The notes below the pieces were generated by a model. That model did no database searches. It was not told where the DNA came from and saw nothing but the letters and a program-made list of their open reading frames with translations. The position numbers and the translations under genes are program-made. Shown here one piece after another: positions 1 through 64,000 of a stretch of DNA of 64,000 bases; position 1 is the stretch's first letter; each line of letters begins with the position of its first letter. Origin of the DNA: Anaerolineae bacterium (lineage in GTDB: Bacteria > Chloroflexota > Anaerolineae > Anaerolineales > Anaerolineaceae); NCBI GenBank assembly GCA_013314735.1, contig JABUFD010000003.1, positions 186,001 through 250,000 on the forward strand. The letters are read 5' to 3'.

Positions 1-805
1 TGCCAGAGGCGATGATCGTATTGACCCAAAAATTCAACTGCACCACCGCCACTCCCAACAGGCGCGGCAGCATCAGCAGGATCACCTCTCGCACTCTCGC
101 ATTACGCAGCCCAACGATCAGTTCATATTTTCGCTGTGGCAGTCGCAGCACCTGGGGCAATTGCACCAGTAAGTGCAGTCCCGCCCCTAGCAATGTCCCC
201 CATGCCAACCCCATAATTCCCATCGAGGGCGCGAGCAAGAGTACGCCCAATATAATGCCAACCTGGTATAAACTGGGCGCCAGCGCGGGGAGCAGAAAAT
301 GCTGGTGGGAATTCAGGATTCCCATGAACAAGCCGCTGGCACCAAAGATGACGGCGGCTGGCATTAAGATGCGCAGCAACCGGGCAGTGAGAGCTTGCTG
401 CTCCGGGGAGAACCCCGGCGCCAGCACCTGTGCCACCACCCCATCCGCGAACACCATCACCAGGACACTGAGCACCACCAGTACCAGCGTCACCAGGTTA
501 ATAATGCTGGAAGCCAGTTTCCATGCTTCCTTGTGTTTGCGATCCGTGATCAGGCCGGTAAATACCGGGATAAAGGAGGAACCGAGAGCCCCCCCGGCAA
601 CCAGCAGGTAGATCGTTTCAGAAACCCGGTTGGCGGCATTGTAAGCGTCCAGCGCGTTCGACGTGCCAAATTGCGCAACCGTGAGAATTTTTGCTGCCTG
701 CCCCACCAACTGGCCAAATGCCATGGCGAGAAACACAATCCCCGCCGCCCGGGCAATTTGCCGGTTGGCTTGCTGCTGCGTGGATGATTCACCGGTTGTT
801 TGCAT
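1..805 (-). CDS. murJ: Lipid II flippase MurJ (MviN family), C-terminus cut by window edge
   Basis: The N-terminal 268 residues of a polytopic membrane protein of the MurJ/MviN family, read on the minus strand from an ATG at 805 and open to the left edge. The family moves lipid-linked peptidoglycan precursor across the inner membrane. Family-like features are the Gly/Ala-rich first helix with FGQLVGQAAKILTVAQFG, the following YLLVAGGALGSSFIPVFT segment, and at least six hydrophobic helices. There is no Shine-Dalgarno; instead a TATAAT box ends 7 nt before the ATG, suggesting a near-leaderless message. The downstream end is not visible, so intactness cannot be judged. Recognition is by family resemblance of the translated sequence. 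Confidence 0.9.
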   Translation of the reverse strand, partial: MQTTGESSTQQQANRQIARAAGIVFLAMAFGQLVGQAAKILTVAQFGTSNALDAYNAANRVSETIYLLVAGGALGSSFIPVFTGLITDRKHKEAWKLASSIINLVTLVLVVLSVLVMVFADGVVAQVLAPGFSPEQQALTARLLRILMPAAVIFGASGLFMGILNSHQHFLLPALAPSLYQVGIILGVLLLAPSMGIMGLAWGTLLGAGLHLLVQLPQVLRLPQRKYELIVGLRNARVREVILLMLPRLLGVAVVQLNFWVNTIIASG

Positions 806-812
806 GGCGTTG

Positions 813-842
813 ATTATACTGGTGGTTGAAAGCTACTGGCAA
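813..842 (-). promoter_or_regulatory. Promoter of murJ, near-leaderless
   Basis: On the minus strand a -35 TTGCCA (837-842) and a -10 TATAAT (813-818) are separated by 18 bp. Only 7 nt lie between the -10 box and the murJ ATG, so a normal start point would fall at or next to the initiation codon. Confidence 0.55.
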
Positions 843-879
843 TAGCATCGTAAATTCCGCCTGGTGACAAGCAATTGTG

Positions 880-2685
880 CTAGAAATTCGGCGGTTCTAC
901 CTGACCATTGCGGTATTCATAAATGTAGTAGCAGCCGTTCCAGATTGGCGAGTTTCGGATACAGCGGTCGAACAGGAAACCGCCGGGGAACAATTCCTGA
1001 ATATGGAGCGCCTCCGCGAAATTCACATCGAGGAAAAAGAAAGTCAGGCGGTCTCCGGGTGACTGCGGGGTTTCCGGCACCTCCCCCCAACGGCCGGTCA
1101 TACTGGTATACAGATGAACATCCGGCACCAGAAGGGGCAGGGCTGCAATCGAATCATAGCCCATATTGGGATACCCATAAAAAATTACTTCACGGAACGG
1201 TTCGTCCGTGGCATTGAGATAAGCGGCGAAATCATTGGCGATCAGGGTGTTAACCCCGCCCAGTGTATCCCGGTGCGGGAAGGTTTCCAGGTAAAACCAG
1301 CTTTCACGGGTGAATATCAACAATACGACCAGGGAAACAACCCAACGCAGATTCATACTGCGACGATTAATGATCAGCTTGACCAGATTGACGCCTTCAA
1401 CCAGGCCATATGCCGCCACCAGGCTCAAGGCAGGCAGAACCGCTGTGTAACGTTGGGAAGCCGGCGTATCCACGCTCAGGACCACACCCAGCACAATCGT
1501 CACCATCCAACCGAAAATCAACAGCACGCGTTCATCACGGAATTTTCGAATGACCAGCTGCACCGCCATCAGGATGAAACCCAGTTCAAACAGGAAGGCG
1601 GCCGGCATCAATAAGATCGGTGTCCCGGCTTCGTAGTACCCATGCACCGGGAAGGAGATGATTCCTTTGACCGCAGTGGCCACCTGGTACCACACCACGC
1701 TCAACACGGTACGGCCATTTTGCAGCTGCACGGGCATCCAGTCACGGTCAAACACCGAAACCCGTACAAAAGGTGCCTGAAAGTCCATCGGGTGTTTGGT
1801 ATAGAAGTAATACAAGGGCATCATGACCACAGCACCCAACACCAGCATAAAGATCAGCCAGTATGCCTGAGAGCGGGTCTTTCCTCGGTCTACCAGGAAC
1901 AATACCCCAATCACCAGCAAGATCAGGGGGATTAATGCGCGCGATGTGGCATAAAAATATTGGGAGAATCCCAGAGCCAGCCCGGCGATGAAGTAACTGA
2001 AGCGGCTCTCCCGTTTCCATCCGCGCCACAGGAAACCAATTGCTGCCAGGAAAAAGAACGGGTCCCAAATATTGTTTAACCCAATCCGGCTCATGTGATT
2101 ATGAATAGGAAGCACACTGAGCAAAATTGCTGCCGCCAGTGCCACTATTTCATCAAACATCTCCCTGGCTACCAGGTATAGTACCGGTATCGTCAGGGCC
2201 CCGATCACGACAGAACTCATCCGCACCCCGGCAGCATTGGCACCGATCAGGCGAATATAAATGGCCTGAATAAATGGATGCATCGCCGGGAAAGAGAACC
2301 AGCCGGAGGTGAAAATGTTATTCCATTCTCCCTGGAGAAATTTGACCGCATCCAATGCCGAACCACTTTCGTCGCCGTTTAGCAATGCGGGTAAATGATG
2401 GATGCGAATCACCCGCACCAAAAATGCCAATAAAAACAGCGAAACAAAAATCGCCACTGTGCGCCAATTCACTTGAATTTTGTGCAGACTGGAAAATCCC
2501 ACCATAATATGGAAACACAACACAATCGCCGTCACCCACAGAATAACTCCCCACCAATCCGCAATCAATGCCTGGTCACCAATCGCAATACTGCCCCAAA
2601 ATGCCAGCAACAGAACCAAAAGAGGGAGAAATTTCTTCTGGTGACGATCAAAAAATTGCATGATTTCATTTTCTGAAGGATTCAT
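880..2685 (-). CDS. GT-C fold membrane glycosyltransferase (PMT_2/ArnT-like)
   Basis: A 601-aa integral membrane protein with about a dozen hydrophobic segments. It resembles the GT39/GT83 (PMT_2, ArnT-like) glycosyltransferases that move a sugar from a polyprenyl-phosphate donor outside the membrane. The key sign is the acidic motif NGDESG in the first large extracytoplasmic loop (about residue 104), at the usual position of the catalytic Asp/Glu. The C-terminal ~100 residues are a soluble domain with few helices. The acceptor (protein, lipid or cell-wall glycan) cannot be told from sequence. It is the gene upstream of murJ on the same strand, 74 nt away; murJ has its own promoter. Start at 2685 is preceded by a GGAAGTAAG stretch. 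Confidence 0.8.
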   Translation of the reverse strand: MNPSENEIMQFFDRHQKKFLPLLVLLLAFWGSIAIGDQALIADWWGVILWVTAIVLCFHIMVGFSSLHKIQVNWRTVAIFVSLFLLAFLVRVIRIHHLPALLNGDESGSALDAVKFLQGEWNNIFTSGWFSFPAMHPFIQAIYIRLIGANAAGVRMSSVVIGALTIPVLYLVAREMFDEIVALAAAILLSVLPIHNHMSRIGLNNIWDPFFFLAAIGFLWRGWKRESRFSYFIAGLALGFSQYFYATSRALIPLILLVIGVLFLVDRGKTRSQAYWLIFMLVLGAVVMMPLYYFYTKHPMDFQAPFVRVSVFDRDWMPVQLQNGRTVLSVVWYQVATAVKGIISFPVHGYYEAGTPILLMPAAFLFELGFILMAVQLVIRKFRDERVLLIFGWMVTIVLGVVLSVDTPASQRYTAVLPALSLVAAYGLVEGVNLVKLIINRRSMNLRWVVSLVVLLIFTRESWFYLETFPHRDTLGGVNTLIANDFAAYLNATDEPFREVIFYGYPNMGYDSIAALPLLVPDVHLYTSMTGRWGEVPETPQSPGDRLTFFFLDVNFAEALHIQELFPGGFLFDRCIRNSPIWNGCYYIYEYRNGQVEPPNF

Positions 2686-2725
2686 GGCTTACTTCCTGTC
2701 GTTTTCCTGTAACACTTCTCATTTT

Positions 2726-2755
2726 ATTATATATGAGTTCCGTTGAAGACAACAA
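2726..2755 (-). promoter_or_regulatory. Putative promoter of the GT-C glycosyltransferase gene
   Basis: On the minus strand TTGTTG (2750-2755) and TATAAT (2726-2731) with an 18-bp spacer, about 40 nt upstream of the start codon. The -35 match is moderate. Confidence 0.4.
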
Positions 2756-2899
2756 ACAATAACGCAAATCACCGCGGCAAAATAGAGCACGGGCACACCA
2801 GGAATGTAGAATACCAGGCAGGCATTTTGCATTCCTGTTTCCCAATAATCGCTTTCGGGAAAGTGTTACAATCAAAATAATAGACTGGGAAGGTGCAGC

Positions 2900-4945
2900 A
2901 TGAGCGATCAATTTATTGGCAAACGATATCGTGTGATCCGAAAACTGGGCGAAGGTGGGATGGGCAGTGTGTACCAGGCAGTCGATGAACGCCTGGCGCG
3001 CGAAGTCGCCGTAAAACGGCTGGATCTCCCCGACCACAGCGACCCCCAGGTGGTTGCCCAATTTGTCCAACGCTTTGAACGTGAAGCCAAAACCATGGCA
3101 CAGTTCAACCATCCCAATATCGTGCGCGTGTTCGATTACGGGCAGGACGAAACAGGACTGTTCCTGGTGATTGAATATATGCCCGGTGGTACGCTGAAAG
3201 AACGCATGGGAAAATCCATCAATGAACGGGAGGCCGCCACTTTATTGCTTCCGATTGCCAATGCCCTCAGCTATGTGCATGAGCGCGGTATTGTCCACCG
3301 CGACGTGAAGCCTGCCAATATCCTGTATGATGTCCACAACAACCCGATGTTGACTGATTTCGGCATCGTCAAGATGATGGAAAGCACCGGTGCCACCCTC
3401 ACCGCCGCCGGAATGGGCGTGGGAACCCCCACCTACATGGCACCGGAACAGGCCAGCAAAGATTTCGACCACCGCGTTGACCAATATGCCCTGGGAATCA
3501 TTTTCTATGAACTGGTCACGGGCCGCAAGCCCTATGAAGGCAACACCCCGCTGCAAACCATGTACATGCACGCCGCCAGTCCGCTGCCGGACCCTCGCAT
3601 ATACGTTCCCAACCTGTCAACCGAAGCCTGCGAGTTGATCCAGACCGCGCTCTCGAAAAACCGCAATGGACGTTATCCATCAATGGTCTTCTTCGCCCAG
3701 GCGCTGCAGCGTGTGATTGTGGGGCAAAGCCAATTTGCCACCCTTTCCAGCCAGGCGGACAATGATGCCACCCGCATCTCAGGGGCATCCAATGCGACTG
3801 TGATGCCATCTGTCATTCCTGCAGCCGCGCCGCCAGTGGAAACACCCGCTTTTCGACCATCAACCACGCAGCCGCCTGCGGCCATCCCCGCCACGCCAAT
3901 CGCGTCACCGCCGCAAACCCAGGCAAACCGTAAAAAGTTCAACCCGTTGTGGCTGGTTTTGGGATTGGTAGGCGTGCTTGCCATCGGTGCCGTGCTGGCA
4001 GCCGTGCTGATCCTGCCTGGATTGTTGCAGCCCAAAACCGACACGACCCCCACCGTGGCTGAACTGGCACTGCGGCTGACCGAATTGGCGCAGGCACCCA
4101 CCGAAACTCTGGCGCCAACCCTGACCTTGCTGCCAGAAAACCCACCCACTCCGGATATCCAGGCGACAGCCACCCAGTCACCCACCCAGGAAGATACCCC
4201 CACCCTGGCCCCCACCGAACCATCCGCTGGTTCGATCCTGGTGCGGGATGCGGACCAGATGCCAATGGTTTACATTCCCTCCGGTGATTTCACCATGGGT
4301 ACCAATGACAGCCGTGTCGACCAGCGCCCCGCGCATATGGTCACATTGGATGGCTATTGGATTGACCAGTACGAAGTGACCAACCGCCAGTACGCACTGT
4401 GCGTCGAAGCCGGTGTCTGCAAGCGACCAATTGACAAAGCCTCGGCTACCCGAGCTGACTATTATGAAGACGCAATCTATGCCGACTACCCGGTGATCAA
4501 CATCCGTTGGGCGCAAGCCAATCAGTACTGCAAGTGGGTCAATGGCCGCCTGCCCACCGAAGCCGAGTGGGAAAACGCCGCCCGTGGTACCGATGGACGC
4601 CTGTATCCCTGGGGCAACGAATTGCCTGATCGGACGCGGTTGAACTATAACAACCAGATTGGCGATACCACCCAGGTAGGCAGTTACCCGTTGGGCGCCA
4701 GCGCTTACGGTTTGTATGATATGGCCGGTAATGTTCGGGAATGGATTTTTGACTGGTATGCCAGCGATTTTTACGAGAACAGCCCGGTTAAAAATCCGGA
4801 TGGACCGGATGAAGGAGAAGCCCGTTCCCTGCGCGGCGGTTCATGGCAGAGTGATGTCAATTCCACCCGCGCCGCGTACCGTATGCTGGGATATCCGGAG
4901 AATAACAGCAACCAGATCGGTTTCCGCTGTGTGATCCGGCCCTGA
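2900..4945 (+). CDS. Membrane Ser/Thr protein kinase fused to an FGE-sulfatase-type domain
   Basis: 681 aa with a cytoplasmic Hanks-type kinase, one transmembrane helix and an exported C-terminal domain. Kinase: glycine loop GEGGMGSVY (17-25), catalytic Lys39, HRDVKPANIL near 133, DFG near 153, APEQ and a DVW-like DQYALG segment. A Pro/Ala/Thr-rich linker leads to a helix at about 348-375, then another Thr/Pro linker. The last ~230 residues match formylglycine-generating-enzyme/SUMF1 domains (MVYIPSGDFTMG, RLPTEAEWE, YPWGN, LRGGSW, GFRC). The paired active-site cysteines of true FGEs are missing (GSWQSDVNSTRAAYR), so the domain is more likely a ligand-binding sensor than an oxidase. Starts after GGAAGG; a TACAAT box lies 27 nt upstream of the ATG. 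Followed by a creatininase-family gene 28 nt downstream. Confidence 0.93.
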   Translation: MSDQFIGKRYRVIRKLGEGGMGSVYQAVDERLAREVAVKRLDLPDHSDPQVVAQFVQRFEREAKTMAQFNHPNIVRVFDYGQDETGLFLVIEYMPGGTLKERMGKSINEREAATLLLPIANALSYVHERGIVHRDVKPANILYDVHNNPMLTDFGIVKMMESTGATLTAAGMGVGTPTYMAPEQASKDFDHRVDQYALGIIFYELVTGRKPYEGNTPLQTMYMHAASPLPDPRIYVPNLSTEACELIQTALSKNRNGRYPSMVFFAQALQRVIVGQSQFATLSSQADNDATRISGASNATVMPSVIPAAAPPVETPAFRPSTTQPPAAIPATPIASPPQTQANRKKFNPLWLVLGLVGVLAIGAVLAAVLILPGLLQPKTDTTPTVAELALRLTELAQAPTETLAPTLTLLPENPPTPDIQATATQSPTQEDTPTLAPTEPSAGSILVRDADQMPMVYIPSGDFTMGTNDSRVDQRPAHMVTLDGYWIDQYEVTNRQYALCVEAGVCKRPIDKASATRADYYEDAIYADYPVINIRWAQANQYCKWVNGRLPTEAEWENAARGTDGRLYPWGNELPDRTRLNYNNQIGDTTQVGSYPLGASAYGLYDMAGNVREWIFDWYASDFYENSPVKNPDGPDEGEARSLRGGSWQSDVNSTRAAYRMLGYPENNSNQIGFRCVIRP

Positions 4946-4973
4946 CCGATTTCAACACCACGGAGGTAGGACA

Positions 4974-5759
4974 ATGCAATGGGAAAACCTGACCGCATCA
5001 GATTTTGCACAGGCCGTAAAGGAATACGGGGTGTGCATTGTACCATTCGGCGTGCTGGAAAAACACAGCGAACACCTGCCGTTGGGGACGGATTTCCTGG
5101 TGGCGCATGATGCCGCCTGCCGGGCAGCAGATCGTGCTGGTGCCGTGGTCTTTCCGCCTTTTTGCTTCGGCCAAATCTATGAAGCCCGTACCTTTCCCGG
5201 CACAGTGACCCTCAAACCCACGCTCCTGTTGGACCTGCTGCAAGGCATATTGGATGAGATCGGGCGCAATGGCTTTCAAAAAGTGATCCTTTACAATGGC
5301 CACGGCGGTAACAACCACCTGCTGCGGTTTTTGGCGCAGTGTACCCTGTGGGAACCCAAACCTTACAGCGTTTACCTGTATACCGCTGACTTCACCCCCC
5401 AACAGGAAACCGCCTGGAATGCGCTGCTGGAGACCCCGCTCCATGGGCATGCCTGCGAGTGCGAAACCAGCATGATGCTGGCCTGCCGGTCGGAGCTGGT
5501 ACACATGGAACGCGTTCCAGAAACACCCGCCAATCCGCTGCAACGCATGAAACAGGTTCCCAATGCCTTCGCCGGCATCAGCTGGTATGCCGACTATCCC
5601 GACCATTATGCCGGCGATGCCCGTCCTGCCACCGCGGAGAAAGGGCAGGCGCTGCGGGAAATCATCGTATCTGCTTTCGCGGACTTCATCGAAGCCGTCA
5701 AGCGCGATGCTGTGGTTCCTGCGCTGGAACAGGAATTTTTTCAACATACCAAATGGTAA
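4974..5759 (+). CDS. Creatininase family amidohydrolase
   Basis: 261 aa matching the creatininase/creatinine amidohydrolase superfamily, soluble metal-dependent hydrolases of cyclic or linear amides. Metal-site motifs are recognisable: LEKHSEHLPLGTD (about 23-35), NGHGGNN (about 107-113) and the acidic CECETSMML segment near 160. Family members also include enzymes of mycofactocin and riboflavin-like pathways, so the true substrate is not settled by sequence. It starts 28 nt after the kinase-FGE gene with an AGGTAGG ribosome site and is probably co-transcribed with it. No further metabolic partner is adjacent, so function is given at family level only. Confidence 0.85.
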   Translation: MQWENLTASDFAQAVKEYGVCIVPFGVLEKHSEHLPLGTDFLVAHDAACRAADRAGAVVFPPFCFGQIYEARTFPGTVTLKPTLLLDLLQGILDEIGRNGFQKVILYNGHGGNNHLLRFLAQCTLWEPKPYSVYLYTADFTPQQETAWNALLETPLHGHACECETSMMLACRSELVHMERVPETPANPLQRMKQVPNAFAGISWYADYPDHYAGDARPATAEKGQALREIIVSAFADFIEAVKRDAVVPALEQEFFQHTKW

Positions 5760-6036
5760 ACAACACAGGTATGACCTCTCCAAATCGAGGAGTTTTCTGC
5801 AGAATCATTGTATTTTAAGGAATTTCGAGTATACTTCCGACAATTCCAGGTCATACCTGACCATTTCCCGTTTTTTTAATTCGTATATCTTTGTGCTGTA
5901 AAGAAACAGATAATTGCTCCATTGTGTAAGCCACAATGATTTGTTTTTAAGCAGCACAAAAATGAGCGCTGATGAAGCGAAAGCATCTGCGTCTATCAAG
6001 GTTTTTTGTAAAAAGGATTATATGGAGGATGAACAA
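5760..6036 (+). other. 277-bp AT-rich leader region upstream of the protease gene
   Basis: No gene seen. It holds a 6-bp hairpin ATTGTG/CACAAT (5921-5937) and a GNRA-capped stem GAT..GC-GAAA-GC-ATC (5971-5987) embedded in a longer GCAG/CTGC pairing (5951-5990), followed by a T6 run at 6002-6007. This may be a structured 5' leader; no known riboswitch core was recognised. Confidence 0.35.
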
Positions 6037-8235
6037 ATGCAAAAACACAAATCAATTTTTACTCTTTTAACATTGGCTCTGGTAATGGCCTTCCTGTTCA
6101 CCGGCCTGGCGCCGGTGGCAGCTGCCCCCAAGGAGAAAGTCCGGGTGTGGGTCGAATTCCAACCTGGTAAAAAAGCGGATGTGGAAAAAACACTCAAGGG
6201 GCAGAGTGCAGAATTCCATTATACGTTTGATGACCTGAATTCCTTCGTAGTCACCCTGCCTTCGGCAGCAATCAACGGGCTCAGCAACAACCCCAATGTG
6301 GTGGATATTGAAGAAGATGTGAAACGCTACCCGATGGCCCAGGATTTCACCGCCCTGAATGCCTTTCTTTCGGATACAACCGACCCAACCGGGCAGATCG
6401 TGCCGTGGGGGATCGATGCTGTTCAGGCTCGCGATGTGTGGGATACGAACCGTGATGGCGTTGTCGACCCCGGCGCTCCGACCGGTGCGGGTATCAAACT
6501 TTGCATCATCGATTCCGGTTATTACCGTGATCATGAAGACCTGCCGGATTCCAACGTGAGTGGCGTTTCCCAGGTGGATAACGAATGGTGGGTGGATGGC
6601 CTGGGCCACGGCTCCCATGTGGCCGGCACGATTGCCGCCCAGAATAACGGCATCGGTGTGGTGGGCGTAACCCCTGGTGGAATTGATTTATTTATCGTGA
6701 AAATCTTCGATAACAACGGTGCTTGGACGTTATCATCTGACCTTGCGGCGGCAGCCAACACCTGTGTTGCCAATGGTGCTGATGTGATTAGCATGAGCCT
6801 TGGCGGTGGCTATTCACGCAAGGAAGAACGCGCTTTCAACACCATCTACAGCCAGGGTGTACTGCCCATTGCCGCCGCCGGTAATGATGGCACCACAGCT
6901 ATGAGCTATCCAGCATCATACAGCTCTGTGATGTCAGTAGCTGCGATTGACGAAAATCTGATGGTCGCCGATTTCTCGCAACAGAACACCGCGGTCGAAG
7001 TCGCCGCGCCGGGCGTTGATGTATTTTCTACTGTTCCTTACTTGGAAACCAACACATTCATCGTAGACGGTGCATCATATCCGGCACAACACGTGGAATT
7101 CGCGGCATATGGTTCGGCATCTGGACAGTTGGTTGATGGCGGTCTCTGCACCACTACTGGCGCATGGTCAGGGAAGGTGGTGCTATGTTCCCGCGGCGAT
7201 ATCAGCTTTTATGACAAAGTGATGAATGTCCAGAACAGCGGCGGCACGGCAGCCATTATCTACAACAATGTTGCCAACGAAACCCTATATGCCACCCTTG
7301 GCGAAGGATACAGCTCCACCATCGTTGCCATGACATTAACCATGGAAGATGGGTTGGCACTGGTTGCCAGCAAATTAGGAGCAACCGCCAATCTTTCATC
7401 GACCTATCAATGGCCCACCAGTGCCTACGAAAACTATAATGGCACCAGTATGGCAACCCCGCATGCATCTGCTGTTGCCGCTTTGGTATGGAGTGCCAAT
7501 CCTTCCTGGACCAATGCCCAAATTCGGGAGGCTTTGACGGCTTCCGCGTTGGACCTTGGTGCCGCAGGCCGTGATGTAGCCTATGGGTATGGTTTGGTGC
7601 AGGCAAAGGCCGCCCTGGATTTCCTTGGCTATGGCGGCACCCCGGTTAACACACCGCCAACCGTTACCATTTCCAGCCCTGCCAACGGCTCCTCTTTCAC
7701 CCAGGGTGATACTATCTCTCTCTCTGGTTCCGCATCGGACGCAGAGGATGGCAACCTCAGCAGCAGCATCAGCTGGAGTTCCAACCTTGACGGCAGCCTG
7801 GGCACTGGCGCCAGTGTGGCTGCGGTACTCAGCGTGGGTACCCACACCATCACCGCTTCTGTTACAGATTCGGACGGTGCTTCTGCGTCAACTTCTGTTT
7901 CCGTCACGATCAATCCTGCCAGCGGGGGTGATGACCTCGTGGTTGTGGTGAGCACAGACAAAACCACCTATGCTGACCGCCAGAAGGTGCTTGTGACAAC
8001 GACTGTCACAGATGGCAACAACCCGGTGTCCGGTGCATCGGTCACCACCGTCATCACAACCGCCAATGGGTCTACAGCGACCTTCAGCGGTACCACCAGC
8101 ACCACTGGTACGGTATCCTTCAGTTACCGCATCAATGCCAACAAGACTGGCAAAGGTACCTACAGTGTGACGTCAACCGCCATTTTGACCGGTTATACAG
8201 AAGGCACAGGAACAACCACCTTCATTGTTCAGTAG
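6037..8235 (+). CDS. Secreted subtilisin-like serine protease (S8) with PA insert and Ig-like C-terminus
   Basis: 732 aa. Start ATG 6037 is chosen because a GGAGG lies 8 nt upstream and the next residues form a classical signal peptide ending near AAA; earlier in-frame starts would place a charged segment before it. Order: signal peptide (1-~31), I9-type propeptide (~35-105, VRVWVEFQPGKKADVE), S8 catalytic domain with Asp159 (IIDSG), His191 (GHGSHVAG) and Ser471 (GTSMATPH), interrupted by a protease-associated (PA) insert at about 345-460 (LVDGGLCTT, VVLCSRG), then two Ig/Big-like beta domains (~540-730) rich in Thr/Ser. It should degrade extracellular protein, matching the peptide ABC transporter nearby. 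A terminator follows at 8261. Confidence 0.93.
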   Translation: MQKHKSIFTLLTLALVMAFLFTGLAPVAAAPKEKVRVWVEFQPGKKADVEKTLKGQSAEFHYTFDDLNSFVVTLPSAAINGLSNNPNVVDIEEDVKRYPMAQDFTALNAFLSDTTDPTGQIVPWGIDAVQARDVWDTNRDGVVDPGAPTGAGIKLCIIDSGYYRDHEDLPDSNVSGVSQVDNEWWVDGLGHGSHVAGTIAAQNNGIGVVGVTPGGIDLFIVKIFDNNGAWTLSSDLAAAANTCVANGADVISMSLGGGYSRKEERAFNTIYSQGVLPIAAAGNDGTTAMSYPASYSSVMSVAAIDENLMVADFSQQNTAVEVAAPGVDVFSTVPYLETNTFIVDGASYPAQHVEFAAYGSASGQLVDGGLCTTTGAWSGKVVLCSRGDISFYDKVMNVQNSGGTAAIIYNNVANETLYATLGEGYSSTIVAMTLTMEDGLALVASKLGATANLSSTYQWPTSAYENYNGTSMATPHASAVAALVWSANPSWTNAQIREALTASALDLGAAGRDVAYGYGLVQAKAALDFLGYGGTPVNTPPTVTISSPANGSSFTQGDTISLSGSASDAEDGNLSSSISWSSNLDGSLGTGASVAAVLSVGTHTITASVTDSDGASASTSVSVTINPASGGDDLVVVVSTDKTTYADRQKVLVTTTVTDGNNPVSGASVTTVITTANGSTATFSGTTSTTGTVSFSYRINANKTGKGTYSVTSTAILTGYTEGTGTTTFIVQ

Positions 8236-8260
8236 ACCATTTATCACAAACTGTAATCAC

Positions 8261-8297
8261 AACCCCGCTGTGTACAAGCAGCGGGGTTGTTGTTTTT
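8261..8297 (+). terminator. Rho-independent terminator of the subtilisin gene
   Basis: Perfect 10-bp stem AACCCCGCTG/CAGCGGGGTT (8261-8270 and 8279-8288) with an 8-nt loop, followed by GTTGTTTTT. The T tract is on the plus strand only. Confidence 0.85.
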
Positions 8298-8298
8298 G

Positions 8299-9495
8299 CT
8301 AAGTAATTTCATCCCCGGTTAAAATCATCCATGGCTTGCCTTTGCATTGGGTCAGGAACACGGTCCGTTTTTCACCGCCTTCCTCGGTTCTCAGGCGGCG
8401 TTGAAAATCATCCACATCCACCGCCGACCCGCGCTTTTTTATCACTACCTCACCGGCGTTGTGTTCCTGAAGCCAACGGTTCAGGTTCTTCAGGTTGAAC
8501 GGTCCCTGGCGGATCACCTTCCAATGGCGCGCCAGGGGGGTCTGTACCGCCTGGTCCATGGTCAGGTAGGCGATCTCTGGATCGAGCATGGATGCCCCCA
8601 GCCGCGCCGCCAGGGGCCGGACCAGCCGCGCGCGCAGCACAGCCGGGTCAGGATCATAGAGGTATGCCCTCGCCTCACCCACAGCCACATCGGGATCCCG
8701 CATACTAATTTCAGTCAGCTGCTGCCCGGATGGCAGCAGGGTGGCACAGCGTTGATAGCCCTGCTTTAGTGCGCCAAAACGCAGCAAAGCTTCCTTCATC
8801 TCGCCATTTTCCGAGATGAATTCCACCTCGGCGGTCGGGGGAATTTCAGATGGATCCACACCAGGCGACGTTTTCACCGCAGCATTCGGCTGCTGGTCAA
8901 GATAGCGCAGTATGATCCCGATCGGCGGAATCATCGCCTGAAGGGAGAAAACCCGCCTGCCGCTGACACGCCGTGCGGGGTCGATGAATGCCGCCTGCGT
9001 ATCAACCGTCATTTTGGTCCAGTCCCCCTCAAGGACCTGGGTGTTCGAGCCAAAACCGTGGTTAATGACATTGTAACGTGCCAGCGCAGCGCGGATCGGA
9101 TCAATTTCCACCGCGATCACGGTTGGGATGATTGCGGCAAACGCCAGTAAATCTCCCCCGATTCCACAGCCCAGGTCAGCAATGGCATGAAATTGCCGAA
9201 ATTGCTGGGCATGATAACCAGCCAGGGCAATCGTCGAGGCCTGTTGCAGGGCTTCTTCCAGCAGGAGACAGCGCTGCGGCGTGCCAAATTTATCTCCCGC
9301 CTTTGCCTGCAGTGCAGCCTGGTGCAGCAGCCAGCCAGCTTCCTGAGGGGTAAAGCGTTCCCGCAGCTTCATCACCGCAGCCAGGTGGCCCTGCGGGGTG
9401 ATGGTCGTACCCGCCAGTTCCTGCAGCTCCGCCTGGGCACGCGGGCTTTGTAAAAACCGAACCCCCTGCAAGGTCAGGTCAACGTCAGCACACAT
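8299..9495 (-). CDS. Class I SAM-dependent methyltransferase with THUMP-like domain
   Basis: 398 aa. A Rossmann methyltransferase core carries the SAM-binding motif IADLGCGIGGDL (about 110-121), the acidic end of strand 2 (VIAVEIDP) and a post-motif AAFIDPARR. The C-terminal ~80 residues (from HWKVIRQGPFNLKNLNRWL) match the THUMP-like domain found at the end of this uncharacterised methyltransferase family, suggesting an RNA substrate. The start is an ATG with GATGAGG 8 nt upstream; this site lies in the end of the CYTH gene, from which it is separated by only 3 nt, so the two are co-expressed. The exact modified nucleotide is unknown. Confidence 0.85.
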   Translation of the reverse strand: MCADVDLTLQGVRFLQSPRAQAELQELAGTTITPQGHLAAVMKLRERFTPQEAGWLLHQAALQAKAGDKFGTPQRCLLLEEALQQASTIALAGYHAQQFRQFHAIADLGCGIGGDLLAFAAIIPTVIAVEIDPIRAALARYNVINHGFGSNTQVLEGDWTKMTVDTQAAFIDPARRVSGRRVFSLQAMIPPIGIILRYLDQQPNAAVKTSPGVDPSEIPPTAEVEFISENGEMKEALLRFGALKQGYQRCATLLPSGQQLTEISMRDPDVAVGEARAYLYDPDPAVLRARLVRPLAARLGASMLDPEIAYLTMDQAVQTPLARHWKVIRQGPFNLKNLNRWLQEHNAGEVVIKKRGSAVDVDDFQRRLRTEEGGEKRTVFLTQCKGKPWMILTGDEIT

Positions 9496-9498
9496 GGT

Positions 9499-10119
9499 TC
9501 AAACCTCATCTCCATATTCCAATTCCAGTTGGTGCGGTTCAACAACAAGGCTGGAAAATGCCTTGAATGTCAAATCCCGCAACTCGCGCCCGGTTTTCTG
9601 GTTGTACAACGTAAACAATGCCGTATAGCTCAGCTGTGCTTGCGCATGCCAGTTCAGGTGCAGCAAGTCAGCCGCTGTTTTGATCTCTTCCAGCTTGTTT
9701 CCTTCAATTTCAACAAAGTGGCCCAGTGGTAGTTCATCGAGCATGATGACACAGCCACCCAGCCGGTATTCAGTGCGATACTTCTCATAGGTAAAGCACA
9801 CCGAATATCCCAGTGCTTCCAGCAGATGACGGGCAGCCGTGAAGTCACTGACCGTGAACTCGATTTCCGTGCGCCGGCTGACACCATCCTGGTAATCTGC
9901 CGGGCCTTTGAAGGTCATCCTTGCCTGGTGATCCATCCGCAGGCGCAGTACCTGGAGCCTGGATTGCAGCAAATTCTCCGCGTCATCGAACCGCAGATTC
10001 ATCTCCAGCACCCGTTCATGCAGACGCACCCCACCGGCGGCTTCCACTCTGCGAACCAGCGCATCCCGATCACGGATCAGCCATTTCCCTTCCATTTCCT
10101 GCGGATACTCATTCTGCAT
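9499..10119 (-). CDS. CYTH domain protein (class IV adenylate cyclase/triphosphatase-like)
   Basis: 206 aa. Start chosen at ATG 10119 because the CYTH signature ExExK (EMEGK) then falls at residues 8-12 as in the family, and a GGAGG lies 12 nt upstream; an upstream in-frame extension to 10242 is cysteine-rich, unlike the family, and lies inside the preceding gene. The rest of the fold (alternating charged strands such as RLQVLRLR, RTEIEFTV, GHFVEIEG) forms the tunnel that binds triphosphates with metal. Members are CyaB-type cyclases, thiamine triphosphatases or inorganic triphosphatases; the sequence does not choose. The start overlaps the 3' end of the upstream membrane-protein gene by 11 nt, indicating translational coupling. 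Confidence 0.85.
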   Translation of the reverse strand: MQNEYPQEMEGKWLIRDRDALVRRVEAAGGVRLHERVLEMNLRFDDAENLLQSRLQVLRLRMDHQARMTFKGPADYQDGVSRRTEIEFTVSDFTAARHLLEALGYSVCFTYEKYRTEYRLGGCVIMLDELPLGHFVEIEGNKLEEIKTAADLLHLNWHAQAQLSYTALFTLYNQKTGRELRDLTFKAFSSLVVEPHQLELEYGDEV

Positions 10120-10600
10120 ACGGTAAAGTTTCCTCCAGTGGAACGCGGAAATACCACCGCGCTTTCTTTCGGTGAAGCACAAAGGCAGTCCATCCCAGCA
10201 GCAGCAGGTTAAGCACCAACACGAAGGCAGTATTGCCAGCACGCTCGGGATTAACGGTCAGCACCAGCCGATCCACCCAATAAGTCAGGGTCAGCATCCC
10301 GGCACAACCCCACACCCACCAGCGCGCTGATGGGCGGCGGACGAACAACGCTGCCATCCCACCGTATCCGGCCAAACCCCATGCGATTCCATAGAGGGCC
10401 AGCACCGCCAAGGGTACAGCCAACCCGATGGATTGGTAAAAATCGCCATTTTGGACAACCAGCACGGCGCGGGTGACGCCCGCCGTACCCAGTACCGCGA
10501 ATACACCAGCCAACAGCCACGGCCGGCGTACCGGTTTCACACCAGGGGACGGCGAAGCAATACCAGCAGGCGGCAAATGTTTACGGGACGATGGGACCAT
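10109..10600 (-). CDS. Small hypothetical membrane protein, four helices
   Basis: About 163 aa with four hydrophobic segments (from RRPWLLAGVFAVLGTAGV onward) and a basic cytoplasmic tail. No family recognised. Two starts are possible: 10633 (TTG-type region, 174 aa) or ATG 10600. The latter is preferred because a TACAAT box on the minus strand (10607-10612) ends 6 nt before the ATG and the residues between the two starts are not needed for any helix; the message would then be leaderless. Its stop overlaps the CYTH start by 11 nt, so it heads a three-gene unit with the CYTH protein and the THUMP-like methyltransferase. Confidence 0.65.
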   Translation of the reverse strand: MVPSSRKHLPPAGIASPSPGVKPVRRPWLLAGVFAVLGTAGVTRAVLVVQNGDFYQSIGLAVPLAVLALYGIAWGLAGYGGMAALFVRRPSARWWVWGCAGMLTLTYWVDRLVLTVNPERAGNTAFVLVLNLLLLGWTAFVLHRKKARWYFRVPLEETLPYAE

Positions 10601-10606
10601 GGTTCG

Positions 10607-10612
10607 ATTGTA
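10607..10612 (-). promoter_or_regulatory. Putative -10 box giving a leaderless message
   Basis: TACAAT on the minus strand with 6 nt (CGAACC) to the ATG at 10600. No convincing -35 box or Shine-Dalgarno is seen. Confidence 0.35.
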
Positions 10613-10705
10613 CAATAGAAACAGGAAATTCACCGGCGGTTTGCCTCACACTTAATGACAGGATGTGTGAACCTTTTATTTTTACCCGGGGTTTCATCTT
10701 ATTTT

Positions 10706-10714
10706 TGATATAAT
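10706..10714 (+). promoter_or_regulatory. Extended -10 promoter of the rubredoxin-superoxide reductase pair
   Basis: TGATATAAT, an extended -10 element with a perfect TATAAT hexamer, lies 33 nt before the rubredoxin ATG. A -35 hexamer at normal spacing is not obvious, which fits an extended -10 promoter. Confidence 0.55.
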
Positions 10715-10747
10715 AATTTTAGAATTGCAGCGAAAGGAGTATCAGCA

Positions 10748-10906
10748 ATGGAGAAATGGGAATGCACAGATTGCGGTTACATCTATGACCCGGCTCTGGG
10801 TGATCCTGACGGCGGCATTGCGCCCGGAACCCCCTTTGAGGACCTTCCCGATGATTGGGAATGCCCCGATTGCGGCGCATCCAAAGACGCCTTCGAACGA
10901 ATATAG
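10748..10906 (+). CDS. Rubredoxin
   Basis: A 52-aa gene with the four iron-ligating cysteines in two CxxC pairs (Cys6/Cys9 in CTDCG and Cys39/Cys42 in CPDCG) and the usual aromatic and acidic core ([22 protein letters not shown]). Rubredoxins carry single electrons in the cytoplasm; the adjacent superoxide reductase is the classical acceptor. Start ATG 10748 has AAAGGAG 8 nt upstream. The stop is followed after 47 nt by the superoxide reductase gene, with which it forms a bicistronic unit under the extended -10 promoter. The sequence is complete. Confidence 0.95.
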
Positions 10907-10953
10907 GAAAACAGCCATTATTTATTTGATTCAGAATCAGAAAGGAATGACCC

Positions 10954-11331
10954 ATGAGCGCATTAGCAAGTTTGATCCAGACCGCTGACTGGAAAAAAGA
11001 AAAGCATTCTCCCGTTGTGGAGGCACCCGAGGCTGTCAAAGCCGGTGAAGCCTTCAAAGTAGCTTTTGGCATCGGCAAAGAAATTGCCCACCCCAACACC
11101 GCTGAACATCACATCACCTACATCACCCTCTTCTTCCAACCGGAAGGCAACAAGTTCCCCTACCAGGTGGCACATGTTGAGTTCTCGGCACATGGCGAGG
11201 TGGAAACATTCACCGATCCGTGGGCAAAGGTGATGGTGAAAGTCAATAGTGCGGGCACCTTTATTGCCCTGGCACATTGCAATATCCACGGCCTGTGGGA
11301 AGGAACGAAGGAAGTCAAGCTCGAAGCCTGA
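10954..11331 (+). CDS. Superoxide reductase (neelaredoxin, class II desulfoferrodoxin)
   Basis: 125 aa, the one-iron class without an N-terminal rubredoxin-like domain. It reduces superoxide to hydrogen peroxide without making oxygen, typical of anaerobes. The Fe(His)4Cys site is visible: EKH (16-18) with the catalytic Glu/Lys loop, His46 and His52 in HPNTAEHH, Cys109 and His112 in AHCNIHG. Length and order match the family. AAGGAA lies about 8 nt before the ATG. Rubredoxin immediately upstream is the expected electron donor. No peroxidase gene is seen nearby. Confidence 0.95.
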   Translation: MSALASLIQTADWKKEKHSPVVEAPEAVKAGEAFKVAFGIGKEIAHPNTAEHHITYITLFFQPEGNKFPYQVAHVEFSAHGEVETFTDPWAKVMVKVNSAGTFIALAHCNIHGLWEGTKEVKLEA

Positions 11332-11470
11332 TTCCCGGAGTGCCTTCCCGCCAACCCGGGACGCTTTTCACGGGGAAGACAAATCTTTCACATCAGAAAC
11401 GGTGAGCCTGCCAGGCATGCCTGGCAGGCTCAATCCATATCACAGAAGACCGTTGTGTGATATTCACCAA
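11332..11470. other. Convergent intergenic region
   Basis: 139 bp between the stop codons of the superoxide reductase (plus) and the DppC-like permease (minus). It contains the 30-nt palindrome listed separately and a looser CCCGG/CCGGG pairing near 11332-11362. No gene seen. Confidence 0.5.
11403..11432. repeat. Perfect 30-nt palindrome between convergent genes
   Basis: TGAGCCTGCCAGGCA followed directly by its reverse complement. It can form a 13-bp or longer GC-rich stem on either strand but has no T tract on either side. It may act as a factor-dependent terminator, an mRNA-stabilising hairpin or a protein site. Confidence 0.6.
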
Positions 11471-12538
11471 TTAATCATGCTTCTTTTGTTTACGCAGGCG
11501 CGGATCCATCACATCACGGATTGCATCACCCAGCAGGTTCCACGCCAATACGAACAGGAATAACGCTGTCCCGGGGTAAATCACGGTATACCAGTACACA
11601 TCCAGGCTGGTGATCCAATCGCGCGAGAACGAGATGATCTGCCCCCAGTCCGCGTACCCAAGGTCGGCACCAATTCCCAGAAAGCTCAGCCCCGCAAAGG
11701 CAAGCACATATCCCCCCATATCCATCGAGGCAATCACCAGGGTGGGGTAAATGGCATTGGGAATAATGTGCCGGAACATGATCCGCGTATCACGTACGCC
11801 CAGTACGCGGGAGGCCATCACGTAGTCCTTGTGCTTGACGGATAAGATATTGGAGCGGATCAGGCGGGCATAAAACATCCAGCCGAACGCAATCAGTGCG
11901 ATCATTGGTGCCAGGATGGAGCGTCCCAGAATGGGCGAAAGCACCGATGACAACACCAGCGCAGCCATGATAAACGGCACTGTCATAAAAATATCAATGA
12001 TCCGCATCAGCACGTTATCGACCACGCCTCCATAATAGGCTGCCACCGTACCAATCACAACGCCAATGATGGTAACTGCCACGGTGATTACCACACCAGT
12101 TTTGAAAGCGGTGCGCGTCCCCCATACGACACCGTACAGGATATCCCACTGGCCTGGGGTGGTCCCCAGTACATGAGTGGGAGTTTCAATCCCGAACCAC
12201 CTGTACCAGAAGGGGTTTTTCTCAGGTGCATTGCGCTTCCATTCCGTCATCGGTGGTTTGGGTTCGGCTTTGAAACCATCACGTGGAATGGTAAAAGGAT
12301 CCACCTGGTCATTCATCGGTGGAGCGATCACCGGCGCGAACAGCGCCACCAGCATAAAAAATACCAGGATCGCCATCCCGATGATCGAAGCCGGAGTCTG
12401 AAAAAATGTTTTCACATTGCGAACAACATCGGTGCCCAGGCGGCGTTCCAGCCAACCTTGCTTTCGATTACGGTCCGCGCCAACCAGCAGCCGATCGATG
12501 GCACTTGAATCATTGAGAAGGTTCATTTCATTTTCCAT
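11471..12538 (-). CDS. Peptide ABC transporter permease, DppC/OppC type
   Basis: 355 aa inner-membrane permease. An N-terminal cytoplasmic stretch is followed by helix 1 (PASIIGMAILVFFMLVALFAPV), a ~75-residue extracytoplasmic loop, and five more helices. The ATPase-contact EAA loop is recognisable as VMASRVLGVRDTRIMFRHIIPNAIYP. This is the second permease of a type-5 solute-binding-protein importer and should pair with the DppB-like protein encoded just upstream (17 nt gap). AAGGAGAAGGAAG precedes the ATG. It is the last gene of the minus-strand half of the transporter locus. Confidence 0.93.
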   Translation of the reverse strand: MENEMNLLNDSSAIDRLLVGADRNRKQGWLERRLGTDVVRNVKTFFQTPASIIGMAILVFFMLVALFAPVIAPPMNDQVDPFTIPRDGFKAEPKPPMTEWKRNAPEKNPFWYRWFGIETPTHVLGTTPGQWDILYGVVWGTRTAFKTGVVITVAVTIIGVVIGTVAAYYGGVVDNVLMRIIDIFMTVPFIMAALVLSSVLSPILGRSILAPMIALIAFGWMFYARLIRSNILSVKHKDYVMASRVLGVRDTRIMFRHIIPNAIYPTLVIASMDMGGYVLAFAGLSFLGIGADLGYADWGQIISFSRDWITSLDVYWYTVIYPGTALFLFVLAWNLLGDAIRDVMDPRLRKQKKHD

Positions 12539-12555
12539 GGCTTCCTTCTCCTTTC

Positions 12556-13620
12556 TTAATTAAAGCGGATGCGCGGGTCAACGACCGCATACAACACATC
12601 AACGATCAGGTTTGCCACAATCAGCAAAGCGCCGTTGAATAGTGAAATGCCCAACACCGCAATCACATCCAGCGATGTAGCGGCAGTCGCCGCCGCGGAA
12701 CCAATTCCGGGGTAGTTGAACACGGTCTCAGTGATCACCACGCCGCTCAGCAGGGTAATGAATGTGCCACCTGCCAGGGTGATGACCGGCAGCAGCACAT
12801 TGGGAAATGCATGCTTCCACTGCGCGGCTTTGTGCGCCACCCCCTTGGAACGCGCGGTGATCATGTAATCCTGCGAGAGTTCCTCCAACATCGAGGAGCG
12901 CGTAACCCGCACAAAAGTTGCCCAACTGATATAAGACAAAGCCAGGATGGGCAGCACCATATGCTTGAGCACATCAATGAATACATCAAAGCGCCCATTG
13001 ATCAGCGCATCCACCGTCATCAGGCTGGTGTGAATGGCAAATGTACCCGCCTGGATTTCCTGGGTTACCCACGGTGACATGCGCCCGGGCGGAAACCACG
13101 AAAGTTTGGTGTAGAACACCATCAGTGCCACCAGGCCGAACACAAAAACTGGCATGGATGCACCGGTGATGCAGAAAATCCGGATCAGTTGGTCATAAAA
13201 GCTGTTGTAATGGATTGCTGCCTGGATGCCAAAAAAGGTACCAATCAACACAATGGGGAAAAAGCCCCACAGGGTCAGCTCCACCGTTGCCGGGAAGCGT
13301 TCAGCGATCATCTTGGCCACGGGCTGCTTGGCGGAATGAGAATAACCCAGCTCCCCACGCAGCACACCGCCCTGAACCTCGCCAGAGACAGGGTTCTTGA
13401 AACCCACCAGCCAGCGCCAATACTGCACCGGCAACGGGTCATCCAGCCCATAGGTGCGGATCACGGCATCCAATGCATCTTCGCTTTTGGGCAGGTCCCG
13501 CACATACAGGGCGGAACGCGCCACCGGTGATAGGAATTGCAACATGCCAAAGATCAGGAGTGTTACCCCGATCAGCAGCAGGGGAATAATCAGTAGTCTT
13601 CTGATGATATACGTCGTCAT
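12556..13620 (-). CDS. Peptide ABC transporter permease, DppB/OppB type
   Basis: 354 aa with the typical first helix (YIIRRLLIIPLLLIGVTLLIF), a long extracytoplasmic loop, and the EAA motif TARSKGVAHKAAQWKHAFPNVLLP followed by the GGTFITLLSGVVITETVFNYPGIG stretch diagnostic of DppB/OppB. It forms the channel with the DppC-like protein. The gene lies 106 nt downstream of the binding-protein gene with a strong stem-loop between them, so the permeases are probably expressed at a lower level than the receptor. Start region has only a weak AGG. Confidence 0.93.
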   Translation of the reverse strand: MTTYIIRRLLIIPLLLIGVTLLIFGMLQFLSPVARSALYVRDLPKSEDALDAVIRTYGLDDPLPVQYWRWLVGFKNPVSGEVQGGVLRGELGYSHSAKQPVAKMIAERFPATVELTLWGFFPIVLIGTFFGIQAAIHYNSFYDQLIRIFCITGASMPVFVFGLVALMVFYTKLSWFPPGRMSPWVTQEIQAGTFAIHTSLMTVDALINGRFDVFIDVLKHMVLPILALSYISWATFVRVTRSSMLEELSQDYMITARSKGVAHKAAQWKHAFPNVLLPVITLAGGTFITLLSGVVITETVFNYPGIGSAAATAATSLDVIAVLGISLFNGALLIVANLIVDVLYAVVDPRIRFN

Positions 13621-13676
13621 AATTCAAACCTGGTCGTCTTCTGTGATTGTTTTGGAAAAAATTGTTTTGAGAAAAT

Positions 13677-13702
13677 GGTCATCCGGCTTGCGCCGGATGA
13701 CC
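13677..13702 (-). terminator. Intercistronic stem-loop between binding protein and permease genes
   Basis: Perfect 11-bp stem GGTCATCCGGC/GCCGGATGACC with a 4-nt loop, followed on the minus strand by ATTTTCTC. The weak T tract suggests partial termination or 3' end protection of the abundant receptor mRNA. Confidence 0.6.
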
Positions 13703-13726
13703 GTATTGGATTCAGAAATATGGGCC

Positions 13727-15817
13727 TTAGTCGGCCAACTCAAAAATGGCTTTCTGGAATTCCTCGGCGCATTTGTCGAGATCGTAGGTATACAGCGGAT
13801 CGTCCCAGTTGTAGCCTTCCATGCCGGGCAGGGTAGCACCGGTGGGGCGCACGCCTTCACCTTGCAGCACTTCTTCGATGAACAAATCAGGATCGAAACA
13901 GTAGCTGAACGCGCGGCGCACATGGACGTTCGAGAAGAAATCCGCAGGAATCCCACTGCCATCAAGTGTGCCGGAACCGATGAACGGGTTGGAGCCGTCA
14001 ACAGACTGGATGTCATAGTTGAAGTAGATTTCAACCCGGTTGGCACCCACAGCACCCTTGAACAGGGTCAGGTTCACATCAGAGGTGTCTGTTCCCATGC
14101 CGGGCAGCAGTTCATCCGCGGGTGTAAAATCACCGGTTTCGATGTCGAACAGGAGCAATTCATGGACATACGGATCCACCTGTGAGATGTATTGGCGATC
14201 GACATAATTCATGTCGAGGTCGCCGCTCAACATCATCTGCAGACGGGTACCCCATTCTTCCACGGTTTTCAGCACAACACGTTCCAGTTTGGCATTGCCC
14301 ACAGGGCCGCCTTCCCAGGCGGGACCAATTTCTTCGGTACGCCAGTAATTGTCATTCCGCAGCAAAGTGACCTCGCTGGTGGCATGATCCCAGGTACCCA
14401 GTTTGAAGGGGCCGGTTCCGTTGGTGATCTCGTAGAACGGAGACTCTTCTTCGGTGGTGGAGTAATAGTTCTGCCAGGTGGCGCAGTCGCCATCCCAGGC
14501 ACCCTGTTCAATCGCCCATTCCATATCCATGATGGAAGCGCCGGTATGCGCCATGGCGGGGATGAAGGGAGCTTTTTTGGCGGTATGGAACACTACCTGT
14601 CCATCTTCGGTCACTTCAATGGAGTCTTTCACGGTCTGGCACACCTGCATCAAAACATCAGGATCGCCAGCCTGCATCTCTTCGCGGGTGGCGAAGGCAG
14701 GCACATTCTCATCGAGTGCATTGACCAGCTCGGAAACATCATCCACGCCGAACATCGGGCTGGTGATCATCCACTGCGGCGACCAGGCATAGCCGTTCAA
14801 CATACCGCGTTCGATGCTCCACTCGACATCTTCGGGGGTCAATTCACCGCCCTCATGGAAGGTAACACCCTCGCGGATGGTGAAGGTATAGGTCAGGCCG
14901 TCTTCTGCCACAGACCAATCGGTTGCCAGCTGTGGGAAGAATTCATTACCAGAGGTATGTTCAAACCATACCAGGGTTTCATAAACATTCTGCAGCACCT
15001 CACCGCCGCCGGTTTCATAATCAATCGCCGGGTCAAGAGTGTCAGGCTGGCCAATACCGCCCACGTACATCGTGTTGGGGTCCGGCGCGGCATCGGTTTT
15101 GGACAGGGGATAATAATAGAAATTGGAGTACAGGGGGTTGTAGTAATAGCCTTCAACCCATTCCTGCTCATAATGGCGGCCTTCAGCCATGTAACCGGGA
15201 ATGAACGTGGCGTCACTATACAGTTCCTGGTTCAGCGCGGCATACACAGCAGAACGGGCGTCAAAATCGCCAATGGCAGCCAGGCCGTCTTCGAGGTACT
15301 CGGCATATTTGCTGGTCAGTTCTTCCGGAATTCCGTAGCTGGCAGCGTAATACCCGGTCAGGTAGGGCTGGTACCAGTTGTGCGGATCATGGTAATCTTC
15401 CAGCCAACCGGTGGTGCCAAACGGCAATTGATGGGCGCGTGAGGCTTCCAAGTAATTGGGCCAGGGAAGCGCCTGTACTTCAATCACAAAGTTCGGGTTC
15501 ACCTGGGCAACGGAATCCCGCAGAATTTCAGCGACCACGCGGCGCATATCATTGCCTTCGTTGTAGCCAAACGTCACGCGGAATCCCGTGTCCCATACCG
15601 AAACACCGTTTTCAACCACTTCCTCTTCGGCTTCGGTCGGTTCTGCTACCTCTTCCTCATCCGCAGGATCTTCTGTTTCTTCCGCCGGCGCTTCGGTATT
15701 CGTTTCTTCTGCCGCCGGCACATCGGTCGCTGATTCTTCTGCGGCTGGCTTGCAGGCTGTGAGGGCAAAAGCCAGTACCAGTATGATGATCAGCAGGGTG
15801 TAAATGCTTTTTTTCAT
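13727..15817 (-). CDS. Solute-binding lipoprotein (SBP family 5), apparently circularly permuted
   Basis: 696 aa. Start at ATG 15817 is preferred over the TTG at 15823; GAGG lies 10 nt upstream. The signal peptide has lipobox LTAC (Cys22), followed by an acidic linker (23-73). Residues ~74-238 then match the part that normally ENDS Dpp/Opp-type receptors (VWDTGFRVTFGYNEGND, LPWPNYLEA, GWLEDYHDPHNW, YYNPLYSNFYYYPLSK). Residues ~240-696 match the part that normally BEGINS them (GGIGQPDTLDPAIDYETGG, VYETLVWF, LATDWSVAEDGLTYTFTI, GTGPFKLGTWDH) and stop after YDLDKCAEEFQKAIFELAD, exactly where the first segment would usually continue. Both parts are intact and in one frame. It should deliver peptides or other oligomers to the permeases encoded downstream. 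Family assignment is firm; the permutation is read from motif order. Confidence 0.9.
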   Translation of the reverse strand: MKKSIYTLLIIILVLAFALTACKPAAEESATDVPAAEETNTEAPAEETEDPADEEEVAEPTEAEEEVVENGVSVWDTGFRVTFGYNEGNDMRRVVAEILRDSVAQVNPNFVIEVQALPWPNYLEASRAHQLPFGTTGWLEDYHDPHNWYQPYLTGYYAASYGIPEELTSKYAEYLEDGLAAIGDFDARSAVYAALNQELYSDATFIPGYMAEGRHYEQEWVEGYYYNPLYSNFYYYPLSKTDAAPDPNTMYVGGIGQPDTLDPAIDYETGGGEVLQNVYETLVWFEHTSGNEFFPQLATDWSVAEDGLTYTFTIREGVTFHEGGELTPEDVEWSIERGMLNGYAWSPQWMITSPMFGVDDVSELVNALDENVPAFATREEMQAGDPDVLMQVCQTVKDSIEVTEDGQVVFHTAKKAPFIPAMAHTGASIMDMEWAIEQGAWDGDCATWQNYYSTTEEESPFYEITNGTGPFKLGTWDHATSEVTLLRNDNYWRTEEIGPAWEGGPVGNAKLERVVLKTVEEWGTRLQMMLSGDLDMNYVDRQYISQVDPYVHELLLFDIETGDFTPADELLPGMGTDTSDVNLTLFKGAVGANRVEIYFNYDIQSVDGSNPFIGSGTLDGSGIPADFFSNVHVRRAFSYCFDPDLFIEEVLQGEGVRPTGATLPGMEGYNWDDPLYTYDLDKCAEEFQKAIFELAD

Positions 15818-16241
15818 GATCAATGTTCCTCTCCTAAAATTTTTGATAACAATCTTCTGTGGATCAAACCCCTTCGTTTTTCTCGGAAATCACCTCCTTT
15901 CAAAATGATGCGGATATTGGTAAATGAGTGAAAGGTCGCTCAACCTTTCACTCATTTGGAGGAGAACTACCAACAATCAAATACGATTGTCAAGTACAAG
16001 GGATGGAAATTTCGTTTCAGATGTCATACGGAAATACACCGGGTATGGAGTGTTGGTACCAGTTTAGGATGCTGCCCGTTTTTCTGAAAGGGTTACCGGT
16101 GTTGTTCAACCCCCTACTGGAGTATTGTATTTGGCTGGCAAAAACCCTACCAGAAGACCCCCGGAAACCTGCACCGGGTGGCTTACCAGATCGGCGAAAT
16201 CGTTCTATGATGGTGGCTAAATTCATTTTTCGGGGCTGCTT
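15818..16241. other. 424-bp divergent regulatory region of the peptide transporter
   Basis: Separates the minus-strand receptor/permease genes from the plus-strand ATPase genes. It holds the receptor ribosome site (near 15830) and a 15-bp inverted repeat at 15922-15957. An open frame at 15928-16245 has no protein-like composition or ribosome site. No clear sigma-70 pair was found on either strand. Confidence 0.5.
15922..15957. repeat. Perfect 15-bp inverted repeat, candidate operator
   Basis: AAATGAGTGAAAGGT and its exact reverse complement with a 6-nt centre (CGCTCA), about 105 nt upstream of the receptor start and 285 nt upstream of the first ATPase gene. There is no T tract on either strand, so a regulator site is more likely than a terminator. 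Confidence 0.6.
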
Positions 16242-17252
16242 ATGAATCCAACACAACAAAAATTACTTGAAGTCAACAACCTGAGCGTCAGCTTTTCCAC
16301 CTATGAAGGGGTGGTGCATGCTGTCAACAACATTTCCTTCGATCTGAAAAACGGTGAGTCGATCGCGATCGTCGGGGAAAGCGGCTGCGGCAAGAGTGCT
16401 TCCATGTTTGCCATCATGGGCCTCCACAACCGTGCCATTACCCGCATTACGGCAGATTCGATCCTGTTTGATGGGCGTGACCTGCGGAGGGCATCTGAAA
16501 ATGAGATGAACAATATCCGCGGCAAGGACATCGCCATGATCTTCCAGGACCCGATGACCTCCTTTAACCCGGTACTCAGCATCAGAACGCAAATATGCGA
16601 AGCGCTCAAACTGCATTTCAGAATGAATCGGAAACAAGCAGAAGAGCGCGCACTGGAATTACTTTCCCTGGTCGGCATCCCGGACCCCAAAAGCCGCCTG
16701 GATGATTACCCCCACCAATTTTCCGGCGGTATGCGCCAACGCGCGATGATTGCCATGGCGCTGGCATGTGACCCAAAAATTTTGATCGCGGATGAACCCA
16801 CCACCGCCCTGGATGTCACCATCCAGGCACAGATTATGGACCTGGTGAAAGAACTGCAGCAAAAGCTGCACATGTCGATCATCTGGATCACGCATGACCT
16901 GGGTGTGGTTGCCAATATTGCCGAACGGGTGAATGTGATGTACGGTGGTTACATCGTTGAAAATGGACGGGCGGAAGATGTATTCCACAACCCCCAGCAT
17001 CCGTACACGATCGGTCTGTTGGGTAGTCTGCCGGGGATTAAAGGACGGGAAGGGCAACGCCTCTACTCGATTGAAGGCATCCCCCCTGTTCTGTACCAAC
17101 CCGCCGCCATCTGCCCATTCGCACCGCGCTGTGAATACCGCACTGAGCGCTGTCTGCAAGAAAACCCGCCGTTGATCAGCAGGAACGGCACAGCCGAACA
17201 CCACGCCGCCTGCTGGGTGGAACTCCGCCAGCAGCAAGGAGCAACCGTATGA
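16242..17252 (+). CDS. Peptide ABC transporter ATP-binding protein, DppD/OppD type
   Basis: 336 aa ATPase with Walker [11 protein letters not shown] (about 47), Q-loop [10 protein letters not shown], signature FSGGMRQR, Walker [14 protein letters not shown] and the H-loop [15 protein letters not shown]. The C-terminal oligopeptide-transporter extension carries four cysteines in CPFAPRC-x6-C with a later Cys, the pattern that binds an Fe-S cluster in some OppD proteins. It powers uptake with its partner encoded next, which overlaps by 4 nt (ATGA). GGGG lies 7 nt before the start. Transcribed divergently from the receptor. Confidence 0.95.
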
Positions 17253-18250
17253 CCCACGCTACCCACCTACAACCGTCCCAGGACGATTGGATCCTGAAAG
17301 TCGACAACTTAAAACAACATTTTCCCATTCGCCGCGGAGTATTCCAGCGCGTGGTAGGACATGTACATGCCGTGGATGGGGTCAGTTTTTCTGTCAGGCG
17401 CGGTGAAACCCTGGGCCTGGTTGGTGAATCCGGCTGCGGAAAAACAACCACCGGCCGTTCGATCCTGCAATTGTACAAACCCACCGACGGGCATGTGTAC
17501 TTCAACGGGCAGGACCTGACCCGGCTTCCCCGCCCTGAAATGCGCAAACTGCGCAGCAAGATTCAAATGATCTTTCAGGACCCGTATTCCTCGCTTGACC
17601 CGCGCATGACGATCGAAGAGATCATCGCTGAAGGCCTGCCGGCAAAAGGGTACGCCTCCCGTGCAGACAACCGTGAACGCGTAAAAGATTTAATGAAACT
17701 GGTCAACCTCAGCCCGAATTACATTGACCGCTACGCCCACGAATTTTCCGGCGGCCAGCGCCAGCGCATCGGCGTCGCGCGCGCACTGGCGGTGAAACCG
17801 GAGCTGATCATCTGCGATGAACCTATCTCCGCCCTCGACGTATCGGTGCAGGCCCAGGTGGTCAACCTGCTGATGGACCTGCAGAAAGACCTGGGATTGA
17901 CTTATCTCTTCATTGCGCATGACCTCTCAATGGTCCGCCATATTTCCGACCGGGTGGCTGTGATGTACCTGGGTTTGATCGTGGAATTGGCCAGTTCCAA
18001 AGTGCTCTACGAAAAGCCGATGCATCCTTATACACAGGTGCTGATGTCTGCTGTTCCCGTACCAGACCCGGTGGTGGAGAAATCACGCAAGCGGATCATC
18101 CTCGAGGGAGATGTTCCCTCACCTGTCAACCAGCCGGGCGGGTGTTACTTCCATCCACGCTGCCCGATGGCCAAACCAATCTGCGCCCAAAAACGTCCAG
18201 ATTGGCGCGAAATTGAACATGATCACTGGGTCGCCTGTCATTTCGCCTGA
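17249..18250 (+). CDS. Peptide ABC transporter ATP-binding protein, DppF/OppF type
   Basis: 333 aa second ATPase: N-terminal [15 protein letters not shown] typical of the F subunit, Walker [14 protein letters not shown], signature [15 protein letters not shown], Walker [22 protein letters not shown]-loop [15 protein letters not shown]. The C-terminal extension again has CYFHPRC-x6-C and a final Cys. Its start overlaps the DppD-like stop by 4 nt, so the two are coupled and should form the heterodimer driving the two permeases. It is followed by a large inverted repeat and then a two-component system. Confidence 0.95.
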
Positions 18251-18271
18251 TCGCACATATCCACAAAAGGT

Positions 18272-18359
18272 ACGAGGAATCCAGACCTGGCAGCGAACAG
18301 AGCAGCCCCGAACCGCTTATGGCTCCGCTGCGCGGCTTAGCCGCTCTGGATTTCCTCGT
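18272..18359. repeat. 88-nt structured inverted repeat downstream of the transporter ATPases
   Basis: Arms ACGAGGAATCCAGA (18272-18285) and TCTGGATTTCCTCGT (18345-18359) pair with one bulged base; the interior contains further pairing such as GCGGCTTAGCCGC. There is no T tract after it. Candidate for a terminator-like, mRNA-stabilising or mobile palindromic element. Confidence 0.5.
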
Positions 18360-18458
18360 TCCCCTCAATTTCCCCTTCAATATCGGTTATACTGTAAGTA
18401 ACATCGCCGCCGGAACCACTGACAAGAATGACTTCTCCGGCACCAGCACCTCATACCT

Positions 18459-20081
18459 ATGTCGAAGAAACCCTTAGCGCTCAATTTGCGGGCCAAATTA
18501 TTTCTCAGCTATACCCTGGTGACCACCCTGGCTTTCCTGCTGGTAGAACTGGTGCTGTTGGCAATCATGATGGCAGCCTTTATGCGTTCTTCGGAACTGA
18601 CGCCAGCCGAGATCAATGCCGAGGTGGAACAAAATTGGGTGCCCGTGATCACGCCCTACCTGGTTAATTTCCGCCAAAACCATCCAGCCATTCAAATCGC
18701 CCTGCAAAAATACCGGGGGTTTATCCTGCTCTCCCGCACAGTTGAAGTGTCGAATTTAATACACCTTGATTTTCTAAGTGAAAATTACCTGACATTGATC
18801 TTCCTCGATAACCGTGGAAATCCCATTGATTCAATCCCGCATCCCGTACTGGAGCAGGAGGCCGATATTCCCTTTGAAGGTAATTTCCGGGACGAATTGG
18901 CGGAATATACCGCAAGAATATATACCGTGACCAACAACACGGAAGAAAATTCCATCTATTTCACCCCCTCCATCCAGCGCTATTATGATACCCAGTTGAA
19001 AGAGATGGTGGACCAGCCCGATATTACCACGGTGATTGAAGCTGCACTCAGCGGTGAAACAGAATTTTCGCAATTGCACATCGAAAACAACAATCTCGCC
19101 ACGGGCATCGTACCCATCCGGCATCCCGACAATCACAATTCGATGATTGGCGCCATTGTATGGCGTGCAGAATTGAATCCGTGGGAGATCATCCAATTTC
19201 GCGACTTCTCCCAAAAAATTCTGATCGCACTGGGCATTACCACCCTGTTTTCAGCGGTATTGGGTACCATATTTGGCATTTTTTCTTCCCGCAACCTGGT
19301 AGGGCGGCTCTCGAACCTGTCATCGGTGATCAATGAATGGTCGCATGGCAATTTCGCATCAAAGATCACCGACGAAGAGACCGATGAATTAAACCAGGTC
19401 GCAGTCGATTTGAATCAGATGTCCGGACACATCGAAACGTTGCTGCTGGAAAAACAGGAAATGTCGATCATCCGTGAACGCAACCGCCTGGCGCGCGACC
19501 TGCATGACAGTGTGAAACAGGAAACCTTTGCGGCTTCTGCACAACTGGCAGCAGCCAGGTCGTTGATCCGCAGCAAACCTGATGCGGCCGAAGGCCATCT
19601 GAATGAAGCCAATTTGATACTGGATCGTGTTCGTACCGAATTGACCAGCCTGATCCACGAACTTTATCCTACCCTCCTCGAAAATCGCAATCTTGCCGAA
19701 TCGATTCGCGCGTTTGCCAGTGACTGGGAAGGAATCTACCATATTAAACCCAATATCGAAATTGTCGGCTACCGCGGCCTGCCCAAAGCCGTGGAAAAAA
19801 CTTTCTACCTGATCCTGCAGGAAGCGCTCTCCAATGTCGCACGTCACAGCCACGCCACCGAGGTGGATATATACCTCAAACAGAATCCCCTCAATGTTTT
19901 CATGATGGTATCTGATAACGGCTGTGGCATGGCAACCGACCGCAAAAGCCTGGGGATCGGGATGAAGTCGATGAATGAACGCGCCCGATTAATGGGCGGC
20001 ACCCTCGACATGGCTTCCAGCCCGGCGGAGGGAACCTGCATTCGGATTGAAATACCTTTGGATGGAAATGATGAATCATAA
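18459..20081 (+). CDS. Membrane sensor histidine kinase, NarL/LiaS type (HisKA_3)
   Basis: 540 aa. Helix 1 at about 21-43, a ~200-residue extracytoplasmic sensor region without a recognised fold, helix 2 at about 248-270, HAMP (about 275-325), a HisKA_3 dimerisation helix with phosphorylated His349 in RDLHDSVKQE, and a GHKL ATPase domain (N-box ALSNVARHSHA, DNGCGM, GIGMKSMNERA). The DSVKQ variant after the His is the LiaS/YvqE-like form. It should phosphorylate the response regulator encoded next, which overlaps its 3' end. Placement right after the transporter ATPases suggests, but does not prove, control of peptide uptake or envelope response. Confidence 0.92.
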   Translation: MSKKPLALNLRAKLFLSYTLVTTLAFLLVELVLLAIMMAAFMRSSELTPAEINAEVEQNWVPVITPYLVNFRQNHPAIQIALQKYRGFILLSRTVEVSNLIHLDFLSENYLTLIFLDNRGNPIDSIPHPVLEQEADIPFEGNFRDELAEYTARIYTVTNNTEENSIYFTPSIQRYYDTQLKEMVDQPDITTVIEAALSGETEFSQLHIENNNLATGIVPIRHPDNHNSMIGAIVWRAELNPWEIIQFRDFSQKILIALGITTLFSAVLGTIFGIFSSRNLVGRLSNLSSVINEWSHGNFASKITDEETDELNQVAVDLNQMSGHIETLLLEKQEMSIIRERNRLARDLHDSVKQETFAASAQLAAARSLIRSKPDAAEGHLNEANLILDRVRTELTSLIHELYPTLLENRNLAESIRAFASDWEGIYHIKPNIEIVGYRGLPKAVEKTFYLILQEALSNVARHSHATEVDIYLKQNPLNVFMMVSDNGCGMATDRKSLGIGMKSMNERARLMGGTLDMASSPAEGTCIRIEIPLDGNDES

Positions 20082-20721
20082 AATTAATGTGATCGTTGTG
20101 GATGACCACGAGGTTGTGCGCAATGGCGTGTGTGCCTATCTCAAAGCCCAGGAGGATATCCTGGTGGTCGGTGAGGCAGCTGGCGGCGAAGAAGCCGTGG
20201 CAAAGGTGCGTGACCTGGTGCCAGACGTGGTGCTGATGGATCTGGTCATGGAAGGCAGCATGGACGGCGTCGAAGCCACCCGCCGGGTGAAACGCATCTC
20301 ACCACGCACGCAGGTGGTTGTGTTGACCTCTTATCACCAGGATGAATACATTTTCCCGGCCCTCAAAGCAGGTGCCATTTCCTACATCATTAAAGATGTG
20401 AAAATGGAAGAACTGGCGGAAGCCATCCGCCGTGCCGCGCGCAACGAAGCCACCCTGCATTCGCAGGTGGCTTCGCGGGTGATTCAGGAATTGCGCGGCG
20501 GTAATTTCGATGAAACCAACCCCTTCACCGAATTAACCACGCGTGAGATGGATGTGTTGAAACTAATCGCTCAAGGCCTGACCAACAGCCAGATCGCCGA
20601 GCAGCTGATCATCTCGGAAAACACGGTCAAGGGTCATGTCAGCAATATCCTCAGCAAATTGCAACTGGTCGACCGGACCCAGGCGGCTGTCTTTGCCTGG
20701 AAAAAAGGGATTGTAAAATAG
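20071..20721 (+). CDS. NarL/FixJ-family response regulator
   Basis: 216 aa. Receiver domain with acidic pocket DDHE, phosphorylated Asp57 (VVLMDLV), conserved Thr/Ser (VVLTSY) and Lys (YIIKDV); C-terminal LuxR-type helix-turn-helix (LTTREMDVLKLIAQGLTNSQIAEQL, ENTVKGHVSNIL). Start chosen at ATG 20071; in-frame ATGs at 20062 and 20068 also exist and all lie inside the kinase gene, so the overlap implies coupled translation with the cognate kinase. A cytoplasmic DNA-binding regulator whose target sites are not identified; the 15-bp inverted repeat at 15922 is one place to look. Confidence 0.93.
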   Translation: MNHKINVIVVDDHEVVRNGVCAYLKAQEDILVVGEAAGGEEAVAKVRDLVPDVVLMDLVMEGSMDGVEATRRVKRISPRTQVVVLTSYHQDEYIFPALKAGAISYIIKDVKMEELAEAIRRAARNEATLHSQVASRVIQELRGGNFDETNPFTELTTREMDVLKLIAQGLTNSQIAEQLIISENTVKGHVSNILSKLQLVDRTQAAVFAWKKGIVK

Positions 20722-20726
20722 GTGCA

Positions 20727-21410
20727 TTATTCGGTGGATTCAGCCGCCGCCCGCATTGCCTCGATTTGTTTTTGCAATTCACGTTCATAACGCAGGTCAC
20801 GCGACCACAGCACCACCGCGCCGGTGATATTGGCAAACACCAGCAAGATATCCTCTGTCAGGCCGGCCGTCACCCAGAAAAAACCGAGGATGCCCCACAG
20901 GAACGGCACCATCACCAGGCAGCGCGGCAGGGGCTTGTCCGTCATTAATAGCATCCCCATCACCCAGATATTCATCGGGCAGGGGAACATTGGGCTGAAA
21001 ATCCATTGTGGATACACCCGTCCCAACATCAGTCCCAGCAGCGGATACAGCACCAACCCGAAAACAATCAGGATCATCCCCACAATCCCATACGCGCTGT
21101 GGGGGTAATGGAAGGAAAGTGTTTTTTCAATACCCGCATACAGCAGATAACCGGCTTCGAAGATGAAAATCGCCACGAGTACATATGCGGAGGTATTGCC
21201 GTCCAAAGCAGCCGGCAGCCAGAAAACAAGGGCGTTCCACAGGTAAAAGAAAATTAAAATTCCGATCACGATCCAATCGGATGTGCGGGTTTTCTTAAAA
21301 GCAAAATATACAGCAACAAAACTAAGCAGGAAACCCAGTATTTGCAGGGGGAAGATGGCTTCGTTATACCGCCCCAACAATTCCATCAAAGCGTTAAAAG
21401 AAATATCCAT
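20727..21410 (-). CDS. DUF6064 family membrane protein
   Basis: 227 aa with six or seven hydrophobic helices. The opening FNALMELLGRYNEAIFPLQILGFLLSF is characteristic of DUF6064 proteins, whose function is unknown. Start ATG 21410 is chosen because GGAGG lies 5 nt upstream; further in-frame codons to 21473 are not supported. It ends only 5 nt from the response-regulator stop and converges with it. A charged C-terminal helix (RDLRYERELQKQIEAMRAA) is probably cytoplasmic. Confidence 0.8.
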   Translation of the reverse strand: MDISFNALMELLGRYNEAIFPLQILGFLLSFVAVYFAFKKTRTSDWIVIGILIFFYLWNALVFWLPAALDGNTSAYVLVAIFIFEAGYLLYAGIEKTLSFHYPHSAYGIVGMILIVFGLVLYPLLGLMLGRVYPQWIFSPMFPCPMNIWVMGMLLMTDKPLPRCLVMVPFLWGILGFFWVTAGLTEDILLVFANITGAVVLWSRDLRYERELQKQIEAMRAAAESTE

Positions 21411-21557
21411 TGCGTCCTCCATTCGTTGATTGGTAGGAGGTGCGTCAAACCTGAACCAGTGTAATACAAACACCCCGGCGATGTCGGTTCAGCAGGTGAG
21501 TTTGGGTTTCTTTGATTTCAGTATAACGCGCCGCGGCAGTAGTTTCAAGATGGAGTT

Positions 21558-23669
21558 TTATGGATGGATCGCTGCTCGTTTCACATGTACCCGTCCCTCT
21601 GCGGTGATCAGACCCACAGCACCTCGCAGCAAGGTGGAATCCCTGGCTTCCAATATGCCCAGGCCACTCACTTCAGCCCGGATATTGTCCCCCGCTGTCT
21701 GCAGGGAAAAACTGTACACCCTGTCAAAGACCCATTCAACCGGTATTTCAGCCAGGATGGTTTCATCACCGTCATACCGTTTCACCAGGCGCATTTTACC
21801 TTCCCGCGGGCAACCCAGCAGGGCATAATACCGCCGCAGCCCCTGTACATGCACCGCCAGCCCAAATTCTGCGCACAGATGCGGCAGCAAGTCAGCGGTG
21901 GCTGTGTATTCCTGCCAGTCCTGGGTGCCCTGGATCACCATACCGCGTCCGCGGTTCTGGATCATCCATAGCGGATCCCAACCATTGGACATTTCCCAGT
22001 CCATGGCGTTTACCCAGGGCAGACGCGCCGCAGGCGCGTTGCAGCTGTGTTCATCAATCAGGACGACTTCGGGCACACCAGACCAGGCCACACGGTTAAC
22101 ATAGAGAATCCCACTCGCGCTGTTCTCACCGATGATTTCGATCCCCACTTCCGCGATTGGATGGTAGTGTTCCTGGGTAATGTTCCAACACAGTTCAGCT
22201 TTCTCTCCCGCGGCCAAAACTGTTGATGGGCCTTCCTGCCGCGTCAATGTCGCGCCGTCCGGGGCATATGCCTGCAGGAACAGTTGCACCGTCACCGGGT
22301 TGATGTTGCCCATATCCGCCATCAACTCGGCTTCCACCGTCTGCCCGGGGTAAAGGGTCGGGCTGGCAGTCAGGTCATAGCCGGGCATGCGCAGCGCCTG
22401 GAGCGGCGTGAAGGTGGCTGTGGCAGCACGGGCACGGCAGCCCGGTGCCAGGTGCTGGTAATGCAGCGCAAGGCAACGTTCACCTGCCGTAAACGGGCTG
22501 GCAGCATTTTCCACCCGCAGCAGATTGGCGCCGACCGATTCAGGCGCAGCCATCCAGCCCTGCACGGAACCCGGCAGGCTGAAATGGAAACGCGCCCCGC
22601 CCTTCGGTTGCAGAGCCGGCGTGCCTTGCAAGGCGCGCGCAATATTAACAATATGCAAGCTTTCCAGCAGCGCATCGCTGATCGCGCGTCCGCCATCCGC
22701 TGCCGGCAGGTACAGGCGGTCAGCCACCGGGCCGCGCCAATCCGGTCCGGCAACCAGGCCGCGCAGACCGTTTTTAACTCCCATCAGGCAGCCCACATTC
22801 CCGGCATTGCAATCGGTGTCCCAGCCGCAGGTGTTGCAGATCATCTGCGTTTTCTGGAAATCGTCCTCCCCCCACAACAGGCTGAGGATGATCAGGCCGT
22901 GATTGGGCACCATGTGGCAGCCGCCGTAGTAGCGGTCATATCCGTAATGTTCCTTCAGCCAGGCAAACGCCTTCCGCCAATCCGATTCGCGTTTCCGTAA
23001 GGCACGCAATTCGCGGATCATTGTTGCAATCGTGCTCTCAGCGGGGATGGTTCCCAGTGCGATATCCAGCAAACGGTCAAGGCTGCTCTCGCCAAACGCG
23101 GCGGATTCCATAGCAGCCAGCGCCTGTGCCCCATAAAGGGCTTCCCCATCATGGCTGACACTGCCTGCTTTTCGTGCCAGCTCCGCCGCCAGGGTTGGCT
23201 GGTTGGGTACCACCATCGCCCAGCCGTCAATGAAAATTTGCGCCCCGATCTGTTCCGCCACCACTTTGGAATTCATCGCCTCGCAGCCGCTGTATGGGGC
23301 GGGAATGCCCGCCTTCAGGCGCAAATAGGCGGTGTGTTCGGTGGATGTTCCCATCCCGCCCCACCACAGGATGCTCTTGTTTTCAATGATGTTATTTAAC
23401 CAGGTATCGCCGATTTGCTCCGGCGTGATTGTTAACTGGTTGCCATGCTCCGGCAGCGCTCTTAAGAAAGTAAAGGTGCCGCTGATGTCATCATCTGTAA
23501 CGATCAACGGCTTGTTCAACCGGTCATGGACGTAATACCAGATCTCGCCCAATTCCTGCAGGATACGCTCATGCGTCCATCCTTCAAACGGCCGGCCCAG
23601 GTACACCCCGATGATTTTCCCCAGCACCCCCGCATATACGCGTTCAAAGTAGTCGTTCGGCAGATCCAT
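21558..23669 (-). CDS. ADP-ribosylglycohydrolase-fold protein fused to beta-sandwich domains
   Basis: 703 aa. The first ~340 residues have the ADP-ribosylglycohydrolase (ARH/DraG) fold with both metal-binding motifs: TDDDISGTF near residue 58-66 and DTDCNAGNVGCLMG near 285. The remaining ~360 residues are two beta-rich modules; the last (from DWEMSNGWDPLWMIQNRGRG) resembles LamG/3-keto-disaccharide-hydrolase type domains. ATG 23669 is preferred (GGAG 7 nt upstream) over the tandem ATG 23672. No signal peptide. The architecture and the sugar-rich surroundings favour a glycoside or nucleoside-sugar substrate over protein ADP-ribose, but this is inference. It is divergent from the diguanylate cyclase gene. 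Confidence 0.85.
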   Translation of the reverse strand: MDLPNDYFERVYAGVLGKIIGVYLGRPFEGWTHERILQELGEIWYYVHDRLNKPLIVTDDDISGTFTFLRALPEHGNQLTITPEQIGDTWLNNIIENKSILWWGGMGTSTEHTAYLRLKAGIPAPYSGCEAMNSKVVAEQIGAQIFIDGWAMVVPNQPTLAAELARKAGSVSHDGEALYGAQALAAMESAAFGESSLDRLLDIALGTIPAESTIATMIRELRALRKRESDWRKAFAWLKEHYGYDRYYGGCHMVPNHGLIILSLLWGEDDFQKTQMICNTCGWDTDCNAGNVGCLMGVKNGLRGLVAGPDWRGPVADRLYLPAADGGRAISDALLESLHIVNIARALQGTPALQPKGGARFHFSLPGSVQGWMAAPESVGANLLRVENAASPFTAGERCLALHYQHLAPGCRARAATATFTPLQALRMPGYDLTASPTLYPGQTVEAELMADMGNINPVTVQLFLQAYAPDGATLTRQEGPSTVLAAGEKAELCWNITQEHYHPIAEVGIEIIGENSASGILYVNRVAWSGVPEVVLIDEHSCNAPAARLPWVNAMDWEMSNGWDPLWMIQNRGRGMVIQGTQDWQEYTATADLLPHLCAEFGLAVHVQGLRRYYALLGCPREGKMRLVKRYDGDETILAEIPVEWVFDRVYSFSLQTAGDNIRAEVSGLGILEARDSTLLRGAVGLITAEGRVHVKRAAIHP

Positions 23670-23828
23670 CATAATACTCCTTTTGACACAGGCATCACCC
23701 ACCATTGTAACAAAACAACCTCAAAAGTGATGGAAAAACCATGAAATCTGCTACAATGATAATGGAAACAAGCATCCAGCCAATAGTAAGGAAACAATCT
23801 TCATTACAGTGTTTCAACCAACCACACG

Positions 23829-25394
23829 ATGGGCACATTCGAGTACACCCTGTTCTTAATCTTATCATTCCTCACCAGCCTGCTCATGGTGGTGATGGCT
23901 GTGCGGGTGTTCAGCCTCAAATCTTCACCCGTCACGCGGATTTTTGGATCGCTGTTGATCGCCATCAGCCTGTGGGCATTCGCAATCGGCGGTGGGATGC
24001 TGAGCACCTCTCCCCACATGGCTTTCAACTGGATCATTCTGCGTATGGCCGGTGTGCTGGCTGTTCCCACCCTGTGGCTGGTGTTTGCACATCATTTCAC
24101 CCACCGCCAGGAAAAGATTCGCGCGTGGCACGCATGGCTGCTGGGGTTCATTCCGCTGGCAACCTTTATCCTCGTCATCACCTCTGCCCACCACCAGTTG
24201 TTGATCGTAGCCATCGATTATGTACAGGTGGACGGCTATTGGGTGGATGCCGATTGGCAGATCGGACCTTTGTTTTGGGTCCACATGATCTACTCGTTTT
24301 TGCTGGTGCTTATCGGTAATGTGATCCTCCTGCGCCACGCCTGGCGCTGGTCAAAACAATACCGAAAACAGGCGGTCATCCTGACGCTTGCCACAATCTT
24401 ACCGTTGTTCACCAATGCAGCCTTAACATTTAACTTCTTTCCATCCATCAAAGGGAACTATGATGTCGTTGGTTTTGCGGTTGCGGCGGGATTGTTAACC
24501 TGGGGTCTGTTCGCCGAACAAATTCTGGATCTTACACCCATCGCACACCAGATATTGGTGGAACACATGCCGGATGCTCTGTTTGTCTTTGATGAAGAAC
24601 AGCGCCTGGTGGACGTGAATCCGGCTGGACTGGCATTCCTGGACAAACCTTTATCACAGGTGATGGCACACCAACCCTCGGCGCTTTTTGACCCGCCGAT
24701 TGTTCTCTCCCTGGAAGAAAGCACGCTGACTTATGCGCCCAAAACAGGAACAGGATTAAAATGGTTCCAGGTTCACAATCTGCCACTCATTCACAACAAC
24801 CTCATCATCGGCAATCTGCTGACCCTGCGTGATATCACCCGCCAGCAACAGTTGATGAACGAATTGCGTCAATTGGCCACCACCGACAGCCTGACCGGCC
24901 TGGCCAACCGGCGGCATTTCATGGATCAATCGATCCAATACCTGCATCATGCCCAGCGGTACAGCCACGACCTGTCATTGTTGATGATCGATATTGACCA
25001 TTTCAAGGCAATCAATGACCAGTTCGGACATGGCGTTGGCGACCAGATCCTGACGAAATTGGCAGAAGTGTTGGCCCAAAATATCCGTTCTGTCGACATC
25101 CTCAGCCGGTACGGCGGTGAAGAATTTTGCCTGCTGCTGCCGGAAACCCCGTTGGAGGCGGCCCACCCCATGGCGGAACGCCTGCGCTGGCTGGTAAAGG
25201 AAACCAATTTCACGGTTGATGGTATACCGCACCGCATCAGCGTCAGTGTGGGTGTGGCAAGCTTACAGGCTGAAAAGATTTCCATGGATACCTTGATCAA
25301 CCGGGCTGATCAGGCCATGTACCATGCCAAACGAAATGGACGGGATCAGGTCATCGTTTGGAATAGCGCCACCAATCCACCCGAAGCGAGTTGA
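23829..25394 (+). CDS. Membrane diguanylate cyclase (7TM-PAS-GGDEF)
   Basis: 521 aa. N-terminal seven-helix region of the histidine-kinase N-terminal 7TM type (about 1-220), a PAS domain (about 235-345, ILVEHMPDALFVFDEEQRLVDVNPAG), then a GGDEF domain with active site RYGGEEF and an intact inhibitory RxxD (RSVD) five residues before it. It should make cyclic di-GMP in response to a membrane or extracellular signal. The ATG has no clear Shine-Dalgarno; a TACAAT box is 72 nt upstream. The two Flp-type pilin genes begin 70 nt downstream in the same direction, linking the signal to surface attachment or motility. Confidence 0.92.
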   Translation: MGTFEYTLFLILSFLTSLLMVVMAVRVFSLKSSPVTRIFGSLLIAISLWAFAIGGGMLSTSPHMAFNWIILRMAGVLAVPTLWLVFAHHFTHRQEKIRAWHAWLLGFIPLATFILVITSAHHQLLIVAIDYVQVDGYWVDADWQIGPLFWVHMIYSFLLVLIGNVILLRHAWRWSKQYRKQAVILTLATILPLFTNAALTFNFFPSIKGNYDVVGFAVAAGLLTWGLFAEQILDLTPIAHQILVEHMPDALFVFDEEQRLVDVNPAGLAFLDKPLSQVMAHQPSALFDPPIVLSLEESTLTYAPKTGTGLKWFQVHNLPLIHNNLIIGNLLTLRDITRQQQLMNELRQLATTDSLTGLANRRHFMDQSIQYLHHAQRYSHDLSLLMIDIDHFKAINDQFGHGVGDQILTKLAEVLAQNIRSVDILSRYGGEEFCLLLPETPLEAAHPMAERLRWLVKETNFTVDGIPHRISVSVGVASLQAEKISMDTLINRADQAMYHAKRNGRDQVIVWNSATNPPEAS

Positions 25395-25425
25395 TCTGTT
25401 TCGCTATGGACAAAATAAAATATAC

Positions 25426-25431
25426 TATAAT
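25426..25431 (+). promoter_or_regulatory. Putative -10 box upstream of the Flp pilin gene
   Basis: TATAAT within a strongly AT-rich 50-nt stretch, 33 nt before the pilin ATG. No good -35 hexamer at normal spacing. Confidence 0.35.
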
Positions 25432-25464
25432 GATGATAATTTTATTATTTTTCAGGAGTTGATC

Positions 25465-25659
25465 ATGCTGCATTATTTCTCTTATGGTATTGGAAAAGAA
25501 AAGGGGCAGGGAATCATTGAATATGCTTTGATCCTTGTATTGATTGCCATGGTGGTGATTGTCGTACTGGCCATTTTCGGAGATGTGTTGAATGAGGCCT
25601 ATTGCAACATCCTGACGACCATCGGCGGTGAGGGAGGCGCAGCCTGCGCTGCTTTCTGA
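25465..25659 (+). CDS. Flp/Fap-type (type IVb) pilin
   Basis: 64 aa. Short basic leader (to GKEKGQG), then the Flp hydrophobic helix IIEYALILVLIAMVVIVVL. The Glu-Tyr pair at +3/+4 after the likely prepilin-peptidase site (QG/IIEY) is the type IVb hallmark. The short C-terminal part has two cysteines (Cys at YCN and AACAAF) that could form a disulfide. Start ATG 25465 has CAGGAG 6 nt upstream; longer in-frame readings run into the cyclase gene. It would be exported and assembled by a Tad system, whose genes are not in this window. A second pilin-like gene follows. Confidence 0.9.
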   Translation: MLHYFSYGIGKEKGQGIIEYALILVLIAMVVIVVLAIFGDVLNEAYCNILTTIGGEGGAACAAF

Positions 25660-25712
25660 TCCCCATCTGGACACCATTAAGTTAAAAATTTTTTCATTTC
25701 TCGTATTCCACT

Positions 25713-25741
25713 TTCCCTGCACCGCGAAACCGGTTTATAAT
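25713..25741 (+). promoter_or_regulatory. Putative promoter of the pilin-lectin fusion gene
   Basis: TTCCCT (25713-25718), a weak -35, and TATAAT (25736-25741) separated by 17 bp, 44 nt upstream of the chosen ATG. Confidence 0.4.
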
Positions 25742-25785
25742 TAACACCAGTAATCTTTCTTTCAACAATCATAAAGGACTTGAAT

Positions 25786-26541
25786 ATGTATTCATTGCCC
25801 GGCAAAAGAACCACCCGGGGGCAGGGGTTGGTTGAATATGCATTGGTGATTGCCCTGGTTGGTTTGCTGACCATATTGGGAATCACTCTCTTTGGTGAGA
25901 AAAACCACGACATCTACAATCGGATCATTTCATCGATTTCCGGAACACAAACCGCCAATACAGAAGTTGAGGGAGAAAAAAACCGGTTTACGCTAACCAC
26001 CTGTGAAGGTGAGGTGTCGAATATCAAAAATTGGAAAATAAATACGGATGGGAAGAAAGACTGGGAAAGTAACGGCAGCGCCATGTGCATCGCCAACAAC
26101 CGTTCCAGCCAGAATTTCGGCTACTCCAAGTGCTCACAAAACAAAGCCATTCCCTCAGATTATGAAGTGGAACTGGTGAATGCCCACCTGACGCAAGGGG
26201 ATGGAATTAACTTGATGTTTCGCGTGAATAAATACTCGCAAAAACCGGATGGGTACGCATTTACTTACGACGCGGCATCCAACGCTTTCCTCCTTGTGAA
26301 ATGGGTCAAAGGAAACCGCACCACCATCGCCAGCACACCTGCCGGCAAATACGACCGGCTGGTACCGCATACTGTGAAAGTGCAGGTGGAGGGGACTACC
26401 ATTAAAGCATTTGTAGATGGCAACCTGGTACTGACCGCACAGGATTCGACCTACGCCAGCGGTGGCACAGGTATCCACGTCGCCGGCGATGACACCCGGG
26501 CCTGCTTCGATGACCTGGTGATCCGCACATCGGGTGAATAA
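25786..26541 (+). CDS. Flp-type pilin fused to a lectin-like beta domain
   Basis: 251 aa. A basic leader with GQG/LVEYALVIALVGLLTILGITLFG reproduces the type IVb prepilin cleavage site and helix. After a short linker comes a ~190-residue domain (from FTLTTCEGEVSNIKNWKI) with the pattern of LamG/DUF1080-type jelly rolls, including GDGINLMFRVN, DGYAFTYDA, HTVKVQVEGTTIKAFVDGNLV and a final CFDDLVI strand. Such domains often bind carbohydrate. Start ATG 25786 has AAGGA 7 nt upstream; a TTG two codons earlier is less likely. It could be a minor or tip adhesin pilin alongside the small pilin encoded upstream. The jelly-roll assignment is by pattern, not by search. Confidence 0.8.
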   Translation: MYSLPGKRTTRGQGLVEYALVIALVGLLTILGITLFGEKNHDIYNRIISSISGTQTANTEVEGEKNRFTLTTCEGEVSNIKNWKINTDGKKDWESNGSAMCIANNRSSQNFGYSKCSQNKAIPSDYEVELVNAHLTQGDGINLMFRVNKYSQKPDGYAFTYDAASNAFLLVKWVKGNRTTIASTPAGKYDRLVPHTVKVQVEGTTIKAFVDGNLVLTAQDSTYASGGTGIHVAGDDTRACFDDLVIRTSGE

Positions 26542-26575
26542 CCAGTTTCAGATCAAAGACAAAATCAACCGCGCA

Positions 26576-26755
26576 TCACTGCCACGGATTTCGCCTGCGG
26601 CGTTCGTGGAGAATATTGCGTGCCATAACCGCAATACCGGCACCCAACACAAAGCCCATCACAGCACTCTGCAGCAGTAGCCACAAAACAATCCCGGCAA
26701 GAATGCCGATGATCATGCCAGCCAGCCATGGCGACAATTTTTCCAGCAGTTTCAT
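26576..26755 (-). CDS. 59-aa membrane protein with one long hairpin of helices
   Basis: A small gene on the minus strand with ATG 26755 and GGAG 6 nt upstream. It encodes two adjoining hydrophobic stretches (WLAGMIIGILAGIVLWLLLQ and AVMGFVLGAGIAVMA) followed by a basic tail ending RRRRNPWQ. Glycine spacing suggests tightly packed helices. No family recognised. It converges with the pilin-lectin fusion (34 nt between stop codons). Support comes from the good ribosome site, the membrane-protein composition and the positive-inside tail. Confidence 0.6.
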   Translation of the reverse strand: MKLLEKLSPWLAGMIIGILAGIVLWLLLQSAVMGFVLGAGIAVMARNILHERRRRNPWQ

Positions 26756-26916
26756 CGAAAACTCCTCACATTTGATCAGACCATTTTACCACCAGTCAGT
26801 CGGCCGATGAGTTTGTCGTTTCACAGCGGACCATCTGCAGCGCTCTGACAGCACCGTTACCGTGCAACGGTTGTATACTTAATTCAATCAATCATCTACC
26901 AAAGGAATACGCTCCC

Positions 26917-28002
26917 ATGTTTCCAACTGATCATGACCTGTATCCCGAGATATCCAGCCGTGCCGGTTTGCCACCGGGTGAGCTGGTTTTTGTTGGCCAA
27001 ATCCGGCAGCCCCATTCCACCCTGCAGCTTCTCTGGTATGGGACAGAGCAAGGCATTGTAGAACAGCAATGCACTGATATCGATGAAGCCATTACTTTCG
27101 CAGCCGAACACAAAAAAGGAATCACCTGGATCAACCTCAACGGGCTGCAGAATACGGAATGGGTCAGCCGCCTGGGCGGACTGGCCAATGTGCACCCGTT
27201 AATCCTGGAAGATATCCTGAACACCAATCAACGGCCGAAAATGGATGAGTTCAATGATGGTTTGTTTATTGAATTAAACATGCTTCGATGGAATGAAGAA
27301 GCGAAGAATATTACCGCAGAACAGTTCAGCATGCTGGTAAAAAAAGGAGTATTGATCACATTCCAGGAAGTGGATGGTGATATCTTTGACACAGTCCGGC
27401 AACATATCCGTGAGGGCGGGCAAAGGTTTAACGAGATGGGGGTGGATTATTTGCTTTACGCCCTGATTGACACCGTGGTCGATCATTACTTCATTGCACT
27501 GGAAAACTTAAGCGATGCCATCGAAGAACTGGAAGACCAGATCTCACAGCATCCAGGCCCTGAAACCCTGACCCGGATCCACCAGTTGAAAAGGGATTTG
27601 TTGTTCCTGCGCAAATCCATCTGGCCGCTGCGTGAAGTGATCAGCGGCCTGGCTCGCGGAACGGCCGCTTTAATCCATAAAGAAACCCTGATTTATATGC
27701 GCGATGTGTATGACCATAGTGTCCAGGTGATGGATATCGTGGAAACATTCCGTGACATGGTTTCTGGTATGATGGATATCTACCTGTCAAGCGTCAGCAA
27801 CCAGATGAATGAGGTGATGAAAGTGCTGACTGTCATTTCCACCCTGTTCATTCCCCTCACTTTCATCGCCGGGGTATACGGCATGAATTTTGACTTCATG
27901 CCGGAATTGACCTGGCGCTGGGGGTATTTTACCGTTCTGGCAGTGATGGGATCCATCCTGTTGATCATGGTGCTGTTCTTCCGCCGGCGCAAATGGTTCT
28001 AG
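26917..28002 (+). CDS. corA: CorA-family magnesium/divalent cation channel
   Basis: 361 aa with the family layout: a long cytoplasmic alpha/beta and coiled-helix funnel, then two C-terminal membrane helices. The pore signature YGMNF lies at the end of helix 1 (LFIPLTFIAGVYGMNF), helix 2 follows (YFTVLAVMGSILLIMVLFF) and the protein ends in a basic RRRKWF tail. It forms pentamers in the inner membrane for Mg2+ uptake. A TATACT box about 38 nt upstream may be the -10 element. The gene appears to be on its own; the next gene starts 100 nt downstream. Confidence 0.93.
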   Translation: MFPTDHDLYPEISSRAGLPPGELVFVGQIRQPHSTLQLLWYGTEQGIVEQQCTDIDEAITFAAEHKKGITWINLNGLQNTEWVSRLGGLANVHPLILEDILNTNQRPKMDEFNDGLFIELNMLRWNEEAKNITAEQFSMLVKKGVLITFQEVDGDIFDTVRQHIREGGQRFNEMGVDYLLYALIDTVVDHYFIALENLSDAIEELEDQISQHPGPETLTRIHQLKRDLLFLRKSIWPLREVISGLARGTAALIHKETLIYMRDVYDHSVQVMDIVETFRDMVSGMMDIYLSSVSNQMNEVMKVLTVISTLFIPLTFIAGVYGMNFDFMPELTWRWGYFTVLAVMGSILLIMVLFFRRRKWF

Positions 28003-28101
28003 GGTTTTTCATTTTTGCTTCCCAAATTCCCTCCTAAAAAACACGGGTACAATCAAACCATATTCCATTCCTATCCCCTACCATTCACCAGGAAGGTGTA
28101 G

Positions 28102-29247
28102 ATGTATCCGAACACAATCACCCCGCTGCATCTGGAGCAATGGCGCAACACACTGACCAGGCTCAGCCAACAACCCATGGAATTTGCCCCCGGCTTTCCA
28201 GGCATTGCGCAGCGGTTTGAGGCCTGGTGGCAACATGATTGCCTTGACCGGCCAATCTTCATTGCCTCCTGCAATGGCAATCCCCAACGCCCCACTGCCA
28301 GGCGGGTGGACCTGCTGAAAACGCCCGACCGCTGGTTCGAAGAAAAATTTAAGGATATGCGCCAGACCCATTGGGTGGGTGATGCACTTCCCTTCATCCG
28401 GGTGGATTTTGGTCCAGTGTTCATGACCGCCCTGGCTGGGGCGGAACCGATCTTCGTTTCGGATACCACCTGGTATGAACACACGATTAATGATGACTGG
28501 TCCAATGCGCCTGACTGGCGTTTTCGTGATGACAACCCCTGGCAGGTGCTGCTGCGGCAGCTGCTGGCAATGGTGGCGGATGATGCCAGGGGACGGTATT
28601 TTGTCTGTACACCCAACCTGGGCGGGACCGATGAGGTATTGCTCAACCTGCGTGGTTCTGCAAAATTGTGCATGGATGCAATTGACCAGCCGGAAAAGAT
28701 CATTCAGGCGGTTCAGGCCATCCACCCGGAATGGGAACGGATGACAGCACTGCTGTACGAGTCCATCCTCAGCCGTGGCGCCGGGCTGATCCAATGGCAG
28801 ATGCTGTGGTCAAACCAGCCCTACACCCTGCCATCCAGCGACTTTAATGCCATGCTGGGACCGCGCCATTTCAAACAGTTGTTTCTGCCGGATATCGAGC
28901 AGCGTGCCCGTACGGTTGGCAGGGCGTCCTTCCACCTCGATGGCCCGGATGCCGCCCGGCATATCGATGCACTCATTGCCTGTGATGCGTTGGACGTGAT
29001 CCAGTTTACCCCCGGAGACGGCGCCGCCCCCGCCCGTTCGTACACCGAAATGTTCCGCAATGTGCAGCAAGCCGGGAAATCCCTCCTGATCGCCTGTACC
29101 CAGGCGGATGTACTGCCGCTGTGCCAGGCATTGGACCCCAAAGGCCTCGCATTCCTGGTCGGCGGTGACTTCACCGTTGCCTCATTGGATGCGTTCTTCC
29201 ACGAATTTTGCCAGTTTTACGGCGTGACTGCCGGAAAGGAATCATAA
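28102..29247 (+). CDS. URO-D (uroporphyrinogen decarboxylase-like) domain protein
   Basis: 381 aa TIM-barrel protein of the URO-D/methyltransferase-A-like superfamily, recognised from ALPFIRVDFGPVF, the FHLDGPDAARHIDAL segment and DVIQFTPGDGA near the end. True HemE has conserved Arg and Asp residues early in the chain that I do not find, so haem synthesis is unlikely; related proteins sit in sugar-degradation and corrinoid methyltransfer clusters. A TACAAT box lies 48 nt upstream. Its stop is followed within 1 nt by the GH140-like gene, so the two form an operon. Confidence 0.7.
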   Translation: MYPNTITPLHLEQWRNTLTRLSQQPMEFAPGFPGIAQRFEAWWQHDCLDRPIFIASCNGNPQRPTARRVDLLKTPDRWFEEKFKDMRQTHWVGDALPFIRVDFGPVFMTALAGAEPIFVSDTTWYEHTINDDWSNAPDWRFRDDNPWQVLLRQLLAMVADDARGRYFVCTPNLGGTDEVLLNLRGSAKLCMDAIDQPEKIIQAVQAIHPEWERMTALLYESILSRGAGLIQWQMLWSNQPYTLPSSDFNAMLGPRHFKQLFLPDIEQRARTVGRASFHLDGPDAARHIDALIACDALDVIQFTPGDGAAPARSYTEMFRNVQQAGKSLLIACTQADVLPLCQALDPKGLAFLVGGDFTVASLDAFFHEFCQFYGVTAGKES

Positions 29248-29248
29248 T

Positions 29249-30865
29249 ATGACAATCCAGGCTTTTGTTCATCTCCCTTGCGAGCTTTCATTCACCAGTT
29301 CAGTCAGCTATACAGACCCATTTAACCAGGTCAGTATGGATGTGGTGTTTACGGATACTGAGGGAGGGTGCATCCGCCTGCCCGCCTTTTGGGCTGGTGG
29401 TGAGACATGGAAAGTTCGGTTCGCTCCCGCCAAACCAGGGTTGTATCGCTGCCGAACTGAATGCTCCGATCCCGCCAATGCTGGTTTACACCAGCAGCAG
29501 GAAACCCTCCAGGCCGCGCCGTACGATGGTGCCAACTCCCTCATCCACGGCGGTGGATTGACTGTCATGCCAGACGGCCGCCACTTGTGCCAGGCTGACG
29601 GGGCTCCATTTCTCTGGCTCGCCGATACCTGGTGGATGGCCTTCTGCCGCCGCCTGCGTTTCCCGGATGATTTCCGCCAGCTGGTAGCTGACCGGGTGCA
29701 AAAAGGATTCAACGTGATCCAGATCATCGCCGGCCTGTACCCGGATATGCCGTGGTATGACTCCCGCGGAGCCAACGAAGCCGGTTTCCCCTGGACAGAA
29801 GATTTCAGCACAATCAATCCTGCCTATTTTGACATGGTCGATTTGCGCGTGGCTTACCTGGTGGAGCATGGACTGGTGCCATGCATCGTGGGGGAATGGG
29901 GATATTTTATGGATTTCGCTGGAATGTCAGTGCTGAAGAAGCACTGGCGCTACCTGGTGGCACGCTATTCCGCTTACCCCGTGGTATGGTGCACGGCGGG
30001 TGAAGCCCTGATGAAATATTACCTGGCCGAATCCAACCAGGATGCCCAGTCCTGGAAGCAGCAGCGGCAGGAACAATGGTCAGACCTGGTGCGTTTCATC
30101 CGTGAAATCGACGGACATCAGCGCCTGGTGACCATCCATCCCACCCAGTTCGGACGGGAACAGGTCAGCGACCCGACGTTAATCGACTTTGAGATGCTCC
30201 AGACCGGCCACGGTGGTTATACCAGCCTGGGGCCGACGGTGGATATGCTGGAACAATCACTGAACAGCGACCCTGTGATGCCCATCCTGGTGTCTGAAGT
30301 GAATTACGAAGGCATATGTGAAAGCGCGCGGGAAGAAATCCAACGGTTCCATTTTTGGAGCTGCCTGTTAAGCGGCGCAATGGGGCATACCTACGGCGCC
30401 AACGGTCTGTGGCAGCTGAACACCTCCGAAACACCCTATGGCCCTTCCCCCCATGGCACTTCATGGGGCGACCTGCCATGGCAGGAAGCAGCTGCGCTGC
30501 CCGGCAGCGGTCAGCTGGGATTGGGAAAGCGATTGCTGGAGCAACTTTCCTGGTGGGAAATGCTCCCCCACCCCGAATGGATCAGTCATCCAGCGAGTAC
30601 CGGCGACCGCCATCAATGCTATATCGCCGGGGTCCCGGGCGTCTTCCGCGTGGTGTATTATCCTGCCAACTGTTCCTGGCTGGCCTGGCAGGGGAAATTA
30701 TCAGTCCAGCAAATGGAAGAATCTGTGACTTACCACTGCACCTACATCAACCCCAAAACCGGAACACAACATGATCTGGGGACAACCCGGGGCAGCGAAT
30801 ATGTTCTGCCAAAACCACCGATTTTCCAGGATTGGGTGCTGGTTATGAGGGCTGCGGGTGAATAA
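29249..30865 (+). CDS. DUF5060/DUF4038 apiosidase-like glycoside hydrolase (GH140-like)
   Basis: 538 aa. Residues 1-~95 match the DUF5060 beta-sandwich (YTDPFNQVSMDVVF, FWAGGETWKVRFAP, GLYRCRTECSD); the rest is a DUF4038-type TIM barrel (GAPFLWLADTWWMAFCRRL, VQKGFNVIQIIAGLYPDMPWYD, FDMVDLRVAYLVEHGLVPCIVGEWG, PILVSEVNYEGI). The family includes pectin apiosidases. No signal peptide, so it should act on imported oligosaccharides. It is co-transcribed with the URO-D-like gene (1 nt gap) and converges with the HD-GYP gene, with only 4 nt between the stop codons. A second protein with this barrel is encoded at 57033-58361. Confidence 0.85.
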   Translation: MTIQAFVHLPCELSFTSSVSYTDPFNQVSMDVVFTDTEGGCIRLPAFWAGGETWKVRFAPAKPGLYRCRTECSDPANAGLHQQQETLQAAPYDGANSLIHGGGLTVMPDGRHLCQADGAPFLWLADTWWMAFCRRLRFPDDFRQLVADRVQKGFNVIQIIAGLYPDMPWYDSRGANEAGFPWTEDFSTINPAYFDMVDLRVAYLVEHGLVPCIVGEWGYFMDFAGMSVLKKHWRYLVARYSAYPVVWCTAGEALMKYYLAESNQDAQSWKQQRQEQWSDLVRFIREIDGHQRLVTIHPTQFGREQVSDPTLIDFEMLQTGHGGYTSLGPTVDMLEQSLNSDPVMPILVSEVNYEGICESAREEIQRFHFWSCLLSGAMGHTYGANGLWQLNTSETPYGPSPHGTSWGDLPWQEAAALPGSGQLGLGKRLLEQLSWWEMLPHPEWISHPASTGDRHQCYIAGVPGVFRVVYYPANCSWLAWQGKLSVQQMEESVTYHCTYINPKTGTQHDLGTTRGSEYVLPKPPIFQDWVLVMRAAGE

Positions 30866-30869
30866 GGCC

Positions 30870-32174
30870 TCAGGAAGATGACCCTTGCTGTTCAATGGTG
30901 ACCGAGAGCAATTCTCGCAGCCGATGGCGATCCAGCAAGTCGACAGTGAAGGTCGGTTTTTGCGCCATTAAGCGCAGAAAAGCTTTGACTGCCATCGGGT
31001 CAAACTGATGGCCCGCCTGGTCGTGAATGTATTGCAGCGCCTCATCACTGGTCCAGGCTGCCCGGTAGGGGCGGTCAGAAGTCAGGGCATCCCATACATC
31101 GACGATGCTGAACAAGCGTGCCGAAAAGGGGATCTCCTCCCCCTTCAGGCCTTGCGGGTAACCCGACCCATCCCAGCGTTCGTGATGATGAAGGACAACT
31201 TCCAGGCAGGGTTCCAGAAATTGGACGCCCCGCAGCACATTGTAGCCATATTGGATATGCTGTTCCATCAGGGATTTTTCATGCCGTGTCAACAGACCGC
31301 GTTTTAACAACACCTCATCGGGTACGCCTAACTTTCCAATATCATGCAGTAAAGCACCCGTCCGCAGACAATCCACAAACTGCGGCGGACATCCCATATG
31401 GCCCGCCAGTTTCCCGGCCAGGTCGGCTACGCGTGAACAATGCCCTTCGGTTTCAAAATCCCGCAATTCCAACAGCTTCACCCACCCCTGCAGCGTCATC
31501 TGGTTGACAGACTGCATCGCATGAGTGCGCTCTGCCAATCCCTTTTCCAATTCGGCATTCATCACCGCGATCTGTTGATTCTGTTTCAGTAACAGTTCTT
31601 CATTCTTTCGCACCATTCTGGCAAAATATACCAACAGGTGACCGATGGATACCATTACCACCACACGGACTGCCAGGGAGGTTGCCAACAGGGAGGAATG
31701 TGAATAATTATTCAGGGGCTGATAACCATCACTGAACCGGTAAAACAACATATCAACCACACTCACGGCAGCAACGAACAGAATGACACCCAGAAAACGG
31801 TAACGCAGACTGAGGACCAGCAAGGGAACCAGGGTGACAGGGATCAGCAGCCAGAAGGTGATCAACAATGTTGAAAATGAATTCGGTTGGAGGATCAGCC
31901 ACGGAAGCGCAGCACCGGAGATGGTTGAGCCTGCCAGGAGGAGCGGCAGGGTGGCAGGTTTGGCTGCATTGAACGTGGTGAGCCGCAGGGCAGACACCAG
32001 TGTCGCCAATTCTGCCGCCATCGCAATCAACAACCCAACGGAAGGCATGTCAATGTGCGGAATCTGGAACACCTGGGAGATGAACAGCACCAGGGTCAAC
32101 AGGAATTCTATGCCGATCCCTGCTCGCAGCACCATTAAAATTCCGGTATCGTATGAAATCGGTTTAGAGATCAA
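30870..32174 (-). CDS. Membrane HD-GYP domain protein, probable c-di-GMP phosphodiesterase
   Basis: 434 aa. Six or so N-terminal helices (about 10-190), a short coiled coil (KNEELLLKQNQQIAVMNAELEKGL) and a C-terminal HD-GYP domain with HDIGKLGVPDEVL, HH-ERWDGSGYP and the DVWDALTSDRPYR signature. HD-GYP enzymes degrade cyclic di-GMP to pGpG or GMP, the opposite of the cyclase at 23829. The start is uncertain: the reading frame opens with a TTG at 32174 without a ribosome site, and an in-frame ATG is at 32135. A TATAAT box is present on the minus strand at 32207-32212. Confidence 0.9.
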   Translation of the reverse strand: MISKPISYDTGILMVLRAGIGIEFLLTLVLFISQVFQIPHIDMPSVGLLIAMAAELATLVSALRLTTFNAAKPATLPLLLAGSTISGAALPWLILQPNSFSTLLITFWLLIPVTLVPLLVLSLRYRFLGVILFVAAVSVVDMLFYRFSDGYQPLNNYSHSSLLATSLAVRVVVMVSIGHLLVYFARMVRKNEELLLKQNQQIAVMNAELEKGLAERTHAMQSVNQMTLQGWVKLLELRDFETEGHCSRVADLAGKLAGHMGCPPQFVDCLRTGALLHDIGKLGVPDEVLLKRGLLTRHEKSLMEQHIQYGYNVLRGVQFLEPCLEVVLHHHERWDGSGYPQGLKGEEIPFSARLFSIVDVWDALTSDRPYRAAWTSDEALQYIHDQAGHQFDPMAVKAFLRLMAQKPTFTVDLLDRHRLRELLSVTIEQQGSSS

Positions 32175-32263
32175 ATGAACACACCGTTAACCATCAATTT
32201 GAGAAAATTATAACAAAGTACCCATCGAATTGTTTGAGAACGCTCCCAATAATTAAAGAAAGG

Positions 32264-34261
32264 CTAATCTGAACCATCCGGCAGCCAGGCGATGAAGGTT
32301 GCCCCATGGCCAGGCAAGCCATCGCTGATGATTTGCAGTCGTCCGTCATGCAGGCTTAAAATTTCCACCGCAATCGACAGCCCCAAACCGGTACCGCTCA
32401 CGCCTGAATCCTGCCCCACCTTCCCACGATAAAACCGCTGTGTGATTCGATTTTGATCTTCTGCTGTAATACCCGGACCGGTGTCCCGTACAGCGAACCC
32501 TACTACACCCTCAGCCTTTACCGTGGAAACCACCACCTCTCCCCCTGTGGGTGTATAGTTGATCGCATTGGTTAACAGGATGCTCAGCACCTGGCTGATT
32601 AATCCTTCATCAGCAAATACGGTACAGTCCTCCTGGGTCTGTTCAAATGACAGGCTCAACCCTTTGGCATCTGCCAGCGGCTGCCGTAGTTCTGTAAATC
32701 CAGCGCACAGGGTGGTCAGGTTGACCTGCGTTTTTCCCACCCCAATGGCCGCCTGATCCAGGCGGGAAAGATTTAACAGGTCTTCAATCAGATTTTTCAG
32801 GTGATTGGTTTCCCGATCCAGGCGGTCAAGGTATACGGCTGTATTCTCCGGCCGCATCCGCAGCAATTCCAGGTTGCAGATGAAATTTGTGATTGGTGTA
32901 CGCAGTTCGTGGGAAACGTTGGAGACAAAAGCATCTTTCATTCGCTGCACTTCTTTCATGCCGGTCACATCATGAACATTGATCACCACGGCACTCAGTT
33001 GTCCCGATTCATGAACCGGGATCATGTTGATGGCGCAATCGATATCCTTCCCATGCAGATGCCGGATTTGTCCCTCAATAGAAACGGGATGCTGGTCTTC
33101 GATTGCTTCCCGCAGCGCCGTCTGCGCGGCATGAATCCCCACGGCTGCCAGGTGGGGCCCGAAAACCTTGCCGGCCAGATCACTTTCACGCAGGCCGCTC
33201 ATCCGCAAGAAGCCCTGGTTCACCTGTTGAATCACCCCCTGCCCATCCAAAAGCAAAAAACCATCCGGACTGTTTTGCAGAATGGTCTCCAACTGATCCT
33301 TGAGCAATGCGAGGTCACGGGTGGTTTTTTCAAGGGCAAGCGTGCGTTCCCGCACACGGGATTCGAGCGTTTCATTTAACTGGCGCAAGGTATCAGCAGA
33401 ACGTTTCCGTTCAGTGATATCAACAACCGTGGTAAACACTTTATCCCAGGTATCCTCGTGTCCCGGCGCGAGAGTGGCATTCAGGCTGACATATAACTCT
33501 TCACCCGTCAGGGTCAGATGCCGTGATTCACGGGCGAACGATTGATTCCCATTGTAAAATACGATCAATTCTTCCAAAAAATGCCTGCGCGAGACATCCG
33601 AAAAAAGCTGCGACAGTTTTTCAATCGCCAATGGGTCTTCCTCGCATTGGTACATGCGCAGGGTGGCATGGTTCACAGCCAAGATGCGGCGCAATGCGAT
33701 CAGGTCCGTCAGTGCCTGGGGATTGTCTATGTAATATTGCCGCAAATCCGTAACACCCTGGGACGAAAGGCGCTCCAATTCAACCTTCACCTTGCTGAAA
33801 TCCTCTTCCCATAACGAGATCGGAGAGTTTTCAAACAGGCTGCGGTAGCGGGCTTCGCTTTCGCGCAGGGCCATCTCTGCTGTGCGACGGGCACGACGGT
33901 TTTTCGCTTCTTCCAGCGCACGGAAAACAGCTGCGTTCAGGCGAATCAGCCGATCTTTCAGCAGGTAATCGGTGGCGCCGAGCCGCATCGCTTCCACCGC
34001 CACTTCTTCACCTATGGTGCCGCTGACAATGATCAACGGAATATCCCTGCCCTGCACCTGGATCAGTTGCAGGGCGTCCAATGCGGTAAATTGGGGTAAT
34101 GCATAATCCGCCAGGATGATATCGGGATCATTGTTTAGCTTTTCGAGGAATGAAAGCCTGTCATGTGCCATGTCGATATCAAACGAAGTAATCTCCTGGC
34201 GAATCTGGCGCAGTGTCAATTCCGCATCAGCGGGGTTATCCTCAAGGATCAGAATACGCAT
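32264..34261 (-). CDS. Soluble hybrid sensor kinase (REC-PAS-PAS-HisKA-HATPase)
   Basis: 665 aa without membrane helices. Receiver domain with Asp52 (PDIILADYALP), PAS/PAC regions at about 135-290 and 320-430, HisKA with His451 in VSNVSHELRTPITNF, and a full ATP-binding domain (NAINYTPTGG, DTGPGI, GTGLGLSI). The N-terminal receiver means it can be controlled by another kinase before autophosphorylating. It lies 23 nt downstream of a single-domain response regulator on the same strand, the usual Rcp1/phytochrome-like arrangement, although no photosensor is seen. Output partner unknown. Confidence 0.92.
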   Translation of the reverse strand: MRILILEDNPADAELTLRQIRQEITSFDIDMAHDRLSFLEKLNNDPDIILADYALPQFTALDALQLIQVQGRDIPLIIVSGTIGEEVAVEAMRLGATDYLLKDRLIRLNAAVFRALEEAKNRRARRTAEMALRESEARYRSLFENSPISLWEEDFSKVKVELERLSSQGVTDLRQYYIDNPQALTDLIALRRILAVNHATLRMYQCEEDPLAIEKLSQLFSDVSRRHFLEELIVFYNGNQSFARESRHLTLTGEELYVSLNATLAPGHEDTWDKVFTTVVDITERKRSADTLRQLNETLESRVRERTLALEKTTRDLALLKDQLETILQNSPDGFLLLDGQGVIQQVNQGFLRMSGLRESDLAGKVFGPHLAAVGIHAAQTALREAIEDQHPVSIEGQIRHLHGKDIDCAINMIPVHESGQLSAVVINVHDVTGMKEVQRMKDAFVSNVSHELRTPITNFICNLELLRMRPENTAVYLDRLDRETNHLKNLIEDLLNLSRLDQAAIGVGKTQVNLTTLCAGFTELRQPLADAKGLSLSFEQTQEDCTVFADEGLISQVLSILLTNAINYTPTGGEVVVSTVKAEGVVGFAVRDTGPGITAEDQNRITQRFYRGKVGQDSGVSGTGLGLSIAVEILSLHDGRLQIISDGLPGHGATFIAWLPDGSD

Positions 34262-34284
34262 TGAGTCATTCCACGGTTTCTTTC

Positions 34285-34731
34285 TTACTCGTCAGGCGTG
34301 GTATTGATCAGCATCCAATACATCCCCACCTGGCGCACAGCTTCAGAAAATTGTTCAAAATCGACCGGTTTGGTGATAAAACTGTTAACACCCAGGCGAT
34401 AACTTTCTACAATATCTCGCTCCAGGCGGGAGGAGGTGAGCATCACCACCGGGATTTTTTTGGTACGCTCATCCGCCTTGACCTGCCGCAGCACCTCCAA
34501 CCCATCCACTTTGGGTAATTTCAGGTCTAGCAGGATCACTTTAGGCGGTGAATCAATGGAACGTTCGGCATACTTCCCGGTACAGAAAACATACTCCAAA
34601 GCTTCTGCCCCATCCCGTACAACATCAATCGAATTGACGATATGGTTCTTCTTCAATGCATGCAGTGTCAATTCTTCATCATTGGGATTGTCCTCGACCA
34701 ACAGAATGGTCACCGATTTTTCTTCCTGCAT
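34285..34731 (-). CDS. Single-domain response regulator (Rcp1-like CheY)
   Basis: 148 aa consisting only of a receiver domain: acidic pocket ED (13-14), phosphorylated Asp69 (VILLDLKLP), Thr in MLTSS and Lys in FITKPVDF. The insertion between beta-2 and the Asp ([16 protein letters not shown]) is characteristic of Rcp1-like regulators. Start ATG 34731 is set by AAAGGAG 6 nt upstream; the in-frame extension to 34794 lacks support. It leads an operon with the hybrid kinase and probably feeds phosphate to or from it. Confidence 0.92.
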
Positions 34732-35159
34732 TGTCCACTCCTTTATTCCTGTATGTTCAAATGCACCGGTAGGATGCGGCCTGGCTTCTGCCATACAAGT
34801 GGTGAAACCTGCACCAGCCGGACATTGCCAACCGCATCACGGATATATTTTCCTGGCAGGCAATGTGAAAAACCAATCAGCCGTCTATGCAGACACTGAC
34901 AAAACAAATGTCAATGCTATGATACCTAGTATACATAATTTTCTTAAAAGCATGACAGCCAATAAATGTATGTTAACTGGTTACGATGCACGAACATTGC
35001 CAAATGAAAATCAACCGATCAGTATGCAACTGCCAATGAGATTTTTTTCCGACTTGCGCAGCTGAGCCGTAACTATGACGCCAATAGCAAACAGAAAAAT
35101 CGAACCGCCACTTTGGGCGGTTCGTACATTTTCAAATTATGTTTTTGGACAGGCTCAAG
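34732..35159. other. 428-bp intergenic region
   Basis: Contains the regulator's ribosome site, a TTGACA on the minus strand (34909-34914) with only a poor -10 partner, and the helicase terminator at 35095-35124. No gene on either strand is convincing. Confidence 0.5.
35095..35124 (-). terminator. Rho-independent terminator of the DEAD-box helicase gene
   Basis: Perfect 9-bp stem CGAACCGCC/GGCGGTTCG with a 6-nt loop, followed on the minus strand by ATTTTTCTG, 36 nt beyond the stop codon. Confidence 0.85.
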
Positions 35160-36554
35160 TTATCCGCGGTTGCGCTGGGAAGGCTGCCGGCGTGGAAGCG
35201 CCGGTTTGCCAGTCCCATGTCCGCCATGCGGTTTGGGGTTGGCTGGACCGGATTGCACCTCCCCAACCGAGTCAGGCCGGCGGAATGGTTTTGCACCGCG
35301 GTGACCTGTGGGTTGGGCTTCTGCGACCGGACGTTGTGGTGCATTGCTGCGCCGGGAGCGGTTCTTCAGCGTCGATCCTTCGCTGCGCCCACCGCCGCGC
35401 GGCAGGCTGATAGTCGTATGTTCTGCCGGTTGGGCATCATAATCAAACCCCTCCACGTACAGGCGCTCAATCCTCTGACTGGTGGCTTTTTCAATCCGTC
35501 GCACCATATCATCATCTTCCGGGGTCACAAACGTGAAGGCATCCCCGCTGCGTTCCGCCCGTCCAGTACGGCCAATGCGGTGAACATAGGCATCCGGGGT
35601 ATCGGGAATATCATAGTTGATCACATGCGAGATCGAGTTGATGTCCAGGCCGCGTGCCGCCACGTCAGTGGCGATCATCACCTGGTAGCGCCCGCCTTTG
35701 AAGCCTTCCAGGGCGGCATCGCGCTGGTTCTGGCTGCGGTCGCCGTGCAGGGATGTCACGCGGAAGCCCGCTTTTGCGAGCCTTTTTTGCAGAGCGTAGG
35801 TGCGCCGCCGGGTGCGGGTGAACACCAGTACCGAATCGGTGTCGGTGCGTTTCAGCAGTTCAATCAACAGGGCCCCTTTCAGGTGCGGTGCAATCGGGTA
35901 AAGCGCATGGCTCACAGTCTCAGCAGGTTTGCTGAACCCGACATCGATCCGTTGCGGGTTTTTCAATGTGGAATACGCCATCTGCTCAATTTCCTTGGGG
36001 AAAGTGGCGGTGAACAGCATCGTCTGCCTTCGGGCGGGCACCAACTTAATAATGCGCTTCACATCCGGCAGAAAGCCCATATCGAGCATACGGTCGGCTT
36101 CATCCAGCACCAGCATTTCGATGCTGTTCAGCGACAACACCCCCTGGTTCACGAAATCGAGCAGGCGGCCGGGGCAAGCAACGAGGATATCGACACCTTT
36201 CTTCAATTCTTCCATCTGTTGATGGGGCTTGATCCCGCCGTAAATGGTCACAGATCGCAGTGGTGTACGCCGTCCCAGGTCGCGGATGGTCTGATGAATT
36301 TGCTGCGCCAGTTCGCGCGTGGGGGTGACGATCAACGCGCGCGGGGTGCGGCGCGGACCATCCAGCAGATGCTGCAAAATCGGCAGCACGAACACCGCGG
36401 TTTTCCCGGTTCCGGTTTGTGCAATACCAACCAGGTCTTTACCCGCCAGGGCAGCCGGCAAAGCGGCTACCTGGATCGGGGTGGGTTCTTCGAACCCGGC
36501 ATCAACAACGCCCGCCAACAGGCGGTCATCCAATGAGTAATCAGTAAACTTCAA
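35160..36554 (-). CDS. DEAD-box ATP-dependent RNA helicase, RhlE-like
   Basis: 464 aa. All helicase motifs are present: Q motif (PTPIQ), motif I AQTGTGKT, Ia PTRELA, II DEAD, III TAT, V ATDVAARGLD and VI HRIGRTGRAER. A ~90-residue basic, Gly/Arg/Pro-rich tail (from RGGGRSEG) is typical of RhlE-type proteins and probably binds RNA. No ATG is available: the frame opens with TTG codons at 36560 and 36554, and TAAGGA is 6 nt before 36554 but touches 36560, so 36554 is chosen. It should remodel rRNA or mRNA structure. Stands alone between terminators. Confidence 0.95.
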   Translation of the reverse strand: MKFTDYSLDDRLLAGVVDAGFEEPTPIQVAALPAALAGKDLVGIAQTGTGKTAVFVLPILQHLLDGPRRTPRALIVTPTRELAQQIHQTIRDLGRRTPLRSVTIYGGIKPHQQMEELKKGVDILVACPGRLLDFVNQGVLSLNSIEMLVLDEADRMLDMGFLPDVKRIIKLVPARRQTMLFTATFPKEIEQMAYSTLKNPQRIDVGFSKPAETVSHALYPIAPHLKGALLIELLKRTDTDSVLVFTRTRRRTYALQKRLAKAGFRVTSLHGDRSQNQRDAALEGFKGGRYQVMIATDVAARGLDINSISHVINYDIPDTPDAYVHRIGRTGRAERSGDAFTFVTPEDDDMVRRIEKATSQRIERLYVEGFDYDAQPAEHTTISLPRGGGRSEGSTLKNRSRRSNAPQRPVAEAQPTGHRGAKPFRRPDSVGEVQSGPANPKPHGGHGTGKPALPRRQPSQRNRG

Positions 36555-36637
36555 CTTCAATCCTTACCGTCCGCCACAGTGATCCCATGGGTTATTCACA
36601 CTTTGCGACCATAGGACAGCCGCGCGGACTTTGTTCC

Positions 36638-36665
36638 AAAAAAATGCGAGGGAGAAAACCCTCGC
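36638..36665 (-). terminator. Rho-independent terminator of the GH38 gene
   Basis: Stem GCGAGGG/CCCTCGC with a 6-nt loop, followed on the minus strand by A and seven Ts, about 100 nt after the GH38 stop and upstream of the helicase gene. Confidence 0.8.
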
Positions 36666-36761
36666 TTTCATCCAATAATATCGATAAATTATACCACACC
36701 TGCAAAGCCGGAGTTCCGGTTTTCTCATACCAGAACCCCGGCCAATATTCACCGAACCAGT

Positions 36762-39158
36762 TTATTCTTCCAGCAGATTCACCACCCGGCTGCTGCCATC
36801 CGGCTCGATCCTGATCGTCTGGATTTCATAAGCGCCGATCCGAACCGGAATGCTAGAACCAACCAACGGCAGTTCCAGGTCAAACTGGCAGGGGATGCCG
36901 TTGGTTTCCACCAACCGCACCACCCAACCGCTGCCGTCCTCTGCGCCCTTGAGCGCAACAAGATCCACATTTCGCGGGGTTTCGCCCACCCAGCCAGCGG
37001 TGAGCGGCAGCTTCCCGGCATGCCCGGTGGTGATCAAGACCGGCACGGCCTGGTTGATCTCTGCCGCGGCGCGCACCGTTCCCGCCATGCGCCAATCTCC
37101 CTGGTGCGGCAGGATCGAGTATGTGAAGCTCTGCAGGCCCTGGTCCATATAGTCATAGGGGAAATCCGCCTCGGGCACTTTGGGATCATGGTGGGCATAG
37201 ATCGGGCTGCGCAGCACGGTCAGCCCGAACACGTTGTCCTTCACATTGAAGCTATATTTGCCGTCATTGAGGAAACTCACTCCCAAACCACTGCCGGAAA
37301 TATCCACCCAGCGCTGCCCGGCTTCTTCCGTGCCATTGCAGGGGCGGACAATATGGCCGTAGGGAACCTCATAGGTGGCGGTGGGGTTTTCAACGTTGAC
37401 CGGGAACTGCAATTTGAGCATCTTGTGCTGTTCCTGCCAATCCACCTGCACCCGCACATCGATCCGCGGCATGGCTTTGTAGAGGGTGAAATCCTGGGTG
37501 ACGCTGGAATGGCCGTAGTGGCTCTTGACCCGCAGCGTCGATTGCACCGGGCCGTCATCGATCATCTGCATGCTGTCGAGGGTAAAGTGCCCGATCACCC
37601 GGTCAAAGGTGAATACGCCGTGCGACCAGGTATCGCTGGGATCATCAATCACCACCGGCACCGCGGCTGGCGCATTGAAAAGCTCATTCTGGCTGTGGCG
37701 TTCCACCAATGAGGCAATCCATCCGGTTTCCGGATCGATTTCCAACCGCAGCATGTCGCTCTCCAGCACAGTTGAGAGCACCGGCAGGGCGTAGCCATTT
37801 TGTTCCCCCGGCACAGGGCGCACCCAATACACCTGGTAGCCCAGGGGCGGCAGGTCGGCCAGAAAGCGCAGCCGGATGGCGCGGTTGAGGGTCATATGCG
37901 GCTGGATCAACTGCACCGTGACCGGGCTGCCGGCAGCATCTGTCACCGCAAACTGAGACCCGCCCAGGTGGCCTTCCACCTCGACCGGTACGCGCGCCTG
38001 CCAGCCGTGCGGATTGAATACCACCAGCGGTTTCGCATCGCCATGCGGCAGGTCGATCTGCCAGGTGAAAGCCTGCAGGGCGCGGTTCTGCGCCCGTTCG
38101 GCAATACTGGTCGCTTCGCCGTAGGTACGCTCAGCATCGAGATAGGCTTCCTTGATACTGCTGCCAGCCATGATGTCGTGGAACTGGTTGAACAGCACCA
38201 GCTTCCAGGCGCGGCTGAACTCCATCCGCGGGTAGGGGGTGCCCAGTACAGCCTGCGCGGCTGCGGCCCATTTTTCCGCCGCAACCAGCGCATTTTCTGC
38301 CTGGCGGTTCCAACGCTTTACACCCGAATGCGCAGCATAACAACCGCTGGCATGGTGCTGCAGGTCATCGTGTACCACCGGTATCGCCTCGGGGTCGATA
38401 TCCAGAGCGGCGAAAAATTCAGCCGATGAACTGAACCGCATCACAGGCAAGGAGGCATCCTGTTGAAAACGGTGGATTTCCTGAATATTGCGAATGGTTG
38501 GACCACCGCCATGATTGCCTACCCCGTAAAAACACATCATATCATGGAATGGTTCCACCAATTCCGCGGAAGCCGCGTTGATCTGCGACATCATGTCTGC
38601 ATCCCAATCATTATAGGAGCGGATGATGCGGAAGCACAGCACCCGCGAGCCGTCATCCGCCTCCCACCAGAAAATGCGCGAGGGAAGCGTTTTCTCATGC
38701 GGTCCGGGACGCATGAACACGTAATGGTCCATTCCCTGTTTTTTCAGAATCTGCGGAAAAACGGCATGGTGCCCGAAGCTGTCAGGATTGAAGCCCTCTG
38801 TTGCCTTGCGCCCAAATTTTTCCTGGAAAAAACGCTGGCCGTACAGGCCCTGGCGTACGAAACTCTCCCCGGCTGGGATGTTACAGTCGGGTTCGATCCA
38901 CCAGCCGCCGGTAAAATGCCAGCGTCCTTCTGCCACACGCTGCTGGATTTCAGTGAACATTGCCGGATCCATCTCCTCCGCCCAGGCATAGAACGCCGCT
39001 GAACTGGAGGTGAATGTAAAATCATCGAACTCCTTCATCCTGTCCAACGCGGAACGGAAGGTGGCATGCACCTCGTGGTAACCTTCCTGCCAGCGCCACA
39101 GCCAGACGGGGTCAATGTGCCCATGACCGATCATGTGCAATGTATTATTCTTGCTCAT
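36762..39158 (-). CDS. Alpha-mannosidase-type glycoside hydrolase, family GH38
   Basis: 798 aa. Zinc site GHGHIDPVWLWRWQEG near residue 11-20, catalytic nucleophile Asp in GFNPDSFGHH, further family motif FHDIMAGSSIKEAY near 340, then the central and C-terminal beta domains (HYGHSSVTQDFTLY, APFCNGT-like region). GH38 enzymes cleave alpha-linked mannose from glycans. No signal peptide, so it is a cytoplasmic enzyme. Start ATG 39158 is chosen over upstream codons to 39272 because GGAG lies 10 nt upstream and the fold starts directly after. The gene is monocistronic, with its own terminator. Confidence 0.92.
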   Translation of the reverse strand: MSKNNTLHMIGHGHIDPVWLWRWQEGYHEVHATFRSALDRMKEFDDFTFTSSSAAFYAWAEEMDPAMFTEIQQRVAEGRWHFTGGWWIEPDCNIPAGESFVRQGLYGQRFFQEKFGRKATEGFNPDSFGHHAVFPQILKKQGMDHYVFMRPGPHEKTLPSRIFWWEADDGSRVLCFRIIRSYNDWDADMMSQINAASAELVEPFHDMMCFYGVGNHGGGPTIRNIQEIHRFQQDASLPVMRFSSSAEFFAALDIDPEAIPVVHDDLQHHASGCYAAHSGVKRWNRQAENALVAAEKWAAAAQAVLGTPYPRMEFSRAWKLVLFNQFHDIMAGSSIKEAYLDAERTYGEATSIAERAQNRALQAFTWQIDLPHGDAKPLVVFNPHGWQARVPVEVEGHLGGSQFAVTDAAGSPVTVQLIQPHMTLNRAIRLRFLADLPPLGYQVYWVRPVPGEQNGYALPVLSTVLESDMLRLEIDPETGWIASLVERHSQNELFNAPAAVPVVIDDPSDTWSHGVFTFDRVIGHFTLDSMQMIDDGPVQSTLRVKSHYGHSSVTQDFTLYKAMPRIDVRVQVDWQEQHKMLKLQFPVNVENPTATYEVPYGHIVRPCNGTEEAGQRWVDISGSGLGVSFLNDGKYSFNVKDNVFGLTVLRSPIYAHHDPKVPEADFPYDYMDQGLQSFTYSILPHQGDWRMAGTVRAAAEINQAVPVLITTGHAGKLPLTAGWVGETPRNVDLVALKGAEDGSGWVVRLVETNGIPCQFDLELPLVGSSIPVRIGAYEIQTIRIEPDGSSRVVNLLEE

Positions 39159-39438
39159 CAGTTTACTACTCCTTATTTCAAGAATGGTTAATTGTATTAT
39201 GCCCCCCTTCGGGTAAGATGACAAGTTTTGTGGAATAAAATTTTCAGTAATAAATGAAACCCAAGCACACACACGATATCCAGGGCGATGGTAAATATCG
39301 TCTGACTTTCAAAATATTTTTATTTGTGTTCAATGACATTTATAGTTGTTATCAGATTTGGTGATAATATTTTAATATCTTCAATAAATTTTTATGTTTA
39401 TTAAAACATGTATGTACACTTTCAAAGGAGGGACTGTT
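39159..39438. other. 280-bp AT-rich divergent intergenic region
   Basis: Separates the GH38 gene (minus) from the double-GNAT gene (plus). Strongly AT-rich from about 39220 to 39420 compared with the flanking coding DNA. No gene, repeat or clear promoter pair is seen. Confidence 0.45.
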
Positions 39439-40464
39439 ATGAGCAAAGAGAAAAAATATATTAATTTTCAACCGTTAGTATCCGTCCAAGGTTCTAGCCT
39501 CCGGCATTTTGCAGGGGACGAAGATTACGAAATAATTCGAGACATCTTCATCGCAGCGAAAAAACAGAACGGAATTTTTTGGGATTGGGGGAATGATATT
39601 GAGGAATTCAAGGAATATTATAAATATTGTCATAACTTTGACCCACAAGAACAATTCGCGATTGCGGAAATCAATGGTTCACCCATCGGAACACTGGAAT
39701 ATTTTTGGCAAGATAGTGATGATCCTTATCAGCGGGATTTCTACTGTAATTTCTTCTGGCATCCAGATGTTACGAATACTCCTTTTCCTGAAATTATGTT
39801 GTCCTACATCGAAAAGAAATGCCATGAAATGGCATTAAAGATGAAAACAGATCGCCCCTTGTACTTAAATGCAAGGTGTATGGCGAGTGCAAAAGAAAGA
39901 TTGGCGCTCCTGGCACGCAATGATTACGAACCATTACAATTCAGCTACAGTATGGTTCGCGATCTGTCTTTACCTATTGAAACACACCAACTACCAGAAG
40001 GCATAGAAATACGAACTGTTCAACCCGAACACTATAAATCAATTTGGATGGCAGACCATCTGGCGTTTGAAGATCACTGGGGTGAAGTGGACAATGAAGA
40101 AGACTTCCAAAGCTGGTTGCATCACCCCCAATTCCAACCGTCATTATGGAAAGTGGCATGGCAAGGAGACAAGATCTGTGGAATGGTATTAAATTACATC
40201 GATAAGGATGAAAATACAAACAGCAAGCGACAACGCGGGTACACAGAAGGCATTTCTGTTCAAAAACCATGGCGGAAACAAGGAATTGCCAAAGCCCTGA
40301 TTTCGATAAGTTTACACATGTTGCGTGATATGGGCATGGATGAAGCCAAATTGGGAGTAATAGCTCAAAATAAAGACGGTGCATTAAATTTGTATCTCAG
40401 TCTCGGTTACATTGAACAAAAGGAGACAACCGGCATACTTTTCCAAAAGCCACTTCATCCATAA
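39439..40464 (+). CDS. Double-domain GNAT acetyltransferase
   Basis: 341 aa with two GNAT-like halves. The N-terminal half (about 15-185) has FAIAEINGSPIGTLEYFW and the C-terminal half (about 195-341) has ICGMVLNYID and the acetyl-CoA loop RKQGIAKALI with a terminal NLYLSLGY segment. Only the second half carries a clear Q/RxxGxG/A loop, so the first may be non-catalytic. Start ATG 39439 has GGAGGG upstream; an earlier in-frame start at 39394 lies in AT-rich leader. Base composition is visibly more AT-rich than neighbours, as in the following toxin-antitoxin genes. Substrate unknown (antibiotic, peptide or small amine). Confidence 0.8.
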   Translation: MSKEKKYINFQPLVSVQGSSLRHFAGDEDYEIIRDIFIAAKKQNGIFWDWGNDIEEFKEYYKYCHNFDPQEQFAIAEINGSPIGTLEYFWQDSDDPYQRDFYCNFFWHPDVTNTPFPEIMLSYIEKKCHEMALKMKTDRPLYLNARCMASAKERLALLARNDYEPLQFSYSMVRDLSLPIETHQLPEGIEIRTVQPEHYKSIWMADHLAFEDHWGEVDNEEDFQSWLHHPQFQPSLWKVAWQGDKICGMVLNYIDKDENTNSKRQRGYTEGISVQKPWRKQGIAKALISISLHMLRDMGMDEAKLGVIAQNKDGALNLYLSLGYIEQKETTGILFQKPLHP

Positions 40465-40535
40465 TCGCAGAAGAAAGTCATTGTTACGTAGTGGGGATAA
40501 GGAGTTGAATTATCGCTGGAAGAAGAAACGAGGGT

Positions 40536-40811
40536 CTAATTCACGAAATTCACTTCGAGACGGTTTCCAGTCGCCTCCGCTATCTTCATCAATAAGTCGA
40601 CTGTCGGATTATAGGTTCCACTTTCCAAACGGCTGATATTCGCCTGCTTCGTGCCGATGATTCTGGCTAATTCGGCCTGTGTCAATCCTGCAGCAATACG
40701 TGCCTGGATGACCTTCTCAGCAATCCGATAGGTTTCTTCAAGCAGATCATATTCTTCTTCGAAATCTGCATCTTGCATATATTTGGCTTTGAGTTCAGCT
40801 AATGTCTTCAT
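40536..40811 (-). CDS. Antitoxin, XRE-type HTH (HigA-like)
   Basis: 91 aa. A helical N-terminal part (LAELKAKYMQDADFEEEYDLLEETY) precedes a Cro/C1-type helix-turn-helix (GLTQAELARIIGTKQANISRLESG) and a short C-terminal strand. It is encoded after the toxin, overlapping it by 17 nt, which is the HigBA order. It should neutralise the toxin and repress the shared promoter through the palindrome at 41178-41195. Complete and without defects. Confidence 0.9.
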   Translation of the reverse strand: MKTLAELKAKYMQDADFEEEYDLLEETYRIAEKVIQARIAAGLTQAELARIIGTKQANISRLESGTYNPTVDLLMKIAEATGNRLEVNFVN

Positions 40812-41169
40812 CTTTCTTTCTTCCTAAGAATTCCAGCATTTGATTCCTGGCGATTTCAAGTTCCTTTGCTGGTGTTTTTTGTGTCTTCTTGACAAACCCA
40901 TGAACCAAAATAAATTTATCTCCATCAAAGAGAAAGTAAATGATTCGGGAAATATCACTGGCAAATTGAATCCGCAACTCATAGAGACCTTTATAGCGTG
41001 ACCCCAGAATTTTCGTTACATGCGGTTCAGTCAAGGAAGTTCCAAATGTTTGCAGCAGCTCTATGGAACGGATCGCCTTGGCACGATGTTTCACTGGCAG
41101 TTGATCCAAAAATGATTCAACAGAGCATTCTCCATTCAGGTTTTCATAGAAAATGATCTCGTTTGCCAT
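40795..41169 (-). CDS. Toxin of the RelE/HigB superfamily (Gp49-like, DUF891)
   Basis: 124 aa beginning EIIFYENLNGECSVESFLDQLP, typical of phage-derived Gp49-like/HigB toxins, with the core YELRIQFASDISRIIYFLFDGDKFILVHGFVKKTQKTPAKELEIA. These toxins are ribosome-dependent mRNA interferases; the basic KKTQKTP loop and Arg residues fit. Start ATG 41169 agrees with family N-termini. There is no Shine-Dalgarno: the -10 box ends 6 nt before the ATG, so the transcript is probably leaderless. Antitoxin gene overlaps its 3' end. Located in an AT-rich stretch, consistent with recent gain. Confidence 0.92.
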   Translation of the reverse strand: MANEIIFYENLNGECSVESFLDQLPVKHRAKAIRSIELLQTFGTSLTEPHVTKILGSRYKGLYELRIQFASDISRIIYFLFDGDKFILVHGFVKKTQKTPAKELEIARNQMLEFLGRKKDEDIS

Positions 41170-41175
41170 AATTCC

Positions 41176-41195
41176 ATTATATCATATATGATATA
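41176..41195 (-). promoter_or_regulatory. Autoregulatory promoter/operator of the toxin-antitoxin operon
   Basis: A perfect 18-bp palindrome TATATCATATATGATATA (41178-41195) overlaps an extended -10 element TGATATAAT on the minus strand (TATAAT at 41176-41181). Antitoxin bound there would block RNA polymerase directly. Only 6 nt separate the -10 box from the toxin ATG. Confidence 0.7.
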
Positions 41196-41294
41196 TATTT
41201 TGAGAACAGAAATGATAAAACATTCCCCATTCGACCATAGATTTAACAATTCGTGGAAAAGTTAATCAGAAACCGGCTTCTCCCATTTGAGGAA

Positions 41295-42161
41295 TTATTC
41301 GCCGCATGCCAAATACCTTTCCAGGTTCTCCAGACTCCATGCCAGTGCCTGCAGGCATTCTTCCACACCTTCAAATTCCACCGAAACCGCGCCACCATAA
41401 CCGGCTTTCTTGAGGATGTCAATACACTGCTTCACCCTGACCACACCGTGACCCAGTACCGTTCCGCGCAGGAGATTCCCGGCGCGTGTGGGGAACCAGC
41501 CCTGTCCATTCACCGGCAGGCTGGCTTCACGGAAGAGGAAATCTTTCACATGCACATGCGCTGCCAGCGGCGCCACCAGGCTCACCGCCAGTTCGGAGAG
41601 CTCGTCCGCGCACATAAAATTGCCGATATCAATCAACAGCCCGAAATTAGGGTGGCCCACCGCCGTGACGAGTTTTTCCACACGGTGACTGTCCTGTGCG
41701 AAGTACCCGTGGTTCTCGATCATGGTGCGGATACCGAGTTTCTCGGCTTCCACCGTGACGGCACGGCAGCCTTCGGCAATGATTGGCAGGGCATCATCAT
41801 ACGTGCGGATACCGCGTTCGGGACGGGGCCCACGCGCCGCGTCATGGCGCATCCCACTCACACCCAGCAGTTTCGCAATTTGCAATTCTTCCACCAGGGT
41901 CTTGACCTGCGCCTCCACACTATCATCCATGATGAAATCCGCACCGATCGTGTAGTTGATGATCGGCAGGCCTGCCTGATCACAGCGATCTTTAAATTTC
42001 GGTGCCAGGTCTTGGATCGTGAACGCATCAGGGATACCCGCCGTGGCCAATTCGATGGAAGCATACCCCATTTCGGCGGCTTTGGCAGGGATATCAAGAT
42101 AGGCTAACTCACCAGAACGGACGGCTTTGGTGAACGAATAGGTGCTGACACAGGTTTTCAT
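41295..42161 (-). CDS. Sugar phosphate isomerase/epimerase (xylose isomerase-like TIM barrel)
   Basis: 288 aa AP-endonuclease-2/xylose-isomerase-like barrel. Metal-site motifs include SIELATAGIPD, MIENHGYFAQDSHRV, GLLIDIGNF and HVHVKDFLFRE, with a final VSVEFEGVEE glutamate. Such enzymes interconvert keto-sugars such as tagatose, fructose or inosose; the substrate is not defined. Start ATG 42161 has GGGAG inside the end of the upstream paralogue, from which it is separated by 1 nt. The two are coupled and probably work on the same or successive sugars. Confidence 0.85.
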   Translation of the reverse strand: MKTCVSTYSFTKAVRSGELAYLDIPAKAAEMGYASIELATAGIPDAFTIQDLAPKFKDRCDQAGLPIINYTIGADFIMDDSVEAQVKTLVEELQIAKLLGVSGMRHDAARGPRPERGIRTYDDALPIIAEGCRAVTVEAEKLGIRTMIENHGYFAQDSHRVEKLVTAVGHPNFGLLIDIGNFMCADELSELAVSLVAPLAAHVHVKDFLFREASLPVNGQGWFPTRAGNLLRGTVLGHGVVRVKQCIDILKKAGYGGAVSVEFEGVEECLQALAWSLENLERYLACGE

Positions 42162-42162
42162 A

Positions 42163-43002
42163 TTATTCTCCCTTTACTTTGGTATAGAGTGTGTTCGCCA
42201 TGGTGCCGTATTTGAGATATGACTCCCATTGGTCAAGCTGGCTGTCGCTGGCGAGGTGATCGGTGGATGCGACATGCGGCTCGATCGAAACAAAGCCTTG
42301 ATACCCGCTTTCCCATAAGGCAGTTAGAATCCTTTCGATCTGGGCATCCCCCTCTCCGGGGAAATGCTGCGAACCATCGTAGCATGTATCCTTCAGGTGG
42401 AAGTATTCGATGAATTCGCGCACTTTGGTATACATCTCCCAGGTATCCACGCCGTGCCCGGCCGCATTGCCGGGGTCAAACGCGCAACGTACATTATTAC
42501 AATTGCACAGCGTCAGGAATTCGACCATCGTATCACCGTCCTGCGGATACCCGACACAGTTTTCCAGCACCAGCATCACACCGCGGGTGTTGGCATGTTC
42601 ACCCAGCTTGCGAAGACGGACCACCGCTTTGTCGCGCCATTCTTCAGGAGTGTCATCCCCCTGGGCGTAAGACATCACACGGATGTAGTGTGCGCCAACC
42701 ACATCAGCCAGATCGCATAGTCGGTCGAGGGTTTTAAGGTCCTCCTCCAGCGAAACGGTATCGATCGGCAGCTTGCCCATCGCTGAACCGAGGCTGCTGA
42801 CCTGCATCCCGCCTTGCTCCAGCATCTCCTTTAATGCAGGATATTGAGCCGCAGGAATTTCTTCCGCCTTTACTCCTTCGACGGTACGGATGTCGAGATA
42901 GTCCCAGCCAAGCATCCTGTGCATCCTGATCTGTTCACGAAAATTCCCGGAACATTCATCCGCAAATCCGCTGGGCAAAAAAATCGCTTTTTGTTCACTC
43001 AT
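42163..43002 (-). CDS. Sugar phosphate isomerase/epimerase (xylose isomerase-like TIM barrel)
   Basis: 279 aa, same superfamily as the next gene but distantly related. Recognisable motifs: VLENCVGYPQDGDTMVEFL, RCAFDPGNAAGHG, FHLKDTCYDGSQ and FVSIEPHVA, corresponding to the Glu, Asp, His and Glu metal ligands. Start ATG 43002 is set by GGAGAG 6 nt upstream; the frame upstream to 43116 has no support. First gene of a two-gene operon with the isomerase at 41295. Substrate undefined. Confidence 0.85.
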   Translation of the reverse strand: MSEQKAIFLPSGFADECSGNFREQIRMHRMLGWDYLDIRTVEGVKAEEIPAAQYPALKEMLEQGGMQVSSLGSAMGKLPIDTVSLEEDLKTLDRLCDLADVVGAHYIRVMSYAQGDDTPEEWRDKAVVRLRKLGEHANTRGVMLVLENCVGYPQDGDTMVEFLTLCNCNNVRCAFDPGNAAGHGVDTWEMYTKVREFIEYFHLKDTCYDGSQHFPGEGDAQIERILTALWESGYQGFVSIEPHVASTDHLASDSQLDQWESYLKYGTMANTLYTKVKGE

Positions 43003-43182
43003 CCTTCTCTCCCACAATGTAGAATTGACTTTCAAAGGTTTCTGACTCCCTGTATCAGAATTGGTTGCCTGTATTATCAGCCCTTTCAGGCAGGATGACA
43101 AGTTTTTGATCTCCAAAGTAAAAATCGAAAATCAAGCTGGCAGTAGAATCAAGGAAATGATCACAGCCCGCAGGAGAAAGAT

Positions 43183-43674
43183 ATGAATGAAATCACCATC
43201 CGAAGAGCCGGCCCCGCTGACGCGCAATTGCTTGCGGAATTGAATCGTGACGTCCAACAACTGCATGCGGATGCCCATCCGCACCTGTTTAAACAACCCG
43301 GGTTGGATGGCAGCATGGCAGCCTACATGGCACAGGCCTTGCAAAATTCCCTGCATCTGTTCTATATCGCCGAAGTCGATGGTAACCCGGCAGGCTATCT
43401 ATTTGCTGTGATCCAGGAACGCCCGGAAACCGCGATGAAACTCGCCGACCGCCAGGTGTATATCAACCAGATCTCGATCAAGCCCGCATACCAGGGAAAA
43501 GGCTGCGGCACCTTGCTGCTGGCGGAGGTGCGCGAACTGGCCTGCACGTTGGGAATCCAAACCATCGGCGTAGACTGCTGGGCATTCAACCAACGGGCGC
43601 TATCGTTTTTTCAATCGCATGGGTTCACACCCAACAATATCCGCATGTGGCAGCGGTTGGATGAAACCCAATAA
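43183..43674 (+). CDS. GNAT family N-acetyltransferase
   Basis: 163 aa single GNAT domain: N-terminal ITIRRAGPADAQLLAELNRDV, strand VDGNPAGYLFAVI, acetyl-CoA loop QGKGCGTLLLAE (R/QxxGxG/A) and the C-terminal FFQSHGFTPNN. AGGAGAAAG precedes the ATG. It may acetylate a small amine, an antibiotic or a protein N-terminus; nothing in the context decides. Converges with the GH172 gene across a bidirectional terminator. Confidence 0.88.
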   Translation: MNEITIRRAGPADAQLLAELNRDVQQLHADAHPHLFKQPGLDGSMAAYMAQALQNSLHLFYIAEVDGNPAGYLFAVIQERPETAMKLADRQVYINQISIKPAYQGKGCGTLLLAEVRELACTLGIQTIGVDCWAFNQRALSFFQSHGFTPNNIRMWQRLDETQ

Positions 43675-43677
43675 CAG

Positions 43678-43712
43678 AAAATCCCAGGGATCACGAACAT
43701 CCCTGGGATTTT
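43678..43712. terminator. Bidirectional Rho-independent terminator
   Basis: Perfect 14-bp stem AAAATCCCAGGGAT/ATCCCTGGGATTTT with a 7-nt loop. T-rich on both strands. Serves the GNAT gene on plus and the GH172 gene on minus. Confidence 0.85.
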
Positions 43713-43734
43713 CATTCATGCCAGAAACGTTACA

Positions 43735-44835
43735 CTAAATCACTTCGAGAAATTCAAAGGTTGGCAGTTGGGGGAAGGCGGCATGTGGTTCCGCCTGGTA
43801 CCAGAATGCGGTCGAAGCAATATCATCCTGCATCGGCAGGTAGCGGCCTTTGCCTTCCAGCGCCATCCGCCAGCCCAGCGCCTGGATCGTCACTTTCAGG
43901 TCCTGCCTGAAGCGGATCGGATCCATGATGTGCCAGCGGTACATGCCAAAGCGCGTATTGGCACGATACAGGCCGTCCGGGCGGATCACCTGCGGCAGGC
44001 CGCTGTAGGGTGATGAAAATTCGCAGTAATGCCCTGCTGGTTGTTCAAAATCCCACGCGCCGCCGAAATAATCTTCCGTGCCGGTACCGCAGATGGTGGG
44101 GAAGTCGCGGTCGCCGTCCATATAGAACTTGATCTCGCCTTCACCCCACCAGCCATTATTATTCACACCCCATGCCAGGTAGGTACCCACATACTGCCCC
44201 TGCCCCTGAACACCGTCGAGGATGGTGCAGACTTCTTTGTACGGCAGCGGATTCACCCGGCGGAATTGGGCATGGAAAGTGGCTTTGTTGGCGGGTACCT
44301 CGGTCAGGGTGTAGTTGATCTGGTAAAAGAAGCCGTGAATGTCATCCGGCACCAAATTCTCGACTGTGATGCGCGCGTGGCGGTGGAACGGCATTTCCCA
44401 ATAGCAGTTGAAGCCACCCGCAGGATTGACCGCCACCGGCAGCGAGGTCAGGTTGGCGCGTTCGCACCAACCCATGCAGAAGAAATCACCGATGGGAACT
44501 TCCACCGAGGGGGTTTCTTCATCATCCCAATACATGCGCAGGATGATGGAGCGCCAATGCTTGGGATGCACTGTGCACCAGATCTGCTGGATGGCGCCCG
44601 GGCCATCAATATCCGCCAGGGTGACGGTTTCCAATCGTTTGAGGTTGATGCAGGGGGACACCTTCCATCCCTGCCCCAATTCGCGCGCTGAAGCCGCGCC
44701 GGTGCCTTCGGTGGCTTTGCCGGCTTCGCCTTTGGCGCCGGTGAAATTCTCCGCGCTGATCGAGCGCGTTTCGGCATTGGACAACGTGGAAAGGTTGCCC
44801 AGGTTCAAGCCCAGTCCATTAAAATCAGTATGCAT
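43735..44835 (-). CDS. DUF2961 protein, glycoside hydrolase family GH172-like
   Basis: 366 aa. Recognised from the DUF2961 pattern: ISAENFTGAKGEAGKATEG, WKVSPCINLKRLETVTLADIDGPGAIQQIW, RMYWDDEETPSVEVPIGDFFCMG, WWGEGEIKFYMDGD and GTGTEDYFGGAWDF. The family now includes difructose-anhydride synthase/hydrolase and arabinofuranosidases (GH172), trimers with two jelly rolls. The GEGE and GTGTEDYFGG glutamates are good active-site candidates. No signal peptide. Start has GGAGGAACC directly upstream. Likely acts on furanose-containing oligosaccharides; exact sugar not known. Confidence 0.85.
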   Translation of the reverse strand: MHTDFNGLGLNLGNLSTLSNAETRSISAENFTGAKGEAGKATEGTGAASARELGQGWKVSPCINLKRLETVTLADIDGPGAIQQIWCTVHPKHWRSIILRMYWDDEETPSVEVPIGDFFCMGWCERANLTSLPVAVNPAGGFNCYWEMPFHRHARITVENLVPDDIHGFFYQINYTLTEVPANKATFHAQFRRVNPLPYKEVCTILDGVQGQGQYVGTYLAWGVNNNGWWGEGEIKFYMDGDRDFPTICGTGTEDYFGGAWDFEQPAGHYCEFSSPYSGLPQVIRPDGLYRANTRFGMYRWHIMDPIRFRQDLKVTIQALGWRMALEGKGRYLPMQDDIASTAFWYQAEPHAAFPQLPTFEFLEVI

Positions 44836-45038
44836 GGTTCCTCCAGTTTTCCGATGAATTGTTGGTTTGCTTCCAGATTAGTGTACTACGCTATCTCCGT
44901 ATTCTGGAAGGCGATTCCAGTCATTTTTTTAAATGAAATTCGATACATAAGGTGAATGGACTGGGAAACGCTTGCAGCATGCGGGTCAAAAAAAGGGGTA
45001 CAATCAAACACAACAGCCATTGATTGGAAAGGGTAACC

Positions 45039-45851
45039 ATGAGCCAATCCCGCACACCGATCCTTTATCTCCCGCACGGCGGCGGACCGTTGCCGTTATT
45101 GGGTGATCCCTCCCAGGAGAATCTGACCCGTTTTCTTACCTCCATCGCAGCCCGATTCGGAGATTTTACCGCCGTCCTGATGGTCAGCGCGCACTGGGTT
45201 GCTGCAACACCCACACTGACCCACCATCCCAACCCGGACCTCCTGTATGATTACTATGGTTTTCCGCCGGAGAGCTACTCCATCCAATACCCAGCTCCTG
45301 GTTCACCGAAACTGGCGGAAAAAGCCGCCGCGCGCCTGCAGGAAGCCGGCCTCCAACCCGCCTTCGATGATGTGCGTGGTTTCGATCACGGCATGTTCGT
45401 GCCGATGAAATTGATGCTCCCTGATGCCAGGATACCGTGCGTGCAATTGTCGCTGATTGCAGGCTTTGATCCCACTGCGCATATCGCCGTTGGGAAAGCG
45501 CTGGCACCGCTGCGGAAAGATGGCGTTCTCATCATCGGCTCCGGCATGTCTTTTCACAATCTGCGCGCTTTTTTCACCCCGCAAAGCACAGTTCCCGGTA
45601 AGGAAAGTGTCGCCTTTGACCAATGGCTGTTTGATACATTCAACAATGATGAATTAACCCTTCAACAGCGGGAAGAACACCTGACCCAATGGGAAAGCGC
45701 TCCGTATGCCCGGTATTGCCACCCATATGAGGATCACCTGCTCCCGCTGCATGTCTGTTTCGGTGCAGCTTGCAACGAATATATCAAGCCCCGGAGATTG
45801 TTTCATGAACCGAGTATGGGGCATATGGTCAGTGCTTATCTCTGGGAATAA
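45039..45851 (+). CDS. DODA-type extradiol dioxygenase (LigB/YgiD family)
   Basis: 270 aa LigB-superfamily metalloenzyme. Metal and catalytic His positions are visible: LPHGGGP (about 11-17), VSAHWV (about 53), FDHGMFVPMKLM (about 120) and the C-terminal MGHMVSAY. Related to plant DOPA-4,5-dioxygenase and E. coli YgiD, which open catechol rings. Start ATG 45039 has AAGGG upstream; TACAAT lies 34 nt before the ATG. It stands alone, converging with a small membrane-protein gene. An oxygen-using enzyme is unexpected in a strict anaerobe, which hints at microaerobic capacity. Confidence 0.88.
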   Translation: MSQSRTPILYLPHGGGPLPLLGDPSQENLTRFLTSIAARFGDFTAVLMVSAHWVAATPTLTHHPNPDLLYDYYGFPPESYSIQYPAPGSPKLAEKAAARLQEAGLQPAFDDVRGFDHGMFVPMKLMLPDARIPCVQLSLIAGFDPTAHIAVGKALAPLRKDGVLIIGSGMSFHNLRAFFTPQSTVPGKESVAFDQWLFDTFNNDELTLQQREEHLTQWESAPYARYCHPYEDHLLPLHVCFGAACNEYIKPRRLFHEPSMGHMVSAYLWE

Positions 45852-45875
45852 ACGCAGGATACCAACCAGGCGTGT

Positions 45876-46235
45876 TCAGTTCTCTGATTTCCTGCGGTTC
45901 AGCCAATCCCAGCCATACAGCGCACCAATCAGGAGCAAGGGCAGGGAAATCAACAGGTATGCAGAAATGGATTCGCGTCCGCGAGTCATCACCACATACA
46001 CCACCGCCAATAAGGCAAACGCCGCCATTCCCACCCACGGACGTTTCCAGGCGAAGATAATTACGGCGATCAGGATGAAATTCGGGATCAGGTGGATCAG
46101 CAATCCAACCGCGGTTTCCCAGAAGGTGTAGCCCTGGCCAAAGACATCCAGGGCAAACAAACCAAGAAACAGGGTAAACGCGATCGCCAGCACCCGCGGA
46201 ATCCACATCACGATATGATTGCCTTTTCCTTTCAT
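45876..46235 (-). CDS. Small membrane protein, DUF7670-like
   Basis: 119 aa with four hydrophobic helices (IPRVLAIAFTLFLGLFALDVFG, AVGLLIHLIPNFILIAVIIFAW, MAAFALLAVVYVV, YLLISLPLLLIGALYGW). The pattern of helix 1 ending LFALDVFG, a GxxFWET segment and a central LIHLIPNF matches a widespread four-helix family of unknown role (DUF7670-like). Start ATG 46235 has GGAGG 5 nt upstream. Monocistronic and divergent from the following operon. Confidence 0.65.
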   Translation of the reverse strand: MKGKGNHIVMWIPRVLAIAFTLFLGLFALDVFGQGYTFWETAVGLLIHLIPNFILIAVIIFAWKRPWVGMAAFALLAVVYVVMTRGRESISAYLLISLPLLLIGALYGWDWLNRRKSEN

Positions 46236-46296
46236 TCTGCCTCCTTCACACATACCATGGCTACCTCCAGTATAGCACCCGAAGCCCGAAAACAGC

Positions 46297-46324
46297 TTGC
46301 CGACTTCCCGGTTCCCATTATAAT
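46297..46324 (+). promoter_or_regulatory. Sigma-70-like promoter of the three-gene operon 46361-48369
   Basis: TTGCCG (46297-46302) and TATAAT (46319-46324) with a 16-bp spacer. The expected start point is about 30 nt before the first ATG, leaving room for the GGAG at 46352. Confidence 0.6.
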
Positions 46325-46360
46325 GAAGTCTGAAAACGATACGGGAGAAATGGAGAATTG

Positions 46361-47239
46361 ATGAAATACAAATCCGAACTGCGCTGGTTGATTCCCCTCA
46401 TCGGGCTGCTGGCCTTAATTGCCGCGCTGATGGGGTTGTTATATGAAACCCCAGGCGCGCCTTATGCTTATACCAACCACCGCGGTGAAGAAGTCATGAT
46501 CAACGGTCATGGGTTATATTCCTATGATACGGTCAGTTCCGCCGCCCAGATGCAGGGAAACGACCTGGTGACCCTCACCGTTGGATTACCGCTCCTGGCA
46601 GTTTCCACCCTGCTGGCTTTCCGCGGGTCACTGCGCGGCAGGCTGCTGCTCACCGGCACCCTTGGTTTTTTCCTCTACACCTACATGTCCATGGCAATGC
46701 TGGCTGCCTACAACAACCTTTTCCTGGTTTATGTTGCCGCTTTCAGCCTGAGTCTGTTTGCCTTCATCCTGTGCATGCTATCGTTTGACCTGAAAAGCCT
46801 GCCCGCGCAATTTTCATCCCGGCTGCCCCGCGTCTGGATATCAACCTTCACTTTCATTGTGGCAGGTTTTCTTTTGCTTGCGTGGCTTGGGCAGCTGGTT
46901 CCACCGTTAGTGCAGAACCAGACCCCACCCATGGAAAACACCACCACCCGTGTGATCCAGGCGATGGATCTCGGCATGGTTGTCCCCTTGGCCCTGCTGG
47001 CAGGCATCCACCTGCTGCGCAAGAACCCGTGGGGTTATTTACTGGCTTCACTTTCCCTCACCAAAGGGGTAACCCTGGGACTGGGTGTCAGTGCCATGGC
47101 GATTAATATGGCACGCGCCGGCGTGCCGGACAGCCTGGGTATCATGATCCCATTCCTCGCCATTACCATCATCAACCTGGTGTTAACAGTGATCCTTTTG
47201 AAAAATGTTAGCACCACCCGGCCGAAACCAGCATCCTGA
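46361..47239 (+). CDS. Hypothetical polytopic membrane protein
   Basis: 292 aa with about eight hydrophobic helices. Helix 1 is followed by an extracytoplasmic loop (ETPGAPYAYTNHRGEEVMINGHGLYSYDT) before the remaining helices. No family recognised. ATG 46361 with GGAG 5 nt upstream is preferred to the TTG three bases earlier. First gene of a probable operon with an NTF2-like protein and another membrane protein (gaps of 20 and 12 nt). Confidence 0.7.
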   Translation: MKYKSELRWLIPLIGLLALIAALMGLLYETPGAPYAYTNHRGEEVMINGHGLYSYDTVSSAAQMQGNDLVTLTVGLPLLAVSTLLAFRGSLRGRLLLTGTLGFFLYTYMSMAMLAAYNNLFLVYVAAFSLSLFAFILCMLSFDLKSLPAQFSSRLPRVWISTFTFIVAGFLLLAWLGQLVPPLVQNQTPPMENTTTRVIQAMDLGMVVPLALLAGIHLLRKNPWGYLLASLSLTKGVTLGLGVSAMAINMARAGVPDSLGIMIPFLAITIINLVLTVILLKNVSTTRPKPAS

Positions 47240-47259
47240 TACCAGAAAAGGAGAGTACC

Positions 47260-47691
47260 GTGCCAATACCAAGTGTTTCTCAAACTGAACGGGAAGAAGT
47301 CACTCGCGTGATCGAAGACAGCATCGGCTGGGCACTGACCAAGGATACCGAGCGGCTGTTTTCAATCGTCGCCAATGACGAGAATTTCTTCATCTTCCAC
47401 CCCGACGAAGGTTCCACCATCGTCGGGTTCGATGCCTTCCAGGCGCTGGGCAGGCGCTCCTGGCTGCAGGACGCGTTCCGTGCGACCGATTTTGCAGTGC
47501 GCGAACTGCGCGTGAACTTTGCCGAATCCGGCACCTGTGCCTGGTTTTCCTGCCGCCTCGATGACCACGCTGAATGGAATGGGCAGCCGATAGGCTGGGA
47601 CAACGCCCGTTGGACCGGCGTGTTGGAACAACGCGCCGGGAAATGGGTGATTGTACAGATGCATTTTTCCTTCGCCTCCCCGGCGGAATAA
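47260..47691 (+). CDS. NTF2-like (SnoaL_3) protein
   Basis: 143 aa cone-shaped NTF2-like fold: N-terminal helices with IEDSIGWALTKDTERLFSIV, then FIFHPDEGSTIVGFDAFQ and strands ending GVLEQRAGKWVIVQMHFSF, the pattern of the SnoaL_3/DUF4440 branch. These proteins bind small hydrophobic ligands or act as isomerases; none can be assigned here. The start is a GTG at 47260 with AAGGAG 7 nt upstream. Middle gene of an operon between two membrane proteins. Confidence 0.85.
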   Translation: MPIPSVSQTEREEVTRVIEDSIGWALTKDTERLFSIVANDENFFIFHPDEGSTIVGFDAFQALGRRSWLQDAFRATDFAVRELRVNFAESGTCAWFSCRLDDHAEWNGQPIGWDNARWTGVLEQRAGKWVIVQMHFSFASPAE

Positions 47692-47703
47692 AAGGCCGTC
47701 CGG

Positions 47704-48369
47704 ATGCCACCGACCAACAAATTCGCATTCACAATCCCTGACCTGGCCTGGCTGGCATTGCTGGGGTTGATCCTGGTGCTGATGCTGGTGCCGCCCATGG
47801 CAGGGATATACCAATCCTTCAACAGCGACCATCCCTACCCGGCGGCATTCCTGAAATTCATGCTGCTGGCGCCGATGGGAGAAATGCTGGCAGCCCGTAT
47901 CCGCAGCGGTCAATGGAAAAAACCAACGTATCTCCTGGGTCGGGCACTGGTATGGGGTTTCCTCGGGATGATGATCGCCCTTGCCTTCCAGTTGTTCAGC
48001 GGCGGAGCAGCCGCCGCAGCGGAACGCGGATTCCTGCCGCGCAGCACTTCCGCGCTGTTGAACGCATTCATCATCTCCACCGCTATGAACGTGTTATTTG
48101 CTCCCGGTATGATGGCATTCCACCGGCTCACCGATACCTGGTTTGACCTGAAAACGGGCGGCACCCCGCGTCCAACCGTCAGAGCAGTTGCTGCTGCGGT
48201 AGCATGGGACAACTTCATCAGTTTTGTTGTTCTGAAAACCATTCCCTTTTTCTGGATTCCCGCCCACACCCTTACTTTCCTGCTGCCGGGCGAATACCGT
48301 GTTCTGATGGCCGCCATGCTTTCGATGGCACTAGGTCTACTGCTGGCTTTCGCCAAACCGCGAGCCTGA
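47704..48369 (+). CDS. Hypothetical membrane protein
   Basis: 221 aa with five or six hydrophobic helices. Features are a PMAGIYQSF loop after helix 1, a conserved-looking MLLAPMGEMLAARI segment and WDNFISFVVLKTIPFFWIPAHTL near the C-terminus, which faintly recalls Mpv17/PMP22 proteins, but the match is not strong enough to name. Starts 12 nt after the NTF2-like gene, so it is the last member of that operon. Confidence 0.7.
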   Translation: MPPTNKFAFTIPDLAWLALLGLILVLMLVPPMAGIYQSFNSDHPYPAAFLKFMLLAPMGEMLAARIRSGQWKKPTYLLGRALVWGFLGMMIALAFQLFSGGAAAAAERGFLPRSTSALLNAFIISTAMNVLFAPGMMAFHRLTDTWFDLKTGGTPRPTVRAVAAAVAWDNFISFVVLKTIPFFWIPAHTLTFLLPGEYRVLMAAMLSMALGLLLAFAKPRA

Positions 48370-48502
48370 TCCGGGAGTTTACGCCACTGCATCAGGGTAT
48401 ATTGCTTGCAAGCCCGTCTGAGAAAGTCGCGCCGGATTCACAAAGAAGCGTGTTTATTTGAAACGCAATAAACAGCTCTTCGCGCCATCAATGGAGATCT
48501 TC

Positions 48503-50131
48503 TCACCGCTTCAACGCCGTCAATGCCGCTACGCCCTTCAAAGCAATTGATTTAAACTTCATCCTGCGGCGCACGGAGGCTTTCTCATCGACCGGGGCAT
48601 ACATGTCATCCCCCAGGATCAGGTGCAGCGCGCGTTCCACCCCGTGCGGGATGATGTCCCCTGCCATGCCATAACCGATGGCGTCATACCCGACAAAATA
48701 CAGACCCGCAATCGGGGTTTGCGGATCCAACCGGTCCGCCCCGCTCTGCCCCATGCGGTGTGCCATTTCCGCCGTCCATGCACCGGTGAAGAACATCGGC
48801 ATCTGCAGTTCCACCACTTCATCGAAATTGGGGAAGACCTCCCGCAGCTGCGCGCGTACCCGTTCCAGTTCCGCTCCCAGGTGATACGGTGATTCCAGTA
48901 CCCAGAAAACATCCAGGGCATGTTTGCCGGGCGGCGCCAGGCGCGGATCAAAATAGGTCGGCGCGTAGCAGTTCAGGGTACGGTCCCAGCCCATCGTGTG
49001 CAGCAGCGAGTGTTCCGGTCCCAACAACGGCTCCGTAGTGCCCAGCACCAGCGCCGCCACATTGGCCGGGATGGCCGCTTTGAGACGCTGAATATAGGCT
49101 GGCGGCAGGTTTGTATCCCCGGCCAGTTTCACCAGGCGGTTTAATCCCGCGTTATGGATCACGATCCCCGCTTTGATGATACGGCCATCTGCCAGCACCA
49201 CCCCCGCCGCCCGTTGGTGTTCGACCACAATCGACGCCACCCGGGTGCGCGTGGCGATGGTTCCACCGCCGCAGCGGATGACATCCGCCAGGCCATTCAC
49301 AATTGCCTGCGTACCGCCCCGGGCGGTACCCCAATCGGCCATTTGTTCAATGGAATCCACAATCGCCCGTTTGGTTTCCATCGCTGAAAAAGTATCAACC
49401 GTCTGTGAGGCGAAGCAATAGGTGATGATCGTCTGCACATACTGTTCATATTCCGGGTTATCCGGGATGAACTGCTGAATGTACTCGCGCGTGGTCATCT
49501 CCTTCGGATAGGAAATATCCGGGTCATACATATCCGCCATCCAGCGGTATACCTTCACCATGCCTTTGTTCCCGCCCACAATACTTGCCTGGGCTTGATC
49601 CAGGTCATGATAACGCCGACCATCCCGCATCACGAACCAGTGCGATCCCTGCTTCTGGTCGCGGTCGTGGGTATCATGGATCGTGATCCAATCAATTTCC
49701 GCCCCCAGCTTGCGGCATAATTTTCCAATCCGGCTGTTGGGGCCTGGACAGGTCCAGGCGGCGGTACTGATGGCATACCCGTGAGTTTCGAGATGGGTAT
49801 ATTTTCCGCCAATGAAAGCCATCTGTTCCAGGACCAATACCTTCTTGCCGGCATTGGCCAGACCGGCAGCCGTCATCAACCCGCCGATGCCGGAGCCGAT
49901 CACCACCGCGTCATACGCATCTGCCAGCGCCAGCGGCGGAGTCTCGAGCTGCGGCGCGGAAAAGACCGCGTTCGGGCAATGGTACAGGCAATCCCCACAT
50001 TCAATGCAGGTATCGGCGTCAATCACCGGGAAAGCCTTTTCGGCAATCGCCAGGTGAATCGCTCCCACAGGGCAGGCAGCCACGCAATAACTGCATCCGG
50101 TGCAACGCTCGGTGTGAATCGTTATCGTCAT
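48503..50131 (-). CDS. Ferredoxin-fused FAD oxidoreductase, CrtI/phytoene-desaturase-like
   Basis: 542 aa. Residues 1-~60 form a two-[4Fe-4S] ferredoxin module (CTGCSYCVAACPVGAI and CIECGDCLYHCPNAVF). Then a CrtI-type flavoprotein: dinucleotide motif DAVVIGSGIGGLMTAAGLANAGKKVLVLE (about 76-104), GGKYTHLETHGY, and the C-terminal GLYFVGYDAIGYGMAGDIIPHGVERA. Such enzymes desaturate, isomerise or saturate polyprenoids. The fused ferredoxin suggests direct electron exchange with an Fe-S donor or acceptor. Start ATG 50131 with GGAGGAGGA upstream; it overlaps the DUF422 gene by 4 nt. Third gene of the operon. Substrate inferred from context only. Confidence 0.85.
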   Translation of the reverse strand: MTITIHTERCTGCSYCVAACPVGAIHLAIAEKAFPVIDADTCIECGDCLYHCPNAVFSAPQLETPPLALADAYDAVVIGSGIGGLMTAAGLANAGKKVLVLEQMAFIGGKYTHLETHGYAISTAAWTCPGPNSRIGKLCRKLGAEIDWITIHDTHDRDQKQGSHWFVMRDGRRYHDLDQAQASIVGGNKGMVKVYRWMADMYDPDISYPKEMTTREYIQQFIPDNPEYEQYVQTIITYCFASQTVDTFSAMETKRAIVDSIEQMADWGTARGGTQAIVNGLADVIRCGGGTIATRTRVASIVVEHQRAAGVVLADGRIIKAGIVIHNAGLNRLVKLAGDTNLPPAYIQRLKAAIPANVAALVLGTTEPLLGPEHSLLHTMGWDRTLNCYAPTYFDPRLAPPGKHALDVFWVLESPYHLGAELERVRAQLREVFPNFDEVVELQMPMFFTGAWTAEMAHRMGQSGADRLDPQTPIAGLYFVGYDAIGYGMAGDIIPHGVERALHLILGDDMYAPVDEKASVRRRMKFKSIALKGVAALTALKR

Positions 50132-50973
50132 TCCTCCTCCTTTACGGCGGTCTTCCGCCGCATCCACCTCCCAATCCCTGCCACCACCAGCGGTCCCATG
50201 CTCATCACACCCACCAGGGTAACCTCCGGGTGAAGCAAAATGGTGGCACTGACCCCGATCGAGGTCAGAAATAATGCGCCATACAACACCAGGGGACCAG
50301 CCATGAGATACCCGTCAACACCCATCCCATGCGGCGGAAACACCAGCCGGAGAATGAGTTGGATAAAAAAAGAAAGGCCCAGCCAGCCGGTGAAATTGCT
50401 GACCGGGATCCCGCCCTGGATCATGGGAAGGTACGCGCCGCCTGCATGCCACACCCACCAACCTCCGTCCACCGCAATGGCATCAATCACCAAATCCCAG
50501 GCGGTGACGGCAAACGCCCCCAGCAGCGACGGTAGCACACACGCACCTACCGCCTGGAACGGGGATTTCCCTTTGAGCATGGGCATGGGCAGCAGAAATT
50601 CGGAAAGATGATAAGCACCGTAAGTGATCGGTCCCCATGCCAGCCCCGCCAGCAGGGGAACACCCGCCACTTGTACTCCCAACAAATCGGGGTAGTGGTA
50701 TGGGCCGAACACCAGCCCGAAATTGACCCCCAGCATTTCTGCCAGGAAGGCGGAAAGGTAAATGAAAGCCAGCAGCAGGCAACCCGCCGCCCAACCGCGG
50801 GTAAGGACCGCATGCCACACCACAAATACCAGCAGTGCAGCGATGAAGCCGATCAGGAAATCGACCGTGAAAGGAATCTTCATGCCAATCGCGGCATTGA
50901 CCACAATCAACACCGTGGAAAGGGCAGTGACCAGCGTGATATACCAGAAAGCGGTTCTGCTGTTGAATGTCAT
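50128..50973 (-). CDS. Carotenoid biosynthesis membrane protein (DUF422, CruF-like)
   Basis: 281 aa with seven or eight hydrophobic helices. It matches the DUF422/CruF family of carotenoid hydratases: AFLAEMLGVNFGLVFGPYHY, GVQVAGVPLLAGLAWGPITYGAY, AWDLVIDAIAVDGGWWVWHAGGAY and GIPVSNFTGWLGLSF. CruF adds water to the C-1',2' double bond of acyclic carotenoid ends. Its 5' end overlaps the geranylgeranyl-reductase-like gene and its 3' end overlaps the ferredoxin-CrtI gene, each by 4 nt (ATGA), so translation is coupled across the operon. Confidence 0.88.
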   Translation of the reverse strand: MTFNSRTAFWYITLVTALSTVLIVVNAAIGMKIPFTVDFLIGFIAALLVFVVWHAVLTRGWAAGCLLLAFIYLSAFLAEMLGVNFGLVFGPYHYPDLLGVQVAGVPLLAGLAWGPITYGAYHLSEFLLPMPMLKGKSPFQAVGACVLPSLLGAFAVTAWDLVIDAIAVDGGWWVWHAGGAYLPMIQGGIPVSNFTGWLGLSFFIQLILRLVFPPHGMGVDGYLMAGPLVLYGALFLTSIGVSATILLHPEVTLVGVMSMGPLVVAGIGRWMRRKTAVKEEE

Positions 50974-52142
50974 ATTCCACCGCCGCGGTACGGCTTAAAA
51001 ATCACCTCGCCCAGCAGTAATGGTGCTTCCCAGGTGATGGCGCGGTACAAATCTCGGTAGGTATGCTCGCCCGAGATCACCCCGAACATCACATCCTGCA
51101 TGCGTTTGCTGCGGTGCAGCATGTTTGTCGCCAGCTTTGGATGGCGGTACATAACATTCGCAATCCGCTGCGAATATTGGAAATGCGGCAGGATTTCCTC
51201 CCAGATGCGCCGCGTGTAGGCCTCAAAATCGAGTGTGGCATGATTCCATTGCGCCAGGATGGTTTCCGCGGCGATGGTACCGCTCCACAGCGCGTAATGG
51301 ATGCCCTCGCCCAGGAACGGGTCGGCCATATTGGCAGCATCACCCGCCACCATCACCCGTCCGCCCAGGTGAAGTACTTCCTTAGCCCCACCCAATGGAA
51401 TGCGGTGCCCGCGGATGCGCTGGATCTCGTAGGAGGCAATGTGCGGCTGGCGCTCCAGGTATCGCTCCAGGATCTTGCGCAGCTGCGGTTCCTTTGCGTC
51501 TGAGGCATTGAAGATTCCCACCGAGAAATGGTCCGCCTTGGGAAAGATCCAGCCATAGCCATGCGAAATCGCCCCGAAATCAAAAGTGGCGTAAGTGCCC
51601 TGGTCTTCCAGCGCTGCCAGCGGTACAGTCACTTCGGCTTCCAGCGCAGAACCGGCACGCCGCTTTCCGATGATCCCGGTGAGATGGGCGACCACGCTGT
51701 TGATGCCATCCGCCCCCACCAGCACGCGTGCCTGGTCTTCGCCCTGGCTGCTGCGTACCCGTACCCCCTCTGATAACAGTTCCACCCCGGTTACCCGGCA
51801 CACATCGCGTACAATGGCACCCTCGGCTTCCGCTTTCCTGACCAGGTAATGATCAAATTTATCACGCATCACCAGCGCCGCGTATGGCTTGAGGGTGCGG
51901 GTACGGAATACAGACTTCCCATCGTAGGCGACAACCCCACCCGCGGATTGGAATTCGAGGGCAAGCGTTACCGAAAACGGGATCAGCGCCTGTGCCTTGC
52001 GCGGCAGACCACCGCCGCAGGCTTTGTAACGCGGCAATGATTCTTTTTCCAGCAATAACACATCCAACCCGGCGCGTGCCAGGAGGTACGCTGCAATCGA
52101 TCCCGCCGGACCGCTTCCGGCAATGATGACATCATGGATCAT
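50970..52142 (-). CDS. Geranylgeranyl reductase family flavoprotein
   Basis: 390 aa FAD protein of the GGR/ChlP/digeranylgeranylglycerophospholipid reductase group. N-terminal GxGxxG as IAGSGPAGSIAAYLLARAGLDVLLLEK, the family motif PRYKACGGGLPRKA, and the second FAD motif GRVMVAGDAANMADPFLGEGIHYAL. It reduces prenyl chains of quinones, lipids, chlorophylls or carotenoids. AAGGGA lies upstream of ATG 52142. First gene of the three-gene operon, overlapping the DUF422 gene by 4 nt. Confidence 0.92.
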   Translation of the reverse strand: MIHDVIIAGSGPAGSIAAYLLARAGLDVLLLEKESLPRYKACGGGLPRKAQALIPFSVTLALEFQSAGGVVAYDGKSVFRTRTLKPYAALVMRDKFDHYLVRKAEAEGAIVRDVCRVTGVELLSEGVRVRSSQGEDQARVLVGADGINSVVAHLTGIIGKRRAGSALEAEVTVPLAALEDQGTYATFDFGAISHGYGWIFPKADHFSVGIFNASDAKEPQLRKILERYLERQPHIASYEIQRIRGHRIPLGGAKEVLHLGGRVMVAGDAANMADPFLGEGIHYALWSGTIAAETILAQWNHATLDFEAYTRRIWEEILPHFQYSQRIANVMYRHPKLATNMLHRSKRMQDVMFGVISGEHTYRDLYRAITWEAPLLLGEVIFKPYRGGGI

Positions 52143-52281
52143 ATCGGTTTCCCTTCAGTGAAAGCTATGAACGACCGAGACTTTGCTGCAAAGCCTTAAC
52201 CTAATGGTATTGTATAAAAAACCAATGCATTTTTCAACGAGTACAACCGCAAATTGCCCAACAAACACCGCCTCGAGGTCC

Positions 52282-52827
52282 TTATATCCCAATCCGTTTC
52301 GCCATCAGAATATCCGGTCTTCCAACCCCGTTGGCATCTGGCACCACACCCACCACCTGAAAGCCCAGCTTGCGATAAAAGTCAATGGGATGGCGGTGGA
52401 GGCTGCGAATGCGGGTTAATTTACCCGGCAGATCGGCGTACAGGTCCGGGTCTCCACCCAGGCTGGTGCGGTTGTTTTCATCATCCGTACCCAACATCAG
52501 GGTAATACCGCCACGCTCCCGTGCCTGGCTTTCCAGTGCCCTGACCAGGATCGTACCAATTCCCTGCCCCTGCTGATCCCCCCGCACCACCAGCGGGTGC
52601 AGCTCCCACACCCTTCCGTCATATTGGGGCAAAGCGCCAACCCATCCAACCACGTCGCCACTGGCATCCTCCGCTGCCAGCATCAGGCGCCCTGCTTCCA
52701 GTGACTCCATGACCTCATCCGCGGCCTCCGCCAGGCTGCTCCAGCCATCCGGCAGTTGCTCTGCCAGGATGACGGCCGCCTGGTTACGTTGGTGACGGGT
52801 GAGGTTTGCTCCATTGATGATTTTCAT
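52282..52827 (-). CDS. GNAT family N-acetyltransferase
   Basis: 181 aa. N-terminal LTRHQRNQAAVILAEQL, strand DASGDVVGWVGALPQY, acetyl-CoA loop QGQGIGTILVRALE and a C-terminal PIDFYRKLGFQVVGVVPDANG, the pattern of AAC(6')-like or DNA-repair-associated GNATs. ATG 52827 is chosen for the GGAG 4 nt upstream; nine earlier in-frame residues are unsupported. Divergent from the small zinc-ribbon gene. Substrate unknown. Confidence 0.85.
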   Translation of the reverse strand: MKIINGANLTRHQRNQAAVILAEQLPDGWSSLAEAADEVMESLEAGRLMLAAEDASGDVVGWVGALPQYDGRVWELHPLVVRGDQQGQGIGTILVRALESQARERGGITLMLGTDDENNRTSLGGDPDLYADLPGKLTRIRSLHRHPIDFYRKLGFQVVGVVPDANGVGRPDILMAKRIGI

Positions 52828-52947
52828 CCTGCTCCATCCTTGACTGGTAGACAATCTGGTGAATTATTCGATTGTACCAAAACCTGTTTTCTCGCACAGG
52901 TTGGATTTTCCTGCTACAATCAAGGCAATCATCCCAAGGAGAACAGC

Positions 52948-53136
52948 ATGCAAGAACGTGAATGGTACTGGTGCCAGGAATGTGACAAAGCCTACCGCCA
53001 GACCGATGATGGCAAATGTCCGTATTGCGGGGCGGAAACCGCAATTGACGGCTGGCGCTGGGTCAAGCTGCGCCGTGCCAACCCCCAACTGCCGGAAAGT
53101 CCCGAAGAGGGCAAAGAATATTGGATCAATACCTGA
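52948..53136 (+). CDS. Small zinc-ribbon protein
   Basis: 62 aa. Two CxxC knuckles (Cys9/Cys12 in CQECDKAY and Cys24/Cys27 in CPYCG) bind one zinc ion; the rest is a short charged tail (GWRWVKLRRANPQLPESPEEGKEYWI). Start ATG 52948 has AAGGAG 7 nt upstream and a TACAAT box 27 nt upstream. Longer in-frame readings toward 52756 cross the GNAT gene and are not supported. Function unknown; 16 nt before the esterase gene. Confidence 0.8.
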   Translation: MQEREWYWCQECDKAYRQTDDGKCPYCGAETAIDGWRWVKLRRANPQLPESPEEGKEYWINT

Positions 53137-53152
53137 AATGATGAGGCTGCCC

Positions 53153-54061
53153 ATGAAACCCAACTGGCTGGTCTTTTTCTTGCTGCTGGCACTCGCCGCC
53201 TGTTCACCAGCCCCGAAATTCGATGAAACCCGGCTGGGCACGGTCGATAGGGACATCCGCTATTGCGAGATGGACGGCACCGGTGTGCTGATGGATATCT
53301 ATTACCCGCCCAAGAACAACGGCCCCTGGCCGGTGCTGCTGCACGTTCACGGCGGCGGCTGGTCCAGCGGCAGCAAGGATAATTCCTACATTTTCCCAGA
53401 TTTCACTGAACCCGGCATCCTGGGCGTGGAAGTCGGCTACCGCCTGGCGCCAGGCGCGCAATTCCCGGCCCAGATTGATGATGTCAAATGTGCGGTGCGC
53501 TACCTGCGTGCGCATGCTGCTGAATACAACCTCGATCCTGACCGCATCCTGGCGGTGGGGGAAAGCGCCGGCGGTCACCTGGTGGCGTTGCTCGGTGCCA
53601 CCGCTGATTCCGGTGAGTTCAATGAAGCCGGGCAATGGCTGGAATATTCGGCCGATGTGCGCGCGGTAGCTGCCATCAGCGCTCCGACCAACCTCGATAC
53701 CATCGCCTGCTGGAGTGATTACACTGCCCAGCTGGCGCAGGGCGTATTCGGTGGAAGTACTGAATGCAATACGAATGACCCCAAGCTGGTGAATGCCAGT
53801 CCTGCCGCGTATGTTACCGAAGGTGATCCCCCGATCCTGCTGATCAGCGGCACAGCCGACAGTGTGGTACCGTACGAACAGGCAGTCACCTTCCACGAAC
53901 AGCTGCTGGCTGCCGGGGTGGATTCCCGCCTGGTGTTGATTGAAGGCGGTGATCACGGTTTACAGGTGCCCGGCAACCCGGCTGCCACCGATGAAGCCTG
54001 GCAGGCTCTGATCGATTTCATCATCGAACAGCTGAAGATCAAGGTTCCGTTCTGGATGTAA
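53153..54061 (+). CDS. Secreted alpha/beta-hydrolase lipoprotein (carboxylesterase-like)
   Basis: 302 aa. Signal peptide with lipobox LAAC (LLLALAACS), so the protein is membrane-anchored outside. Alpha/beta-hydrolase core of the hormone-sensitive-lipase/BD-FAE type: oxyanion motif HVHGGGW, nucleophile Ser138 in GESAGG, Asp236 in SGTADSVV and His268 in GDHGLQ. Such enzymes often deacetylate hemicellulose, which fits the adjacent glycosidase operon. Start ATG 53153 follows GAGG by 6 nt; upstream ATGs at 53138/53141 would displace the signal peptide only slightly. Converges with the MDR dehydrogenase gene. Confidence 0.88.
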   Translation: MKPNWLVFFLLLALAACSPAPKFDETRLGTVDRDIRYCEMDGTGVLMDIYYPPKNNGPWPVLLHVHGGGWSSGSKDNSYIFPDFTEPGILGVEVGYRLAPGAQFPAQIDDVKCAVRYLRAHAAEYNLDPDRILAVGESAGGHLVALLGATADSGEFNEAGQWLEYSADVRAVAAISAPTNLDTIACWSDYTAQLAQGVFGGSTECNTNDPKLVNASPAAYVTEGDPPILLISGTADSVVPYEQAVTFHEQLLAAGVDSRLVLIEGGDHGLQVPGNPAATDEAWQALIDFIIEQLKIKVPFWM

Positions 54062-54079
54062 GTGGTACCAACGGTACCG

Positions 54080-55072
54080 TTATTCCCATCGGAACAAAAT
54101 CCGGTGGGCTTCCCTCTTGATCAAGAGATCATACCCGTCTTGTGCTTCCTGGTACGGAAGCACCTGTGCTTTGATATGCTGCGGATTCAGTTTTCCATTC
54201 GACAATAACCCAATCACCGCCACTGCATCGTCATCGACATTATCGCGCGAGATGATCACATCCGGTTCTATCGGAAAAATTTGCCGATAATTGAACGTAA
54301 TCTCTGCCGGGTAGGAGCCGAGGATCAGGAACCGCGGGGAGGGGTGAAAAACCCTGTCCCATGGTTTGGACGGTAGAAGTGACAAGGACTCACCCAGCAC
54401 AGTCGCTGCTCCAGTGGCATCAATTACCACATCCGGGATACCCAGCGTTTCATGCAGCATCCTTGCTGGATTCCCTTGCCCGGAATGGATCGTGATGGGA
54501 ATGGATGCCCCCCGGGCAGCATCCAACCGTTCCTGCACGATGTCCAATACCGCCACCGTTGCCCCACGGGCCGCTGCCAGCTGTGCTGCCAGGTGACCAA
54601 TCAAACCCTGGCCAACCACCGCCACCTTGTCTCCCGCCTTCACCTGTGCCCGTTCAATCCCGTGCTGAGCGATCGCTGCCACCTTTGTGTAGACAGCCAA
54701 TTCCGGCGGTAAGTTTGGCGGAATCTGAAAGACCTCTGATGCTGAAACCACGGCGAATGCCATCTGCCCGCCCCACGAACGGTGGTACGGACCGGTAAAT
54801 TGGCTGCCATAATGAAAAACGATATCCCCCTGAGCCAATTTCCGAACGCCGCAGCCCGTTTTGATCACCCTGCCTACCGCCTCATACCCGGGTATCAATG
54901 GAAATTCAGCACCTTCCTGACGTCCAGCCAGGACACGTGTCTCTGTCCCGCTGCTGACCCCGGTCATCAGGGTTTGCACCAGCAACTCATTCTCTCCCAG
55001 GTGTTCCGGCAGATCAAAACTGGCAAGCGCTACCTGGTTTGCTTTGGGGAATAGGATGGCTTCTGTTTTCAT
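54080..55072 (-). CDS. MDR-family zinc-independent alcohol dehydrogenase-like oxidoreductase
   Basis: 330 aa medium-chain dehydrogenase/reductase: GroES-like N-terminal half and Rossmann half with VAVVGQGLIGHLAAQLAAARGA. The usual catalytic Cys-His pair is altered (GVSSGTETRVLAG and GYEAVG instead of GHE), and the four-Cys structural zinc lobe is absent. It therefore resembles the bacteriochlorophyllide-dehydrogenase/sugar-oxidoreductase-like subgroup. GGGAG lies 5 nt before the ATG. It is the last gene of the glycan-use operon, 14 nt after the GH5-like gene; oxidation of a released sugar is a fair guess. Confidence 0.82.
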   Translation of the reverse strand: MKTEAILFPKANQVALASFDLPEHLGENELLVQTLMTGVSSGTETRVLAGRQEGAEFPLIPGYEAVGRVIKTGCGVRKLAQGDIVFHYGSQFTGPYHRSWGGQMAFAVVSASEVFQIPPNLPPELAVYTKVAAIAQHGIERAQVKAGDKVAVVGQGLIGHLAAQLAAARGATVAVLDIVQERLDAARGASIPITIHSGQGNPARMLHETLGIPDVVIDATGAATVLGESLSLLPSKPWDRVFHPSPRFLILGSYPAEITFNYRQIFPIEPDVIISRDNVDDDAVAVIGLLSNGKLNPQHIKAQVLPYQEAQDGYDLLIKREAHRILFRWE

Positions 55073-55086
55073 CTGAACTCCCGGTT

Positions 55087-56088
55087 TTATTCCATAACAC
55101 GGTGATCAAGCAGCAATTGCATCAAAGGGCGATCCACCTGGTATCTCCCGATATTTTCATATTTCACACCTGGACGGTCATGCCCGATGATACCGAAGCT
55201 GCCTTCAAAATTCCACAGGCTGTAACCCCAACCGTATTCCTTCCACAACCCCAGCAGGTCACTGAACCACGCCAGGGCGACATCGTTCGGGGTCTGGTTA
55301 TAGCAGCCGAACTCTCCGATATGCACCTGTACGCCTTGCGCTTCCAGTTCCCGCCAGGGACGGTAGTATTCGTGCAGGGTATCCTTGTTCCAGGTGAACC
55401 CATTCCATCGCAGCCCGGGATAGTACGGGACTTCTGTAACCGTCTGGTGGCCATCCCACCAACCCGCCTGGTAGTGACTGACCGCCATCGGCTGGTAACC
55501 GCGTCCGCTCTGGATGACATCCAGGTCTGCCAGTTCCGGCATCGCCAGGTTGCCGCCGCCCAGGCCGTCAATCACAATCCGCCGTCCGGGATCAACCGCG
55601 CGGATCGCGCTCACTGTGCGCCGCACCAGGGCGGCATGGTTCTCCCGCGTCATCCCGTACTGCCCGATATTGGGCGGTTCATTGACCAGGTCAAAACTGA
55701 GGATTTCATTGGGAATACCCTTGTAACGCTTTGCAAACGATTCCCACAGGAACACAAAAGCATCCTGTGCGGTTTCATCCAGCCATAGGTTGTGTTTTTC
55801 GAGGTGGTTGGCATTAATGCAATACCCGGGTGCGCGGTGCAGGTTGAGGCACAGGTGGATGCCGCGGGCACGGCAGGCGTCGAGGTAAGCATCGATTTTT
55901 TCCCATACGCGATCATCCGGGTGGAAATAATCAAAATCACTGGTCCAAAAGCGGTAATCGGTGGGGACGCGCACGAAGTTAAAGCCATACTGCGCCAGGA
56001 AATCCAGCGCGCGTTCGTCCGGCGGCGGGGCGGCAACACCCGGCTGCCAGATGAACATCCACAAAAAATTAAAACCGTAATGGCGCAT
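55087..56088 (-). CDS. Glycoside hydrolase, GH5-like (cellulase superfamily, clan A)
   Basis: 333 aa (beta/alpha)8 enzyme. Catalytic acid/base Glu in SFDLVNEPP (about residue 155) and nucleophile Glu in HIGEFGCYN (about 258), with FVRVPTDYRFW and HLCLNLHRAPGYC earlier. No signal peptide, so it should cut oligosaccharides inside the cell, for example beta-glucosides or beta-mannosides. GGAGG upstream of the ATG, 13 nt after the nucleoside hydrolase gene. Member of the nine-gene minus-strand operon. Precise substrate unknown. Confidence 0.88.
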   Translation of the reverse strand: MRHYGFNFLWMFIWQPGVAAPPPDERALDFLAQYGFNFVRVPTDYRFWTSDFDYFHPDDRVWEKIDAYLDACRARGIHLCLNLHRAPGYCINANHLEKHNLWLDETAQDAFVFLWESFAKRYKGIPNEILSFDLVNEPPNIGQYGMTRENHAALVRRTVSAIRAVDPGRRIVIDGLGGGNLAMPELADLDVIQSGRGYQPMAVSHYQAGWWDGHQTVTEVPYYPGLRWNGFTWNKDTLHEYYRPWRELEAQGVQVHIGEFGCYNQTPNDVALAWFSDLLGLWKEYGWGYSLWNFEGSFGIIGHDRPGVKYENIGRYQVDRPLMQLLLDHRVME

Positions 56089-56101
56089 GCTTCAGCCTCC
56101 T

Positions 56102-57016
56102 TTAAAGCACGCTGCACAGGCGCGAAACCAGGTGCTGGTAAAAACCTGGCAGGTCCGTCCAGCCGATTGCTGCCTGAACCAGATCACCTGCCGGATCCAC
56201 CACGGTCAACCCCTCATCCGTAACCTGCAGCGGGATTTCTTCGATGGAGAGCCGTTCCCGGCAGTGGGCCAGGTATATGGCCACCGTATCAAACAGAGTA
56301 CTGGAACGGGTTTCCGGTTCAAACGTTGCGTATTGCGCCATCTCCGCCGCCCAGATGCGATAATTTTCCATCAACGCTTGGATCATCGGGCTGGCATGGC
56401 GGCGCACCTGCTGGTACAGTTCACCTTCGAGCACGATGCGGCCACAGGTATCGAGGGGGGTGATCACCTTCTCCAGCCAGGGGGCGGCAAATACATCCCG
56501 CAGTGATGCCGGGTCATTGCGCACATTGGCTTCCAGCGAGGGTACCGCAGACCCATCATACCCCATGAAAATGCTGCCGTGCATGCCGACAAAGCGGCAC
56601 CGGGAGGCGATGCGTGGCTCGCGGCGCAGCGCCTCTGCCAGGTTGGTGACCACACCAATGGCGATCACCGTCACCGTCTCCTCCGCAGACAACACCAGGT
56701 CGATCATCGCCTGCACCCCATCTGCATATACCGGGCCCGGGTATTGGTCAAGATCATACGCTGCCACCCAGGGCGCCTGGAATGCTCCGACATTCATTTC
56801 TGTTTGCACCCCAATCCCAATGGGAATATCGGCATGCCCGGCGCGTTCCAGCAATTTCGCTGCCAGCCTGGCACGGTAGCGTGTATCACCGTGTTCGGTC
56901 AATACCAGTTTCAGGTCGAGTTCCGGGCTGCCCAACAGCATCGCCAAGGCCCAGGTATCATCAATATCCGTGCCGATATCCGTATCCAAAATTACAGGAA
57001 TGGGTTTTGGGTTCAT
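56102..57016 (-). CDS. Nucleoside hydrolase (IUNH family)
   Basis: 304 aa with the calcium-site signature DTDIGTDIDD (about 11-20), an intermediate HGDTRYRARLAAKLLERAG segment and VIAIGVVTNLAEAL. The family splits ribonucleosides into base and ribose; in glycan clusters some members may handle other N-glycosides. AAAGGAG lies directly before the ATG. It sits between the GH140-like and GH5-like genes in one operon, and DeoC is encoded further upstream, so nucleoside or pentose breakdown is a plausible joint role. Confidence 0.88.
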   Translation of the reverse strand: MNPKPIPVILDTDIGTDIDDTWALAMLLGSPELDLKLVLTEHGDTRYRARLAAKLLERAGHADIPIGIGVQTEMNVGAFQAPWVAAYDLDQYPGPVYADGVQAMIDLVLSAEETVTVIAIGVVTNLAEALRREPRIASRCRFVGMHGSIFMGYDGSAVPSLEANVRNDPASLRDVFAAPWLEKVITPLDTCGRIVLEGELYQQVRRHASPMIQALMENYRIWAAEMAQYATFEPETRSSTLFDTVAIYLAHCRERLSIEEIPLQVTDEGLTVVDPAGDLVQAAIGWTDLPGFYQHLVSRLCSVL

Positions 57017-57032
57017 GGTGCTCCTTTCCAGA

Positions 57033-58361
57033 TCAAACCGTTTCCAACAATAATACCCAATCCGGGCCGTTTAGCGGGGAGGAAAGGGTGATTTCATCAT
57101 TTGAAAACACGTCCTCAATCGGATGGCGGGTTCCCGTCCGGGGATCAAACCATAACAAGTGATAGGGCTTGCGCAGGGAACGCAGATCGAGGCGCACCTG
57201 CTGCTGCGCCTGGGGCAGGTACACCATGGCATATTCACCGCGGCTGCTGCGCGCGGCGCGGATGTGTGCGCCGGCATCTCCAACCGCCGAAAGGATCATG
57301 GATTGGTCCGGTATCCGGGCAAAAGGATCATGGGAAAGCATCAGGTTCACCAGGTGCCGCACCTGGAATGCGCCCGGCCGGTCGAGGGCATCGTACCACG
57401 GGCGCAGTTCAAAGCCATTGTTGACAACCTGGCGGTCGTGATCCCACATCTGCCATACGTGATGGTGTCCATACGTCACCCCCGGCGCACCGGCAAACAC
57501 GGAGCGGTACATCTGTTTTCGCACTTCGTAATCACGGAAGTAGCCGTTGGCAGGATCCCATTTGGGCCAGGGCGCAATTGGGTGATCCTCGTAGCAGATT
57601 TCTGAATCAAGCACCGGTTTGGGTGGTTGCAGGTGGTAGAGGGTCTCAATCTGATCCCATGTTGCAATTTCTGTCGCACCATGACCGGATTGGATCATCA
57701 CCAGGTCTGACCATGCTTCCCCGTGGATCACCTTTGCGCCAATCTCCAGGTTGGGATCGCCGAAATTGTGGTAAGAAAGCAGGGCTTTCTCTCCCAACAC
57801 TTCGCGGATGCCGGCAGCCATACTCCGCCAGATCGGACGCCAATCCTCGCCGTCCTTTACAGGCGGGCGATCCCCGCCCAGCACCCACAGCACGTTTGGG
57901 ACATCCTGGTAGCGCTGCGCCAGCCAGCGGCCGTACACCCGCGCATTCTCAATGGTGAAAACCACCGGCCCGGCTCCCCACAACAGGGTCACTTTGTCAC
58001 CCCAGGTGGGCAACAAGGCGATATACAACCCTTTTTCTGCTGCCAATTGAATGGTGAAGTCCACCAGGTCAAAATAAGCTTCGTTGGGCTGTTCGGGGTC
58101 AAGGTCATGCAGAGGCAGTTCGCCTTCCATGTTCGGTGTACGCAGCCCATCCAATTCAGGCAATGCCACCGCCTGGATCACATTAAACCCTTTGCGCGCG
58201 CGGTTCTCCAGGTACATCCCGATCTGATCCCGGGTGCAGCGGTGGAACAATTCCCAGGCGGTATCGCCCATCCAGAAAAATGGCTGCCCGTTTTCTGTCA
58301 TCAAAAAGCGGCGGGAGGGATGAACGATGACGCGTTCCATTGTGGTTTTTTCACCTATCAT
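57033..58361 (-). CDS. DUF4038 apiosidase-like glycoside hydrolase (GH140-like)
   Basis: 442 aa. Typical opening HPSRRFLMTENGQPFFWMGDTAWELFHRC, then YLENRARKGFNVIQAV, FDLVDFTIQLAAEKGLYIALLPTWGD, NVLWVLGGDRPP and PVLDSEICYED with the likely catalytic Glu, and a C-terminal beta domain (YAMVYLPQAQQQV, WFDPRTGTRHPI). Start ATG 58361 has AAGGAA 8 nt upstream; the longer frame to 58529 enters the preceding gene. No signal peptide. A second, DUF5060-linked member is at 29249. Confidence 0.87.
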   Translation of the reverse strand: MIGEKTTMERVIVHPSRRFLMTENGQPFFWMGDTAWELFHRCTRDQIGMYLENRARKGFNVIQAVALPELDGLRTPNMEGELPLHDLDPEQPNEAYFDLVDFTIQLAAEKGLYIALLPTWGDKVTLLWGAGPVVFTIENARVYGRWLAQRYQDVPNVLWVLGGDRPPVKDGEDWRPIWRSMAAGIREVLGEKALLSYHNFGDPNLEIGAKVIHGEAWSDLVMIQSGHGATEIATWDQIETLYHLQPPKPVLDSEICYEDHPIAPWPKWDPANGYFRDYEVRKQMYRSVFAGAPGVTYGHHHVWQMWDHDRQVVNNGFELRPWYDALDRPGAFQVRHLVNLMLSHDPFARIPDQSMILSAVGDAGAHIRAARSSRGEYAMVYLPQAQQQVRLDLRSLRKPYHLLWFDPRTGTRHPIEDVFSNDEITLSSPLNGPDWVLLLETV

Positions 58362-58410
58362 TGTCGAGTTTCCTTTTTTATTCCATTTGCCATACTTTAT
58401 AACCGCCTGG

Positions 58411-59346
58411 TCAGGAAAGCTGCGCTTTGGCGCAACCCAATGCGTGCAGTGTTTCGATCCACCGGCTGCGTTGATCCGGTGTTGCCGAGGGCAAGCCGGG
58501 CAAAGGGGCTGTTGCGCCAAGGCGCACACTTTTGGCCGTCCCCAGGTTGTGGTAAGCCATCACCTCGATACCGCTTAACTGCGGATAACGCTGTGACACC
58601 GCGGCAATGCCCCGCAAATGCCCCGCATCATCATTGATCCCCGGCACCAGGGGGCAGCGCAGCACAATCGGTTTGCCGGCGCGGTACAGGCGTTCGAGAT
58701 TTTCCAGGATACGTTCATTGCCCATTCCGGTCAACTGCCTGTGGATAGCGCTATCAGTGGCCTTGAAATCGAACAGCACCAGGTCCACCAGCGGCAGCAA
58801 TTCAGCGTAGTGTTCCCAAGGCGCCGCCCCGTTGGTCTCCAATGCGGTGTGGATGCCCGCTTCTTTGGCGGCAGACAACAAGGCCCGGGTGAAGGCGAAC
58901 TGCATCATTGGCTCACCGCCGGAAAGGGTGCCCCCTCCGCCGGAACGCCGGTAAAAATCCCGATCACGCTCCACCTGGGCCATCACAGCTTCGACCGTCA
59001 TCGGCGTACCCACCAGCTTGAGGGCATTCACGGGGCAAACCGCAACGCACGCGCCACAGGCAGTACACCGGGCATGGTCAAACCCGTGTGTCCCGTTCGC
59101 CCCCGCCTGCTGCGCGCCAAACTGGCAGGCTGCAACACACGCCAGGCAATCGATGCAGTCCTCCGCCGTGTAAAACAACTCCGGCCCGAAGGCAATCGAT
59201 TCCGGGTTATGGCACCATTGGCAGTTCAGCTGGCAGCCCTTGAGGAAAACCGTGGTACGGATGCCTGGGCCGTCATGCAGAGAACAACGCTGGATATCAA
59301 ACACCAGTCCGGTCAGGGAGGTGCTCATCAACTTAACGCAAACCAT
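58411..59346 (-). CDS. Glycyl-radical enzyme activating protein (radical SAM)
   Basis: 311 aa. N-terminal SLHDGPGIRTTVFLKGCQLNCQWCHNPE contains the CxxxCxxC radical SAM cluster motif, followed by an inserted two-[4Fe-4S] ferredoxin region (CIDCLACVAAC, CTACGACVAVCPVNAL) and the GGTLSGGEPMMQ segment typical of activases for glycerol/propanediol dehydratase, PFL-like and related enzymes. It abstracts a hydrogen from a glycine in a partner enzyme under anaerobic conditions. ATG codons at 59346 and 59328 are both possible; neither has a clear ribosome site. No glycyl-radical enzyme gene is seen in the window. Lies between the GH94 and GH140-like genes. Confidence 0.92.
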   Translation of the reverse strand: MVCVKLMSTSLTGLVFDIQRCSLHDGPGIRTTVFLKGCQLNCQWCHNPESIAFGPELFYTAEDCIDCLACVAACQFGAQQAGANGTHGFDHARCTACGACVAVCPVNALKLVGTPMTVEAVMAQVERDRDFYRRSGGGGTLSGGEPMMQFAFTRALLSAAKEAGIHTALETNGAAPWEHYAELLPLVDLVLFDFKATDSAIHRQLTGMGNERILENLERLYRAGKPIVLRCPLVPGINDDAGHLRGIAAVSQRYPQLSGIEVMAYHNLGTAKSVRLGATAPLPGLPSATPDQRSRWIETLHALGCAKAQLS

Positions 59347-59380
59347 CTACCGTGGGGCAATCGGGATGCGAGGGGTAGTT

Positions 59381-61837
59381 TCATGGCTCTCCCAGGCGTA
59401 CCCGCACCGCCACCACGCTCCCGGCCGTTTCAGCAAAGGGCACGATGTTTCCTGCCACCGGGCTGCCGTCCACGGTCAACGCCACCGCATTGCCCTGCCC
59501 CACCCGTTCCACGTCAATGTGGTATTCGCTGCCGCGGAATTTGCGGGTTACACTGTACTGCTGCCAATCCTCCGGTACGCGCGGAGCAATCTCCAAGCCG
59601 GCATAGGCAGGTCGCACACCCAGAATCCACTGGGTGATGGCAACATAATGGTAGGCAGCCGCCCCGGTCAGCCACGAATTCTTGGCTTCCCCGGCGCAGG
59701 GGGCATCCGGCCCCGCCACCATCTGGGCATATACATAGGGTTCGCAGCGGCGCACTTCGCTGATGGTTTCCTGTGCCGCCGGATTGGTGCGCATATAGTA
59801 GTCAAAGGCATGCCCCCCACGGCCCAGGCAGGATTCCGCAATCATCACCCAGGGATTGTTATGGCAAAAGACGCTGGCATTTTCTTTGAGTCCCGGCAGG
59901 AAAGAGCCGATCTCGCCCAGGTTGAGGTAATAGTGGGTGAATGCCGGCTGCTGCAGCACAATCCCCTGCGGCTTGGCAAGATACTTGCGGACGGAATCCA
60001 GTGCCTGTTCGGCCTTGCCGTTGTCCAGGCCAATCCCGCCCATCACGCACATCCCCTGCGGTTCGATGAAGATTTTCCCTTCCTCATTCCTGTGGGAGCC
60101 AACGACATCACCCAGGGCATCGTAGGCACGCAGGAACCACTCCCCATCCCAGCCGGAGGCTTCGACCGCCGTGGTCATCTCGCGCGCTTTCGCGCGGTAG
60201 GTATTTGCTTCCGCCTGCAAACCTTGCTGTTCCGCCATCGCCGCCATCTCATTGGCGGAAAGCACGAACAGGCCGGCAATGAAAAGGGATTCCGCGGTTT
60301 TACCGTCCATCTTCAATGGCGCAGTCTGGAAACTGGTACCCGGTTCCTCTGAAAAGATGTTGAGGTTCATGCAGTCATTCCAGTCGGCACGGCCGATCAA
60401 CGGCAATTGATGCGGCCCCAGCCGGTCGAGTGTGTAGGAAATGCAGCGCCGCAGGTGTTCCCACATCGGCTGTTCGCTGCCGGGCTGATTATCGAACGGC
60501 ACCAGGGTGTCGAGGAAGGCAAAATCGCCGGTTTCTTTCAGGTAAGCAGCCACTGCCAGCACCAACCAGTGCGGATCATCATTGAAACCGCCGCCGACAT
60601 CGTTGTTGCCGCGCTTGGTCAATGGTTGGTACTGGTGATACGCCCCACCATTCTCAAACTGGGTCGAAGCCAGGTCGATCAGGCGTTCGCGTGAGCGTGC
60701 GGGATCCATCTGGACAAAGGCCAGCAGGTCCTGGTTGGAATCACGAAATCCCATCCCGCGCCCGATCCCGGATTCGAACAACGAAGCCGAGCGCGACAGG
60801 TTAAAGGTCACCATGGTCTGGTAGGCGTTCCACAGGTTGACCATGCGGTTGGTGTGCAGGTTGGGTGTTTCCGCCTGGTACAGGCTCAACAGGGCATCCC
60901 AATGGCGCCCCAATGCGATAAAAGCCTCTTTCACCGCGTCAGGGTTCAGGTACTGCGCAATCACCGGCAGCGCGTCGCGCTTGTTGATGGCCTGGGTGTG
61001 GGGCGGATCAAATTTCTGGTCCTTGGGATTTTCCTGGTACCCCAACAGAAAGATCACCTGGCGGCTCTCACCGGGCTGGAGGATCAGCTTCACATGGTGT
61101 GAACCCAGCGGTGCCCAGCCATAGGCGACGGAATTGCGGCTTTCGCCCTGTTCCACCACCAAAGGGCGCTCCCAACTGCGGTTCTGCCCCAGGAAGCTAT
61201 CGCGCTGGGTATCAAAGCCGGCCAGCGGCTCAGAGCAGGCAAAATAGGCATAATGGTCGCGGCGCTCACGGTATTCTGTTTTGTGATAAATCACACCATC
61301 GAGCACTTCCACCTCGCCGATGCTGTAGTTGCGCTGGAAATTGGTGGCGTCATCATTGGCGTCCCACAGGCAGAACTCAATGCTGGAAAACAGCGATAAT
61401 TCGGCTGCCGTTTCGCGCTGATTGGAAAGAGTCACCTGCCAGACCTCGAGATTTTCTCCCAATGGGACAAAGTACAGGGTTTCCGCCGCGATGCCCTCAT
61501 AGGTGGAACCGATGATGGTATACCCCAACCCATGGCGGCAGGTGTAATCAGTCTGGTCTTCATGGCAGGTGGGTTTCCACGAAGGAGACCAGTACTTGCC
61601 ATTGGTGTTGTCCCGCAGGTACAGGTAGCGTCCGCCGAAATCCAGCGGGACATTGTTATAGCGGTAGCGTGTCAGGCGCCGCAGGCGCGCGTCACGGTAG
61701 AATGAATACCCGCCGGCAGTATTGGAAATGATTCCAAAATAGTTCTCGCACCCCAGGTAATTGATCCAGGGCAGCGGTGTGTTGGGGTTCGTGATTACAT
61801 ACTCACGCTTCACATCATCAAACGTTCCAAATTGCAT
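59381..61837 (-). CDS. GH94 disaccharide phosphorylase, cellobiose phosphorylase-like
   Basis: 818 aa, full length for the family. N-terminal beta-sandwich (FDDVKREYVITNPNTPLPWINYLG, GGYSFYRDARLRRLTRYRYN) and alpha/alpha barrel with GMGFRDSNQDLLAFV, YHQYQPLTKRGNNDVGGGFNDDP and the catalytic Asp in GRADWNDCMNLN; the phosphate-site FCHNNPW is present. It splits cellobiose or a close relative with phosphate to sugar-1-phosphate plus free sugar, saving ATP. Ends 34 nt before the glycyl-radical activase gene and follows deoC, in one operon. The glucose-rich acceptor motif resembles cellobiose phosphorylase, but related specificities are possible. Confidence 0.92.
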   Translation of the reverse strand: MQFGTFDDVKREYVITNPNTPLPWINYLGCENYFGIISNTAGGYSFYRDARLRRLTRYRYNNVPLDFGGRYLYLRDNTNGKYWSPSWKPTCHEDQTDYTCRHGLGYTIIGSTYEGIAAETLYFVPLGENLEVWQVTLSNQRETAAELSLFSSIEFCLWDANDDATNFQRNYSIGEVEVLDGVIYHKTEYRERRDHYAYFACSEPLAGFDTQRDSFLGQNRSWERPLVVEQGESRNSVAYGWAPLGSHHVKLILQPGESRQVIFLLGYQENPKDQKFDPPHTQAINKRDALPVIAQYLNPDAVKEAFIALGRHWDALLSLYQAETPNLHTNRMVNLWNAYQTMVTFNLSRSASLFESGIGRGMGFRDSNQDLLAFVQMDPARSRERLIDLASTQFENGGAYHQYQPLTKRGNNDVGGGFNDDPHWLVLAVAAYLKETGDFAFLDTLVPFDNQPGSEQPMWEHLRRCISYTLDRLGPHQLPLIGRADWNDCMNLNIFSEEPGTSFQTAPLKMDGKTAESLFIAGLFVLSANEMAAMAEQQGLQAEANTYRAKAREMTTAVEASGWDGEWFLRAYDALGDVVGSHRNEEGKIFIEPQGMCVMGGIGLDNGKAEQALDSVRKYLAKPQGIVLQQPAFTHYYLNLGEIGSFLPGLKENASVFCHNNPWVMIAESCLGRGGHAFDYYMRTNPAAQETISEVRRCEPYVYAQMVAGPDAPCAGEAKNSWLTGAAAYHYVAITQWILGVRPAYAGLEIAPRVPEDWQQYSVTRKFRGSEYHIDVERVGQGNAVALTVDGSPVAGNIVPFAETAGSVVAVRVRLGEP

Positions 61838-61867
61838 GGTTCACCTTCTTCAAAAATATTGAGCACG

Positions 61868-62587
61868 CTAAAAACCGCGCCGCTGTGCTTCTTCCAGGAT
61901 CGCACGGGTGGCGGTGGCACCGATGCGGGTGACACCCAATGCGCGCACCCGCAGGACATCATCCAGCGTACGTACCCCGCCAGCGGCTTTCACCTGCACC
62001 GACGGGTCAGCATGCCTGCGCATCAGCAACAGGTTGTGGTCGGTCGCCCCGGCATACGCATACTGCCCGGCAGGCTGTTTGACAAAACCGTACCCGGTGG
62101 AGGTTTTTACAAAGGCAACCCGCAGTTCTGAGCAGATTTCACACAGGCGGATGATATGCGCGTCCTGCAGGTAATCGGTTTCGAAGATCACCTTCAAAAT
62201 CGCGCCTTCGGCGGTGACGGTGTCATTGATGGCCTTGATCTCGTCGGTGACATAGGCCCAATCATTGCCCAACACCTTGCCAATATTGACCACCATATCA
62301 ACTTCCCCGGCGCCGTCGGTGATAACCTGCCGGGTTTCAGCGGCCTTGATGGCAACCGTGCTGTTCCCATGCGGAAAACCGATCACAGCGCATACCCCCA
62401 CATCGGTGCCGTCCAGCAATTCTGCTGCCATTTTCACCGAATAGGGTTTCACGCACACGGTTGCTACGTCACACTCTTTCGCCAATCCAATCCCTTCCAC
62501 AATTTCCGCATCCGTCAGGGTGGGGTGCAGCAGGGAATGGTCAATCATTTTGGCAATATCAATCAATTGAATTCGGTTGCCTTCCAT
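61868..62587 (-). CDS. deoC: Deoxyribose-phosphate aldolase
   Basis: 239 aa class I aldolase (TIM barrel) cleaving 2-deoxyribose-5-phosphate to acetaldehyde and glyceraldehyde-3-phosphate. Schiff-base Lys in AFVKTSTGYG (about 158), proton-relay Lys in VKAAGGVRT (about 190), and the start IAKMIDHSLLHPTLT are typical. AAAGGAGG lies before ATG 62587. It is downstream of the GH130 gene across a hairpin and upstream of GH94 by 30 nt; together with the nucleoside hydrolase it suggests pentose or deoxynucleoside use. Confidence 0.95.
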   Translation of the reverse strand: MEGNRIQLIDIAKMIDHSLLHPTLTDAEIVEGIGLAKECDVATVCVKPYSVKMAAELLDGTDVGVCAVIGFPHGNSTVAIKAAETRQVITDGAGEVDMVVNIGKVLGNDWAYVTDEIKAINDTVTAEGAILKVIFETDYLQDAHIIRLCEICSELRVAFVKTSTGYGFVKQPAGQYAYAGATDHNLLLMRRHADPSVQVKAAGGVRTLDDVLRVRALGVTRIGATATRAILEEAQRRGF

Positions 62588-62630
62588 GTTTTCCTCCTTT
62601 AACCAGCCACTCAGCCATTAACCGGGAACA

Positions 62631-62661
62631 AAGAGGGCAGCGAGCCTGATGCTGCCCTCTT
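62631..62661 (-). terminator. Intercistronic hairpin between GH130 and deoC
   Basis: Perfect 11-bp stem AAGAGGGCAGC/GCTGCCCTCTT with a 9-nt loop, followed on the minus strand by only a short T-rich stretch (TGTT). Likely partial termination or mRNA end protection. Confidence 0.5.
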
Positions 62662-62672
62662 CCCTTGGTTTG

Positions 62673-63653
62673 TTAGTTACTCATCACAAAGTCTACCAGG
62701 GTATCCACCGTGGTGAAGGCCAGGGCGGTCACGGTATCCGCACCGCCGTAATAGATCGCCATCCGGCCTGTGTCGCCGTCAACCAGTGAGGCACAGGGGA
62801 AGGCAACATTCGGTACATCCCCGACACATTCATACAGGGTCTGCGGGGAGAGGAAATAAGGCTCCGCCCGTTTGATGATCTTCCAGGGCTGGTCCAGATC
62901 CAGCAGGGCCGCGCCCATGCTGTAGACAAAGCCGTTGCACGAGGTGAGTACACCGTGGAAGATCAGCAGCCAGCCTTCGCTGGTTTCCACCGGGATCGGC
63001 CCCGCGCCAACCTTGGTGCTGGCCCACGGCAGTTCCGGGCTCATCACATGGCGATGGAAGCCCCAATGCTGCATGTCCGGGCTCTGGCTGATGTAAATGT
63101 CGCCGAATGGGGTATGGCCGTTATCACTGGGGCGGTTGAGCATCAGGTACTTGCCGTCAATCTTGCGCGGGAACAACACGCCGTTGCGGTTAAAAGGCAG
63201 GAAAGCATTTTCCAACTGGGTGAAGGTTTCAAAATCATGGGTGTAGGCCACACCGATTGTCGGACCGTGATAGCCGTTGCACCAGGTGATATAGTAGCGG
63301 TCTTCCAGCCAGGTCACCCGCGGATCGTAGCGGTACTGGAATTTTTTGATCTCCGGATCGGCGCACTCGAAATCAAGTGGTTTGGGATCAAAGTGCCAGT
63401 CCAATCCGTCCTTGCTGAAACCGCGGTAAATATTCATCACGCGCGCGGTATTGTCAATGCGGAAAACGCCGGCGAATTCCCCCTTGTAGGGAATCACCGC
63501 ACTGTTGAACGTGCTGTTCGCGCCAGGGAATGGGCTGCGCTGGATGACCGGGTTTTGGCTGTAGCGCCATACCGCGTCCGCGCATCCAGCCGGGCGATCT
63601 TCCCAGGGGATATTGGGCACGGAAATTGAATTGGGTAATTGTACTTTCATCAT
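62673..63653 (-). CDS. GH130-type beta-mannoside phosphorylase or hydrolase
   Basis: 326 aa five-bladed beta-propeller of family GH130. Recognised by [19 protein letters not shown] with its Asp, [55 protein letters not shown] and a final [14 protein letters not shown]. Members phosphorolyse or hydrolyse beta-1,4- or beta-1,2-mannosides. No signal peptide. Two adjacent ATGs (63653, 63650) are possible. Precedes deoC; together with GH94 it indicates phosphorolytic use of disaccharides. Confidence 0.9.
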
Positions 63654-63720
63654 ATCGGTACCTCTTGGTGAAATTATTTTAAGTCAATTATGCCACAGGA
63701 TGACCAAAAGCAGCAAAACA

Positions 63721-63754
63721 GATTCAGCCAACGGATGACAGGAATGGCTGAATC
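63721..63754 (-). terminator. Probable terminator of the upstream glycosidase gene
   Basis: Perfect 10-bp stem GATTCAGCCA/TGGCTGAATC with a 14-nt loop, followed on the minus strand by TGTTTTG, about 40 nt past the stop codon at 63796. Confidence 0.6.
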
Positions 63755-63795
63755 CACTCGCTGCACATCAATGCCCGACCAGGTGCCGGGAGTTC

Positions 63796-64000
63796 TCACA
63801 GGTTTTTCAAAGCCAATTTTACCGGACCCAACAGGCCGCCGGGTTCCAGCACCGTCTGGCGTGAGAGGAAATCCTGCTGGTCTTTCACAAGCGTGTTGGT
63901 CACCTCAATCGCCAGTTCATTCCAACCCGCCTTCAAGCAGCCCTCCAGCCGGAAGCGGTACGGTGGTGCAATACACACACCCGCGTGCTGCCCGTTCACC
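63796..64000 (-). CDS. C-terminal fragment of a glycoside hydrolase with galactose-binding-like module (cut by window edge)
   Basis: The last ~67 codons of a larger protein whose N-terminus lies beyond the right edge. VNGQHAGVCIAPPYRFRLEGCLKAGWNELAIEVTNTLVK and GGLLGPVKLALKN match the jelly-roll sugar-binding module that closes GH2-related and GH106-type (rhamnosidase-like) enzymes. The GTG at 63999 is an internal Val codon, not a start. It precedes GH130 on the same strand and is followed by a terminator-like hairpin. Confidence 0.7.
   Translation of the reverse strand, partial: VNGQHAGVCIAPPYRFRLEGCLKAGWNELAIEVTNTLVKDQQDFLSRQTVLEPGGLLGPVKLALKNL

Follow-up and report, generated by a model that had tools for sequence, protein, structure and literature searches.

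Sequence evidence for a circularly permuted family 5 solute-binding lipoprotein in an Anaerolineae Opp-type importer locus

The receptor gene and its neighbours

The window, by which we mean the whole 64,000-nt stretch of Anaerolineae bacterium DNA, carries on its minus strand a gene for a permuted family 5 solute-binding lipoprotein of 696 amino acids (13727–15817, ATG at 15817, the stop codon at 13729–13727 included), referred to here as the window receptor. The preliminary description had these coordinates right and gave no strand. The protein begins with a signal peptide up to the lipobox Cys22 (LTAC; 15752–15817), assigned from the sequence and the lipobox rule. An acidic linker of 51 residues follows (residues 23–73; 15599–15751), placed by the same rule and by the model, and largely predicted to be disordered; residues 17–58 have pLDDT below 50 and are the sole segment of at least three residues in the model to do so. 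By sequence alignment, residues 74–240 (15098–15598) are the counterpart of the C-terminal segment of OppA, DppA and the ordinary-order orthologues, and include Asp141 (15395–15397), which aligns with residue 419 of OppA. The closure of the old C- and N-termini lies at approximately residues 241–246 (15080–15097), a predicted coil located by alignment and model. Residues 247–690 (13748–15079) correspond to the N-terminal segment of OppA and DppA according to Pfam, PDB sequence matches and VIA-align, and the alignment assigns residues 691–696 (13730–13747) to a new C-terminal tail. All of these parts are read from the minus strand. The two segments proposed earlier (approximately residues 74–238 and 240–696) agree with the Pfam match and the OppA alignment to within a few residues.

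Downstream of the receptor gene, on the same minus strand, domain searches placed an oppB-type permease gene (BPD_transp_1; 12556–13620) and an oppC-type permease gene (BPD_transp_1 and OppC_N; 11471–12538). The genes for the oppD-type ATPase (16242–17252) and the oppF-type ATPase (17249–18250) lie on the plus strand, divergent from the receptor gene. Directly after oppF, at 18459–20721, there is a histidine kinase gene (HisKA_3) with a LuxR-type response regulator, a pair that possibly regulates the importer.

The window receptor is matched by PF00496 at 205.7 bits, against a curated cut-off of 32.4. This is its sole Pfam match up to E 1, and the cluster B periplasmic-binding domain of Type Ic receptors is absent from that range. 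With the OppA/DppA-type receptors of family 5 (Cluster C, PF00496) it shares sequence, lipoprotein leader, OppBCDF partners and, on the predicted model, the two-lobed cluster C fold; their chain runs in the ordinary order, whereas that of the window receptor is rotated and departs from the canonical N-to-C order of the fold. In view of the sequence homology and the PF00496 match, it is still filed in family 5, as a permuted variant.

The exchanged order and the predicted fold

The PF00496 match consists of two stretches, the best of which places residues 293–694 on profile positions 2–280. In the genome search, profile positions 256–364 were found upstream of positions 2–284 within the single open frame of the window gene. 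Residues 365–508 of OppA align to residues 85–234 of the window receptor, and from residue 243 onward the alignment is to the N-terminal regions of other family 5 proteins. When the sequence was rotated in steps of three residues against the ordinary-order orthologue of Pelolinea submarina, the best rotation started at residue 242 and scored 1561, compared to 1125 for the unrotated protein. The rotated protein outscored the native order in all nine valid comparisons with ordinary-order relatives; a tenth row (L005), for which the wrong ORF had been picked, was left out of the count. The two blocks separately match the Pelolinea submarina orthologue with 426 and 184 bits, and on these scores the two matches are not given by chance. 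The old ends are joined in the window receptor as ...YYYPLSKTDAAPDPNT..., where the Pelolinea submarina orthologue has its C-terminal end YYYEMSKN and its N-terminal start ASKDPTT. The alignment places the new ends in a loop, after a helix with KCAEEF at its end and before a strand that starts (V)WDTGF. Two collinear blocks have thus changed places, with the old ends linked and the new ones inside a formerly continuous stretch. On these alignments the window receptor polypeptide is a circularly permuted family 5 solute-binding lipoprotein with its lipobox still first. This bears out what had been proposed from the first reading of the DNA, namely a permutation in one frame with the lipobox first; a full-length alignment in the normal order was looked for and did not appear.

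Relatives with the same order, which the preliminary description had called for, were sought as well. Among 25 loci compared, 19 have the ordinary order, one (L004) has the order of the window receptor, and two (L020 and L021) have another permuted order; L023 and L027 run off their contigs and fit the L020/L021 order and the ordinary order alike, and L028 is a distant partial match. The matching gene, which appears in our sets as L004, L029 and L141, comes from an independent assembly of another genus (G107, a Pelolinea MAG) and is 48–49% identical to the window receptor.

AlphaFold2 modeled the window receptor with a mean pLDDT of 87.8 and a pTM of 0.84. Its alignment had 63 rows, namely the window protein, the G107 protein, and T3 and T0 fragments (orders defined below) that were cut by homology, so that the model is not independent of the homology claim. 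A Foldseek search of the PDB aligned at most 469 columns, with a target TM-score of at most 0.51 among the 50 rows listed, and such low coverage is expected since the aligner is sequential and the chain is permuted. VIA-align superposed residues 248–693 of the model on residues 1–345 of DppA (Z 21.9, 318 aligned, rmsd 3.2). In the structural check that had been suggested, a confident model was obtained and the aligners placed its 240–695 part, with segment 74–240 being matched by sequence alone. The chain is predicted to fold into the usual two-lobed receptor. In OppA, residue Asp419 holds the amino terminus of the bound peptide; Asp141 aligns to it without gaps and is kept by all 12 permuted proteins in alignment A2. 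The proposal that ligand contacts are kept draws its support from two sources, this conservation and the predicted model. In the model, coil is predicted at each of the break sites and at the closure.

Break sites in Chloroflexota receptors

The doubled core of the window receptor was compared with the ORFs of 111 loci, and five orders were found in the subfamily, the ordinary one (T0) and four non-canonical ones with different break sites: T1, broken at residues 690/74, in the window receptor and G107; T2, broken at 446/448; T3, broken at 604/610; and T4, broken at 370/387, in one genome (G201). The complete rotated cores number 53 for T0, 2 for T1, 2 for T2, 39 for T3, the commonest permuted order in the sample, and 1 for T4, counts that are not frequencies because the loci had been chosen as best or odd matches. 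The count comprises 97 rows and excludes shorter ORFs as well as L126, a truncated copy of the window gene. By the lipobox rule, all 45 permuted rows have a lipoprotein leader (T1 3, one of these being the cut copy of the window gene, T2 2, T3 39, T4 1), as do 55 of the 65 T0 rows. The linker has a median length of 39 residues in T0 and 37 in T3, and measures 51 and 25 in the two T1 genes; permutation therefore needs no longer linker. The closures look alike across T1–T4, and in T1, T3 and T4 they consist of SK, a few residues, and N/D-P. Ordinary-order receptors of this subfamily were also seen fused to long extra N-terminal regions (L129–L133, ORFs of 973–1199 amino acids).

The operon partners of the window receptor are syntenic with those of the ordinary and the other permuted orthologues. 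In the relatives the genes run oppD-oppF-receptor-oppB-oppC, all on the same strand, be the receptor ordinary (L005, L006, L008, L013, L022, L147), T1 (L141) or T3 (L143–L146, L111); in the two T2 loci the receptor is followed by oppB and oppC. The window itself (11471–18250) has its receptor-oppB-oppC block divergent from oppD-oppF, unlike the relatives compared, which have the five genes on one strand.

The distribution of the orders was examined on trees, with the order labels assigned from the break sites before the trees were built. On the receptor tree of 97 cores, T3 needs five changes, of which starred branches force four, and a single T3 clade is rejected (quick tree, p-AU 1.9e-6). 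On the permease tree of 60 OppB+OppC pairs, the five orders need ten changes, six of them for T3 (starred branches force three) and two for T1, and a single T3 clade is again rejected (careful tree, p-AU 7.4e-13). T2 forms one clade in both trees. The two T1 receptors group with two ordinary-order receptors of the Pelolinea group in the receptor tree (starred at 96 for the group as a whole). The placement of the window receptor and of its permeases is unsure because of their long branches (0.81 and 1.18, respectively). Transfer or conversion of receptor genes could add to the scattered pattern of orders. It seems that one kind of receptor has had its chain ends moved repeatedly while keeping the same place in the transport operon, and the trees and break sites together indicate that permutation has recurred in family 5 at a limited set of loops.

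Other subfamilies of family 5 are permuted as well, at three of the subfamily break sites and at one further site. A PF00496 search revealed a second permuted receptor in the window's own genome (G000 contig 6, 485779–487283; L140:5765–7479, minus strand), divided between two overlapping ORFs that lie in different frames, with oppB, oppC, oppD and oppF after it. Its arrangement, T5, has positions 209–645 of the generic profile before positions 105–204, and the break matches the T4 site (L092 ends at profile position 208). A T5 receptor was also modeled confidently (pLDDT 85.3, pTM 0.78, 27 rows). Fourteen of 16 candidate loci hold 15 T5 ORFs from 12 genomes; of the other two, L160 (G133) is broken at the window's site and L164, which is cut, was left unassigned. 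Further cases are broken at the window's site (L183, G822), at the T3 site (L180 and L181) and at the fifth site (L182), the last corresponding to approximately residues 128–132 on the window model, where it was placed by eye. Sequence comparison gives at least five break sites across several family 5 subfamilies. The single case envisaged in the preliminary description is real and has company. The generic HMM flagged 69 ORFs as permuted and left 95 as normal or undetermined, figures that give no frequency because records were repeated, the sample was chosen and the window gene itself went unflagged.

A profile of the closed junction of the 12 permuted proteins in alignment A2 matched, at E 1e-60 or better, at least 57 of 400 evenly drawn Chloroflexota genomes, the window's own included, and this is a lower bound because six candidates were scored per genome. 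All 63 rows listed cross the junction in one open frame. In a search of 201 genomes at E 1e-25, 43 were matched; 28 rows cross the junction strongly and four weakly, the sequences of these four being permuted in every case when fetched, and the other rows lie in one half or touch only the border of the junction. The profile, built from permuted proteins, does not pick up distant ones. It matched 113 PDB sequences, and in the best 60 of these the best stretch lies in one half only.

Outside Chloroflexota the survey covered plasmids. The window junction was covered to at least 80% in five of 1744 matched records, four of them two-piece matches in Deinococcus and one a single-piece match in Subdoligranulum. 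The 20 listed of 1102 matches to the T5 junction were all two-piece (59 covered to at least 80%), as were 11 of the 12 listed of 2917 matches to the Subdoligranulum junction (827 covered to at least 80%), the twelfth being that receptor itself. A far-apart pair of pieces is what the ordinary order produces. The order was read in four records, from Deinococcus (H1), Chelatococcus (H21) and two Shinella (H7 and H13), and all four are ordinary; the single weak piece in the two Shinella proteins that seemed to cross the junction in fact runs into the leader. Subdoligranulum variabile (OY725879.1, L179:4128–5918) has a permuted T5-type receptor, encoded after oppB-C-D-F. The sequence of this receptor, from a Clostridia record, is far from those of the Chloroflexota permuted receptors. 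From the matches listed and the records read, the permuted order looks rare among plasmid records.

Origin and precedents

We regard it as highly probable that the product of the window gene serves an Opp/Dpp-type ABC importer as its lipid-anchored receptor, and that this product is a naturally circularly permuted polypeptide. As judged from the alignments, the old N- and C-termini were fused through a closure of a few residues, new ends opened in a loop of the former C-terminal part, and the new N-terminus retained the signal peptide and the long acidic linker. Family and operon suggest that ligand binding and docking on OppB/OppC would proceed as in the ordinary-order orthologues. The lipid tether would leave the receptor from a different place, which the flexible linker would tolerate. 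The change probably arose in place within the operon. Its simplest route would be a tandem duplication of the core in frame and trimming of both ends, given that the leader and the linker remain at the front and that only short closures are seen.

A chimera of two receptor genes created in assembly, or a scrambled and non-functional gene, is a most improbable account of the locus, even though the assembly is a draft in 13 contigs and the second permuted receptor of the same genome is split over two frames. The gene is one open frame with a complete lipoprotein N-terminus, a tblastn search found no second copy of the core in the window, and the same order, at 48–49% identity, exists in another genus. 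There are also 39 T3 and two T2 relatives, with comparable closures in those inspected, and on this recurrence in other assemblies a mis-assembly of two genes was rejected. The receptor could also have split into two genes that then fused in the other order, which would lead to the same end product as duplication and trimming and is a recognised route (PMC3320104). Among 2207 distinct ORFs of the loci searched with four blocks of the window protein, a search that repeated an earlier generic-HMM check, weak on this subfamily, no tandem-duplicated intermediate was found in what is a small sample, as fission and fusion would have it. A block was matched in 142 of these ORFs, and one has a block twice: a multidomain protein of another kind, 5229 amino acids long (L236:3156–18842, G110), which holds two ordinary-order family 5 domains in one chain. 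Neither tblastn nor blastn found remnants of a duplicated part in the window, where the weak extra matches had E values of 0.45 or worse. A separate fission would be needed for every one of the five break sites, and all of the permuted rows keep their leader in first place; both points weigh lightly against fission and fusion, which we consider unlikely. Thirteen long ORFs (L007 and L109 being one gene) were tried as duplication intermediates and rejected, as they have the ordinary order with inserts or extra domains.

The recurrence might be more apparent than real if a few ancient permutations were followed by transfer or gene conversion of whole receptor genes, which would scatter T3 and T1. 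The closures look alike across T1–T4, as this would predict, and the receptor gene could be replaceable within the conserved operon. However, both trees reject monophyly of T3, and the receptor tree puts the T1 receptors together with those of ordinary order from Pelolinea. Permutation at these sites also occurs in other subfamilies, and at least one event per break site would be needed even so; we find this account doubtful. As to why permutation should recur, we give roughly even chances to the idea that the family 5 receptors of Chloroflexota are topologically fluid. Their ends would keep moving among a few loops within one operon slot, with tether and long linker making the position of the ends nearly free, or a tether re-sited with respect to the permease would be selected.

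Several protein families exist in more than one order, the DNA methyltransferases among them, and these come closest to the many orders of family 5. Elements of the periplasmic-binding fold are also reordered by domain dislocation between PBP classes, a deep event between fold classes, whereas the family 5 changes took place among orthologues. Tp0684 (MglB-2) of Treponema pallidum comes nearest as a precedent. It is likewise a natural, circularly permuted, lipid-anchored ABC receptor, for glucose (Type Ic/Cluster Bc), and its authors raise anchoring as a possible reason for the permutation (PMC4990184). As described there, Tp0684 has a Cluster B fold and one permuted topology, whereas family 5 belongs to Cluster C and has at least five break sites, with both ordinary and permuted orthologues in one operon slot. 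Natural permutation by duplication is exemplified by saposin/swaposin and the DNA methyltransferases (PMC3320104), which have the same end product and probably the same route; family 5 differs in that orthologues of one receptor are concerned, with conserved operon partners, and in that the intermediate was not found. In the full-text literature, with preprints and most subscription papers outside that scope, we found no description of a natural circular permutation of a family 5 receptor, in keeping with the preliminary description, which knew of none; in PMC2265533, a candidate, the relevant terms co-occur by coincidence. Circular permutation as a kind of change and permuted ABC receptors are known already. 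We found no earlier description of permutation that recurs, at several sites, within the orthologues of a single ABC receptor.

Here one and the same operon slot, next to homologous permeases, holds ordinary and variously broken orthologues, so that the cost, the route and the selective value of moving chain ends become testable on natural sequences. Permuted receptors are easily mistaken for ordinary ones because linear domain models give two reversed matches. The break sites of family 5 also offer engineers of sensors based on this fold a guide from nature.

Two further arrangements were observed among the permuted receptors. On contig 5 of the window's own genome (L125:196–3732, minus strand), an ORF of 1179 amino acids combines a protein kinase domain (PF00069, 188 bits) with a PF00496 match of 88.9 bits; the family 5-like domain appears to be permuted too (profile positions 148–364 before 21–57, the second match being weak), and a membrane segment, read by eye, lies between the two domains. 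In the small genome G1093, contigs 68 and 79 hold two pairs of permuted receptor genes, the members of each pair being neighbours.
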